This document shows, piece after piece, positions 1 to 64,000 of a stretch of DNA of 64,000 nt. Location: positions 1,352,501-1,416,500 of the forward strand of contig JAQGDQ010000008.1 of assembly GCA_030141605.1 (NCBI GenBank), in the 5' to 3' direction. Below the pieces are notes generated by a model, which did not search any database, was not told the origin of the DNA, and saw only the letters and a program-made list of their open reading frames with translations. Source of the stretch: Tubiluchus corallicola (Eukaryota; Priapulida; Priapulimorpha; Priapulimorphida; Tubiluchidae). Within the stretch, counting starts at the first letter, position 1. Each line of letters opens with the position of its first letter. The position numbers were made by a program, and so were the translations under genes.

Positions 1-1188
1 ATCTCTTTCAAACTGGCGCATTGCAGGAATGTAACCATACCTTGCATCATCATCAACATTGACCATATTGTAAGTATATGGAAGATGTTTGTCGAAATCG
101 CCTGCCCAGTTATGGAAAAACATATTCAGCAGTCCCTGATCACCTCCATCAAAGCTACCATTTTGACAAGCAAATGCTAGTAACTGTTCATATGTTGTCA
201 CATCCGGCTTAAACACGAAAACACCAGAATTGAATAAGTCCGGCCAGCCAACATCAGGAGCTGCGGATAATTCCTGCCTCTGAAATAAATCATCTATGTT
301 TGCCATAACCAAAGTGTCAGCATCAAGGAAAACACATTTACTAAACTGTGTAAGTTTCCAGCAATGCAGTTTCGTGAAACTCACACCCAGCTCAGGTCGT
401 CCCAATGCACTTAGATTTTCATGATCCAAACTGTCAATGATGTCAAAGGTCTCCACCTGATCAAAAGTCTTTTCAAGAAGAGCCTTCATCTGGACAGACA
501 CGTCAGTAGATATCATGATTACCAACTGTCGTTGTGTGCCAGTCTGCTTCAATGAATTGGCAAGTACCAAAGCAGCTGTTGCATACTGATCGTTGGTTGC
601 TAGCGTAACATAAGCCTCGTCTACTGATATTCTATCACACAATGAAGACTTCTTAAACCATTCTGTCACTTTAGTTTTACTTGCAAATTCGTCAACCTTA
701 ACTTTAAAACTTTTCTGGCTTGCAGTCAGTTTATCAATATCACTTCCCAAATTACTCTCATTTTCAAGCCGCTTTTGCTTCACTTTTAGTGCTTGCAGTT
801 TTAATTCGCACTCCTGAATCTTTAATTCATTGTCCTTAAGCTTGCGAGAATTCACAGAAAGCTTCCCACCAGTTTTAAAACTCGAGTAACCACTTTTGGA
901 AATTCTTGACCGAGTGCTTGTGGTGTGTTGCTCCCCCATGCTACCTGTAGCATGTAGCTGCTGCATGTGGCTGACTGTAGCTTCGGCCTTGAAACTACCT
1001 GTGGGGGGTGGGCTGTCTACTGCTGGCACATGATGAGCAATAATTCTCTCCACTAGTTCAGCTTTAATTCCACCAACTGCTAAGCCTTTCTGACGAAGTA
1101 TTTCTTTTAATTGTTCTCTGGTTTTTGTTTTCAGTTCTTCTTCTGTGTATTGCTTTGCAGCCAGTTCATAAAATTTTGGCTCTGCCAT
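1..1188 (-). CDS. GYG: Glycogenin with N-terminal SAP domain (5' part, runs off window)
   Basis: One uninterrupted frame of 396 codons from the ATG at 1188 down to base 1, with no stop, so the gene continues outside the window. Residues 19-53 match a SAP domain (core LKEILRQKGLAVGGIKAELV), a DNA/RNA-binding helix-extended-helix normally found in nuclear proteins. Residues 54-115 are Ser/Thr-rich; 115-145 (charged, KLKDNELKIQECELKLQALK) look like a coiled coil. From Val189 the sequence is glycogenin, a GT8 self-glucosylating primer of glycogen synthesis: VDEAYVTLATNDQYATAAL, the metal-binding DAD at 289-291, WPDLFNSGVFVFKP, GSFDGGDQGLLN. Tyr384/Tyr386 in RYGYIPAM align with the region of the glucosylated tyrosine (Tyr195 of mammals). 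A splice acceptor (TTTTTCACAG, exon from 1198) lies 10 bases upstream of the ATG, implying a 5' UTR intron. Glycogenin identity is very secure; the SAP call rests on motif reading. Confidence 0.93.
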   Translation of the reverse strand, partial: MAEPKFYELAAKQYTEEELKTKTREQLKEILRQKGLAVGGIKAELVERIIAHHVPAVDSPPPTGSFKAEATVSHMQQLHATGSMGEQHTTSTRSRISKSGYSSFKTGGKLSVNSRKLKDNELKIQECELKLQALKVKQKRLENESNLGSDIDKLTASQKSFKVKVDEFASKTKVTEWFKKSSLCDRISVDEAYVTLATNDQYATAALVLANSLKQTGTQRQLVIMISTDVSVQMKALLEKTFDQVETFDIIDSLDHENLSALGRPELGVSFTKLHCWKLTQFSKCVFLDADTLVMANIDDLFQRQELSAAPDVGWPDLFNSGVFVFKPDVTTYEQLLAFACQNGSFDGGDQGLLNMFFHNWAGDFDKHLPYTYNMVNVDDDARYGYIPAMRQFERD

Positions 1189-1198
1189 TATAAACAAG

Positions 1199-1849
1199 CT
1201 GTGAAAAATTTATACTAGTCAAATAAACCAGTTACTGCTGAATCTAGGTCACAGAACTCAAACCAGGTATTGCAAATTTTCAATGTCACTGTCTGATCAA
1301 CACCAGGCTTGTAGGCTGTACAGCTTGTCCTGTATAACAAATGCAGTCATCATTGCTGTCCATGTCTGACTTTGTACTCAGCTAACCGCCTCCTGTCCTG
1401 TAGTTTTCCCAACAAGAATGGTAGAAAGATATAAAACTGTGAGAGACTACTACTTCATGATGCCCAAAGTCAAAAATTCATGTTTGAGTAGCTTTATTAC
1501 GTTTTATCTGTAAAACAAATCATAACAAAATATGACAAACTAATTTGAGCCAAAAAGGAAACAAAGAAATTAATAATAAAGTGAGACTGAATAATCAAAA
1601 TAAACTTACATCATGGCTCTACTACTCTTGACAAATAAATGGTTTAACTGAGACAAAACAACAACAACAACAACTCTCTTAGCCAAGAACAGACTGCCAA
1701 CTAACCAGGTAAACTAGCTCTGTCAGTAGAGCATGACAGAAAGAAGCCAAGTCAAGACTTACATATGAATGCAGTTAAAGGACAGTATAGGGGGGTTTAC
1801 AGAATAAGAGAACACTGAACTAATAAAATAACCTAAAATCCTTCACAAT
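1199..1849. other. AT-rich stretch upstream of the glycogenin coding exon
   Basis: This stretch would hold the first intron and 5' UTR or promoter of the glycogenin gene on the minus strand. I see no further coding exon, no clear promoter element and no transposon ends. Confidence 0.4.
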
Positions 1850-2056
<207 letters not shown>

Positions 2057-2640
2057 TAAACACTTTATTGCTATAAAAATTACGCATCATTGAACGGTGA
2101 ACTACACATTCAAAAACTGATAGTATAACCAGTGTTGCCACTGCTGAGAGAAATAGTACTATACAATAAAATGAATTTACAATTTAAAACACAAGTGAGG
2201 CTCTAATGATTACATAATTATATAAAACCTTATGTTTTATTTCACACACTTCAGAGTATGTAACACATTTACAATACACTATTTATTTATAAACGTAGTT
2301 TTTGTAAAATATGAAGCGTATAAAATTGAAATTGGGTGTGTGATTGGCGTTTTGCATTGGTGATTAGAGTTTTTGTGTGTAATAGGTTTTTTACAATATT
2401 AAAATATGTTGCTGTGATGTAAATTCACGACAGGTTTTGATCTGCCACTGACTACAGACTACTAGGTAAACGTTGATAATTAAAAAAAAAGTGTGATTAA
2501 ATAATTTATTTTTTTTCGTATTAGTTGTTTTTTGAAGGCTAGTACAGTATATTTTTTTTATTTTTAAACTTTTAGTGTCACTGCAGATTTTACATTAAAT
2601 GGGCATGCATTTTATGTATTTATTGCCGATTTTGCAAACA
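2057..2640. other. AT-rich non-coding stretch
   Basis: No coding similarity, inverted repeat or RNA gene could be seen here. Confidence 0.4.
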
Positions 2641-3148
2641 ACCTAGCCGCTGGGGAGGGGGGGGGGTCAAGCCAGCCCAACTCAGTGCCGGTCCCAAGCC
2701 CGGATAAATAGGGAGGGTTAGGGTCAGGAAGGGCATGCGCCTGTAAAAACTGCGCCAAAATCTTCTATGAATGAGTCGGTGAGACTTAAAGGTAAAGTCC
2801 ACAAAGAAGTGGTCAGACCCGCTCTAATCTATGGGCTGGAAGTAGCTTCTCTAAAGAAGACCGAAGAGAAGAAAATGGGTGTGGTGGAGATGAGGATGTT
2901 GTGATAGATGGTGGGAATAACAAGAAGAGATAAAATTAGAAATAATAATATCAGAGGAACAGTAAAAGTAGTGGAAGCCTCGCAAGATTGCGATGGTATG
3001 GACACCTGAAAAGAAGAGTCGGTGAAGATCATGTGGGAAGGGAAGACATAAATGAAGAGATGGTCAACAACAGGAATGCGTGGAGAAGACTCATTCACAA
3101 CGGCGACCCCGCATAAGGAAAAGCTGGGAAGAAGAAGAAGAAGATTGC
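2640..3148 (+). mobile_element. RTE-clade LINE, 3' end relic
   Basis: The stretch begins with the GC-rich segment CCGGTCCCAAGCCCGGATAA that is widespread in animal RTE-type LINEs. It continues into the reverse transcriptase C-terminus: HKEVVRPALIYGLEVASLKK, then KKMGVVEMRML, WMVGITRRDKIRNNNIRG and, in another frame, RLRWYGHLKRRV. A stop (TGA after MRML) and frameshifts show it is dead. It ends in a short AAG/GAA-rich tail at 3120-3148, as expected for a 5'-truncated LINE insertion. Confidence 0.8.
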
Positions 3149-3181
3149 CGATTTGCAAACAGAATTGTGTTTATATTAATA

Positions 3182-3653
3182 CAGTGGACTCTCGTTATAA
3201 GAATCAGCTCGATATAAGAATCAAAATCGCGTTTCCCGAATTGATTCGGCATTTTCCTAGTGAAAATCCGCTCGTATAAGAATCACGCTTCTTTCGATAG
3301 TAGAATCAATTTTGGCGCCAACTCCATTGTCTCTCACGCCCTGCTTACAAGGTTCTGCGCAGTGGGCGTGGCGGAAAAAAATTGTGCATTAAAATTTTTT
3401 TAAGGCAATTCTGGCATCATGAAATATTTACCCAACCATGAAATGAAAACATTAGTAATTTTTAGGTCCTTTTTAGGCCAGAAAAACATTATGCTGTTTC
3501 ATGTCGTTTCTAGCGTAATTTCGGGAAATAAATAATTTTTATGTGCATAAAATTTTTTTAAAGCAATTCTGGGTCATGCTCGTTATATGAATCGCTTGTT
3601 ATAAGAATCACTTTGCCTTCTCCCGAGGTGATTCTTATAACGAGAGTCCACTG
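3182..3653. mobile_element. pogo/Tigger-type MITE, 472 bp, perfect TIRs, TA target duplication
   Basis: Both ends carry the same perfect 25-bp terminal inverted repeat, starting CAGTGGACTCTCGTTATAAG on the left and read in reverse on the right. Each end is flanked by TA (3180-3181, 3654-3655). CAGT-starting TIRs with the CTCGTTATAA motif and a TA duplication are typical of the pogo/Tigger branch of Tc1/mariner. There is no transposase reading frame, so it is non-autonomous. The motif ATAAGAATCA recurs inside the element near both ends. Confidence 0.92.
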
Positions 3654-4079
3654 TATTTGTGTTTATTTGTTTTATGCTGTGCGTTCTTTGGTTTAACGTT
3701 TTTTCTATTGTAAATGGAAGCTGCTTGGCACTAAAAGCTGGCATTACAGCATTTAAATATTCATAAAAAAATTAATGGGTGGTATTGGGAATTCGATTCA
3801 ACAGTGGGTGTTTTTAGTTTTTCTCTATTCGTTGTAGCTGAATATTTCGCTTTTGTTGTGTAATGAAGTACGTGTGTTAAGGAGTAATTCTAGGCTAATT
3901 CTAGTCTGTCTAGAGAAGTTTTAGATATATTTGAAAGTATGTAGCAGCCATACGTTAAGTGGGGCAAGACCATGGTTTTGTATATTAGTAATTTTATTTT
4001 TGTATTGAGTTGTCCTTTAATTTGTTTCAAGAATAATTTTCCTCGGCTCGTTTTTTGAATAACAGGTTTTATTTGGTTA

Positions 4080-4765
4080 CCAGTTAAGATTTTTGTCTAC
4101 ATCCATGCCGAAACAATTCATTTCTATTGAAAAATATATCTGTAGTATCTCTTGGTGTTAAAAGCATGAAGGTAGTTTTTCTGGGTTAGTTTTAAGTTGA
4201 TGATAGTCGACAATATATTTCATTTCTTCTCCTTTTTTTAACTTGGTTTGGCAGTTACTTGTTATGTTTGACAAAGTGTGATAAATTGCAGTGAGCCTAG
4301 AATTGTACTTGAGGTACCCCACTAATAGTATTGCTCAAATTCGAGTATCTGTCATTTAATCTCATCCTTTGTTTTCTATTAGATAACTAATCTTGACTAA
4401 GTGTGACAGAATAGTTGTCAAATCCAATTTTTTAAATAATATGGTGTATGAGAGGCTGTCAAAAGCCTTGCTCAAATCAAGAAAAGCACAAGCTGTGTAT
4501 TCATTGCTGTTAAAAAATAGTGCTATATTTCAGTCATATAAGTTATTGCGTCTACTGTGCTAGGTTTCTAATAACCAAATTGGTGTTTGTTTAGAATGTT
4601 ATTTTCTTCCAAGCATTTGTGTATCTAGTCATAAATTATTTTTTCAAAAATTTTAGAAACTGCACGTGCAGTAGATATTGGGAGATAATTTTCTGGTGTT
4701 TCAAAGCCCCTTATTCCTGTTTTTGTGTGATAGGTCACCTTTGTGCTCACCCATTTTTAAGGAAG
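4080..4765 (-). mobile_element. Non-LTR retrotransposon reverse transcriptase relic
   Basis: Read on the minus strand the stretch gives reverse transcriptase blocks in order, in shifting frames with stops: ISTARAVSKIFEKIIYD, LEENNILNKHQFGY, STVDAITYMTE, AFLDLSKAFDSLSYTILFKK, NTISGVPQ and a KTTFML block. The order matches RT motifs 2 to beyond 5 of Jockey/CR1-like LINEs. No intact frame remains. Confidence 0.8.
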
Positions 4766-5159
4766 TATTGTTACCTATATTTACTATATCTTCTTGCTGC
4801 TTGTACACTTCAGATTGTTATTCTTGATAATTTTACTTAAGAGTTTTGTGTACTTGTTTTATTTAGAACCTTGTTCATAGCCATCTTTCTATTGACGTTT
4901 TTACATTGATTTTAAACACATATTTTTGTAATGATTATTTTTCAATTTACAGTTTCATGTATTAAAACGGTTTCTTGCTTTTTTTGTACAAGTTATGGTT
5001 TTTGAGCTGTTTTGTCGAAGAGATGGGTGTAGGATGATGGAAAGTATGTGGAGCAAAGAAATCGAAGGAAGTTGGACATTGGAAGATATAAGTTTAAGTG
5101 AGAAATATGATATAGTTATACAATTTAGGTATAATTATAAGGACTCTTAAAAAGTCAGC

Positions 5160-7260
5160 CTAAAAAAACACATAAACAAAAATATGAGAAAATTCATTAA
5201 AGTTGCTGCAGATCACGAGATACACTCAAAAACTAAGTTAAAGTTCTTAACCAATGAGCATGATAAATTTAAAGCCAAGCATTATAACTAAGTTAACACC
5301 AAAATAGACAAAAAAGCGTATTAGTGATAAAGCTTAATATGTTACCATATATGTAATTATAAGAGTAAAAATCTTTAAAAAACTTGATCAAGACGTGAAA
5401 TGGTAACTTTTCACAAGCCATGGATAACACCAGTCATACTGAAACTAGAAGCCAACTGTTTAATGTATTTAAAAACTATAACAATGTTTATAATAGAAAT
5501 AAATACAAAGTTTATTCGGACAAACTCAACCATATAAAATATTTAGCAAAAAAAGCTACTATCAAGAAATCTTGCAAAATAGTAAAAATAACACAAAGAA
5601 ACTTTGGTCGACCATAAATAGTTTAATTAATGGTAAATTGCAGCAACGCATAACACCAAAAAAAGGTACACAAAGATGACATTCTCTCAAGTGATATAAC
5701 TGATATCTGTCAAGTCACGAACACTTTTTTTGCTTCCATTGGTCCTTGTATGGCATCTAAAATACAACCCACACAACTGTCATTTCAGTCTTTTCTAGGA
5801 TGCCCTTTGCCAAACAAGTTCTTCTTAACACCCATTATTGAAGCTGAAATAAATGCAGCAATAAATAATTTAAATCAGAACAAAGCCACCGGTCATGAAA
5901 ATATTTATATATCATTCTACAAATCAACTGGTGTCAATATTTCCCCTGTTCTAACTAAATTGTTTAACGCTATTACTGAAGGTACGTTCCCTAGCTGTTT
6001 AAAGATAGCTAAAATTATTCCTATTTATAAAGGCGACTCCCCCGATAACCCCACTAACTATAGGCCAACATCTTTACTTTCACCTATCTCCAAAATTTTT
6101 GAAAAATTGCTTTATAACAGACTAATAAAATTTATAAACGACAACAAAATTCTCTTTAGATTTCAGTTTGGGTTTTGCAAAAGATACTGCACATCTTAGC
6201 TATTGCTGAACTTACAGACAATCTGTTACTAAATATGGATCATAATAAGTACACCTGTGCCATATTTTTAGATTTATCAAAGGCCTTTGATACTGCACAA
6301 CATGATATTTTATTAGCCAAACTTCAACACTATGGTATCAGAGGACTGCCTCTTCAATTGCATATTTACACAATAGAAAACAATATACATCTATAGCGAA
6401 TAAAAACTTAGATCTGGTAAATGTACAGTGTGGTGTTCCTCAAGGCTCAACTCTTGGTCCGATTTACACAAATGATCTCCCTTTAAATACTCAATTACAT
6501 ACTAGACTTTTTGCTGATGATACTAACTTTTTCAGTTCTGATACCAACATAAATCACCTAGAAGAATTTCCTAATGTTGAATTAGCCAAAGTAGATCTAT
6601 GGATGAGAGTCAATTGGCTTTCTATAAACTATTCCAAAACTAAATATATGATGATTGGTAATCCGAGAAAAGTAAAAAAATTGACATTAAATTTTGACAA
6701 TGGGAAATACCAGGAAACAATCTGTACAACAAACAAAATATCTAGGAGTATTAATAGATCACAATCTTTCATGGAAAGTACATATAGTAGTAGTAGTAGT
6801 ACTACTACTACTACTACTACATATACAATATATTGTTAATAAAACCAGTAAAATTATAGGTATTTTTTCAAGAATTAGGCATTTCCTGAATTATGATTCA
6901 AAAAAACTTCTATATTCTCCCTTATTTTCACCGTGTTTAGAATACAGCATACTTACCTATGGCTCAGCATTGTATCCCTTTATTACTAATCAAAATAAAT
7001 TTATAAAACTTTGGACAAATACAAATAGAAGAGCCCATGTTACAGCTTTATACCACCAGCATAAAATCTTAAAACTTCAGGATATATGTAACTTAGAGGT
7101 GGCCAAATTTTTTATATAGATTTAAACACAATATGCTTCCTGAAATTTTTCAGAATTACTACAAATCCGTAGCCCAGATGCACGAGTATCATACACAAGA
7201 GTTGCTGGAATATGTTCAAATATCAACGGAAGCAAGAAAGCAAAGAGGTGTTGAGCTGGG
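5160..7260 (+). mobile_element. Decayed LINE reverse transcriptase (CR1/Jockey-like group)
   Basis: The recognisable order is a linker (LWSTINSLINGK, about 5600), ITDICQVTNTFFASIGPCMA (5690-5760), then RT: INAAINNLNQNKATGHENI, KIIPIYKGDSPDNPTNYRPT, LSPISKIFEKLLYNRLIKFI, FQFGF (to 6199), CAIFLDLSKAFDTAQHDILL (6265), CGVPQGSTLGPIYTNDLPLN (6430), LFADDTNFFS (6510, catalytic ADD), YLGVLIDHNLSWKVHI (6740) and the C-terminal SRIRHFLNYDSKKLLYSPLF. The frame is broken into at least five pieces by stops and shifts. The endonuclease is missing. A simple repeat has expanded inside it at 6781-6822. Confidence 0.85.
6781..6822. repeat. TAG/ACT trinucleotide repeat that forms a small palindrome
   Basis: Five TAG units switch to seven ACT units, which are near reverse complements, so the tract could fold on itself. 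It interrupts the LINE relic just after its WKVHI block. Confidence 0.85.
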
Positions 7261-8329
7261 AATTTAGCCAAATTATAATAGTTACAAATGGATTATAAGC
7301 ATTGACATTGATTACCTTACTTAATTTAATTGCGTCTCGTACGGTGACATTCATTTGTGCCCACATGTCTATACAGATAGAGTTGACATTGCTGAAACAA
7401 CGAAATAACGGTGTTTTCACTAGTGTTCTATGAACTCGATTCTGAAGTAAATAAAATTCAATTCACTAACTTCAATTTAATTCAATTGTAAATTTACTTC
7501 AGTAATTAAGGACCTAACTAAAATTACACACCCCAACAAAGGCATAGTGTAAAACTGTGGAGCTGAGCACTGAGCAGATATTGAGCAGACGATCCAGGCA
7601 TGATCGAGGTACATCTTGATGTAACTATAAAGAAAACAGAAAGAAATTGAAGTGTTTGAACTAAAGTAGCGACGATTTTTCATATTGACGAGTCGTGATC
7701 ATTGTCATATTGAAATTATGAGGCATAGATAATAATATTACTTACGTAATCTCGTAGTAATTATACATATCTATGGTATGAGGATCCATCTTGAAACAAA
7801 ATTAAGAATCTTTGATGGACTTGTGGAAACTGTGCTCTACAACTCAGAATCGTGAACAATCGAAGCACATCACTAAGCAGAAATAGATGCATTTTAAAGA
7901 AGAAACTATAGGAGCATTCTAAGGTTGTATCAGCTTTAAAAACTTACCTGAACCAAATAAACTATGTTTAAACTAACATTGTAGGAATGAAAGGGCCAAA
8001 TAAAATATCAAACCGGGATCTGTATAATACAGTCAAATGGACAGTTAAAATCAAAAGAAGAAAAGTTGACTAACAGGGTCAAAAACTGAAGATTTTGTAA
8101 ACAATTATATAGTTAATAATTGAAAACATTGAAAAAGATTACCTTCCTTCGATTACCGTCGAATGATGGGCGAAGCTAATACTAGCTTTTTGCCCGTGGT
8201 TGCGATTCGTAACTTCACATAATGTTGTGCATCCGATTAAACACTCTAACAGTTAATGCTATGCCATAGTCTTTAATTTTAATGTAGTCTTAAGTATAAG
8301 AGGTGAGCTTTTTAAGTGGTTCATTTACT
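7261..8329. other. Intergenic stretch between two LINE relics
   Basis: It may include untranslated 3' sequence of the upstream LINE relic. I see no coding motif, inverted repeat or RNA gene. The only open frames are short and lack recognisable domains. Confidence 0.35.
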
Positions 8330-9260
8330 TTCTTACCCATCATTTCCATTGTGTTCTTCTTAACGGTATAACCACTAAATGGTGCCCCGTTATAAGTGGT
8401 ATCCCTCAAGGACCCTTGACTGGCCCATACTGCTTCTTTATTTTTATTCATGATATTGCCGATTGTATTTCCCCAGTAACTGCATCCCATTATTTGTTGA
8501 TTTAAATCCCTTTTTTCCAATTTGGGACGATCTTGATCATTCTATTTTACAACATGACTTGGATGAAATTTTAGACTGGTGCATGCAGTAAATGGTTAAA
8601 TCCAGTAAATGTGCTTTACTTAGTATATGCCCTAAATCTTTTACAGTTTACTTTCTAAGTAATACTCAAATAGCCGATAAATGTTGTATCAGAGACTTGG
8701 GAGTAATGATTTCTAATGACCTCAAATGGAATTCCCATGTGAATCATATCATTGCAAAAGAAACCATCGTATTGGCATGATTAAGTGGTGTGTGATATCG
8801 AGAAATGCAGCAGTAATTATTCCTCTCTATAAAGCTGTTGTTCGACCCATTCTGGAATGTGTGTCGGTTGTATGGTCTTCCCAGTATGGTGCTCTCAAGA
8901 ATGCTCTTGAAAGAACTCAGGATAGATGTACTCGTCTTGCTATTGATTTGGATCCCAGTTCAATTTCTACTCTCAAGGAAAGGCATGAGACTATAGACTT
9001 TGTGAACTGCTTCTAAATAATTAGTGAAAATACTGTTCTGACTGAAACAGACCTTTTTCCAGGTCTCACAGAATTCTTCATGGTCATGAGTTTAAGTTAT
9101 TTGTACAACCAGATAGAACCAACGTCAGATCACACTGCCTTGGGCATCGCGTAGTTCAACTATGGAATCATCCTTCATCATCAACCATCAGTGATTCATC
9201 AGTTGACAGTTTCAAAAGGCATATGAGAGAGGATCGTTTACAGATAGTTACCATCTAGGT
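8330..9260 (+). mobile_element. LINE relic, RT C-terminus to 3' end
   Basis: Blocks in order: SGIPQGPLTGPYCFFIFIHD (8395), then after decayed sequence CIRDLGVMISNDLKWNSHVN (8690), IPLYKAVVRPILECVSVVWS (8820), ERTQDRCTRLA, HRVVQLWN (9148), TISDSSVDSFKRHMRE (9187). This is the usual order of the last RT block and C-terminal region of Jockey/CR1-like LINEs. Several stops and shifts show decay. The 3' end, with the text CTTATTTCTTTGG, recurs at about 61590, so the family has at least two copies here. Confidence 0.82.
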
Positions 9261-9559
9261 CCTTATTTCTTTGGATTAGGTATTCTCCACCAATTGGGTC
9301 CATTTTGGCTGAAATAGGTCGTTTCAGGATGGTTTTTCCATTACTTATTCAGTTGTGACTTAAGTGTGAAGCATCAGTAGCACACCGTACCTTAGTATTT
9401 AATGCATTCCAATCATTGACAGTCTTGAACATAAACCTATTCCTGTTTCTGCATCTGGGCTAAAGATGTCGGCCTTTTCTTTGAAAGTTCTAACTTTGTT
9501 TTATTGAATTTGCTTTGCATGAATGCATAGGAAGTGCACTTCATAATAAAATGGCAACT

Positions 9560-10090
9560 TGTAACATTTCAACCTGTGACCCAGGGGACAGAGGTTAACC
9601 AATCTCGACATAACTGATACCATTCAATTTGTCTCTACAAGCAAGTCGGTTGAAACTGGAAAGCATTTGTTTCCTCGATGTCCCCTATTTTGTCCCCTAT
9701 AGGGGTTGCAGGTTAACCATTTTCATTGTAACCTATGGCATTTGGTTCGCTTCATCGAGACCTTTCATTTGATATGGTACATGGTACTATTCCTAGACAC
9801 TCGATGCATTTCTGTTTCCAGTTCTCATTTTTCGGTTTTTGACCCTATACCTGGGGTCAGAGATCAACCAATCTCAGAGTAACTTATATCATTCAGTTTG
9901 TCTCTTTGAGACCTTTGATTTGATGTACTAGCTTACTACAAGCTAGTTTCGATCGACAATGGAAGGCGTTTCTTTCCTCGACTTCTATTTTGCCCCCTAG
10001 TGAGTCACAGGTTAATGATTCTCATTGTAACATATACCATTCGATTTGCCTCTTCAAGACCTTACATAGAATTTCGTGCACTTTTTAACG
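9560..10090. repeat. Diverged tandem repeat, four units of about 145 bp in an A-B-A-B pattern
   Basis: Related segments start near 9568, 9699, 9845 and 9997. Each contains an AGGTTAACCA-like core followed by TAAC, then ATATCATTCA-like and TTTGTCTCT-like text, then GAGACCTTT-like text. Units 1 and 3 are closer to each other than to 2 and 4, suggesting a two-unit higher-order repeat. No coding potential. Confidence 0.65.
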
Positions 10091-11281
10091 ATGTATTTGT
10101 CACTGACGTTTGGTTTCTATAACATTGATGTCATTGTAATTACATTGTCGTTATAGGTGTAATGATGATTATGATTCAGTGGCTTTGGCTCACCAGTGTA
10201 GTTTAAGAGTTTTTGAATATTTCCGTCACAATGTGAGTTAAAATATTTTCATTTGGCGTAATTACTTGTGGATCTATTAACTAATTTACGAACACTAATC
10301 GCAACTTTATCTTTGGAATATATTGACGACAGTAAACTTTTACTTTACTTCAGTCAACTGTTAAAATGTTCAAAATTCCCCATGAAACACTGGAACATCT
10401 TAGAAGTCACTACAGCATGGTCTTCAACTATCATTGTAATGCTGTTTTCTGCATTAACATTTGAAGAAGCCTTTGAGCATTGTAACTTTTGAGTTTTGAA
10501 ACATATAGTGTGAATTTCATTCTCCGCACATCGACTTTTTATATAAATACAGGTTTTTATAATTGTGAATAATTAGAAAGAAAAATTTGCGTAATCATAT
10601 TGAACAATACTGGAAGTTGATGCAGTAGGACTACTGCCACTGGAGTAGTGATGCACCCACGGGAGAAATAAGTCAAATAAACTCATAAATTAAACTTGTA
10701 CAATTTCTGCTGGTAGCATATGAAATATAAAAGATACAGCAGAGAGTAGCTGCTGGTGGCTCCAAATCAAAATACATGTAGTGTAGTTAAATAAAATCCA
10801 TTCTATGGAATGTTCTTGCAGTATATAATAGTAAACAAAGCTAATGACTTGTTTTACATTTTGCCCACAGCTAGGTGGTCCATGGCAACGATGAAATCTC
10901 ATAAGTGACTGAATGCTGTTGCCAATAGGCCGTTGATGCAATTCAAGAATCAATGAAGTGTGCACAAGTGAATCAGAAGCTTCTTCCACTTAAATTGTGC
11001 TACTTTTTCTACTATGCAGGTGATTTTAAACTCTGTTATAAATTGCAAAATCATTATTGGTGAATAGCTTTGTCAAAGTAATCTCCAAATGTGGGGTTGG
11101 AGCACACTGAACTAGAGTTCCAGTTGCAGTTTTTAATCTGACTTGTGGTATGTGGGTCGCAAGTTTGAATTAATATTTCAAGGGAAAGCCTAGTCAGGTA
11201 AATTACTGCAGCGTGTGCGTAGGCAAAATCTCAGGTGAGAATATGTTATTTTTAACTTTTGCATTTTTTGTCTTTTGGCAG
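10091..11281. other. Upstream intron or intergenic sequence of the MFSD6-like gene
   Basis: The missing first coding exon(s) of the transporter should lie upstream, but I could not find an exon with the right phase and a first membrane helix here. A polypyrimidine tract and acceptor (TTTTGGCAG) close the stretch. Confidence 0.35.
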
Positions 11282-13672
11282 GTGCAGGGTGTCTTATCCC
11301 ATTTCTTTCTGTTTATCTAAAGGAAGAAGGATGGAATCCGTTAGAAGTTGGAATCATTTACACCATCTTTCCTTTTGTAGCTGTGTTAGGCAAGCCGTTA
11401 GTTGGTGCATTAGCTGATTACTTACGTGCACACAAAATGGTCTTGTTAGTCAGCATCATTTTAGCAATGGCTTTTTTCATGGCAATTTTGCTGGTACCTC
11501 CAATTCACCGCCACGGATTTTCCCATCAGGTGATGCCACAATGTTCTGAGGATGGATCATCAGCAAAACTACTGTATTGTGATGAGTGTCAGTTGTTAAA
11601 AGTCACTGAACCTCAGTCGTGCAAACTCTTTTGTCCAGTGTTCAATATCTTGACAAATGGAACTGTCTTGAGGGAGAATGAAATTACAATTGGTATTGAA
11701 TTGTTAGTTTCTGAACCTGTGGCTGATAATCAACAAATGGCATTTCTTTCTAGCACAACTATGCCGTCTAAGCTTTTTACGGGTGATATTACTACAAATG
11801 AAAACATTAATACTAGTACTATTGCTGTTACTACTAAAGCTGCATTTGTAAATCGTTTGATTTGCAATTCTTATAGTGTCACTTCCACAAAAACTGACAA
11901 TCTCTCAGTTATATGTGGTGCAGTAGAACATGCCAATAATCATCTTTCTTCTTGCACAGTCAAGTGTAGGGTGGACATGTTGCAATGTGCCGTCGTGGGG
12001 CAGTCTGAGAAAGGAGTTCGATTAGTTTGGGAATTCTGGGCTCTACTTGCGCTGTATGTTTTCTCAAAGATATTCTCTTCGTCGAACCTGTCATTGCTGG
12101 ACATGATAACGTGTGTATGTCTTGGTGAAAAAGATGAACATTATGGAAAGCAGAGGCTATGGGGAACGCTTGGGTGGGGGATTTCTGCCTCGATTACTGG
12201 CATTGTCATGTCGGAAGTTCGACGCATAAATAATGCCGAGTACATGAACTTCAATCCTGCATTTTATTTGTATTTTGGCTTCATGGTAACAGTGGTTATC
12301 ATTAGTCTCATGCTTACTGTAAAAGTTGATCATCAATCTCAGAATATTGCCAAAGACGTGTTTAAAACTTGTCGAAAGCCGGCTGTATTTGTATTTCTGC
12401 TTGCAGTCATAGCACTTGGAATCCAATTTGGTGTATTAATGGCATTTAGTTTATGGTATCTTGGTGATTTGGGTGCATCAGAACTGCTGTATGGTCTTAA
12501 TTTGACTGCAGAGACTATAGGAGAGGTGCCATTCCTATTTATTTCTGGTTACTTGATAAAGAAAATTGGACATGTTAGGTGCTTGTATCTTGCCTTTTTA
12601 GGACATGGTGCTCGGTACCTTATTTTTTCTTTTCTGAGAAATCCGTGGTGGTCTCTTGCCCTGAATCTTTCTCATGGACTTTCGTGTGGGTTGATGGTTG
12701 CCACAGCTGTGTCCTACTGCAATCTAATTTCACCAAGAGGAACTGCGGCCACTATGCAAGCATTTGTTGCTGTTTTGTTTGACGGAATAGGTAATCATCA
12801 CGTTCATGCATAATTTGTAATACATTTACTCAAGCTATTATTCCTTGAGATGCTGCATACAAGTAATGTGCATGTCCTGCGATCACACTTTAGTGATAGT
12901 ATGCCCAAGAAACTTTAATGCTGCTGTTCTTCAAGTTGATAATAAATGTAAGTTTGCAAAACTATCTTTTTGGTGTAAAGAAATTCAAAAGTAAATTTGT
13001 TGGTCGTAAATCTAGCTTTCAGTTGTGAAGGATTTACGTTATTATATACAAATGCAGTTTAATATTATTACCTAATTTAAATTTGCAAATTTGCTTTGAT
13101 TTTTGAGAGAAGCGTGGACAGAAAATAATTTTCCAATTCACAAACTCTTGAGGCTGCTAACTACAGTGTAGAACAGTTTGCAGGTAGAGTGGTGGTATGG
13201 AACCCTACCACTTCAGGTACAATTAGACTACGTGTCTAATTATCAAAAGTCTTTTCTGTATTTGCAACTGTAACTTTCAAAATGTTGATGTTGCACTTGA
13301 CCTTTTAATTTGTCTCACCCTTGATTTGTATAGCACTGTTATTACTATGAACTATGTTTTTTACTCTTAGGCTCAGGGTTTGGTAGTTTGATAGGAGGTT
13401 TCATATATGAGGAGTACGGAGGTGCCATTACATTTCGAAGTTTTGGCATTGGTGCTATTGTTTGCTGCTGCCTCTATGCCTTAGCTCAGTTGTTTGTCAC
13501 CCCTGTTGCTGAACCTCAAGAAATGGACGACACTCTGGCAGACACTGAAGGAAAAAATTCTAAACTGGAGAAGGAAGAAGTGCTAAAGCAGGTAAAAGAA
13601 CCACTGAATTTTAGCCAGGGCAAGCAAAATATTGAGTATGTGCCCACTCTTCAGCACTTGCTGCCCACCTGA
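11282..13672 (+). CDS. MFSD6: MFSD6-like major facilitator transporter, last two exons
   Basis: Two exons: 11282-12790 and 13371-13672 (stop TGA). The acceptor before 11282 is TTTTGGCAG, the internal donor is GGAATAG/GTAATC and the acceptor TTACTCTTAG. The junction reads through as DGIG-SGFGSLIGGFIYEEYG. The protein is a multi-pass membrane carrier: GCLIPFLSVYLKEEGWNPLE starts after the missing first helix, and LVGALADYLRAHK sits at the MFS motif A position. Two helices are followed by a loop of about 170 residues, Cys- and Thr-rich with several N-X-S/T sites; this large loop is characteristic of MFSD6. Further helices follow, such as VFVFLLAVIALGIQFGVLMA. The tail is hydrophilic, ending HLLPT. 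About 603 residues are present. MFSD6-type proteins are poorly characterised, so the substrate is unknown. Up to one 5' exon or more is missing. Confidence 0.9.
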
Positions 13673-13866
13673 TCAATTTTTGACAAGTGGCTTGTTAATT
13701 TATATTTTAGCGAAGTCTATTTTTTAAGAAAATTGATTTATGAAAATGGTTTCTGCAGAATATACAAAACTTTGCAACTGTGATTGAGTGATTCTTCATT
13801 CCGAATGTAAAACTAAACCGATTAATGGAGAATTACTCTTTGTTAATGATAATGTAAATGTTATTA

Positions 13867-13872
13867 AATAAA
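13867..13872 (+). terminator. Polyadenylation signal of the MFSD6-like gene
   Basis: AATAAA lies 195 bases after the stop codon in an AT-rich stretch, the first canonical signal on this strand. Confidence 0.6.
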
Positions 13873-14166
13873 ATTTTTATATAAATTTTTATTTTAAATT
13901 TAAATCTATGGATTATATAATATGGTAAATTTAAATTATTTTTAGAGTGGACAAAGATTTAATTTCTGTTAAAAGTCTTTGCACTTTTTCCAATTGCTTT
14001 GCTTCAAATTCTTTGACTGCCTTGTGCTATGAATTGTTTTAGATTTAAAATCAAGGAATTTAATCTTCTTATTGCTCTTCTCATAGCTTTTGTTCTGTGC
14101 TTTTTCATATTTGGTTCTGTGATAATTTTGTTACAATTATGTCATTGCATATAGAAAAGTCAGCAG

Positions 14167-14446
14167 TTGTTGAAGATAGTGTATATTTATTTACAAGTAT
14201 GTTGTAAGATACAACATATCTTTGCTGTAGCTAGAGATGTTAAACTATGCAAATTTGATGATATGATAACAATACGATGGATACTTTTTTCCAACAGTAC
14301 AAGCATTTGTTGAAGATAGTGTATATTTATTTACAAATATGTTGTAAGACACAACTTATCTTTGCTGTAGCTAGAAATGTTGAACGATGCAAATTTGACG
14401 ATATGATAACAATACAATGCACACTTTTTTCCAACAATACGATATG
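14167..14446. repeat. Tandem duplication of 140 bp covering the left end of the hAT element
   Basis: Bases 14167-14306 are repeated at 14307-14446 with about ten differences. The copy includes the target duplication and the left TIR, so the left end exists twice. Confidence 0.85.
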
Positions 14447-15025
14447 GATGATCTGTTTTTTAGATGACACGATACGATATGATAAATTATTTTGCACAAT
14501 AAAAATGATCCTGAACGAGTGGTTAGTGTTGTGCAAGTTGTGTCAGTGTATTGAAATACCATATTTTTGCAGGCTGTTTCTTGATTAATGTATAGATAAA
14601 GTGCTTTTCTTTGTTTAGTCATAACATAATATTAATATGAGAACTGCAACAGATAAATGTCATGACACGTAGATCTACGTAACGTATTTATTTATCTGAG
14701 CTGCACTGCTTGCACGTAACCGGGAAGTTCCTCTAAAAATATTGTATTTGACATACGTGCGTCACTAAACCTACTGAAGATAGCTGCTACTACAGGAAGA
14801 AAGTACAAGAAGATTATTCAAACAACCTTATAAATAACTCTTTATAATTTTTTCGCGCAATCCAGCACATAAATGAAAAATCAAAGTAAAATGATTTTAT
14901 AAAGTAAGCAATAAGCAGCGATATACGCCAAGTTCGGTATGATAGCAATATTTCTAGAATAATATCGATATGATAACGATAAAAACAAATTTTTGATATA
15001 CGTATCCTTATCGTTAACGTCTCTA
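14232..15025. mobile_element. Non-autonomous hAT-type element, 794 bp
   Basis: The left end TAGAGATGTTAAAC and the right end GTTAACGTCTCTA are inverted copies with a few changes. The flanks GCTGTAGC (14224-14231) and GCTGTAGT (15026-15033) match at 7 of 8 bases, an 8-bp target duplication as in hAT elements. The inside is rich in CGATACGATATGATA-like text at both ends and codes for nothing. Confidence 0.78.
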
Positions 15026-15033
15026 GCTGTAGT

Positions 15034-16549
15034 TTAATGTAGTTACTTTGTTATTTTCTCAGTTTAGGAAAATCTCATTTTTAGTTGAACATTTACCATG
15101 TATTTGTTATTATATTTTTGTTTATCATTTTATGTTGCAAAAATCCTGTCTTGGAGATTAAGAGTTCAGCTTTAAATATTTGTTATACTACATATATTAT
15201 GCTTTGGGAGCAAGTTATCTTCTTTTAAAGTTTATATATGCACAAAGTGCTATATGTAGATATAGAATGTTTTGTGTTATATGTTAATGTAATTAAAAAA
15301 TATGTCTGTATATTCGTGCAGATTGCTAATTTGGCTTATAAACCATGTATTTTTTCATTTTTAATTGTTCTTAGAAATTTTTATCTTTATATTGATTACA
15401 TATGGATCTGAGTAGGAGTTGATTGTTGGATGTAATACTGGATTTGTTGGATTAATGATGTTTGGAGTAATTATAGTTTTCACATTTGTTAGGTATTTTT
15501 CTATTTGTATTCTCTTGTGATATTATAAGAAGTAAACAATATAAGCACATTACATGTATATCATTCTATTTTATCAATAGACCTCTTTTAAGTGAATATT
15601 ATTACCTAGTTGTTACAAGTATTCATTATTATGTATTGTGATTACACTGTTATTCGTGACAAAAGTGGCAAAATCCTCTTATTCTAAACTCCAGTGACAC
15701 AGAACTTGTGTTAGTCCTACAAAAACAATATAACTTTTAGATTTAAACAAGATTTATGTTAGCGAAAATATGAGTGCTAGTAGTAACATCCTTAAAGTTT
15801 AAGTGCCGTTCAGCAGTACAGTAATTATTCAAATGTAAAATTAAGAAATAAATCCCAGAAACAAACTGCTTTGAATCATGATCATTTATTATATTCTGTG
15901 TGTTTTGCAAGTAGACATTGAGATGCTGAGACTGGTCAGTGAATGGCTTGTTGACTGCCTGAGTTCTGCACCTATTCTGTCTGGTTTTTGGCTGTTTACC
16001 TCATTGAGGTAAATGTGTTATACATTTGAAGTGGCTATATAAGGTACCTCTGCCTGATTGATTTTTGCCTGACTTTTAAATTAGCAAACGTAACCATAAG
16101 CAAGCATGAACTACTATCACTCATACCATGAAGTCTTATTCATGAATCCGTCAATCAACATCCTATCTAACCATTGGGCTATGTGCTACTGATGGTACTA
16201 CACCAATAAACAATAATGTGCACACTTTCTACACAGTGTTATTTCAACTTGATCCCTGCTAGAAATAAAATTTGAATTAGGTTTATTTTTCAGCTAGTGC
16301 AACATAATCAAATAAAGGTGAAGGGTTTGGAATGAATGTGAAGGTTAGCCACCACGTGGCTGTCACAATAATTTTATAATAATGAATTTTCTGTGAGAGG
16401 ATATGGTTCAGTGGTTCACTGGCTCATCTGCACCTTTTCCAAGATGAGCACAACCTATTAAGTGTGTAAGATCAGATTATTATATTCTGACATTATATGG
16501 TCATGCCTAGTTCTGCAAACCAAGTGTTGTTTTTATAGTCTCTAACCTT
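15034..16549. other. AT-rich intergenic stretch
   Basis: No gene recognised. At about 16000-16030 there is text (CTGTTTACCTCATTGAGG) that recurs reversed at about 24748-24770, so part of this stretch is an unclassified dispersed repeat. Confidence 0.4.
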
Positions 16550-17300
16550 ACCTTATACTTATTTATTATTCTTTCCGACTTCTCACACCTTAATGCATGT
16601 TCTGTTGTATCTTCCTGAATCCTGCACTCAGGACAGTAAATTTTCCCATTTGTTTCCTTTAAAATTGCATTTCATTTCTTTCATATTTAATTTAATTTCC
16701 ATTATATTTACTATATCTGCAATACGTCGTTGTTTCTCATATTTTTCACCATCAAGAAATCTTAATTTTGTCATTCTACGCACTTTATCTTTATGTTCCT
16801 GTTATAATTCTTGGTTAATAGCTTTTTTGTTTCTTTTCCTATGTTGATTTTTTAAGCTCTCCATTTTTTATTTGCTTGATCTTATCTTTCTTTCCATATT
16901 TATCTATGATTTCACTTGTTTCTGAATACCAATAATCTTATTATGCTCTCTTTTCATGCTCAATTACTACTTGTTTCGCTAATTTGTTTACATCTGATTT
17001 CATCAATGAATAATAAAACATAGCCTTTTTATAATTAAGCCGTTTTTGCACGAACCTGTTTCTGCTAACATAAAGAGTGCTAATTTTTTTATTGAGAATT
17101 TTTCTCAGCATCTCTTTTTGTATTTTTTTCCAAACTCTCAGCCCATTCATCTTTTTCAAAATTTGTCTATGTTTCACAATTGTTCAATACTGACAGGATT
17201 GTCATTGTTTCATACATAAGTAATCTTACTTCTATCGCTTTATTACCTACATTTTGCTCATTTCCAAATCTCATCATTTCTCTAAACATGTATTTTGAGG
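16550..17300 (-). mobile_element. LINE relic ending in a Cys-Cys-His-Cys knuckle
   Basis: On the minus strand, in broken frames: KAIEVRLLMYETMTILSVLN, then WKKIQKEMLRKILNKKISTL, RLNYKKAMFYYSLMKSDVNK and LAKQVVIEHEKRA (17177-16941). Far downstream follows GKIYCPECRIQEDTTEHALR plus C, a C-x2-C-x8-H-x4-C zinc knuckle common at LINE C-termini. The clade is not resolved; it differs from the LINEs at 5-9 kb. Confidence 0.72.
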
Positions 17301-18557
17301 ATACATATTGAAAGAAAATCGTAGCGAATTTAAATGTCCTCTAGAAATGATAACAATGATCTCCCATATTGAGGGTAAGATCACGTGATTTCCTTCTAAA
17401 CCTTGTAACGAAAGTGGTGCTGACAAGCCACTGGCGTAGCAGTGTTTAGTTTTTTTGCTGGATTACTGCTGCGTTTACCTGTCTGAAGGCAGATTTCTTT
17501 TATTTTAGAATTCTGTCTGCCTAATGTCTACAATAGACGTGACGGGCGTATGATGATGATGACTTCTAAACCTTAAAGCAGTTTTTCAGTTACAGTAATG
17601 TATTTTATTTTGTCTTTTGCTATGTATGTTTTTTGGTACTTTTTTTCTTGTACATCAATTTATCTTCAATATTATATTTATAAGGCGATTACAACAAATT
17701 ATGCAAACTGTGTAGAAATGGGGTGGCGAAAGACCAGGAGGTCATCGGGCGCTGTTACTGCTAGTAAGTAGTATTACATTTTTGCACATCCCACTTTTGT
17801 CTAGGTTATAACTCGCTTCTAGGCTCGTAGGTCATTATCCTATTATTCTCAAGTCATCAGTGATTGTTTCCGATATCTCGTAATAATTTAGTCATATATT
17901 TACTGTATAATTACAAATAATTACGTAGGATTCACAGTTGTACACTATACAGTTGGTACGCCATCACGTCTGCGTGGAGTCACGTGACGAATTTCGTATT
18001 AGTTTATGCATTATCAGGGCCTGCCTTCAAAGGCACGTAACACACATTTATCTTAATCGCCTTTACGAAATAAAGAAAAAACCTTTGCTTTTATAATATA
18101 ATAATACTACACAAATAAATAAAATTAGTGATAAGTAACTGTAGTCACCAAAAAAATTCCTTGTGTCAGATTAGGTCTGACTATACACTAAAGGAGAAAG
18201 AAAAAATTCAGGAGGTCTTTTGAAGAAAAGACAATGACTAGTAGCAAAGAATTAGCAAAATGACACAGGACTATAATGGCATCTTAGGTCCAGACGTGTT
18301 GCATTTTAAGCCCCCGCACACTACCTATAATTACAATTAATTTGAAGCTTCAGCTGTCTTTAGTGATGCTGTAGTTTCTAAAAAAATTAATAAATTTTAT
18401 TTAAAGTTATAATGTAGGCCAACACTCTCATTATCATCACTGTTATTATCACAAACATATGTGATACTCATTATCACCACCATTATTGCAGTGTTATTTT
18501 TATCATCATCGTCATCTCTACCGCTATCTGATGCCATCATCATTATACATGTACGAC

Positions 18558-19121
18558 TTACAGTAGCTTGTGCAATATGGGCTCAGGAGTATGGGGAAGG
18601 CAGTGGAAAGCATTATTACAAACCTGAATGTAATGACAATGGTGATGAGACAACGTAATGACCATGTTGTTGATAAAATATCCCACAGCTACATCTTTAC
18701 AAAACTCGTGCCAATCAACAATAGTGGTGGGAGACCCTATTTCTAGCTCTTTCCTGATCAGTTCCACCGACAGGTCACAGGTGGTGCACCATAAATATGT
18801 CAAGCCTAAAATTTGCCATAAGGCTAAGTGAGACTTTTCAAAGAAACTGCCCTTTCTAATGTTTACCACTTTAAGGCATTGCTGGCAGTGCCAGGCTCTT
18901 CCGTCGACAGCCCTCGAATATACACCTTCTTGACATGCTTTGTCACATTCTGGGCAGATCATCTCTACTGCCAGTAAACCATATTGCCTGCACAAGTTTG
19001 TGGTGTCCACAATATTTCCACGGAATCTTGCCCCCATTTTCATCAATGTCAGATTAAGAAACTCGTTTCTATCGGGATGTCGATTAGCTGCCACTGCCGT
19101 ATTTTTAATTATAAGAAACAA
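18558..19121 (-). pseudogene. Merlin / ISXO2-like transposase N-terminal fragment
   Basis: A 187-codon frame. Residues 56-82 form a zinc ribbon (ICPECDK, then WHCQQC: C56, C59, C79, C82). Then come NIRKGSFFEKSHLALWQILG and LTYLWCTTCDLSVELIRKEL, and TTIVDWHEFCKDVAV, which is the helical region preceding the DDE domain in IS1016/Merlin transposases. The DDE catalytic domain (family length about 280-300) is absent: similarity stops near residue 150 and the rest runs into repeat sequence. An inactive fragment is therefore likely. Confidence 0.75.
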
Positions 19122-19849
19122 TAATTGTCCACAATTTTCAACACATGAAAATTTAATTGGTTAAAAATTGTTTATTAACATGTCAAATGTCAAAATATGA
19201 ATAATAACTTCAAATGCATCAAAAATTTAATATTGACAATACACTGTAATTATAACTGTTTTTATCACACTAAAAGTCACTGTTGACACTAGCAATTGTG
19301 TTTTTACGCATTAAAATTTAATTCCGTTGTCACAAAAGTATGAAAAAAATTCAAGTTACTATAGGGGCCCAGGAGAATGGGGGAGGGTAGTGGAAAACAA
19401 ATAAAAAGTTCTTTTTGTTACTGTGTTTCTGTCCACAAAAATATTGTATTATATTTAGCATTATTTTTTATTTTAGCATTGTTGTAAATGAAGTATAATT
19501 ATTTGCATTGCTGCCAAATAAATGCTCACAGTCGCTACCCCCACCTACTGTTTTATTTACTGTATACTTGAAACAATGGCTTACTCATTAGTTTTAGGGG
19601 TTTGTGCGACCACAAAACATTATCGTTAAATCGCTTTTTTGTCACTTACTGCATATGAATACATTTGATGGCAAGACAAGTTCTAAGCAAGCCATAATTT
19701 TATGCTGTCTTTCTTCAATTGGGCAGCTTTCTAAAAAAAAACCTGAAAAAACCCACCCCTCAGTATGTCAGGTCATTTAAAAAAACCGAACGCCTGCATA
19801 CTTGTAGTCCCATATGCAATAAATAATTTTAAACTTTCCAAAAGAAAAA

Positions 19850-20160
19850 GATGATTCCTGAAGAACTGAAGTAAAATAACAAGAAGAAGAAGAACAGGCA
19901 GACACAACAATGACCAGAAAAAAGAACAAGAACAAGAAGATGAAGAAGAAAAATAAAAAAGGAAGAACAAAAAGAAGAACAACAACAGACAGACAGAGGC
20001 AACAATTAAGGACAAGAAGAACATGAACGAAAAAGAACAAGAAAAATAAAAAGAACAAGAAGAACAGCAGCAGACAAACAGACAGACAGAGAAACAGAAC
20101 AACAACAACCAAAAGAATAGGAAGAAGAAGAAGAAGGAAGAGAACAAGAAAATTACGACC
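19850..20160 (+). repeat. Polypurine tract built from AAGAAC, AAGAAG and CAGACA words
   Basis: About 300 bases almost free of T on the plus strand, with many A-A-G-A-A-C and C-A-G-A-C-A-G words. Long open frames on the minus strand (Phe/Leu-rich) come only from the composition. Confidence 0.85.
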
Positions 20161-20639
20161 GATGGTAATGATGATGGTGACAGTTTGATGGTTTGATAGG
20201 TAGTGATGATGTCGCTTTGTAATATTAATAAAAAATAGCTCTAAAATACAATAAAAATAAACATACATATTTTTAATATTGAAAGCAATTTATTTTTTTA
20301 CAAGTTGACCAGCTGACAACTTAACAAACATGAAAAACAAATTTGTAGGCCTGTAATTAATTATTATATAATATGACACAAACTTAAGGGCCACTGTGCG
20401 ATAGTGACTGCGCAATAGTGTGTAAACATAGTTGTTCACGTGGAGCTTCGTGTGTATTGGCGACGGTAAGTAATGAATAATTTTAATCTGGAATTGTAAC
20501 GCCTAAAAACCTATAATATTATGGGAATATGGTGTATATTATGCCTGTTGATACTCCAAAAACTTTAGTCTTTCATACTTTAAATAAGTTGTTGTTTTGT
20601 TCGCTGAGCAACTCTAGTAGCCACGATCTTTGCTGTATC

Positions 20640-21050
20640 TCTAGCAGTGATATTTTTCATTATTCTCCCAGTCTCTCAAGGTATCCAAAATACACACAAG
20701 CTGCATAATACACATCATCATTTGTGTAAACAAATCCGTCTAGGCGGCTGCTATATGGATCAAGATCAATTGTGCGGCCGTTTCTGCATGTGTTTGAGTA
20801 AATGATATTCCAGCCTCTGCTCGTTTTCTTCTGCTTTCTCGATTTCTATCCAGTTGGCAAAGTAACCAGCAAACGGCAAATGTAAACTTTGATCTTCGGA
20901 GGCACAATTGTCGTCGTACACAGAATTCCTGCTTCCCAAGTGTCAGCGTATATGATTTTGTTACCCTTTGGCTTTGGGAATCTACATGCAGTTGTTCTTT
21001 CCGTAATCGTGCAACCATGCCTTCTGTGGCATATAAGTACAAAACAGAGA
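20640..21050 (-). pseudogene. Unrecognised decayed coding sequence
   Basis: Protein-like runs occur on the minus strand in alternating frames: KGNKIIYADTWEAGILC (about 20955), then YDDNCASEDQSLHLPFAGYF followed by ANWIEIEKAEENEQRLEYHL (20890-20790), then IDLDPYSSRLDGFVYTNDDV and YYAACVYFGYLERLGE before a stop at about 20665. The runs join end to end if two frameshifts are allowed, so I read this as a broken gene. I do not recognise the family. It may be a second gene of the DNA transposon to its left or an unrelated retrocopy. Confidence 0.35.
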
Positions 21051-21911
21051 TTACACAAAATTATACAAATACATTCATCCTTTAAAAGTATATTGAAGAC
21101 TGAAATTTTGATGTAGTTTCTGCATGTTGGCTGTATTGCTATATAAGCCACTGATGGTACTTAACGAGTGCCATTTTCAACACCTTTTTCGAGAGAAATC
21201 AGTAAAAGCTATAACTTCAGTTTAGAACTTCACCAAAAACAAATGGTTTTAACAGGAATTGTCTGATCTTTGAAATTAGTAAGTAATTTTTTACTGCAGT
21301 TTGCCCAGTATTGTAAATAATGACTATAGAATTTCATTTTTCTTCAGAGCATACAATTTCAACTTATGATTCATTTTCCTTATCTGGGGATATTTCTGTA
21401 TGGACTGAGCTAGATAAATAATTGTGACATTTCTTATGAACGTAACTACACATCTCACCTTAAGTTGTATAGGAACATGCGAAGTCAATATTAAGCAAAT
21501 TCTCTTATGTTAAAAATGCAGTGATTGGTTCCTGCACTCTGGGATGTACTCTAATTCAGCAGTTTTTCCATAGTAAATGCTGTCTACCTATTGGTTTCCT
21601 GTTACATCTATTTGAAAAGTAATTTTTCCACCATTTTACATTATTGAAACGTTGCATAGTATCTGCTGATTAATGATAGACAAGTTTGTGAAAGATGTGA
21701 AACAGCTTTCCACATTCAATCCTGATTTGGTTACCATACAGTCTTTAGAATTCGTTCGCACTGAGTTAAGTCTTTACAGTAGTGCAGTGCAATCGTAAGT
21801 ATCACAGCCAGCAATGTACGAAAGTTCATCTACATTAAAGAACAATTCCACATGCTAATGAGCAAAATAAAATTTTGTGTACTTCTTGGACTCTGGTCCT
21901 AGTCTATGTTA

Positions 21912-22053
<142 letters not shown>

Positions 22054-22978
22054 CTCTCACGCTCTGCACTTATTACACTTTTTCAACTATAACTACAGTC
22101 ATTACACCTTACCACACTTACTTATATGTACTATTTTTATCGTAAAAGAAATTAATTTGTTAACTAAATTTATGAATCTCTTTTTTTGCACAAATGATTT
22201 GAGTGTACAACACTGCTCTCTGTACTCAACAACATGGGAGATCATTGCCATGCTTTGTGCTGTGCATACTGTCTGTGTGTACAGTCATCCTATCAGCAAG
22301 CCTGTAGCTTTACTAACAAACTTTCACTTGCTTTGCTTGTGCTGTCGACAAATTTGCAGCCCTTTCTGTGTAAGTGTTTAACATTAAATTTTAGTGTCAG
22401 AAGCGGAATATACCTTTCAACTCTGCCGATGTCCTTGAATGTCCTACATAATGATAAAATAGAAACTAAGTTACAATCGTTTGCATCACATATGTTTGTT
22501 GGATGATATTCTACTTTACATTTTTGTCTCACATTAAAGAACTTGTGGCTTTCTGTCATAAGGGATATGCACCCCTTTGCAGATAATGTCCTTGATAGTT
22601 GGAAGCTGCACACTTAATAGTTGGAAGCTGGCCAGTTACGCATCAATACCATGGATCCTACCACGCTCTTCGTCTAGATCTCCTATATGTATGCACCTCC
22701 ACTGCATTCCAGGACACACTCTACTCCAGGTTTGTCTCCTCGTCAACTCCCCGTTTGCAGACTCTGACTCCACCAATGACAATAGTTATGCCAACCATAA
22801 CCACATCAGCTACACTGACACCACCAAAAGTGTTTCCGCATTGACCTCCAGATCCAGGTCTGCATTTTGGACACATCCTATTCACCAAGTGGCCTCTTCG
22901 AGAGCATGGTGACATAGCGTCAAGCTTTTCAAGCTTTTGTTTTTTAACTAAAAACTTCTGCTTGCATTTCTATAGATC
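22054..22978. other. Intron-like sequence upstream of the GALNT exons
   Basis: A more GC-rich patch at 22660-22920 has open frames on both strands but no domain I recognise. The remaining 5' exons of the glycosyltransferase were not found. Confidence 0.35.
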
Positions 22979-25900
22979 TGGCAGTGTAGGGGTGAGATGG
23001 TTGGTGCACCTTGCTCTCGAGTCGGTTCAAGTGGTTCATGGAGGAAATAGCCTTCGATCAGCCAAAGAAATACCCCCCTAAGGAACCTCCAGACTTTTGC
23101 CACTGGGGAAGTAAGTCAGTGATTTTGTTGAGCCTGTTTTGTTATTTATTTAAAAAATAGTGTGAAAATAAATTTTTCATAATTGCCATTTTCAAGTTGC
23201 AGTACATTAGCTTCTGTTAGTTCATTAACATTTTTACAAATGCCAGTGTTGTTAACAGTGAAACCTGGTTATACTGCCCACTTTTGGACTGGGAAGAAGT
23301 TGGCATTCTAGCGAGTTTGGCGGTGTAAAGAGGTGTGTTAATTTCACCGTAGACTATTCACAAAACAGTCAGATAAGTTTACACAAGTTAGAGTCCTCAA
23401 TTTTCACTTCAAAGGTTAATGAATTAAATTTTATTTATATATACATTTTATATATTTATATTATTTATATAGAATTATTTATATGTATATATATGTGTGT
23501 GTGTGTGTGTATATGTGTTATATAATACTACTGATGTTACATTATGTTATACATATTTTGCTTCTGTTAGTTCAATAACAAATTTGGTAGAGGGCAACAC
23601 CAGTGCTGTCAATAGCGGCAATATTAAATACAATATGCATAACGTGGTGCCATCTGTTGACAAGATAAGCGGAGCATTATAAGCTGCGTATATTTAAAGC
23701 TTACTTGTGAGCTAGAGTGGTGTAACTACTGTTCTTAGCCTCTGCATCAACCCTGAACGCAGGAAATTGTGTAACAAAGTGATGCTGGACGAGTTGAACA
23801 TACACCTAACATACATTCCTGCAAAACTGTAAAGTTTTAATTTTATAGTATCAAATTCTAGTGGTGTTTTGATTACACAAGGAATGCTATTGAATATTGC
23901 AGCGAAATAAGGAATGAAGATTATTATAGTTAATAATTAAGAAATTATTATTATTAATATTTATTCTATTATTATTACTTATTAATAATTTCCATTATTC
24001 CAGATAAGGAATCCTGTAAGCAATCTCTGTATTGATACCCAATTTAGAGGAGCAAATGAACGATTTGGATTGGCTTCTTGTATTAAGGATTCACCTGGTC
24101 AAGGTGGAGAACAGGTAAATAATTAAGTGTGCACACTTATTTCACTTAACTATAAATTTTTTAGTCTTTAAAGTGTAAAATCTCATCTTGTTGGTGCTTA
24201 GATGCTGTAGAGTAAAACACATGCAAAGTATGCAAAAAACTAATAAAAATACAACTGAAAAATGTGATTATAGAACAATATAGCTTTTAGTTGCATGAAC
24301 GAGTTGTAACTAAAAGTATTTAATTGTGCATGTGCCGACAGGAAGTTTCGTCTTAGAAAATCGCTTTTTGCTTCTTACTTCACGAAATTTTCAGCAGCAC
24401 TTAATTTTGTTCTATGCAGGCAACAACTTGGGAATTAAACTTATTTAAATATGTTTTGACTCTTTCCCAATGAGGTCACCTGGGAATTGCAAAAATTGTG
24501 TAAATTGCATTTTAACTCTTTCCCAGGGGGTCTAAACATTGATGGCAAGCAAAAAGCTTTTATGCCTCATCTTCCTACCTTTTAATTTTCTTTAAAATTT
24601 TTGACGCACTGTAACTCGAAATCCAGCTTCAATGGCAGACCTACGTAACCATGATGTTTGTGGTGAGACCGGCACCTGGCTCACTTTTGAACTGAGCCAC
24701 TGAACTCATAGATGTTTCTTAACCACGTTTGGATGTGCGTATATCCCTCAATGAGGTAAACAGCCAGAATCAGTATGGCGAGTGAAAATAGTAAAGTTCA
24801 TCTAAACAAGATACACGTGTTCAAGCCAAGAATTTTCTTAGGCAACAATACTTTACAGCTTTTGTGTTGAACGTTTTTAATAGAAACTGTGACTTAATAG
24901 CTACTAAATGCAAATCTGTTTCCTTTGCTTAATTAGTTGAATTTCTTTTTATTGTCAATTCACACTTCTTCTTTTTTTGAACTGTATTGTTTTGTTCAAC
25001 ATGTACTATTTATTGTACATATAGTTTAAAAACAATCCTGGTTACATTTTTTGTAGAATCAAATTTTTTGCAGTGCCCTCCATTTATAGTTGTCTCATTC
25101 ATTTGTCTTGTAAGTAAAAATGAAAACGAAAATTTTTAGAAAACTGAAAGAAATTTATATAAGCAAAACTATGTTGCATTTTCTATTTCCGTTGTCATCG
25201 GCTTGTTTAAGTTTTTATTAATTCTGCATTTTTATGCTTTAGAGCCACTTCTATCTATCTAATAAGTCTTAAACCATCTATTTGGCAAGGGAAAAATAGC
25301 TGAGTGGTTACAGGGTAGGTGCTTAGCTATCAAATTATGTAGTGTCAAGTTTGGTTATAAGATGGATAATCTGCCGTCAAAAGCCACCCTACTACATAAT
25401 CCACCTATTTCTCTTGTTAAAGAGAGAGAAAAGGCAATTTTAAACTATGTCCTCAAAAACTCTCTACACAGAGTTATATTGCTTAGCATTAAGCTTACCT
25501 GCTTGAAAGACTTATGTAATTGGCAAAAAATCGCACATTTCCCGCGACAGCGTCGCTCTAACAGAGTTACTCCCTCTTCCACATCTGTGTATAAGTATTC
25601 TGTTACTGCACTGCAGTCTAAATTACCAGAACACACTCTAGAGTGCATACCACTTGCACTACCAGAGTAACCGAATCTCCTGTCTGTATTCCTACTTATT
25701 GTGGATAGATCAGAAAGGTCTCTAGTAAAATTCTTTGGATATAAATCTTCCGTTAATACAGACAGTTGATTGTCAATGGCAGTATTTTTACCAACTGAAT
25801 CTGCATCATCTTTCTTTGCCAACTGCCAAAATTTGCTTTCATTACCATGCAAGGAATTGCGAGTTACGTCTTTATTAGCAAACGTTTGATTTCTAGTACT

Positions 25901-27070
25901 ATACTTTTCTACTAACTCTGTTCCATCAGTGTTTTCTTATTGTGTTATCTTTGTATGAAATGTACTACATATGTACGAAATCACTGGTATATATTTATCT
26001 TCACTGAGACAATCTACTATTTGAATCATTAATTTAACAAAACTTTACAATAGAAATTGTAATCCCAAAGGCTGAGCTATTTTACTGTGTAACAGGTGAT
26101 CTGCTTGTGTTTTTAGCATTTCATTTTGGGTTGGCAAAAAGATCTGAAGCCATTCAAGCGCACGGTTTGTTTTGACGTGTGAAGCGGCGGAGAACGTGCA
26201 CCTGTAATACTCTACCACTGTCACGGAATGCGTGGAAATCAACAGTGGAAATACTCATACGTGAGTGTAATCGTGTCACTAAATTTAAGAGACAAATGCT
26301 TCCATGAATTTCAAATGCAACGTTTTTGCCAAAAGTTATATCATTTTCCCCTATATTAGTTGTCTGAACGTGTTAAGTTACCAGAAAAGAAGTGGGGTAA
26401 TTTGAACAGTTTGCTCGAGTAATACTGAATTTATTTATTCTTTAAAAGTAGATCGTTAACAAACTTTAAAAGGTTTTTAAACAAGATTGGGTAAGACTGG
26501 CTTAGCTCTCATCCGAAATCAATTCACAAGTCATTTTCCCTCAAATTTCATAAAATCAAGTCGACTTAAATTTAATTATATGCATGATGTGCTTCATTGA
26601 AAAAGAAAATACAAGCACCTATAAATAACAAGGCATCTTTATTTGACCAAATGTGCCCATGATATAATCATGTGTAACCTTGATAATGTGTTTCTGGTCT
26701 TGAAGTAGAATTGTAGTTACTGTGTTTGGCTTAAATACACATGTAGGTGGTTACCTATAATTATGACATTGGTTGAGAGGCTGAAACATTAGGTTAAATA
26801 AAGAAGCCAGTCTACCTGTGGGTCTTTGTGTTTACTGTTTTGTGAAGCTTTGCTTTCCCATTCACTAATTTAATGAGCTTCACTTTATATGTTTCATATT
26901 GATTTCATCAATTTCAGCATAGCATGCAGCTTTTCCACAGTGTCACAAAGCACTGCCTGGACTCAAATCCTGAAATGCATGAAGTGTTCATGAGCGAGTG
27001 TGATAAACAATCACCTACACAGAAATGGCAGTTCGAGTTTTTCAATGTAACAGCACTTGATGCTTATTAG
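22979..27070 (+). CDS. GALNT: Polypeptide N-acetylgalactosaminyltransferase (GALNT7/10-like), 3' exons
   Basis: GALNTs start mucin-type O-glycosylation in the Golgi: a GT2-type catalytic domain followed by a ricin-like lectin domain. Three exons are seen. Exon A (start unsure, 22979-23020; end 23110, donor GGGGAA/GTAAGT) gives FKWFMEEIAFDQPKKYPPKE plus PPDFCHWG, the end of the catalytic part, closest to GALNT7/10. Exon B (24004-24114) gives IRNPVSNLCIDTQFRGANER and ends GQGGEQ, the lectin alpha repeat. The last exon (26918-27070) gives KHCLDSNPEMHEVFMSECDK, then QSPTQKWQFEFFNVTALDAY and stop TAG, the gamma repeat with its QKW motif. The beta-repeat exon between 24115 and 26917 was not found. 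Exon A ends in phase 1 but exon B begins in phase 0, an unexplained mismatch. The catalytic exons lie upstream and were not found. Confidence 0.85.
23257..23345. mobile_element. Possible pogo/Tigger-like end fragment
   Basis: AACAGTGAAACCTGGTTATA resembles pogo-type TIRs (CAGT, then CCTGGTTATA). No partner end was found, so this is a weak call. Confidence 0.3.
25499..26260 (-). pseudogene. Antisense broken gene of unknown family inside the GALNT gene
   Basis: One frame reads across this stretch with only two TAA stops: TNRALEWLQIFLPTQNEMLK, ADHLLHSKIAQPLGLQFLL, stop, SFVKLMIQIVDCLSEDKYIP and VISYICSTFHTKITQ, stop, then 146 open codons including RNTDRRFGYSGSASGMHSRV and VTLLERRCRGKCAIFCQLHK. 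It ends at a strong donor, CAG/GTAAGC (25499). Near 26258 another frame begins MSISTVDFHAFRDSGRVLQ. Protein-like composition with few stops suggests a formerly coding, now broken sequence; a real gene with small introns is the alternative. I do not recognise the family. Confidence 0.45.
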
Positions 27071-28009
27071 CTGCCCGTTTCGCTCTTTTGTAATTTTCCA
27101 ATTTGAATACAGTGTCCTCACTTATCTGCATGTCTTGAGACTGAACCTTGTCCGGCTGACTCTAATTTGTTAAAAGTCACATAATTCAGGTACTTAATTG
27201 AATTGTAGGCATCGGAAGTAATTATTTTCCGATGTGAACACAGTATGTTCTCACTAATCCAGTTGTCTTTAGACCAAGCCTTTGTCAGACAAGTGAAATA
27301 TTCGGATGACTGAAATACGTTAACTAGCATGAAATACAAGTACTTAATTTGTATTTTCAAATACGAAGTTCATATTGTCTCATTATATTTATAATAATTT
27401 TACCCATTAGTATTACAGAGTGAACGAAATCCATTTTTTCTTTTTGTCCATTTATTGTACTTTGTTCTATTGTCTTTCTGTAAGGCTAGACTGCGGTGTA
27501 ACAGGAAAGAATGAGTCATACAGCAATGGTATTTCCCATTATTTTGAATTAGATTTACGTGAGAACTGTATTGGCAATCGCTACCAACATCAGATCATTT
27601 CATTATGAGTCAGGATCGCTCAGTGCATGACAGCTGACGGTGTCAAGTTACAAGCCTGCATGTACCAGCTCTTGTCACTTAATATTTGCATGGTTAAAGG
27701 GTCACTGATTTAAAAGGCTTGAAAGGTGGCATTTAAAAAATCCTGCAGTGATTGGCTTTCACAGATAAATGAGGTAAAGTGCCACTAGATATTATTATTA
27801 GGGGGCAGTGGTGTCGGGGAGATTGTATAGGATGGTAAAATCCCACCCCCGACACTTTGCTGAGGCCTTCGACAGGCCCATTGCAATTATTCACTGCTAT
27901 ACGTCTATTGGTCGTACTCGGCAAGCCTTCCAGCTTGCTTCAGATACGCCGCTAGTTTTTTCAGGTTTAAGTTCTCTACAACTGCTCTAAGTGTTGTATT
28001 TTTATTTCC

Positions 28010-28294
28010 CAGACATTTGATACGAGCACCCTGGTAGGCGGTGCATCGTCCCACGTGATGGTCCGGTGTTTCGTCTTCCTGACCACATTTCGGGCCAATC
28101 GCGGATTGTGCTCGACAAATGTTTTTTTTAATGTTTTTGGAGATTACAGTGTCCGGTTAGGACCTGTATAACCATGTTGAGTTGAGTTCTACTGAGACTC
28201 AGGAGCCTATTGCAGACTCGGGCCGAGGCCCAGCCCACATGTTCCTTTGTTCTCTTGCAGTCCTCACGATTATTCCACGACGTTTCCCATCGTT
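28010..28294 (-). pseudogene. LINE ORF2 C-terminal tail with CCHC zinc knuckle
   Basis: Just past the stop of the RNase H frame, the next frame continues the protein: KEHVGWASARVCNRLLSLSR, then TQLNMVIQVLTGHCNLQKH. After a slip at an A-rich run, a third frame gives PKCGQEDETPDHHVGRCTAY. The last is a knuckle like those that close RNase H-bearing LINE ORF2 proteins. Two frameshifts separate it from the rest. Confidence 0.72.
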
Positions 28295-28951
28295 TTAGAC
28301 TCCATCCCTTAATCGCGTAGACACAGCTAGCGTAAGGGACGGGCAGATAGGTTCTGGTCCCTCCGGAGAGAGCTCAGATCCCTTTTTAGCAAGTTTGTCT
28401 GCCTCTTCGTTACCATGTACTCCTTCGTGTCCAGGAATCCATGTAACCAAGACTCGGTTTCTTTTTCCAAGTATGTTCAAGTTTTCAACACAACGTAAAA
28501 CCGAGATAGATTTTACTGAATTGTTTTCAGTAGCTTTAATAGCCGCCTGGCTGTCTGACAGGATGACTATTGATTGATTCTGGAGTCCTTCCGAAGACAT
28601 TATCTCCGCCGCTTGTGAGATGGCGAAAACTTCTGCCTGGAAAACAGTACTCAATTTCCCAAGATAGAAGAACTCCTCCAATACTCTGGACTCAGTCGGA
28701 TACTCGATACGTATACCTGCACCGATCCTTCCGCCCAGTTTGGAACCATCGGTATAACACCTGACACAGTTCCTATCCATTTCGCCTTCCGATTTGATAG
28801 CGATTTCTCTTTCCTGAATCTGGCATTCGAAATTTCTTTCGAACACGCGTGTTCTTTTTCTTAAATCACCCGGCATATGCAACAGTTGGAGGTCGCGCCT
28901 ATAGCTATTGCACACATCGATATGACTTTTAGACTTACCAAAAGTTCCCAC
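28295..28951 (-). pseudogene. LINE RNase H domain
   Basis: A 218-codon open frame. RNase HI signatures in order: CYTDGSK (first Asp) with GAGI, FQAEVFAISQAAEIM (Glu), VILSDSQAAIKA (Asp) and WIPGHEGVHGNEEADKLAKK (His and last Asp). All four catalytic acidic positions appear intact. It is out of frame with the RT upstream: the joining text DTAGLWTAKTVGTFG is readable in this frame back to about 28985, so a single shift near 28985 broke one original ORF2. Confidence 0.88.
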
Positions 28952-28980
28952 GGTCTTCGCTGTCCAGAGCCCCGCCGTAT

Positions 28981-31479
28981 CTATACGGTATGACCCTCGG
29001 ACCGCCTCCGCTCCGACCGAATGAACTCATCTATTGGTGTGATATTCAACAACATCTCCAATGCACCGGTAGGAGTACTTGGGAACGCTGAAGAAATCAT
29101 TAAGCATGCTAATCTCTGTACTTTCTGGAGCATATTCCTGAGGTACATTTTTTCCAACCCGCTGACCCAGGACACACACGCATACGTCATGAAAGGATGC
29201 ACCATTGCCGTGTATATCCATTTCGTGATCCGCGGTTGGATACCCCACGTTTTACCAACAATTTGTCTGCATTGCATAAGTGCCGCCGTCGCCTTGTTGG
29301 TGACCCGTGTTATATGGCTCTTCCAAGTCAGTTTACTGTCTAGGGTTACTCCTAGCAGTTTCGCTTCATTGGAGAGTTGGAGCTTCTGTCCATTCATCCA
29401 GAGATCCCCAATATTTGGATTTCTCTTGTTTGTGAACATGATTACTTCGGTCTTACTACTGCTGAATTCTAGTTCAGTTTTCCTGGACCATTCAGCAGCA
29501 ATGTTAAGTACATTTTGCGCCCTCCTTCTGACCGTCGATACGTTCGCACTAGCTATTAGTACTGCCAGGTCGTCGGCATAGGCTTGTGCATAAATTCCAT
29601 TTTCTTCAAATTCCCTGAGCAGAGAGTTCAAGACACCGTTCCATAGCAAGGGAGACAGTATTCCGCCTTGGGGGTTTCCCTTTACTACTTCCCTCTTTAC
29701 CGTGGCATCACACAGCTCTACTTGGACCGTACGGCACCTTACCATGTTCTCAATCCAGCGGATAAGAACTGGCGATACCTCAAGTTCAAGCAATGCGGCA
29801 GATATGCTATTAAAAGAAACGTTATCGAATGCCCCAACAATATCCAAAAAGACACCTAGTGAGAGCTTCTTTTTAGCAAGACTACGTTCAATACGCTGTA
29901 CATACTCGTGCAGAGCAGTTTCCGTGGAAACGCCTGCGCGGAAGCCATACTGCACATTGGATAGTCTTGCTTGTAATTCAGTATCTTCGTTCAATTGACA
30001 GAGGACTATTCTCTCCAACCATTTCAGTTGAAATGACGTTAATGTTATCATCCGGAAAGACTTGACTTCTAAATAGCTATTCTTTCCGGGTTTCGGCAAA
30101 AATACTCCTTTCCCTTCCTTCCAGGATCTCGGTACATAACCATACCTGAGACATGTCTGGAAAAGCATGAGGTAGTGTTTTTTAATGTATTTCCATCCTT
30201 TCTGCAACAGGACTGGATATATACCATCCGGTCCCGGAGCCTTGAAAGGTTGGAATTCAAACAGTGCCGCTTTCACTCGTTCTTCCGAGCAAATGGAAGC
30301 GATGAATTCCTCATCCACGGTCGCGCAAACAGGCAAGTCCGTGGATGTGTCTGGTTCCGTTACTCGACTCCCTGGTGATAGGGTGTCGAGGAGCCGGTTT
30401 AAAGTTTCCTCCGGTGAACTGGTTAATTTACCGTCTTCTTTATACACACAGCTTAACTGCGCTGCTTTATTTCGGCGGAGGACCTTTACCAACCTAGCAG
30501 TTGGTGCCTGATCTTCCATCTTTTCCGTGAAACTCCGCCAGGATTGGCGTTTCGCCTTCCGGACGGCGTTTTTGAATATAGACTGGGTTAGCTTTCTTGT
30601 TTCCCAGTCTCGTTGATTTTTAGTCTTAGTGGCTCTCCTGCAAGCCCTGCGCGCCTCCTTGCGGAGACGGCTTAGCTCCGGATTCCACCATTTGTTCCCA
30701 TCCTTCTTCCTCTGCCTACGTAATGGGCAAGCAGTTTCATAAGAATGAATAACAGCAGCCTGAACTTCATCAGCCAAATCCTCAATATCCTCATTGGAGG
30801 ACACCTTGTATTCCCGGTTCAGTTCTGGAAGTTTATGCTCAAGTTCTTCCGCATACTTTTCCCAGCAAGTACGGCGGATGTTCCTGATGAGTGGGTTTTC
30901 TTTTGAAATACTGCTTTTCACCAGGAATCTTATATACATGTGGTCCGACAGCGATGGCACGTCACTGACATACCAATCGCGTACTATGTCCCCTGCATGC
31001 AGATTCCTCAGTGTCAAGTCTAGCACCTCTTCTCTTGCTTTTGTGCGGAACGTTGGTTTATGGCCAACATTACAGAACTCAAGATTAGCACTTGCACAAT
31101 ACTTCAAGAGTTCCTCACCCCTGTCGTTGACATCGGTGGAACCCCATAACGTATGATGCGCATTAGCATCAGTCCCCACAATAATTGGAGTTTTATCGCC
31201 GTCCCCGAATGATATCAGTTCCCTGAGTAACATAGGGGGAGCCGGTTGATCATGCACCATGTATGCCGAGGCGAAAATGAACTCATCTCCATCCCGGCAC
31301 ACATTTTTTGCTTTAACCACCACAATGTCTGTATTCGAGAACACTGGAAGTAAAAAGCATTTTAGGTTAGGAGTGGCATAAATGCACGCCCGAGGCCTTT
31401 CTCCATTCCGGTTTCCCTGGAAACCGTCCTCGGAGTTTACCCCTAACTTCCCCACCGTGCGTCCAGGGTTCCTGTACAA
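28981..31479 (-). pseudogene. LINE ORF2: AP-endonuclease (C-terminal two thirds) and reverse transcriptase
   Basis: An 832-codon open frame. Endonuclease: GTDANAHHTLWGSTDVNDRG (residues 102-121) and SLSDHMYIRF (176-185, the catalytic SDH). RT: FQPFKAPGPDGIYP (409-422), FRMITLTSFQLKWLERIVL (475-493), YGFRAGVSTETAL (511-523), GVFLDIVGAFDNVSF (542-556, first catalytic Asp), GNPQGGILSPLLWN (601-614), AYADDLAVLI (633-642, catalytic Asp pair) and the C-terminal LGVTLDSKLTWKSHITRVT. Catalytic residues are intact. The start of the endonuclease lies in another frame at 31367-31702. The frame ends at TAG just before RNase H. Confidence 0.92.
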
Positions 31480-31702
31480 AGACTAACCCGGTACGTATGT
31501 GTTTTACAACATCCTGCAAGTTGTAACTCGCAGCTTTGCTTTTGTGAAGATTGATTTGCCAGCACTCAATACCAGAGACACTTTGTGCTGGCTTCTCACC
31601 TATTTTATCCAAATTGTCCCCGGAAATAACATTCAATCTACCGTGGGTATTTCCACTGAAGACTGTCTGCGGCCGGGATTTTACTTTAGCCCCTGTTCCC
31701 AT
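31367..31702 (-). pseudogene. LINE ORF2: start of the AP-endonuclease domain
   Basis: This 111-codon frame holds CWQINLHKSKAASYNLQDVV and GLVFVQEPWTHGGEV, the first endonuclease blocks (catalytic N of QINLHK and E of QEPW). It overlaps the long RT frame by about 110 bases in a different frame, so one frameshift between about 31370 and 31440 divides the domain. Confidence 0.85.
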
Positions 31703-31714
31703 ACTTTTCTGTAT

Positions 31715-32425
31715 TTACGTTTCCATACTGGACTCAGGTGCCTTCATCTGCGATTGCTCGACAGACGGCAGCTCCTTTGTTCCAGTGGCAACGTCGGGGG
31801 TTTTTCCACCCTCGGTACTCACTTCTGGACCCTTATCCACCGTTTGAACAGGTGTTTCCGGTTCCTTGGCTTTCCCTTGGTTTTCCTTTTTCTTTTTGGA
31901 CTGGAACGTGACTCGTTTGCATCCGGCGTACGGAGCAAACTCCTGTCGTTCCAGACCTGACAGGGACGGTTCCCAGACCGCTACTACGTGTAGCATTCCG
32001 CCGACCCCTTTTGACCCACCGCGGACCTCCATGTGCTTCCGTTGGAGTTCCGAATTACATCGGTCCACCAACGTCAGCAGATCCTCGATTTTGATGTCAT
32101 CCTCATCCGGAATCCAAACCCCGAAGGTCCTTGCTGGCGGAAGATCTTTCGGTCCTCTCGCCTCGTACCCCGGGTGGCCCACAGATGGGTTTTCAATGTC
32201 CAGGACAAGCTGTTTTGCCCAGTCCAGGGTTTTCTCGTCCTTGCACACGACATGGACTTTACCTTCATGTAGGTAGGTCCTCTCAATGCGGACAAGAAAC
32301 CCCGGATCCGTTCTGAGAAGGACACGGTTGATCCCCGACTGTATTGCCCGTAAATCCGAGCCGTCCAGAGGGTCTTCTCCCGCATCCTTTTTTGTAATTT
32401 TAAGGTGTTGGTCGCCGGACTTCAC
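31715..32425 (-). CDS. LINE ORF1, C-terminal part (DUF4780-like)
   Basis: A 236-codon frame with DPLDGSDLRAIQSGINRVLL, FLVRIERTYLHEGKVHVVCK, DLPPARTFGVWIPDEDDIKI and GGMLHVVAVWEPSLSGLERQ. This resembles DUF4780, a domain I know from ORF1-like proteins of arthropod non-LTR elements; it is thought to take part in RNA or protein assembly, but its function is not established. A Lys-rich stretch and a Pro/Glu/Thr-rich tail follow. Confidence 0.65.
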   Translation of the reverse strand: MKSGDQHLKITKKDAGEDPLDGSDLRAIQSGINRVLLRTDPGFLVRIERTYLHEGKVHVVCKDEKTLDWAKQLVLDIENPSVGHPGYEARGPKDLPPARTFGVWIPDEDDIKIEDLLTLVDRCNSELQRKHMEVRGGSKGVGGMLHVVAVWEPSLSGLERQEFAPYAGCKRVTFQSKKKKENQGKAKEPETPVQTVDKGPEVSTEGGKTPDVATGTKELPSVEQSQMKAPESSMET

Positions 32426-33129
32426 AGCCTTGGCATATGAGGCCTTACTGCGGCCTCACCCTTTTGACCTTCCTCTCCCTTACGCCCCGCTTGCCCGGAG
32501 TCACCCCGGGGTCGCTTCACGTTCGAGATCGGACTTGGAGTTGAGAGAGCGCTGCTCGTTCTCTTTTTCACCACCGATGGGTTAGGAGTGGGAGCCTCCT
32601 CCTGATTGGCGATTGACATAGCCGACACACCTTTCAGAAGTCGTCTCTTTTCCTTCTTCCGCCGGTTTTTTTCATGATTTTTCCCCATCGGTTTCGATTC
32701 CTCGGGCTTGCTGGGCTCATTTGGAGCACCAGGATTCCGGGTATCTACTCCTTCTGGGGCAGGTACGGTGTTCAGAGTACACTCTGACGATGCCGAACCT
32801 TTACTGGTCTTTGTAGTCCATGGATTCCGTTTTTCAGAGACTTGCATGTCCTCAGTTTTCGTTTCTTCCAAGAACTCCGTAATTTTCGGCTGTTCTGGTT
32901 TCAAATTTGGTTCACGGGAAGATCCGGCTTTCACCGGCTTGTTCCCTGCAGCTTCGTTTAGATTTTGATGACGGGAAGATCCGGCTTTCACCGGCTTGTT
33001 CCCAGCAGGTTTTAATTTTGTTAGGGTAGTGAGCCGTGCTGGGCTCGATTTTTCTTTCTTGTACATTTCATTAGTTTTGTGGTTTTTTAAAACGGGTAAA
33101 CTCCAACCCAGGAGCCGACTGGCACTCAC
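32422..33129 (-). CDS. LINE ORF1, N-terminal basic low-complexity part
   Basis: A 235-codon frame, Lys/Pro/Ser-rich, without a recognised fold. It contains a tandem duplication of AGNKPVKAGSSR (nucleotides about 32928-33010). KNHEKNRRKKEKRRLLKG is a strongly basic stretch that could bind RNA or act as a nuclear signal. The frame overlaps the next one by 4 bases, so the two parts of ORF1 were probably one protein before a frameshift. Confidence 0.6.
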   Translation of the reverse strand: MSASRLLGWSLPVLKNHKTNEMYKKEKSSPARLTTLTKLKPAGNKPVKAGSSRHQNLNEAAGNKPVKAGSSREPNLKPEQPKITEFLEETKTEDMQVSEKRNPWTTKTSKGSASSECTLNTVPAPEGVDTRNPGAPNEPSKPEESKPMGKNHEKNRRKKEKRRLLKGVSAMSIANQEEAPTPNPSVVKKRTSSALSTPSPISNVKRPRGDSGQAGRKGEEGQKGEAAVRPHMPRL

Positions 33130-33675
33130 CAGCCCCCTCCGAACGGAAGAGATCAGGGACCTAGTACTGACGGACTTGTCAACGAACGGTGGCCTCGGGA
33201 ATGCCCCCCCCCATGCACGCGCAGGCCCCTATCCAGTCGCCAACTGGAGCTACGAGTGCGAGGAGATTTTCACGAGTTGACGGAGGCAGCCCTCCCAGGT
33301 GGCTAGACCAGGAGCGGGCCTCTAGAACTACCTCGTGGCCGCGGCACGGAGCGCGTTTTAGACCTGTACCCTCCTTCATGATGAGATTCCGTCATAGGTT
33401 CCTTCCCTCCCCCGCCTTTAGAGACAAGGTTCATGACAGCCGGTGGCCTTTGGAGGACAGACTCAGATTACGGAATGGGGAAGACTACGGAGAAAACAGG
33501 CTTCTCGCTTTCGCTTGTTCCTGAGTTCCTAATTCTCCCACCATGCCCCATCCTTGTTCATTCCCCAGCAGCTAGGGTGTTCCTAGTCAGCCAGAATCAT
33601 TTGATAACCCTCGGGCCCATCATCTGTTGCCCGCACGACACCACGTGGAGGTCAGGAACATGCCGCGCAACTTGA

Positions 33676-36486
33676 TAAGTGAGATCATACTGGAGTGCAT
33701 TTTTCATTACTTATTTATGATATTGGACGTTTTTGTCAATTTATTACACACAGTAAATGTAGTATGAAATTGTCAACATATGTTGCGTGTAATATAATAT
33801 TTTTTACCATTACTTTTTATGCAATTAAAATCGATTTCTTGATACAAATGGAATGCCATTTAAATCTACCGCTGTATTAGCATGAATTTCACAAACATGA
33901 TGCAGTAGATAACTGTTGCCAACCGTTAGTTGGTGTGACTCACAATAATTTGGAAATACAAGGTGAAAATATTACCTGATTGATTGAATGTGAGTTTGGT
34001 CACTTCTCAAATCTGGCTCACTTAACTGCAGTTAAAAGTTGCATGATTTTTAAGGTGATAGCTTATTTAAGCTTTTCTTAGAAAAATAGAGACTTTTTGA
34101 AGGACCTTAGTAAATGCTTGTTAATCACACGTACATTGGACCTGTATTTGTAATGACTTGAACAGAAGTGAGCATATTTCAGTATTATGTCAATACCTGC
34201 TTCTGTTGAATACTAATATTGTTCTTAATTTAATTTTATTAGTCTTTCACTAAATGATGATATGCACCACTTTGTTCTGTCCCCTGCAAAACGTCATGCA
34301 CCCAGTATCTGTGCTTCCTTCTTCGTTTAACACTACAATAACAAGCTAATGCCAAGGCTGTAATTATCACACATTCGAGAGAGGCATAGTTTCCACAAAA
34401 TATTACTTACAATTTTCACAAACAGTGACCAGAAATGGCAGAAAGAGCACCGTGAGCTTTTTTAATCTCATGTTAACAAGTCCGTCTTACATCAATGTTT
34501 TTGTGGAGAAATGCTATTAATTTACCAGTACGGGAATTCTGATTTTTTTCTTGAAAGTGGAACGTTTAATGCTGTTTTATTGTAGATAGTAGTAATTTTA
34601 ATTAACCACCACATTCTTACTACTACAGTCTTCTTAAGTTATGCAGTCTCACTAGCTGGAAGTTGTTAAATAGATTTGTGGTGCTTGTACATTGTTGGGA
34701 AAATTAAAATTATATTTTTAGTTAGTCCAGTTTCTCACTATTTAAGAATTTTATAAAATGCTCGTATTTTCTTATACTTAATTAAGCAGATTCCAGTTTT
34801 AATGGTTTTTTGCATAAAAATGATAGTGCCTTGATTAGCTATTTTAATTATTAAACTTGCAGCCCTGATTCTGTGTTTTTGGGTTATTCTATGAAGTAAC
34901 TCTGCGAAATAACTTTATAAAGAGGTCTGATTCTCTGTGACGTTGTTGTCGTTTTCCTTCTTTGCTATTCTTCATGTAGTAATTTTTTATGTTTTTAATA
35001 TTGTGACGTCACAATAGACTTCTCTCACAAAATTCTAAAATTTGATGAAACAAAGAAATGGACTTCTTGACAATGGTAAATAGTGTTCTAAATGAGATAT
35101 GCAGGCAGCTGGGCGAAGAAACTCGATTACCCAATACTTTGCATTCCCAACTAGTTAAATAGAAGCAGAGATGATGACTGTTTATTGTTATACTTTTATA
35201 TCATATCTGTTAAAGTAATTTGATGCATGTACTTATGACTTAAAATGGCCTTAAGAGGTCCCCGAGTTTTTGATTATCAAATTGTTTTGATATTATAGCT
35301 ACTCTATGCGAATTCTTTATGGCAACGACATGATATATATGCAACAATTATTGTTATGTTAGTATTCGTTTGTATATTTTGAAACTGTTTTTGTGTCAAC
35401 AATTTTAATTCATAATTGTAATGGTTGGGATGAAACTTCTATGCACTTTTGAGAAAAATAAAAGATTCCAATAAAAGCTTTTTGCTTTAGAAGTTTTTTA
35501 TTTAAGAATTCTAATTAAACACCTTTATATTTAACTTTCATGGAAAAGTAAACAGCATATAACAAATAAATAAGAAGACACCACAGATCTGAGAAACACG
35601 ACCAAACGAAAGCAATGATTTAGTTGCATGTATTAAGAAGATACAATAGTGAAAACACTGCTAATTTGACCATGCAAAAGAATGCATTTGACAATAGCAC
35701 ATGTGAAAATAACTACACATTCTTGGAAGTTGCCTATAAAGTGCTTTATATTTTTGAATTTATCAAGTAAATTCCTTTTTTGCCTTGATGCTGATCACTT
35801 AGCTGAATAGTTGCTATTCTGCCATGTGAAGACTAATTAGGTTTAGATATTAGCTGCTTGGCAGGTATACACGTCTTCAAGTTTTCAAACTCGTGGACGT
35901 TTCCATCTGTTAACTCAATTTGAAACTACAATCAGCTAACACTACTCCAGATCTTTTAAACACTAACCTTACCAAGAAAAGGTATGGTATAATAGTTAGT
36001 TATGAAGATCTTCAATACTGAAAGCCTACTTACAAGTTTACGGTAATTGAAATATGAACGAGTTACAAGTTCATGGTAACTGAAATATGGATAAGTGAAT
36101 TACTGTTCGCAGAAAATGCTTCTGTTTTCAAATGTTAAGGTGTAGCAATATAAGGAAAGACTTGAAGATAACATTTGTTAAATTATCAGGTAAATATGAT
36201 CAGATAATTAAGACCACGATAATATGGACAATGATATTTAAATATCTTTTTTATGACTAAAACGGCGGTGGGCTACTAAAGCTGCTGGGCACACAATTTG
36301 ACCTTATGGAATGCAGCTCTGTGTCACATTAATTGTAAAGTTGCTTTGTTCAGCAGTTTTTAGAGCAGTTAGTCGATCCCATATAATCTCTCTTACACAG
36401 AAAAGTTAAAAGTGACGAACATTTACATGTCATATGAACTAATAATAACTTGGCCATTAGTCCAATATTTATATTTCTGCCGATCA
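33676..36486. other. Non-coding stretch between the LINE and the SPCS3 stop codon
   Basis: The right part should be the 3' UTR of SPCS3 on the minus strand. AATAAA on the minus strand at about 35492-35497, and AATAAA/AATAAAA on the plus strand at 35456-35475, suggest transcript ends from both directions meeting near 35480. No other exon or transposon end seen. Confidence 0.45.
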
Positions 36487-39400
36487 TCAAAATTTCCCAG
36501 AGCTATATTCATCTGGAAACTCAAACTGGTATTGTCCTATTCCAGGCACAAGAGGTAGCATACCCGAATTCGGGATAATATTCCACGAAAGTGTCAGGGT
36601 GATGTTCTTATTGCCTCTGCAAAAGTAAATGAGTGAAATTACATAACTATCATATTTTAAACCTGTTTGCTGTGTACGTAATTATGAACAGAATGTCCCT
36701 AGGACCCTAACTGGTCATTGACTGTTATGCTCGCTTTTGCACCCTTTCAACTTTTTCTTGATATTGAGTGCAATATTCGTTTTTGCATTTACTACCTGAC
36801 AATAGCTGACAGCATGTACTAGTTTTTTTTTATTTATACATCGTTTGGCTGTAATAATTTGTAATAAATTTGTTGACCTTTTGAACTAAATAATTTTCAT
36901 TATGGGTCACAACTTTCTACTTTTGTGGTGGAAGAGCACGTAAGTCTTTTTGTAATTAATGTTGAAATTGATGGGTGATTTGCCACCTTCTGATACTGGC
37001 GATTTTGTCATTCGGAACAAATAACAACAAAATTGCATACAACAGCATTCTGACTAAATTTCTGTACTTTCCAGAAACCTGTCCGTTGAAAACACATTCG
37101 CAAATCTCGACTACAAGTAATATTTAAATGAAAATAAAAATGTTCAGCTTTTGTAGCCTGTAAACACGAAGTCAGTTTCATAACAGCTAATTAAAAGCTG
37201 ACCTCTATAAGAAAAACCAACCCTTAACAACATTCATTGTGTTTGGTTTAAACATAATTTATTGAAGATGTAACATATGCTAGGTTTGAAACAGACAGTT
37301 TTACAACTGATATATGTTCTCCCCTAGTGGGAGAAATTCATTGTATTTAATATACACATAAAAATACTGATATTACCACGTAATATATGTGCATAAAATG
37401 CCTGCACAAGAATGCAAAAGACATTTAAATCATTCATATCTTGCGTCAAACAACCCTAACTGGCAGCAGTTGTATTTTGTCACATTATCACCGGTAACTG
37501 GTTTTCATTACATTGTTGGCAACAGGATTATTTCATCAAATAGTATTAATAATCTCTTGTTTAACGTTTTGTATTTTCAGTAGTTGATAATTGTAACTAT
37601 TGCTGCAAAAAAGTTTGCTCAAGCATCTGGTGGGATAATGTATTTCTGTTATGCAGTAACTGGATGACGGCATATTTTGTTCAAAATAAATGTGCCCAAC
37701 CATGAAGCGATCGCGGCATTAAATTGCTTTTACTAATTACACAATTTCTGTAATACAATAGGCAAATAGTAGTACAGTAGGCGCCATTTATTAGACTCAC
37801 GGTTAATAGAATCAGTCATCTAACTGACTCAAAAACACCTGGTTTGGGCCGTTCTTATTTAAATGTATGTATATACAAACTGTCGGCCATTGATTCAAAT
37901 AACTCTGCACAATTGACTCAATATTCTTGCTTCACATGCTTAAAGTAAGATACTCGTGTGTGACTAATGAGCTCTTACTAGTTTTATGTCACCTTAGTTC
38001 GCTTTTGTGCGCTATAATATATGTAAAGACAATCATGTTAAGTACCATTTTGTTTGTAAGTAAGTACAATTATCACATGCTAATATGCTAGCATAGCAAC
38101 ATTACTTCATTTCTAAAATTCATTAAAAACATTTGCAATGCGTACTAAGTTGATGATTCATACATCTATACCAGTAACATTACGCTTGTCGGTCAATTGG
38201 GTCAAAACACCACAGTCCTAACATTTTGCAGCATCTACTGTATCAAAATAAGCTTAACTTCCAGAGAGCTTTGACTTTTGCTTTAAGACCGTATAGTTAC
38301 AATGTAAGTGTTAAGCCTCTTACTAGAGTGGTCCTTTGTGGAGTCAACCCCTAGTTCAAGATCCAAAAACACGACTGTCTTACCCATATTATACAGCCTG
38401 AGTGACTTTACTAAAAGTTCACAAGCACTCATTTGAGTACGTAACTCAAGTGATGATGTTTTTCGTATAAATATTTTTCTTTAAAAGTGACTCCAGTTAA
38501 AAAAATCTGGCAGTTTATTAGACTACCACTGGAAAAGTGGAAATGTGAATTCTCTGCTGAGCTTACTCAATTCATGTCTAATTTTGTGCAGTTATTTCAA
38601 AACTACTCACTTGAGTCCATTTCCATCATCCCAAAAGTAATATTTGGAGTTCATACTTCTGTAATCTAAAACCGCATTTTCACCACGCTGAATAATTTTG
38701 TCCCATAAAACAACTTGATTAAGAACCTGTAGAAGTAAACAACATCAAGCATATTTCTTATTTACAGTGACATGATTTTGATATAAAAACTTCAGCCACC
38801 TCTAATAATAAAAAAAAGACAAAACTGTACCATGGCAACCAAGATTTCAGAAGTAAAATCAGTTTTTAATGTTCTTTGGCATTGTTACTTTACTGATTTA
38901 TGACTTCGTAGATTCTGCTTTTGTCCATACTTACCACCTAGCAAAATTTGCTATACTTTATTCTGGTTTAAAATTCTTATTTCTACTGGCAACTAAGTCC
39001 ATTCTTTAAGAAATCAGGTCAATTTGTCGGTAAAATTGTTGGAAAACTCATGCCAACTTATTTTCATGAAATAGCTCTTTATATTTTTATTTGAGTAATA
39101 TTTATTTGAAAATAAAGCCTTAAACAAAATATGTCGCGTTACAGAAATCCAATTCTCGAGCAATCAATTATGCAGTTCTTAGGAGTCATTTTCTGTGGTG
39201 TCCTACTTCTTGTTGTTACGCGTTAAAAATAGTGCTTTACAAGTCACATTCGGGTGAGAAATAATTATATTGTCCAATACTTTTTTGCTTGCTTAGTTAC
39301 TTAGTTAAACTACATTAAAAAGTCACTAACAATGGCCAGTTGTTATGTCATGTTTTCTCCAAGTGTGCACTCAGCAAAGTGAAATAGCTGAACTGTTCAT

Positions 39401-42400
39401 AACAACTGGATGAAATACCAAAAAAACCGTAACACACCTCAACGGCATTGTTCTATCATGTATAGACCAGTAATCATAGTCAATTTAATTCTAGTAAATT
39501 GTAATAAGCTGACAGAGGAGGTACAGGAGCATGTGGTAAATGTCAGACAATAATTATTAGACTTATTGTGTAAAATGAGACAACATTACATGTGTGTTTT
39601 GTGCATACATACAAGATAAAAACTTTTGTTTAAGATCAGTAATTTTAGCGATTTGATTCTTTCTTTATTACGTGATAAAAATTTAAAATCCTCCAATGAA
39701 AGTAATTTTGCTCTGAAATGTTACAATTGCAACAAGAAACAACACAACTTTTTACCCTTAATGCCTACAGCATTTGATCAGCCTTTCCTATTTTGAAAAT
39801 AAAAGGTATCATTCATTTATATAACTTACATTGTTGTCTGTTTCATACTCTGCAGTCAAATACAAGAAAATCTGCTTCACATTCCAATTAAACAATGAGG
39901 TCAAATGTATGGTTAGTTAAGGAAAGTCTTTAATTTTATATTGGAATGCAATGGAAGTCGTTTGACATTTGTTTTTTCCTTCAAGGAGTTTGCCGATTAT
40001 TGACTACACATTACTGTTGTGTCTTTAGGCAGTAACATACGGTAGGTAGAACAAGTTTTTACTGTGTGGAAATTTAAATCAAATAATAAACAGCAGAGAA
40101 AAGAATATTATGAATTTTAAACAAGCTGCAATTTATGAATCTCACCTCTGACAACTACATGAGGTAATAATGTTTCAAATTCCAACTGAATTCATTATCA
40201 ACAAGTCAAGATAAAGATCTCTTTTGTGAAATGTAATTGTGCACTAAATAAATCATTAGACTAAATCAATGGGTGGTACGCAATAGTGCAGCTAATTATT
40301 AAATACAGCACACTTAAGAAGCGAATTGAAACAGATAAAAGCTTTCTTACAAGAGTCTAAGAAAAATATTTAGTGAAACAAACAGCATGTTGTGTATTGC
40401 TAATGGCCTGTACAGTAAGTCCACGCTTAACAATGCTAATGTGTTCCAGCAAAATACAACGTTAAACGAAACCAAGACTACGTTCTAGAGTTTTACTCAA
40501 TGTTTCTACTGATTAATTTCTTTCTGCTCGCTTGAAACCTCCTATATATCTTACTTACCTAGCTAGCGGGTTCTCTTTCGTTGATGTTTAAGTCTAGGCA
40601 GCAGTTAAACAATAAAGCCAAAGTCAAAGCCAAGCCCTGGGGCGATCTTAGAAATTTTATCTCAGTCTGGTTGCTATAGCAACAAGTTACAGGCAAAATT
40701 TCTTCCCATGAAGTTTGTTGTACGGTCTCGCTTGATACCAACGGCAGACAGGAAGCAAAAATGAATGTACTTGCCCAATAATTGAAGTGTTTACGTTACT
40801 AATGCGTGTTTAGAACAAAATAACACAATATGTACTGTTTCAATGCATCAAATTAAATAAAAAAGTTGTTGATAAAATAAAAATTGGCTTTGAGCAAAGT
40901 AAAAAAATCATTGTTATAGTGAAACGGTGCATCGTTAAGTGAAAAAGTGTCAAATGTTAAAAAGCGTCGTTAAAACGAAATGTCGCTAAATGGGGAATCG
41001 TGAAGCGAGGACTTACTGTATATACTTGTCTGATAATGTCTGTTTCAAGCAATTTTGTCTTGTGTTTGGTTAGTAGTTTCAACAGCACTGGTTAGTCTTA
41101 TTTATGTTTGTTAACAGAGTTAATTGAAAGGATATCTGCTTGAAGATCAAAGGTAACAAAACCGAGATCCAACTTTTCCCGAGTTGTGCTATAATCTGGC
41201 ATCATCCTTCTACAAAACAAAAACGTGCCAAATCTAATTATACAGTAAAATATATAACAGTACTACAGTAAAAATTATTTTAATATAATGACAAATTGAA
41301 AGCCTCTTCAAATTTAACAGCGAACAAAAAAAACGAAGTCATTATACATTCCTTTAGTAAAACTAAAGAAGTGAGATCTAAAACCAATTTCTACTCAGCT
41401 TGTTTCGAAATAAATTTTCTGTAGCACAAAATCTGCCTTGCTGCATTTCTTCAAAAACAATGAAGAATATTGTAGAAGCATTAACATACAAATTACAGTA
41501 TTGTTATACATGGGGGAATGTTCAGCGGTTCAGTCTTGATCCTCGTTGCAATTCATCAAGGGACGACTGCAGGATCTATATTCACTGTATGCAGCAACAA
41601 TGTACAGGACAAGATGGTACAAAAAGAGGCCGTAGATGGGGATGTCGAACAACAGCGTACATCCTACGTAATCCACAAACTTAGTACAAATGAAAATAAG
41701 AAGTCAAGATTAGGTCAACTAACGGCGCTATTACACTTTTGCACCTCCTACTTTTTTCTGGCCTATTGTTTGTTTTCACGCCTGCAGGCCAGAAAGTAGA
41801 CCAACAGGCGTAATACACACCAGATTCTCATAATATTATAGGTTTTTAAGCGTTACAATTCCAGATTAAAGTCATACATTACTTACCGTCACCAACACAC
41901 AAGAAGCTCCACATTGAATAACTGTGTTTACACACTAATGCGCAATCGCTGTCGCGCAGTGACGTCTGCTTAACCTGTATTTTTAGTTTCTTCTTCACTG
42001 TATAGTCAGACCCAAACTGGCATATACGAGGAAATTATTTTAAACGACTACAGTTATTTATCATTAATTTTATTTATTACTGTAGTATTATTATTTATTA
42101 AATTATAAAAGTAAAGGTTTTTTCTTTATTTCGTAAAAGCGGTTAAGATAAAAGTGTGTCACGTGTTTTTTAAGTTAGGCCCTGATAATGCATAAACTAG
42201 TACGAAATTCGTCACGTGACTACACACATAAACATGATGGCGATACGAACTGTATAGTGTACAACTGTGAATTCAACGCAATTATTGGTAATTATACACT
42301 AAATATACGAGTAAATTACAACGAGATTATCGGAAACATTCACTGATGACGTGAGAATAATAGAATAATGACCGACGAGCCTAGAAACGAGTAATTACCT

Positions 42401-42604
42401 AGAAAAAACTAGGAGGTGCGAAAGTGTAATAGCGCCTCAACTAACTTCTATTACAACTTACACAACTGTTTTCGCAGTACTCATAGCTACTGTTGTCCTG
42501 TAGTCATTAAATGCCGTTGTTAAAAAACACAAAAATGTTAAACCTGCCAATGTACTTAAAGTAAACGCAAAAATCGCGTTAACTCGTGACAAAAGTGTAT
42601 TCAT
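36487..42604 (-). CDS. SPCS3: Signal peptidase complex subunit 3 (SPCS3), complete, five exons
   Basis: SPCS3 is the glycosylated, single-pass, non-catalytic subunit of the ER signal peptidase. Exons: 42462-42604, 41136-41209, 39830-39906, 38611-38726, 36487-36616. They join in frame to 179 residues plus stop; the human protein has 180. Exon 1: [20 protein letters not shown] and [12 protein letters not shown], the N-terminal anchor. Exon 2: [15 protein letters not shown]. Exon 3: [18 protein letters not shown]. Exon 4: [19 protein letters not shown] and [11 protein letters not shown]. Exon 5: [18 protein letters not shown] with the N-glycosylation site at Asn141, the same position as in human. 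Introns 1, 3 and 4 are GT-AG (donors GTAAGT, GTAAGT, GTGAGT); intron 2 is AT-AC. MITEs lie in introns 1, 2 and 4. An in-frame upstream ATG at 42694 exists, but the start at 42604 matches the family. Confidence 0.96.
37775..38240. mobile_element. Possible pogo/Tigger-like MITE, 466 bp, in SPCS3 intron 4
   Basis: Ends CAGTAGGCGC and (reversed) CAGTAGATGC, each flanked by TA. Only about 8 of 10 terminal bases match, and the inside repeats ATTAGACTCA / ATTGACTCAA words. A decayed member of the CAGT-starting TA-duplicating group is the best reading. Confidence 0.5.
39907..41135 (-). other. U12-type AT-AC intron of SPCS3
   Basis: On the minus strand the intron begins ATATCCTT, the exact U12 AT-AC donor consensus, right after CTTCAAGCAG. 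It ends TTTCCTTAACTAACCATAC: the branch sequence TTCCTTAAC is followed 9 bases later by the AC acceptor. Joining at these sites keeps frame and gives [16 protein letters not shown], colinear with SPCS3 of other animals. There is no AG near the acceptor, so a GT-AG alternative does not work. Confidence 0.93.
40413..41018. mobile_element. pogo/Tigger-type MITE, copy 1, 606 bp, inside the U12 intron
   Basis: Left end CAGTAAGTCCACGCTTAACA, right end reversed CAGTAAGTCCTCGCTTCACG, flanked by TA on both sides. A second copy at 51181-51820 shares the ends and the inner text CTAATGTGTTCCAGCAAAA and AAGTTGTTGATA. No transposase. Confidence 0.9.
41724..42436. mobile_element. MITE with 37-bp TIRs and perfect 9-bp target duplication, probably Merlin type
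   Basis: Both ends begin GGCGCTATTACACTTT, then GCACCTCCTA, about 37 bp with two mismatches. The flanks are TCAACTAAC at 41715-41723 and 42437-42445, identical. A duplication of 8-9 bp and TIRs starting GG fit Merlin (MULE is the alternative). The inside is a deletion derivative of the long element at 17748-20555. It sits in SPCS3 intron 1, with its target duplication ending 16 bases from the donor of exon 1. Confidence 0.88.
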
Positions 42605-45600
42605 GTTGTTAAGCAAGTTTAAGCAACGTGTAAAAAGAAAAGTTAGATTATCAAATATCTCAATATCAGAAATCTTCAAGCCACCCAAGTTCACACATGC
42701 TGCCCTCTCTTTTCTAATTTCAAAAATTTTAGTCCTTTAGCAGCATAAATATTGTTTGGTTTTTATTGTAAGATGTGTGAGCCGGTGTTATTCCGGAAGC
42801 AGTGCTGACAGCCTCCTGGCAGAGCGGTGTTTAGTGTTTGTTTCGTTTTATGTCAGATTTTTCTTACTTTTAAGTTCCCATTTTTGTTTAATAATTATTA
42901 ATGTCCTGTTGCCTTCTTCTCAAGGTAACATTCCCGCTATTTCCCAGTTTACCACTATCCGTAAAAACGAGAGTATGTTGAATGTAGATTTAGAAGTTCT
43001 GATTCTGAAAACCAAGAATTACGTCTATAATGAAAATGACTGTTGAAAAAATATGATTATTTTCAAAATGGATTTTTAAATCATCAATCTGTACATAACA
43101 CGTCAGTATTATTTATTATCTCTTTCTTTCTTGTGCCACAGATATAATAATGCAGCTGTAAATAATTTAGATAATATATTAAATGTATGACACATCCAGC
43201 AAAAAGTGAACTGTTGTCTGTGTGTTTTAGTAAGTGTTTGAGACCCATTGGAAACAAGTAACAGCTTTTTACTTTATGGGTATGCATTTGTGATGTCTAG
43301 ACTGCTATTTGTCATCTATTTTTTGCAATGCACTGTATGCGTCAGTGTAAACTGCTTTTTCAAGCTTCTGCTTAGCAAGAAATTTTTTATAAAATGTTTG
43401 CTGAATAACAACGCCAGTAAACAAGAGCTGAGACGAAGCAAATTAACATAAGTGACTCAGAAAGAAAGGAAACACACATATTATAGTGGCGTTTGTGTGG
43501 CACGCAGATGCGGATGCACGTTCTAGTACGGCACAACCTGCGGAAAAAATCAATAGGACATACGCAGGCTACATTGAAAACAATATAAACCGATTTCATC
43601 TACTCCGCACCTACCAAAACGCATTCGCATGCTACATAAACGACAGGGTGAGTTCAGACTAGCTAGTTTTCTGTCCAACAGCAAGTGTGAACTGCTTTAC
43701 GAGTTATTGTCGGCAAGTTATCGCAAACTCTCTGACAGTTGCTGCGCGTTGATTTTCAGTGAGTCATTGTTTAGTGTGAACGCCTCGGCGTGCTACTCTC
43801 AACACTTCTCGCATGAATAGAATTGAATGTCAGCTCGTGCTTACTGTCGGAGATTTACTCGCAACAAGTTTTGCTCACTAGTCTAAACATACTTGCGCGT
43901 TATTTGGCGAGAAAATAGGCTAGTCTGAACGCACCGTAACTTCTCGTAACAAAGTTGTAGTAATTATTAAGCAGTGTCCAGAAAGTTGCAGCTTCTATGG
44001 TAGTCTCATGCTTGGAAAAAATCAACCCGTATCAACGACATAATTATGGCACTCAGATAAATACATTTAATGGAATTATGGAACACAGGCATTTGAAAGT
44101 GATCCGACCCATAACTGTTGTCATAAACAGCGACAAAATTATATATAAACAAAAACAATACACATCACAATAATTCAAAGCTGCTTTATTAGCAAGAACT
44201 TGAAGCATACAATTTATTACGTTCAAATGAGTGAAAAGTTTATTGATTTACCAAAATTTCATTTTGTGAGCTACAGGTCCGTTTCGTTCAATTATCACAA
44301 TTGCAAATGATGTCAAATATGAGATTTTTTTACATTAGGCTTTTCATACAAAAATATAATTCCCGTAGTCTTAAATTAGTAAAATGGGTAAAATCTAGAT
44401 GGCTGCAACGAAATTACAGCCATGCCACATGTACAAAGATTAGGATGATTTAAATAGAAAAATTAAAATAAACTTATAGTTTCGCAGAAATTGAATTGCA
44501 ACTGCATTGGCAAAATAGTAAAAAGTTATTCCTACTAAAATACAACAATAGAAGAGTAGGCAACCTAATATGGGTACGCCTATGCCCTAAAAGCACTAGA
44601 ACATCAATTCCATACTACAAAACATACTTGCAGGTTTGTCATGCTAATGAAATCTTATAGGCACATACACACACATACATACATACGCTACAAAAGACAC
44701 ATCAGGCACAGTGAAAGCTTCTACCAATACAAAGGCACAATTACAGTCAATTTAATTCTACAATTAGCAGTCAAAAAATAATACAAGCCTGAAATTGTGT
44801 GAGGCAATTATCAGCAAAACTTGCTAGTAATTAGACAATCACAATAATAGTAACATTTGGCAGTGCTAAAAGTCTAAGTATGTAAATGCAAGCACTCACC
44901 GGTTTATGTTAATCACAAGAGAAGTATATAAAGAAAATATTTTTGTGCTAAAAGCAGTACAATTTCCACAATATATAATATACTCTAATATATCTCATAA
45001 CACAAAAGACAAATTTTACTACAGTAGCTGCCGATTAAAAATAATTGTCAAATATTCGCTAAGCAATAAAGTATTAGATTATAAAATGATAACAAGATGT
45101 CCAGTTTGGCTAAATAAAAAGCTCTTGAGAATTACATAATTACAACTTTAGAAACAATAGCTGAAGAAATGATATCAGCAAGTACAGGGTGCTCTAAAAG
45201 AAAAATACTCTTTTCCCGTTAAGGAATATTTCAAAATGTTACTGGAAAGCGTAAGTCACAGAACTTTGACACTGAAATAAATGCTTCTAAAACAAGTCAA
45301 AACATAAATTTATGAGACATGTCTAAAATTTAGTAGCAAGTGATACCATGTGGTTCAATGCAACTGCTGTTTTCCAGTTTCAGAAATAATCAATCTCAAA
45401 TATGCACTGAGACTTATGCAACAACCATTGTTTCAGTTTAAAAAAATCGATTTCACACAGGCACTGAGATTTGTGTAGCAATCACTCTTCTAAGAAAACA
45501 GTAAAAAAAGAAATACTTTTATGGTTGAATTGACAATGAATAAAAATCAATAATATAATCTATGTAGATATCATTCTAATAGTAAACAGCTAAATCACAG

Positions 45601-47510
45601 TATTGTGTACTTTGAGTAATAATTTCAGTATAATTAGTTTTTATTAAATTTTGTGCAAAAAATACAAAAATTCAAAATAAACTTATTTATAGTATACGAT
45701 TTAGCAGAATTCTCAATAAATGATCTATATGTTTCAAGAAGTAAAAACAAATCACACAATTGTAGAAATAATTTAAATTATAAAAATAATATCTGGAATT
45801 TGTTGTGCTGCCAATGGTAAAACTATATAGAATTTTCAAATCATAACCATCATTGCACTTTTCAATATAACAGCATTTCTGTATGGAAACTGAACAATCA
45901 AATACTTTCTTTAACCTTTTAACAATAAAGGAACTAAACATTGCTGTTTAGTGATTTTATACTGATAATTGTTGTGCCCTCAAAATAAATGCTATGTATT
46001 AAAGATTGTCAACCTCGGGTATAAGGTACTCGCTTATAAGGGACCACCGGTCCCGATTTTTCGTAACGTTTTTCCTATGTAAAAATCTTCGTATATATAG
46101 TAAATAGTTACAGAATAGCAAAAATATATACATAAAAACTGTTTAAATATAACAGTGAGAAATGAATCAAGCCATTTAGGCATAATCACCGCTCATACTA
46201 CGACTTACAGATATCGAATGGATAGTGATGATATGCATTCAGACTATTTTATTCAATCTTTAACTTTGATTGAAATATTATTTACACAAAATTGGTCAAA
46301 TGTTACATTACAGTGCCTCATGTAACAAATCACCATTCAGCAATGATTCATTTTAACAAGAATGAACTTTTGGCACATTTTTCTCAATTAATGACATTTG
46401 GGCGCAGTTTTAACAACAAATTGTTGGCCTTACTTTACGCTGTTAAGTATTGTTGCTATGTCAGCACTCTGTAATCCAGAATGAAAGAAAAAATGTTAAA
46501 CACCAACAAACTTTTTAACTTTTATCTGCCAACTGTTCACGAACCAACGAAGAAAACCAACATGTAAAATTTGGATTTAGAATGCAAAACATTTAAAGTA
46601 AAATTCATTTTAAGGTCATTACAGAATGTTAGGCATCACCAAAGTTCTTTACTGATATCTGTCAACTGTTCACAAACAAGTAAAGAAAAACCAATGTTTA
46701 ACAACAAAGTTAAAACAGCTAGGCTTGAAAAGTTTGATTTATATGAGTTAAATGAAGACTTACTGTATACACAAACTAACATTGTATTTATTGCACATCT
46801 TGCAAGAAACATGGCATACATTGACCATTTTTGTTTTAGCACATAGCATACGATTTGCTACCCAAACAATAAAAAAATCTGATAAAGTGATCATCCTTAG
46901 TAATGTTTAACTGCCACATTATGCCCATCGGATTAACTCCAACAAGAGAAAATTAAAAAATTAAGTAAAAGATGTCAAATAAAAACTTAACATAAAGTAA
47001 ATGAAAACTAAATCAAATAAAAAAACTAATGACTATATAGACGTGAACAATCTGAAAATTGTCTAAAAGTTACCATTGTTCTGCCCAGAAGGTAGTTGGT
47101 GGTAAAGATGGAGTAGGGTGCCAACTGGTGATAGAGTAAAACACCGCAATCAAAACTTTAAAAACGGCACTTACAGATTTTGCCAGGTGCACATCATTAA
47201 TGATCACCACCGTTTCTCTACACATCTAGAGTTTTGCATGAATCTACTTAATTACATCTACCTGGTGCAGACAACACTGACACTATAGATCCTAATTTGT
47301 AGCCATCTCATCTAGCAAATCTCTTAAGGCAGACACCTCTATAAAAAGTATTTTTACAACTGTTCATACGCGACTTCTTTATACACATACAAAAACTAAA
47401 ATATGATTAATTTTTATTATCACGGATAAAAACATAAACTATTTTACAGAGATTAGTAATAACTGGCACTTCAAAAAGTCCACCATGCTACTAACAGAAA
47501 TAGACTGACC
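42605..47510. other. Intergenic stretch between SPCS3 and the TNFR-family gene
   Basis: The left edge should contain the SPCS3 5' UTR and promoter. The right edge is the TNFR 3' UTR, with a minus-strand AATAAA near 47415, about 95 bases after its stop. A 289-bp inverted-repeat element lies at 43647-43935. A pogo-like fragment (CAACCTCGGGTATAAGG and CTCGCTTATAAGGGACC) occurs at 46008-46060. No other exon was recognised. Confidence 0.4.
43647..43935. mobile_element. Short MITE with GGTG-TIRs, 289 bp
   Basis: Left end GGTGAGTTCAGACTAGCTAG and right end (reversed) GGTGCGTTCAGACTAGCCTA match at 16 of the first 17 bases. This end type occurs in PIF/Harbinger-like and other MITEs; I could not see a clear target duplication, so the superfamily is open. 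Confidence 0.7.
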
Positions 47511-50500
47511 TCAACAATTTTTACTTTTCCACGAGTCATCATCAACCTCATCACATATTAATGATTCCTTATAATCTTTTTCCTCAGAGGAGGTCAGACC
47601 TAGTATAGAAACATCCGGGCTGCTCACATATTCAGTTTCACATGGCTGTTCACTGTTAAAAACACACGAATCTAAATCCCCACTCAGATTTCGATTCACA
47701 CGACCAATGGGCTCCACAGTTCTGGCACGTTCTTCAACAATGTTAACATTAATGTTATCTCGATTTTTGGTTACTTCAAGCACAACCTATAAAAAACAGC
47801 TTATTTTAGGCTTATATAAAAGATACATAAAAAACATTAATAGTTTATATGGCAAAAACACTGGAGCACTTTTAAATCGTAATAGACAACAAACTTAATT
47901 GTTCTTACAAAACACTTTATCCTAAAATGGCTTGTGCATCTGTTCAGCTTTAGAAATACTTTCCCATATTAGTGATCTGGATTTATTTAGTTTTGTAAAA
48001 TGTAAAAATCTTATGTTAACAAAACAAGAGCACATTTTCTTTTATAATTCTTGACAACCAGATAAATATGCGAAGCTGTCTAACAGTACCTTAAGAGTAG
48101 GACCTCCATCTTGTTCGTTAATTTTACTTGCACATTTCCTAAGTACGGGCATCAGTGAAACACTGTAAAAAGCATAGAAAATTCATTTTAATCAAACTAC
48201 AGTTTTCCAGACAAAATAGGATTCACAACCATACATTGAGACAAACAATACAGCAGAAAAAAACCAAAAAAACAACTACCTCTTGACAATAAAAAATTAT
48301 TGTGGTATGCAAAGTTTTACAGACTACAGACATGTACTACATGTACTTTACATGTACTACAGACAAGAAGCATAAGTATACATCATAAAATCATAAAGCT
48401 TGCTTTATCGTCTTCTACTCTAAGATAACTGTTGATCTTGATGCATTAATTGCTCGAACTGAATGTACAGTCTTGATTTGACAAAAAATAGTAGCAGATT
48501 GCATCACTGCATGGCTTTTTTAGGGTCTAGAGTCTAGACCTGAGCTAAAAAGTCTCATCAAACAAAACAATTTTATAGGTTAAAGGAAGACAGGATGATT
48601 TTTCATATACTACCCCATTTTCAAGTCCGAAAAAAGTATACATTTTAACACAGTTAATACTGCAAAAGCGTTTCTAATAATTAAATAATAGATTAAAAAC
48701 CTAATTAATGGCGGGTGAGCCCAACTATTGATGACATCACAAACCAACATAATTTTCAACAGCAAAAATATTCCACGAACGTATTGCATGTGTTTGTGAA
48801 AGTGAAAATTGAAGTACAGTGTTACTGTAAGAAATTCTGTGTGTTGTACTAAAACTAGGCAAGTTTTAAGATAAAAATTCAAATTCCAAATTTACAACTG
48901 TGCTCACGCACAAGCTGTCGAACGTGTGTAGTTCGTCGCAAACTAACACATCTGAACTGAAAGGTACAGCACCTGTTTTTGTGCAATGTGTTTTCGAAAT
49001 GCAGGCGCTGGTGCCCGTCTAACTAGAGAATGGTCAAATGCATGTAACAGCGAAGAACTAGTGGCGCAAACAAGAAATTGTGTTTGTGTGGTAATATTTC
49101 TTTTTCGAAAAATTCCTTTCAATATTTTAAAGAGTAGATTGTTTTGACCTACAGTTTAAGATTGGGTCCAGTTTTACTTTAACAAACAGTTCATAAAAAA
49201 TGTTCAAAATACCAATAATATTTTTTCTTCATTCAGTAAGAATATAGTTGCCAAATTATCAATTCTTTTGTTGTTGATAATTTGAAATACATATTAAAAA
49301 TAGGTATATCATTTTTATATCATCTTATAAGTTGTAACTTATACAATAACCTAGCTAAATATATGTACATTAAAGTCCTTTTTTTCAAGTGAGAACTATG
49401 TACATTAAAGTCCTGTTTTCAAGTGAGAACTATGTACATTAAAAGTCCTGTTTTCAAGTGAGAATTATGTACATTAAAGTCTTGCTTTCAGGTGAGAACT
49501 ACGTACATTAAAGTCCCGTTTTCAAGTGAGAACTATGTACATTAAAGTCCTGTTTTCAAGTGAGAACTATGTACATTAAAGTCCTGTTTTCAAGTGAGAA
49601 CTATGTACATTAAAGTCTTGTTTTCAAGTCAGAACTCTGCATATCTGTACATTCAAAGGACTGCTAATACCATGGTTCCACTAATTAATATTAAGACTCA
49701 CCAGAAAGCATCATTAATACAAATACTCACCGAGTATTAGACGGAGAAGACTCCTGTACTGGATGTTTTAATGACTGATGTTGATCTTCCTCTTGTATTT
49801 CTGCAATGCAAATGTTTGTTAATTAACAATTTTGTCATTACAGCTGCCAAATGATCAGCTTGTACATATAAAATAACAAACAATAGGTTGAGCTGATTAA
49901 CCATTACTATACTTCTGCCATTACAATATGTTGCACATAACGGTATGTTAATGTGCTAAATTCTCTAAACCTACTATTTTATTTCGTACCTAAAATTTCA
50001 AAAGACAGTGAGCCTGTTTATTTATCACTGTTTCACTAAGCACTAGCTCTCCCCATTTAGTGCATAATGGCAAGCTACAAAATTTACACTCTAAATGAAT
50101 TTTTTCATAGATATGCTGAAAACAATTAAATAAACAGCGATAAAGATATACATGTCAATGCAAGAAAAATCAATATCTTAACACTCTGCAAAGAAAAACC
50201 AACAAGCTAACATTTGTTTGATGATCAATGCTAAAAACTGGTTATTTTATTTGAAAGTTGACACATACCAACTCTGTCTTCATCATCTTGTACTGGTTCT
50301 GGACAGCTTTCTTTTATTCCTCCATTCAACTAAATAAAACTATATTATTAGCCTATTATACAGCAGCCAAACATTACAAGATGTTGTGTTTTGATCCACA
50401 GATTAAGGATCTTACTGCTGTTAGATAGGCCTTTTCTGCTCTTTCAGCAAAGACACATCACAAAAAACGGCAGACAAAACACAGTGCTGCTGGGAGGCAT

Positions 50501-53500
50501 AGCTCAATGGTAGCGTGTTCGCTTACTACCCGGGAGGTCGTGGGTTTAACTCTCGACCGAGTCATATCAAAGACTTGAAAAATGGTACCAAGCACGCGGG
50601 TTTATCGAAGTAATGTGCGGGTAATAATAAACTGGACCACTTTGGAAATAAGTATTGAGTTACTTAAGGTGTTATCCTTGGACTATGTCTTAAACGACAC
50701 TACTCATACTTGACCATAACCTTTCTCCAGACAGGTATTACACATATTATAAATTTGGCTGCCCAGCCACCATCGTCCTTAAAAATATGATGCAAAATCA
50801 ATGTTTTCAAAGTCAATGCCAAAACCAAGCAAGCCCATAGACATAAATGCCACAGATGCGCAGAGAGAGATTGCTAGTCTATCATAAAGAATGAAGCAAC
50901 AATGGGTGGCCATGTTCTAATGTAGGTTTATTACATGTTATATTCTATGGTCTGCTTTTAGGCAAACATTAGCCATCATCTTGTATTGCACAAAAGTTGT
51001 ATTCAATTGAAAAGCAAAAACAGCCCTTGAATGGCACATACTTTCGAAGTATTGATCAATTTGCAGGCTAACAGTTTTTCTTGGGCAGGTGTGGCATTTA
51101 AACCTATGAGCGTTCCGCTGTGACCACTTCATTGCCAAAATTATCTGTTGACAGGCTTGACCTCGATTGTCTTGTAGATACAGTAAGTCCTCACTTAACA
51201 ACCCTAATGCGTTCCAGCAAAATGCGATGTTCGAAGCCAAGACTTCCATAAAAAGCAATGCAAAAGAATTGGAATACGTTCGAGAGGCAAAAGTCAGTGC
51301 TGCTTAAATCATATAAATTAAACGTTTTATGAGTATATTACTCATGCTTCTACTAATAATTAATTTCTTTCTGTTACTTGAAGCAACCTATATGTCTTAT
51401 TTACCTAGCTGGCAGTTTCTCTTTACTTGACTTTAAGCCTAGGCAGTGGTTAAACAATAAACACTGTAGCAGAGTCAAAGCCAAGCCCTGAAGCGACCTT
51501 GGAAATTTTATCTTAAAACTTAGTACGCACTAGTCTGGTTGCTATAAAAACAGGTTGCAGGCAAAATTCCTTCGCATAAAGTTTGCTCCCAGGTCTCGCT
51601 TGATACAAAAGGCTAGCATTTAGCGGTCAGGAAGCAAAAATGTATGTACTTTGTTACTAGTGTGTTTTTAGAACAGAATAATGCAATATGTAGAGTTTTA
51701 AGGCATCAAATTAAGTAAAAAGTTGTTGATACAATAAAAATTGGCTTTGTGCAAAGCAAAAAAAATCATCGTTAAAAAGAAACGTCGCTAAATGGGGAAT
51801 CGTTAGGCGAGGACTTACTGTACAATACGAGCCACTTGGTAGTGCATAAGGGTGCAGCACACATACACACAAGTAGTGCTCTGTTTTTTCAGCACTTTGT
51901 AGGAAATAATACGGATCAATTTTTTTTAAATATCTATAGTGGAAGTTCTACAATTTTTGTACGTTACTAGGACGATTAAAAGGCGCAATCGCATTTGGCA
52001 CATTAAGTTAATTTTAATCTGTATACAAAGATCAATTAATAAGAATTATTAATTTATCATTAGACCAACTCATTATCATTAGATTTTCCCAGAAATTCAT
52101 TCATTTGTTTAAGAACCTGCCTGGTTACGTTCCTAATGCTGAAGCAGAAATTTCAGAGAAAAACACTTTTTCTTGATTTAAAAATACCACCACTTTAATG
52201 TTAGTGAATTGCAAGAACACTACTTCAGAGAGTAAGAAATTTTCTTAAAATACGACTGTGATACGTCTGAAATTCATGAGTTTCACAAACACAATCATTG
52301 CACTGCAAGCTGACATTAATGTAGCAATAAACAAAAGTTAAACAAACCTCACTGTTTTCTGCAGATCTAGTTTCTACAACACCATCAGTTGTAGTTTTAA
52401 ATTCTTCAGCTCCTGTATCAGGAATGCCAAGTCCTGATTCCGATAATGAGCCTTTTCTGTTAGGACAAAAACACCTTCACTTTAGCATTAACAGCACAGG
52501 CTTATATGTACAAGACAGGCTTGAACGAGAATATATTTCTTATTATTTGTGTACTTTACATGTGTGGAATCATACATAAGGTATAATAATATATATATAT
52601 ATTGCTACCTTAAATATATGTAATTATATATATTTAAGGTAGCAATGAATGCTTAAATCAACATGTAATAAGTGAATATATAATTAAATTTACAACAACT
52701 AAAAAATAAAAAATTATCATAAAGAAAAACAAGAAATAGAAAAAACTATTTACATTGACATCATAAGTTTTGTTTAATAAAAAGCGAAATCTGTAACTTT
52801 AAATTTCACACCAATTTCACTGTATTATCCTAAAGAAAACTGGCCTCAAAACATGAGAACTGCAGTTGTCCCCTAAGCATTGACTAGATTTGGCATTCGT
52901 AAACACACATAGAATAAATATTTAATGTAATAGATGGACATGCGACATATCCTAATTTAGTTACACCTGTGTGTGTGTGTGTGTACATGTGTGTGCGTGT
53001 GTGTGTGTGTGAGTGTGTGTGTGAGAGAGAGAGAGAGAGATTCAAATATTCTGGAAAAAATGCTGTGCTAAAAAACTGACATGGTTGCTACTGATTGTGA
53101 ACCTTCATCATCTTAGCTTTGTAAATCATATTTTTGAGATAAGCTTTTGCTCGTTTGTGATATACATAAAGACTCAAAACTATCAAAACTGCTACATAAA
53201 AGCTTTTCACTACTCACGCACTAACTTCTCACTTGATGTGAGAATGTAGTGAAAGTTAGAAGTAAATATTACAAATATAAAAATTGCCAGACATATATTA
53301 GTGAAGTATCTCCGACCTTTGTTCAGCAAATACCAAACCAGATTCTCCCAGGGTGGATTTACTACATTTGCTCTCGCTGGGTAAAAGAACGTCTGTCCCG
53401 GATTCACGACAGTCATTATCTGTAAATGGAAATAAATTACATCTCTCACAGTAATCCATTTTATGCATCTGTAAATTTCTGAATTATTTTTACACATTAC

Positions 53501-56500
53501 AAGATCTCTCCGATAAAAATGTTAGCCATCTTGTCACATAATTTTTATAAAGGCAATAATGGCAAACTTTGGGTAGTTTGAGAGTAAAAACATAAGCATT
53601 AGAAAAATATTTTGAACAAGAATAAATGAGTAAATGCACAATGTGTGAACAAGAGTAAATGAGTAAATGCACAATGTGTGAACAAAAGTAAATGAGTAAA
53701 TGCACAATGTGTGAACAAGAGTAAATGAGTAAATGCACAATGTGTGAACAAGAGTAAATGAGTAAACGCACAATGTGTGAACAAAAGTAAATGAGTAAAT
53801 GCACAATGTGATAGACTGCTAATGAGCAGAAATATTTTGCTATAGTCAAGCAACGAAAATTAATTACCGCGAGTTTGGAAAAAAACCTGGTTTACGATCA
53901 ATATGTTATAATTTATACAAAGTATTTTTTTAAATTTTATTCCATTTGCACTTTACATACTCTACTCTACTGAAGAACTTATAAAGTTTCAAAAAACTCA
54001 TCTAAAAGCAGCTTTTCAAAACTGATCCGAACTGAAAATTATCTAGTTAACTGTGTTATGTTAATGAAACATTATCACTCAATAATTATAAAGCATTATT
54101 ATCACACCACAGACACTCAGTTAGTGCAAACGAAAGTTTACTTATTGTAATTTAACATGTTACACATGAACTTACTACAATAAGCAGTGGGGTGCCGCCG
54201 AAAGTGATAAACAACAGCTCCAATAAGAAATGTTGTACAAAAGACTCCAACAATTGAAACAGACAAGATGAATGCAGGTGAAAACGGTAAATATGGCGGT
54301 TTTTCAGTACCCGCAGCACCGGTGGGCTCAGACGGGTCAGCAGTGCCTGCAATATCAAGCGTTTTACAAAATGAGCAGTTCAAACATTAATTCTATGCAA
54401 CAGTTTACAATTTAAATGTTCTTGACAATATTGTACTGAGTATTTACATTCAGGCTTTGAATCAAGTTATATCATTCAAAAACAACTCATTTTCATCGAC
54501 AAATAACTGTACACTTATTTTATATATAAAGGGCGGAAAAACACTCACTTAAAGGGAAGGGAATTTTAAAGTATGTCCCAAAGAACATTCCATATAAATT
54601 TATATTAGTTACCTGCTTGACAAACTTAAGTAATTGGAAAAGAAAATTCTTAATAATTTAAAATATTTATACCGCATGGTCAAATGCAAAGAAATACTTT
54701 ATTGATCTTACTGACAATATTAAACAGGGGTGTGCAAAGTGCGGCCTTCCGTGAGATTTTGTGGCCCGCGAAGAGATTTGTCAACCTAATAAGTGCGGCC
54801 CAGGCGATGAATTGAGTCTATCCAGCTGAAGTCCTCGCCACGATCGCAAAGATAGTGCGGGCAGTTTTTCCACTAGATCGGATGGCATAAACCCTTACAA
54901 GACGGTTGTTACTTAATGTCACTGTCGGACATGACGAAATTACATGCTACTCACTTGGTACACAAAAAGCAGATGCAATCACAAAACACAGCAAACTATC
55001 ATGGAAGCCGCCATTGAAATACTCAACTGTGCAAGAAATGCAAAAAGCAATCTGATTGGCTGTTAGGAAGACCAACCAGCCAATCTCTAGACATTTATTA
55101 TCGGGGATGCTGATCTGCCCAGTCGTCTTCTTGGTCACAGCAGGTAGATCATTTTGACTTGGTTATTTTACAAAATAAATTATAAAAAAATGTAAAATAA
55201 CCAAGTCAAAATGATCTACCTACAATGACCAAGAAGACGACTGGGCACATCAATTTGTAAGTAGACAGCAAGCTAAAAAAGTGTGGTCACCACTGATATA
55301 AGGGGATACCCACATTTTAGTTTCTGCTTAGGCTCAGTAGTACACACCTGGATCAGTGGCTGTTTCATCGTTTCACCAGCTGTGGTGTTCTTATAAATCA
55401 GAAACACGGATAAGAAAAAAGAGGAACATCGAAGAAGAACATCGAGTCAAGGCAGGTTAATATGCACTGTACTACACAGACTGTGTGATACACATTACTA
55501 ATATGCATTGTAATAAAATTACCACTATCTGTCGTGAAAGTAGAAATATATGGTTTGTAATATAAATTTTAATAACTTCTAAAATAGTTTCTTGAGTGTA
55601 GTATTAATGATGTGCACAGATCGGATGCAAAAAAATCGCTATTAGGCCCTACTGTACTTGGCTCCTTGATCAAACTGCCTGTGGCCCACAAGAATTGCGG
55701 GAAAGCTTAATGTGGCCCGGTTAACCAGATAATTTGCACACCCCTGATATTAAGTAACTTAAAGTGTTCCTTACTTAGCACAGAATGTGTGACGAATGTT
55801 CTGATTATTTTTTTTAAATTTTATGCATTCTTATCCAAACTTGTTTTAAATGACTTACTACTTCACCTAATGGCTAACGGTCATCGCGGGAGTTTGAACT
55901 AACTAGTCTTACAGAGTCTTACTGTTAACGCAAACCCTGTATGTAATAAGACAGCATGTAGGAGAGTACAGTAAGTGCCAGCTGACCACTTGCCCTGACG
56001 TAGAGATGCTATACAATAAATTAGAATTTTTTAATGCTAAAAAAAGCTAATACCAACAAAAACCTTAACATCTTTCATAAGCTTGAGTGATTTTGGAAAT
56101 TCTGCATGCTGAATTTTTATGCCAATTAACATTTAAATTCTCGTACATGTTTCATGGAATTATTCCAGTAATTTGGTACGCAATTCATTGTAAAAATTGG
56201 CCAGCGAAAGTATTGTGAAACAATCCATAATTATATAATACCAGTATTAATTACGAAAAATTAAAAGATATGAACAGTTTACAGTATGTAAGATTTAAAA
56301 TTACTCAGATCTCTTATCAATTTAATTGACCTTGTTAATAACATATTTAATCTTACGAGTTAGCACAAAAGGAATTTAGGCTGTTCATACATTTTTCATG
56401 TTTTCTATAGGTGTAATCTATTCCTTTACGCATTGTTAAAATTCTAGAAAAATCTGATTTGAAAAATGTCAGAATACACTTTTGTTTCAGAACACAGATC

Positions 56501-57852
56501 TGCCTTTATACATGCTCAAGATACTTCATTTCGACCAGTGTGATCATTACGATGTGTAATTAATATTACTTTAAAGGAAAACAGAACCCAATCTTAAACC
56601 GTAGGTCAAAACAACCTATTGTTCAAAATACTGAAAGGAAACATACCATTTTTTCAAAAATGACTTACGTGAAAGAATTATTACCACACAAATGCAATTT
56701 CACATTCGCACCGCTTGTTCTTCCCTGTTACATGCATTTCGACATTCACTAGTTAGGCGGGCACTACCGCCTGCATTTTTGAAAGCGCTACACAAAAAAC
56801 AGGTACTGTACTTCTCAGTTCAGATGTGTTAGTTTGTGATGAACTGCACACGTAAGACAACTCATGCGTGAGCACAGCGGTAAATTTGAAATTTGAATTT
56901 TAATCTTAAAACTTGCCTAGTTTTAGTATAAGACACCAGGTATTTTACAGTAGCACTATACTTCAATTTCCGCTTTCGTAAACACGTGCAACACGCTCGT
57001 GGAATATTTTTGCTGTTGAAAATTAGGTTAACTTGCGATGTCATCAGTAGTTGAGCTCGCCCGCCATCATTAAGTTTTTAATCTATTATTTAATTATCAG
57101 AAATGCTTTTGGAGTATTAATTGCATTAAAATGTATACTTTCTAACGGACTTGAAAGTATTCATTCAGTAGTACAGTACCTGTTTTTGTGTAGCGCTTTC
57201 AAAAATGCAGGCGGTAGTGCCCGTCTAACTAGTGAATGGCGAAATGCATGTAACAGGGAAGAACAAGCGGTGCGAATGTGAAATTGCATTTTTTGTGTGG
57301 TAATAATTCTTTCTAACGGACTTGAAAATGGGGTAGTATATGAAAAATTGTCCTGTCTTTTTTTTAACGAAAACGTTATTAAAAACAGTTTGCAAAACTA
57401 TTACGTTGGCACTCTTTTGGTTCCGTTGTTCGTTTTGTACAGATTTGACATTCCGGTTCTTCTACGCTTGGATCATCAGTATTAAATATTGGAAAAGCCC
57501 TGTTCAAAGATAAGATCACATATTTAACATACAAATAAGATCACGTCATTGCAAGAAAGAAAAATTTACAGACTACTAAACTAAATGTGACAAAATGTTA
57601 TACTCAAGATTTTTAAATTAAATCATAAAAACTTAGTTCACTACACTGATTTATCCTGCTAGTTTTTTAAGAAGTTAGAAAAAAGTTACAAACATTACCC
57701 AGGTAGACAACTGCCACATTTAGTATTCGAATTCCAATTACAGTTTTCCTTAGTATGCCGATTTATGATTTTGCAACTAGTACATTGGTGGCAAGATTCA
57801 ATATCAATGTTATAAAACTCTGATGGTGCACATGTAGGAAGTCCATTTATAG
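47511..57852 (-). CDS. TNF receptor superfamily member, nine 3' exons
   Basis: Exons: 57699-57852, 57387-57499, 54176-54346, 53317-53419, 52348-52456, 50269-50329, 49731-49800, 48090-48162, 47511-47786; all phases agree (1130 coding bases). Extracellular: CAPSEFYNIDIESCHQCTSC, KIINRHTKENCNWNSNTKCG is a cysteine-rich domain, followed by a partial one, CQICTKRTTEPKECQRNSFA, whose last Cys codon is split by an intron. Then a Pro/Thr linker and one membrane helix (FILSVSIVGVFCTTFLIGAV). The tail of about 250 residues has no death domain but shows PVQE (TRAF2-type PxQE) and PCETEY (TRAF6-type PxExxAr). It is acidic near its end (DEVDDDSWKSKNC, stop). The signal peptide and any earlier cysteine-rich repeat are upstream and not found. 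The donor of the 57387 exon (GTTTTT) is weak. Likely a Wengen/EDAR-like signalling receptor; the exact orthologue is unresolved. Confidence 0.85.
48584..49178. mobile_element. TTAA-flanked MITE, copy 1, 595 bp, in a TNFR intron
   Basis: Flanked by TTAA at 48580-48583 and 49179-49182, with imperfect inverted ends (AGGAAGACAGGA and, reversed, AGTAAAACTGGA). TTAA duplication suggests Kolobok or piggyBac. Shares its whole length with copies at 56575-57363 and, in part, about 63075-63362. Confidence 0.75.
49361..49636. repeat. Minisatellite, 34 bp x 8, in a TNFR intron
   Basis: Unit core ATGTACATTAAAGTCCTG then TTTTCAAGTGAGAACT, eight copies with few changes, last unit degenerate. Confidence 0.97.
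50492..50790 (+). mobile_element. tRNA-derived SINE
   Basis: The head GGGAGGCATAGCTCAATGGT has a pol III A box (TAGCTCAATGGTAG, 50500-50513), and GGGTTTAACTCTCGACC (50542-50558) is a slightly changed B box. Spacing is that of a tRNA, but the arms do not pair as in a working tRNA. A non-tRNA body follows to about 50790; that end is uncertain. It lies in a TNFR intron, opposite in orientation to the gene. Confidence 0.75.
51181..51820. mobile_element. pogo/Tigger-type MITE, copy 2, 640 bp, in a TNFR intron
   Basis: Same family as 40413-41018, same orientation. Ends CAGTAAGTCCTCACTTAACA and reversed CAGTAAGTCCTCGCCTAACG, TA on both sides. Slightly longer because of small insertions, such as TTAGTACGCACTAG near 51520. 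Confidence 0.92.
52601..52646. repeat. Perfect 19-bp inverted repeat with 8-base loop
   Basis: ATTGCTACCTTAAATATAT (52601-52619) is followed after 8 bases by its exact reverse complement (52628-52646), next to a TA-dinucleotide run. It lies in a TNFR intron and may be a tiny fold-back element. Confidence 0.95.
52969..53040. repeat. GT/GA dinucleotide microsatellite
   Basis: An interrupted GT run passes into a GA run of about eight units. Confidence 0.95.
53614..53810. repeat. Minisatellite, 33 bp x 6, in a TNFR intron
   Basis: Unit core GAGTAAATGCACAATGTG then TGAACAAGAGTAAAT. Because 33 is divisible by three and the unit has no minus-strand stops, all three minus frames stay open and give repetitive peptides; these are not genes. 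Confidence 0.97.
54725..55746. mobile_element. Non-autonomous hAT element, 1022 bp, in a TNFR intron
   Basis: Ends CAGGGGTGTGCAAAGTGCGG and reversed CAGGGGTGTGCAAATTATCT, with GTGGCCCG-rich subterminal text as in hAT-Charlie-like elements. Flanks ATATTAAA and ATATTAAG match at 7 of 8 bases. The short open frame inside (54947-55138, minus) is not a transposase. Confidence 0.88.
55111..55252. repeat. Large palindrome inside the hAT element, 62-bp arms, 18-base loop
   Basis: The arm GGTAGATCATTTTGACTTGG...TTACA (55143-55172) is exactly mirrored at 55191-55220, and the outer parts (GTCGTCTTCTTGGTCA) also match. About 57 of 62 positions pair. Confidence 0.95.
56575..57363. mobile_element. TTAA-flanked MITE, copy 2, 789 bp, with internal inverted duplication
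   Basis: TTAA at 56571-56574 and 57364-57367. Reversed relative to copy 1. An extra 140-bp segment (57171-57313) is an inverted copy of 56671-56811, so this copy is partly palindromic. It ends 19-24 bases from the splice donor of the TNFR exon 57387-57499. Confidence 0.8.
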
Positions 57853-57951
57853 CTGAAAAAGAAAATTTGCTGCAAGCAATGCTGGTACCCATTAGCATAA
57901 ATTTAGATTTCTGATTGATATGTGGAGTAATCTGTATAGCATCAAATAATA

Positions 57952-58288
57952 TTTAATAGCTGTTGTGTCATTTGATGGCACAACTAAGAAATGTCATCTA
58001 AGTGATGGTTAATATCTGTTGTGTCATTTGACGGCACAAAAAAGAACTGTGATCTAAGTGATGGTTAAAAGCTGTTGTGTCATTTGATGGCACAACTAAG
58101 AACAGTAATCTGAGTGATGGTTAATAGCTCTTGTGTCATTTGATAACACAACTAAGAACTGTAATCTAAGTGATGGTTAATAGCTGTTGTGTCATTTGAT
58201 GGCACAGCTATGAACTGTAATCTAAGTGATGGTTAATAGCTATTGTGTCATTTGATGGCACAACTAAGAACTGTAATCTAAGTGGTGG
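57952..58288. repeat. Minisatellite, 56 bp x 6, upstream of the TNFR exons
   Basis: Unit core AGCTGTTGTGTCATTTGATG, GCACAACTAAGAACTGTAAT, CTAAGTGATGGTTA. Each unit contains the small inverted repeat TTGTG...CACAA. Confidence 0.97.
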
Positions 58289-59329
58289 TACAAATCTAGC
58301 AAACATTACAGACAGAAAACATGAAGAAGTTGGAATACATCGTGGGTTTCAACCAGAGCCTTTTGCTTACATAGCTTATAAATTAGCATGAGCGTTTGTT
58401 GTGTGAAGTTACACGTGCTGCCTTAGAACTTTCTTGTAGTTTATTTGCACTTATTAGCTCTGGTAGTAAAATTACCGAAAGTCAGCATTTGTTGTGTCCG
58501 TACCCTTAGATCTCTCAAAGTATATCATTTTTTTCATTTTTTATGAATTTAAAACCCGAAGCTTCCGTAGATAATTAATTAATTATTATAATTTATATTA
58601 ATCAATAATGTACCTATTAGTAAAGAGTGTAAGCCTACCAGATCAGCGAACTCAGAGTGGAAACTTGCTTGTACAGACTAAACGGTCAAACTGCAAGACA
58701 GTCTTTGACTGTCTCTTCTAAAGATTTATGAAAATCTGACAGATCTAATGCTTCAGTGGTTTCTCAACAAAATGAACTGCAAGGGCCCACATCAGGAGAA
58801 GAGTGCTTGTAAACCGTAAAGCATTATCAGCATGTAAATAGAAGATCCAGGGTGCCCTTTGTGAATATATTTAGAAAAACGTGCTCCGCCTCCAATCAAG
58901 AATTGAAACGGTTAGACTTTTTAACTAACCATTTAACCATTATTAATTGTGGTTGGTTAAAAGGTCAACTGTTCCCAATGACGTCATGCACATAAGAATA
59001 TATCGAATAGACATGGCTTGCACGAGTAAGTGGTGTGGTTCAAATGTAGCATGCGCCAGCGAGAATTCCAATGTGGCGCAACCTCATAACGTATGCGAGT
59101 GAAAAACTTTTTGCAATTTACCATTTAGATGCTTCTTAGGTAACCAGATAAACTGAAACAATATTGTAAATAGTACAATTTCATGTAAGTGGGACATTGC
59201 TAACTGCGTACACCCAGTACTTGATTTTCTAAATGGTTACACCAGTTAGCGGTCGGTTAAACGGTTAACTTTACTCTAATCATAACTCAGAGGTGTTAAT
59301 ATAAATGTTCCATAGTGCATAAATGTTCA
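58289..59329. other. Non-coding stretch, intron or upstream part of the TNFR gene
   Basis: No cysteine-rich exon or signal peptide exon could be recognised here. The text GGTTAGACTTTTTAACTAAC (58910) and TTAGCGGTCGGTTAAACGG (59236) resembles inverted ends of a decayed MITE. Confidence 0.3.
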
Positions 59330-59620
59330 TCTAGAAGATTTTTAAAACTGTTGATTATTTGCAGTCCTCTAACTTCTTCTAGTAGGTTTCTTTCGCAAAT
59401 TGTTGAGGAGAGACCGTCAATAACCGTGTTATGGTTAGGTCTCTTAGGCTTTGCAAGCAAGTTTTTCAGTATATGATAGATTAACTAGCCCTTGCATCAT
59501 GTTGACTGCTCTTTCTTGCAATCACTTCTTCTTAAAGTATGGATTCCAAACTTCACTTACCTACTACAACATAGTTTAAATGTGGTCTGACGACAGACAT
59601 AAATAGGTAGGATGACGTGA
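59330..59620 (-). mobile_element. LINE relic, RT C-terminus (CR1/L2-like)
   Basis: Minus-strand pieces in shifting frames: SVVRPHLNYVVVG, SLESIL, KKEQST, LVNLSY, EKLACK and RDLT. Their order matches the region after RT motif 5 in CR1/L2-type LINEs (VRPHLEY, WNPY, LRDLSYEERL). Very decayed. Confidence 0.6.
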
Positions 59621-61515
59621 CATGATCCTGAGATAGAAAAAAGGGCCAAAAATTTTCATTTTATGTTTATCATTTTATATTAGAAAGATATAGAAATTGC
59701 GGACTAAACTTACAATTCCATAAGCTAAAACACACTAAAAAGTCCAACAACAAACTAGAATGAAATTGGTAAATTTTCCTTTTCATAACCAAACAAAGTC
59801 ACAGAAAATGACAATATTCATGCACTAATACCAAAACCACCGCAGGCTCATTATACCAGCTACGTGTTTTTGACACACATTAACTTTAATAAAAATCAAG
59901 GTACAATCAGAGCTTATAATAAAGTGTTATATATCGCAAAGAAGATTCAAGGTCTGGTCTGAGAGCCTGGTAATGTCGGTTGTATGAATTTAGCCTTCGA
60001 TTGAAAAGGAGAAAAAACTTCGGTGCAGTTTATTGCCTAACGCTTCTTGTTAATCCTGTAAGATTTCTGTTCTTTATGCAACTGGTATAGAAAATTCATA
60101 AATAAATTAAATAATTCTTTATTGTAAGTGTACAATTGCATAACTTCGTTCCTCAAAGAGGAAAAAGGTTGTCCTTCAGTAGCGATTTCATAAATGCAAA
60201 ATGCGATCAGAAAACCACTAATATGCAAAAAAGCAAAATCAGTTTTGCAAAAGAGAAAAAAAGAATATTAAACGTTCACTATAATTGCAAACAAACTAGC
60301 CCTTGAATAGGGTAAAATTCTGTTTTTTGTGATATAGATGCCTGTAGTTGTGTGTTCAGTATGCAGTTGTTATAGATCGATATGCCTCTGTTGATTTTCT
60401 GAAAATTGGCTTGAAGTTTCTTATGCAGATCCTCATACGTATGTACGTTCATTTAATTGTTTGCTTATTTTCATGTAAAGCTTTGTAATAATTTATTTGT
60501 TGGGTTGTTAGTTTATGATGGTGTTTATTTGTCACCACCACAGTAAATTATTGATTTTTTAGTAAATACTGAAAGTTGGTGCGTATGAGTGCCTTTGTGC
60601 ATGCATGTGTATTGTGCAGGAGGGTACTCTTTTGTCAGTTTTGTGTAGAAAGTTTATTTACTGTAGTAATTTTCTGCTTATGCCTGTTTTACTTTTGTTT
60701 AGCTTTCTTTTTTCCTGTTTTGGTTTTGTATTGCAGTTTTAGTTTTTTTGCAATGAGACGAAAATGAAGGTCTTTCAAGAAAACAACCAATGTTCACATT
60801 TGTTAATAATTTCGTGCATGTCTTAGAGGGAGTTTGAGACATCTCTAGACGTTACAAATTAAGCCAGAGCGCGACTAAATCTAGGTCAATTAAAGCTGGG
60901 GCATGATATTGTTTCAAAAATTAAAAAATATTTTAGTGTGATAAAATTCATTTGTACTACACTCGCGTTTTGTACAAGTCAATCGTCACACTTTTACAGC
61001 AAATTAACGCTGAGAACCAATCTGTGTAAATTAATGATTGTTATACTTAGTTAATTATTATTCTTGTTTACTCTGTTTTTACTCTGCAGCGTATGTTTGT
61101 TATCGTTGGCAGGGTAACGGCGCTCAAGAAGCAATAATAATTATTTATGATGACATTTTTACATATCTATGGCTGGGTCCTTTGCAAATGAATGAGTGCT
61201 GATTGCGTGACACTGAAATTACAAATCTCGTCTCAAATCAAATCAATCCAATTTCAAACATTCTCGTTTGCCATTTTCTGTGTTTAAATAGAATATTAAA
61301 CAGAATTGAAAACACTTTTTTCCCAGTATAACATTCTGAATTTCAGATTTCATTTAAACAACTGAGGCTGAAGAAGGTAGTAAGGAAAAAGACAATATTA
61401 TTTTTTTAACATAGCAGTGAGATCATGAGAGCAGGGGAGAATTTAAAGTGGAAAGCCACTAGCTGAGAAATACTGATCTGCCAGGTAATTATCCACAAAT
61501 TAAATAATTGAGAAG
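59621..61515. other. AT-rich stretch without recognised genes
   Basis: Open frames exist at 60037-60228 (minus) and 60576-60767 (plus), but neither has a domain nor splice signals that would tie it to a neighbour. Confidence 0.35.
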
Positions 61516-61640
61516 TCACATCATCTGTCGACAGTCTCAAAAATTTTGACTTAAGAGAATATCGTTTGTAAGTTAGTTAGATAGATAGTAAAGATCTAGA
61601 TTCTTATTTCTTTGGGCAAGGTATTAGCACTTCTAATTTT
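61516..61640 (+). mobile_element. LINE 3' end fragment related to 9180-9300
   Basis: CATCTGTCGACAGTCTCAAA and CTAGATTCTTATTTCTTTGG match CATCAGTTGACAGTTTCAAA and CTAGGTCCTTATTTCTTTGG at 9190-9280 in the same order and spacing. Confidence 0.7.
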
Positions 61641-63074
61641 TGGTTCACATGTTCCATATACGTGAAGCTGTGAAGTGTAGTTGGAATTTGTCTTTACAGT
61701 TGATTAAACAGCATAACCTAAGATGCAGTTGACTCAGTCATTGCTTACGTATCTTTTGGTACAGTAACTGCGCTATGAGGGATACAGAAGTGATACAGTA
61801 CACAAACATTGACACAAACTTAGGTAGGTGCAGTTTTTGTTAAGAGTTTGTTTGTTTTAGTTCTTCTTTTTCATGATAGCTGGGCACTCTGTCATGAGCA
61901 GGTCCTTATCGATTTTTGCCAAGGGATCGTGTATTCGATACGATGGATCCAAATATTAATTTAGTAGTGGTTGGCCTAATCAATTATTTTGATCACTTGC
62001 CTGCAAGTCTCTGGTATCGATTACTTTAGTAAATGAATGAATACCAAATGATTACTTTTTGTGTGTATGAATTTATAGTAATTTGAAATACAAATAAGGA
62101 AAAAGGCTTTTGAAATAACTTTTAACACTGAAATAATCGTGGATGTAAACACTAAACACTCTCAAACACAAAGTTCGCAAAGCTCCACCTTCAGACAACA
62201 ACTTAGCATGCATGTGTAGTACGCGACCTGTTACTGTGCTGTGACAAAACATAGTTAGTACTGTACTCTGTGAACCAGCGTGTCACACTGACATGATAAA
62301 CAAACAACTATGATGCAATATAAAATCATACTGCTGACTAAGCGAGGTTTTGATATCACTGGAAGGTTTTTTGTAAGTGTGACACAACAGTTTATTATAA
62401 AATCACATTTTTCTAATAGGAGCAAGAAATTCTCTTTCAGTTGCAATAATAAAGGCATTTCAATGCAGGTAATTTCAGAACTTTGCAGTAACTAAATTTC
62501 AGGATTCTTTGTAAAAAAATATGATCTTGTCTCAGTTTTTTTTTTATTATAATGCTGTAATATTCCCAAATTTGATATTGGTCGTTCCATCTCAAATGAA
62601 CCAAGGGTTTAGTTGTCACCATCTTTTGGAGCCTCACGACTGTGTTTTTTCTGAGAGCAAACTTTAAATAACTATATCTTGCTTACCAAATTAATTACAG
62701 GCCTGAAATTTACAGCATGCACTCTCTATTGGCATGTACTCATGCAGCAATTTTACGAAACTCGGATTTGGTGATCAAGACTCTTAGCTCTAAAAGTTTG
62801 AACCAAGATAAACTATAAATTGCACACTTGAAACAAACAAGTGACAAAGGATTTCACATAAAAAACTTAAACTTATAGGAGTATCCTTTAAGGGCCTAAA
62901 AGGCTGCCAAATAGGGCTGGAAACAATTAACACCATTTTTGCTAGGATTTTGCCACTCTATTGCACAAAAATTTGATCATCAATTCTGAGTTATGTAATT
63001 GCCAAATGTGTACACATAGAGAGTGTAACTGTAAATTTGGTAGTAAAGATATAACTGATTAAAATTTCCTCTGA
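61641..63074. other. Non-coding stretch, probably intron of the PDZ gene
   Basis: No exon, RNA gene or transposon end recognised. Confidence 0.3.
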
Positions 63075-63362
63075 GTGAACTGAGAGGTACAGTACCTATT
63101 TTTTATGGAATGTGTTTCCGAAATGCAGGCGCTAGTGCCCCTCTAACTAACGAATGGCAAAATGCACGTAACAGCAAAGAACTAGTGGATGGAGGAAAAA
63201 ATGTTATATATTTCATATTATATAATATAATATGAAATTGCATTTCTGAGGTAACAATTCTTTCACATAAGTCATTTTTGAAAAAATAGTATGTTTCCTT
63301 TCAAGATTTTAAAGGGTAAGTTGTTTTGACCGGGTACAGTTTAAGATTGGGTCTGGTTTGCT
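63075..63362. mobile_element. TTAA MITE, truncated copy 3
   Basis: Shares AGGTACAGTACCT, AATGCAGGCGCTAGTGCCC, TAACGAATGGC and the end ACAGTTTAAGATTGGGTC with copies 1 and 2, in the orientation of copy 1. The right end is at TTAA (63363-63366). The left half is missing, and an AT-rich insert (ATATTATATAATATAATATG) interrupts it at about 63210. Confidence 0.72.
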
Positions 63363-63402
63363 TTAAGTGCGTACCAATTTTTTTATTCTAGTTCTAGTGT
63401 AG

Positions 63403-63560
63403 TCAAACCTCGCTATAATGCCCGCCTTTATAATGCCAACCTATGATAACATCAAAACAAAATTTGAACATCGTTTATATTTGCACATACATGTATTAAT
63501 GCCTCTCGTTATAAAGCTCACAGTACTTAATGCCTGCTTTTTTGCCGTCCCAAATTAAGT
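63403..63560. mobile_element. pogo/Tigger-like fragment
   Basis: AGTCAAACCTCGCTATAATG followed by ATTAATGCCTCTCGTTATAA has the CCTCGCTATAA words of pogo-type TIRs; the partner end is not seen. Confidence 0.4.
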
Positions 63561-63614
63561 GAGCAAGGTGATTTTTTTGGAATGAATAATTATAAGTGCT
63601 CATGGTTTTTTCAG

Positions 63615-63710
63615 GCGTTAGACTCATGGGTGGCTTCAATTCAGCAAAAGGTGTCCATTATGGAATATTCATTAAACAACTTCATGTTGGAGGATATGCA
63701 GCTCATGATG
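63615..63710 (+). CDS. PDZ-domain protein, one internal exon
   Basis: The acceptor is TTTTTTCAG and the donor CATGATG/GTAAAA. The 96-base exon (phase 1 to phase 1) reads VRLMGGFNSAKGVHYG, then IFIKQLHVGGYAAHDG. This is the first half of a PDZ domain: carboxylate-binding loop, strand betaB, GIF-strand and the GG-A-x-x-DG turn before the missing GRL-GD part. PDZ domains bind C-terminal peptides of partner proteins and organise membrane complexes. Which PDZ protein this is cannot be told from one exon. Other exons must lie beyond 64000 and upstream. Confidence 0.75.
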
Positions 63711-64000
63711 GTAAAATTCACATGACTAGTTAGTTAACAGTTTATATTACTCCTTTGGTATGTTTTTTACTAAGTGCTGCCATTTGTGGGATTTGCTTTT
63801 GCTTTCTTCAATGATGAACTCAGTAATTTCATGATATTCTTGTGCTAACTGGTTGTGTTATCTGGAAAGTTTTTTATTGTCCATTATGCATTATCCAAAA
63901 AAGTCTTAACTATTAAAGAAAAATGTTATTTTAGCAGTATGACTAACAGCTTTCTTTGGAATGTCTTGGTAATAGTCAACTTTATAAAATGAAATATGAG

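Follow-up and report, generated by a model that had tools for sequence, protein, structure and literature searches.

Members of the Belpaoviridae (BEL/Pao) are retrotransposons with LTRs of 0.2-1.2 kb, and the ICTV profile of the family describes no GT8 or SAP domain in Gag (PMC8742986). A term search of a metazoan BEL/Pao survey, within the part of its text available, returned 0 occurrences of 'glyco' and 0 of 'sap' (PMC3118150). The nearest precedent that we found comes from bdelloid LTR elements carrying GDSL or DEDDy domains: going by the available portion of the source, Vesta, Juno and TelKA have captured a GDSL esterase, a DEDDy exonuclease and env. They share with the element described here a foreign enzyme with intact catalytic residues, but the bdelloid captures, as given in that portion, form a separate ORF3, whereas here the domain lies inside Gag and is a glycosyltransferase (PMC5408684). 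Among the matches listed for the open-access literature, covering titles and the starts of abstracts, there was no report of a retroelement Gag with a glycosyltransferase or glycogenin.

The window analysed here is a 64,000-nucleotide stretch of Tubiluchus corallicola (C215:1352501-1416500 in genome G000, 343.5 Mb). L numbers denote stretches fetched from this host genome, and window base x corresponds to base x+7500 of L009. Window positions 1-1847 are, with near certainty, the 5' part of a BEL/Pao LTR retrotransposon that inserted recently and occupies C215:1348045-1354347. Its features are as follows.

1..1188, minus strand: N-terminal 396 residues of the Gag-Pol frame, which goes on outside the window
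10..624, minus strand: glycogenin-type GT8, residues 189-393; the domain ends outside the window
37..39, minus strand: Tyr384, aligned with the acceptor tyrosine Y195 of glycogenin-1
316..324, minus strand: DxD metal motif D289-A-D291, aligned with glycogenin D102/D104
718..861, minus strand: coiled-coil helix, about residues 110-157, from the structure model; a similar stretch is seen by reading in GT8-less relatives
1033..1134, minus strand: SAP domain, residues 19-52 (Pfam PF02037)
1189..1437, minus strand: leader from the 5' LTR to the Gag start codon
1438..1847, minus strand: 5' LTR (TG...CA), equal to L009:8938-9347
1848..1852, no strand: target-site duplication ATAAT, also present beside the other LTR
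C215:1348045-1348455 (L009:3045-3455), outside the window: 3' LTR, partner of window 1438..1847

The two LTRs (410 and 411 bp, within the family range of PMC8742986) are identical in 410 of 411 aligned columns, with 0 mismatches and 1 gap column. A polypurine tract, AAGGGGGCGG, interrupted by one C, precedes the 3' LTR; no primer-binding site, which in this family has 18 nt and fits tRNA-Arg or tRNA-Gly, was recognised by eye in the 80 bases after the 5' LTR. The ATAAT duplication sits at the edge of a low-complexity AAT/GAT array, so that this short duplication is by itself weak, with an appreciable likelihood of matching by chance. A second copy, L026, is flanked by CTAGT at either end, with terminal repeats identical at 421 of 422 positions, while the flanks of L016 (AAATT, CGCCC) and L035 (CATCT, TGACA) are unlike; this comparison leaves aside L010, L022, L024, L028, L030 and L031, whose fetched stretches ended too soon.

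Several other features lie in the window. A 472-bp repeat (3182-3653) with exact 25-bp inverted ends (CAGTGGACTCTCGTTATAAGAATCA; by eye) and TA flanks resembles a MITE of pogo/Tc1 type. A long LINE at 28295-33228 (minus strand) has an endonuclease and RT frame of 833 aa, a frame for RNase H and, upstream, one with DUF4780, and broken LINE-type RT frames lie at 5654-7119 (plus strand; RVT_1 19.8 bits in 5654-6196, under the cut-off). The 524-aa frame of an MFS_1_like transporter at 11239-12810 (plus strand, 248.7 bits) is probably a host gene. A 200-aa frame with CxxC pairs at 18558-19160 (minus strand) has no Pfam match; it resembles an ISXO2-type transposase remnant. As a candidate telomere repeat, TTAGG matched 74 + 196 times, its backward control 38 + 79 times. 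An arthropod setting receives no support from the cuticle family PF00379, which gave 0 matches in the genome, a weak result, as control searches were equally silent.

A first-pass annotation of positions 1..1188 had proposed a SAP domain fused to glycogenin in one reading frame. The frame is real, and both domains score above their Pfam cut-offs within it: PF02037 reaches 30.6 bits (E 2.6e-07) against a curated cut-off of 23.9, and PF01501 reaches 51.2 bits over residues 194-362. The 188 residues said to precede GT8 are likewise free of stops, in a minus-strand frame that is open over window 1-1209 with an ATG at 1188. The proposed span, by contrast, is an effect of the window edge, which cuts the frame; it crosses base 1, ends at L009:4108 and measures 1533 aa from stop to stop in the contig. 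Among solved structures, glycogenin-1 chains are the best relatives (query residues 189-393, E 1.9e-78), and the window copy has a 3-residue insert ahead of the acceptor tyrosine in the alignment with glycogenin. An alignment-based structure model (mean pLDDT 56.0) renders SAP as two helices (73-86 per block of ten), a long helix with residues 111-150 at 52-77, and a good first part of GT8 (residues 191-250, 75-89), the remainder of which is weak. The single-sequence model is poor (40.7), yet likewise gives SAP two helices.

Beyond GT8, Pfam searches by pieces found DUF1759 (Gag), RVT_1 under the cut-off and the first part of Peptidase_A17 in the window element, with a DUF5641 piece downstream of the frame. 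Gag-Pol of this copy thus begins with SAP, coiled coil, glycogenin GT8 and capsid (DUF1759), and zinc knuckles (CFNC...) can be read by eye in its Gag where Pfam gives no match. Most of the RNase H-integrase region is missing, so the copy is probably not autonomous. A fuller copy, L010 (C1810), has one open polyprotein frame of 2217 aa in which the pieces run SAP, GT8, DUF1759, RVT_1, Peptidase_A17, Integrase_H2C2, rve and DUF5641; here SAP (21.3 bits), RVT_1 and rve are all below Pfam cut-offs, and RNase H, a domain expected of the family, had no Pfam match in the pieces at E 0.01. The window copy has the same order as far as it goes, and this order identifies both as BEL/Pao. LTRs, 5-bp target-site duplication, Gag-Pol frame, DUF1759, Peptidase_A17, RT, integrase and DUF5641 are shared with the family; glycogenin GT8 and SAP in the Gag N-terminus set these elements apart.

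The element is repetitive. The 396-aa query gave at least 100 matches in its own genome (105 of 143 candidates scored), many with SAP and GT8 in one line and with open frames of up to 2217 aa, and the fetched copies fall into about eight groups. BEL RT matches numbered at least 143 (142 of 327 candidates scored) and were merged to 136 places, with GT8 upstream on the same strand within 6 kb in 37. By domain content, 25 of these places have GT8 and SAP, 12 have GT8 without a SAP match, 12 have SAP without GT8, and 87 have neither; the last are presumably truncated copies or members of other BEL families. That the fusion is an assembly artefact can be rejected with hardly any reservation, as the order SAP-GT8-pol is repeated across the genome, in many contigs and divergent groups. 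No relatives were found in collections of genome contigs and viral contigs, which hold no eukaryotes.

Counting by GT8 instead, 62 of 100 protein-match rows were taken as places with this type of domain; the 38 left out were extra pieces of listed loci, N-terminal-only matches and short fragments (e.g. C2296, C23, C1409). RT lies within 6.5 kb downstream in 37 of the 62, and exons of host glycogenin (C2137, C2318) account for two of the remaining 25. Another GT8 (L040, C2181:11500-12400, 39.4 bits) lies in a 2870-aa open frame and is not among the glycogenin-type matches, and frames of 383-488 aa dispersed over the genome hold 20 more GT8 matches. Among the copies, L013 (5675-8956, minus strand), L020 and L021 show a different BEL-type frame, 29% identical to L010 in RT or A17, on the opposite strand beside the GT8-bearing gag, a nested insertion in three near-identical places. 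L015 contains a direct duplication of about 1.6 kb within pol (5523-8751; 96% identical).

Host glycogenin itself is encoded elsewhere. At L033 (C2137) the domain of a normal-looking glycogenin is divided into five pieces or more; identity to rabbit glycogenin is 63-78% in four and 50% in one, and identity to the retroelement protein is 53-67%. C2318 is a second, partial candidate. No SAP match was found on C2137. The first-pass annotation had envisaged a nuclear-anchored cellular glycogen primer, that is, a single host gene in which SAP binds glycogenin to the nucleus or to nucleic acid. One open frame does hold both domains, but it also contains pol in the same frame between LTRs, the same type of GT8 recurs with BEL RT downstream across the genome, and the host has its separate glycogenin in several exons. 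Together these rule out a single host SAP-glycogenin gene at this locus, and we regard that reading as very improbable: the protein is the Gag N-terminus of a repetitive BEL/Pao element. A nucleic-acid role for SAP stays plausible; a nuclear glycogen-primer gene does not.

Comparison with related Gag proteins further reverses which domain was added. The annotation treated SAP as the addition to glycogenin, yet SAP and coiled coil also occur in related Gag without GT8, so the added piece is GT8. In C417 (L046 and L048, two pieces) Gag consists of SAP, coiled coil and capsid (DUF1759 22.4 bits, under the cut-off), and no GT8 was found there; in C2311 (L038) it consists of coiled coil and capsid, lacking both SAP and GT8. 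The C2055 piece (L047) had no Pfam match. Compared with these two Gags, GT8 has the appearance of an insertion, placed after the final 'KV.(D/E)W' of the coiled coil and ahead of the capsid, and its absence from a related family that has SAP marks it as accessory. With partial RT matches uncorrected, SAP lies 3.1-3.7 kb ahead of RT in all 25 places that have both SAP and GT8. Where SAP occurs without GT8, the distance is 2.6-2.8 kb in 11 of 12 places and 1.3 kb in the other.

In a tree of 14 retroelement GT8s, two host glycogenins and rabbit, with only these three cellular sequences, the retroelement GT8s form one side of a branch (support 99/98). They lack introns, which fits capture of a spliced message. 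We infer a single, old capture of a spliced glycogenin message as the source of GT8, followed in some lineages by its loss or exchange. Elements with GT8 are not one clade in the RT tree (p-AU 0.020; 7 rows against 4, with long branches and one half-empty row) or in the capsid tree (p-AU 0.018; 8 rows against 2, with long branches), so GT8 seems dispensable. In the capsid tree C417 is placed with the GT8-bearing L015, L032 and L036 (99/98). The RT tree joins it to L015 and C2055 (100/97), and a larger RT tree to L015, C2055 and C19 (100/98). Such scatter would arise because GT8 was lost or because gag was exchanged between elements, and we favour loss.

A dispensable domain might be a passenger with no function in the element, and SAP-only relatives without GT8 have spread too. 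Rates of change make this improbable. Identity to L010 in GT8 and RT, respectively, is 57.3 and 57.3% for L009, 59.0 and 61.1% for L011, 60.6 and 62.6% for L022, and 63.3 and 67.1% for L025. Across seven between-family pairs, in which synonymous sites are saturated or nearly so, dN in GT8/RT is 0.298/0.251, 0.307/0.294, 0.306/0.346, 0.373/0.350, 0.384/0.374, 0.422/0.398 and 0.423/0.401; GT8 thus appears about as conserved as RT, which speaks against a passenger. So does the pooled within-family pN/pS of 0.33 (45 nonsynonymous and 36 synonymous changes; binomial p 2e-06), calculated from five of nine close pairs, the other four sharing a member with these. The capsid gives 0.21 on the same five pairs, and RT 0.20 on the four that have RT. 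Single pairs give a GT8 omega of 0.96 (L009/L017, the window pair) and 0.69 (L015/L036). Judged from these substitution patterns, purifying selection on GT8 is shown.

The element and metazoan glycogenin (GYG1) have in common GT8, the DxD motif, the acceptor tyrosine and an HFxGxxKPW motif; in the element the domain is intronless and lies inside Gag, after SAP and coiled coil. One phmmer search with the linker (residues 415-545) gave no glycogenin match, so that no glycogen-synthase-binding tail was recognised; a single negative search of this kind is weak evidence that the tail is absent. Conservation of individual residues was surveyed in 27 fetched copies, which remain of 34 rows once 7 duplicates are removed (L001, the host loci and L040 excluded beforehand), and we assume for the aligned positions the metal, UDP-glucose and acceptor-tyrosine roles that they have in glycogenin. 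In glycogenin numbering, all 27 copies keep K86, D104 and D125, 26 keep D102, N133, D160 and D163, and 25 keep S134 and Q164. The acceptor tyrosine Y195 is kept in 26 of 26 copies, and H212, G215 and K218 in 25 of 25. Alterations occur in L015 (D102E, turning DxD into ESD, with the remaining tested residues kept), L014 (D160V), L032 (N133S), L026 (S134C), L028 (Q164R) and L035 (S134I, D163G and Q164P).

Glycogenin is a dimer. GT8 could accordingly serve Gag as a structural dimer or UDP-sugar sensor and not as an enzyme, as its position between coiled coil and capsid and the altered active sites of some copies would allow. We consider this unlikely, though clearly less so than a passenger, given an acceptor tyrosine present in every copy surveyed for it, metal and UDP residues that are nearly always kept, and about 50-65% identity of the retroelement GT8s to rabbit over the longest piece. 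The GT8 of the element is, on balance, predicted to be catalytically competent. The account as a whole, of a BEL/Pao Gag with a captured, probably active self-glucosylating GT8 whose purpose we can only infer, seems to us rather likely.

Most likely, in our view, GT8 would still bind UDP-glucose and Mn2+ and act within Gag as glycogenin does, adding glucose to its own tyrosine; Gag, or its particles, would then bear short glucan chains. Host glycogen synthase might lengthen these, although extension is doubtful, as no matching tail was found. Such glucan would hold particles in glycogen-rich cytoplasm or alter their surface; SAP and the zinc knuckles would handle nucleic acid. That Gag primes glucan on its own tyrosine, leaving particles sugar-coated or bound to glycogen granules, for example in reaching glycogen-rich eggs, is a possibility that we put forward tentatively. 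Use of the glucan for tethering or coating is, taken singly, slightly more doubtful still.

Automatic annotation may label copies of such elements as glycogenin genes. If our reading is correct, a self-glucosylating Gag would be the first described with a built-in glycosyltransferase, as far as the literature searched shows, and self-glucosylation is a directly testable prediction. A domain of glycogen synthesis that is retained in Gag, with its acceptor tyrosine, in about eight element groups would connect the particles of retroelements with carbohydrate metabolism.
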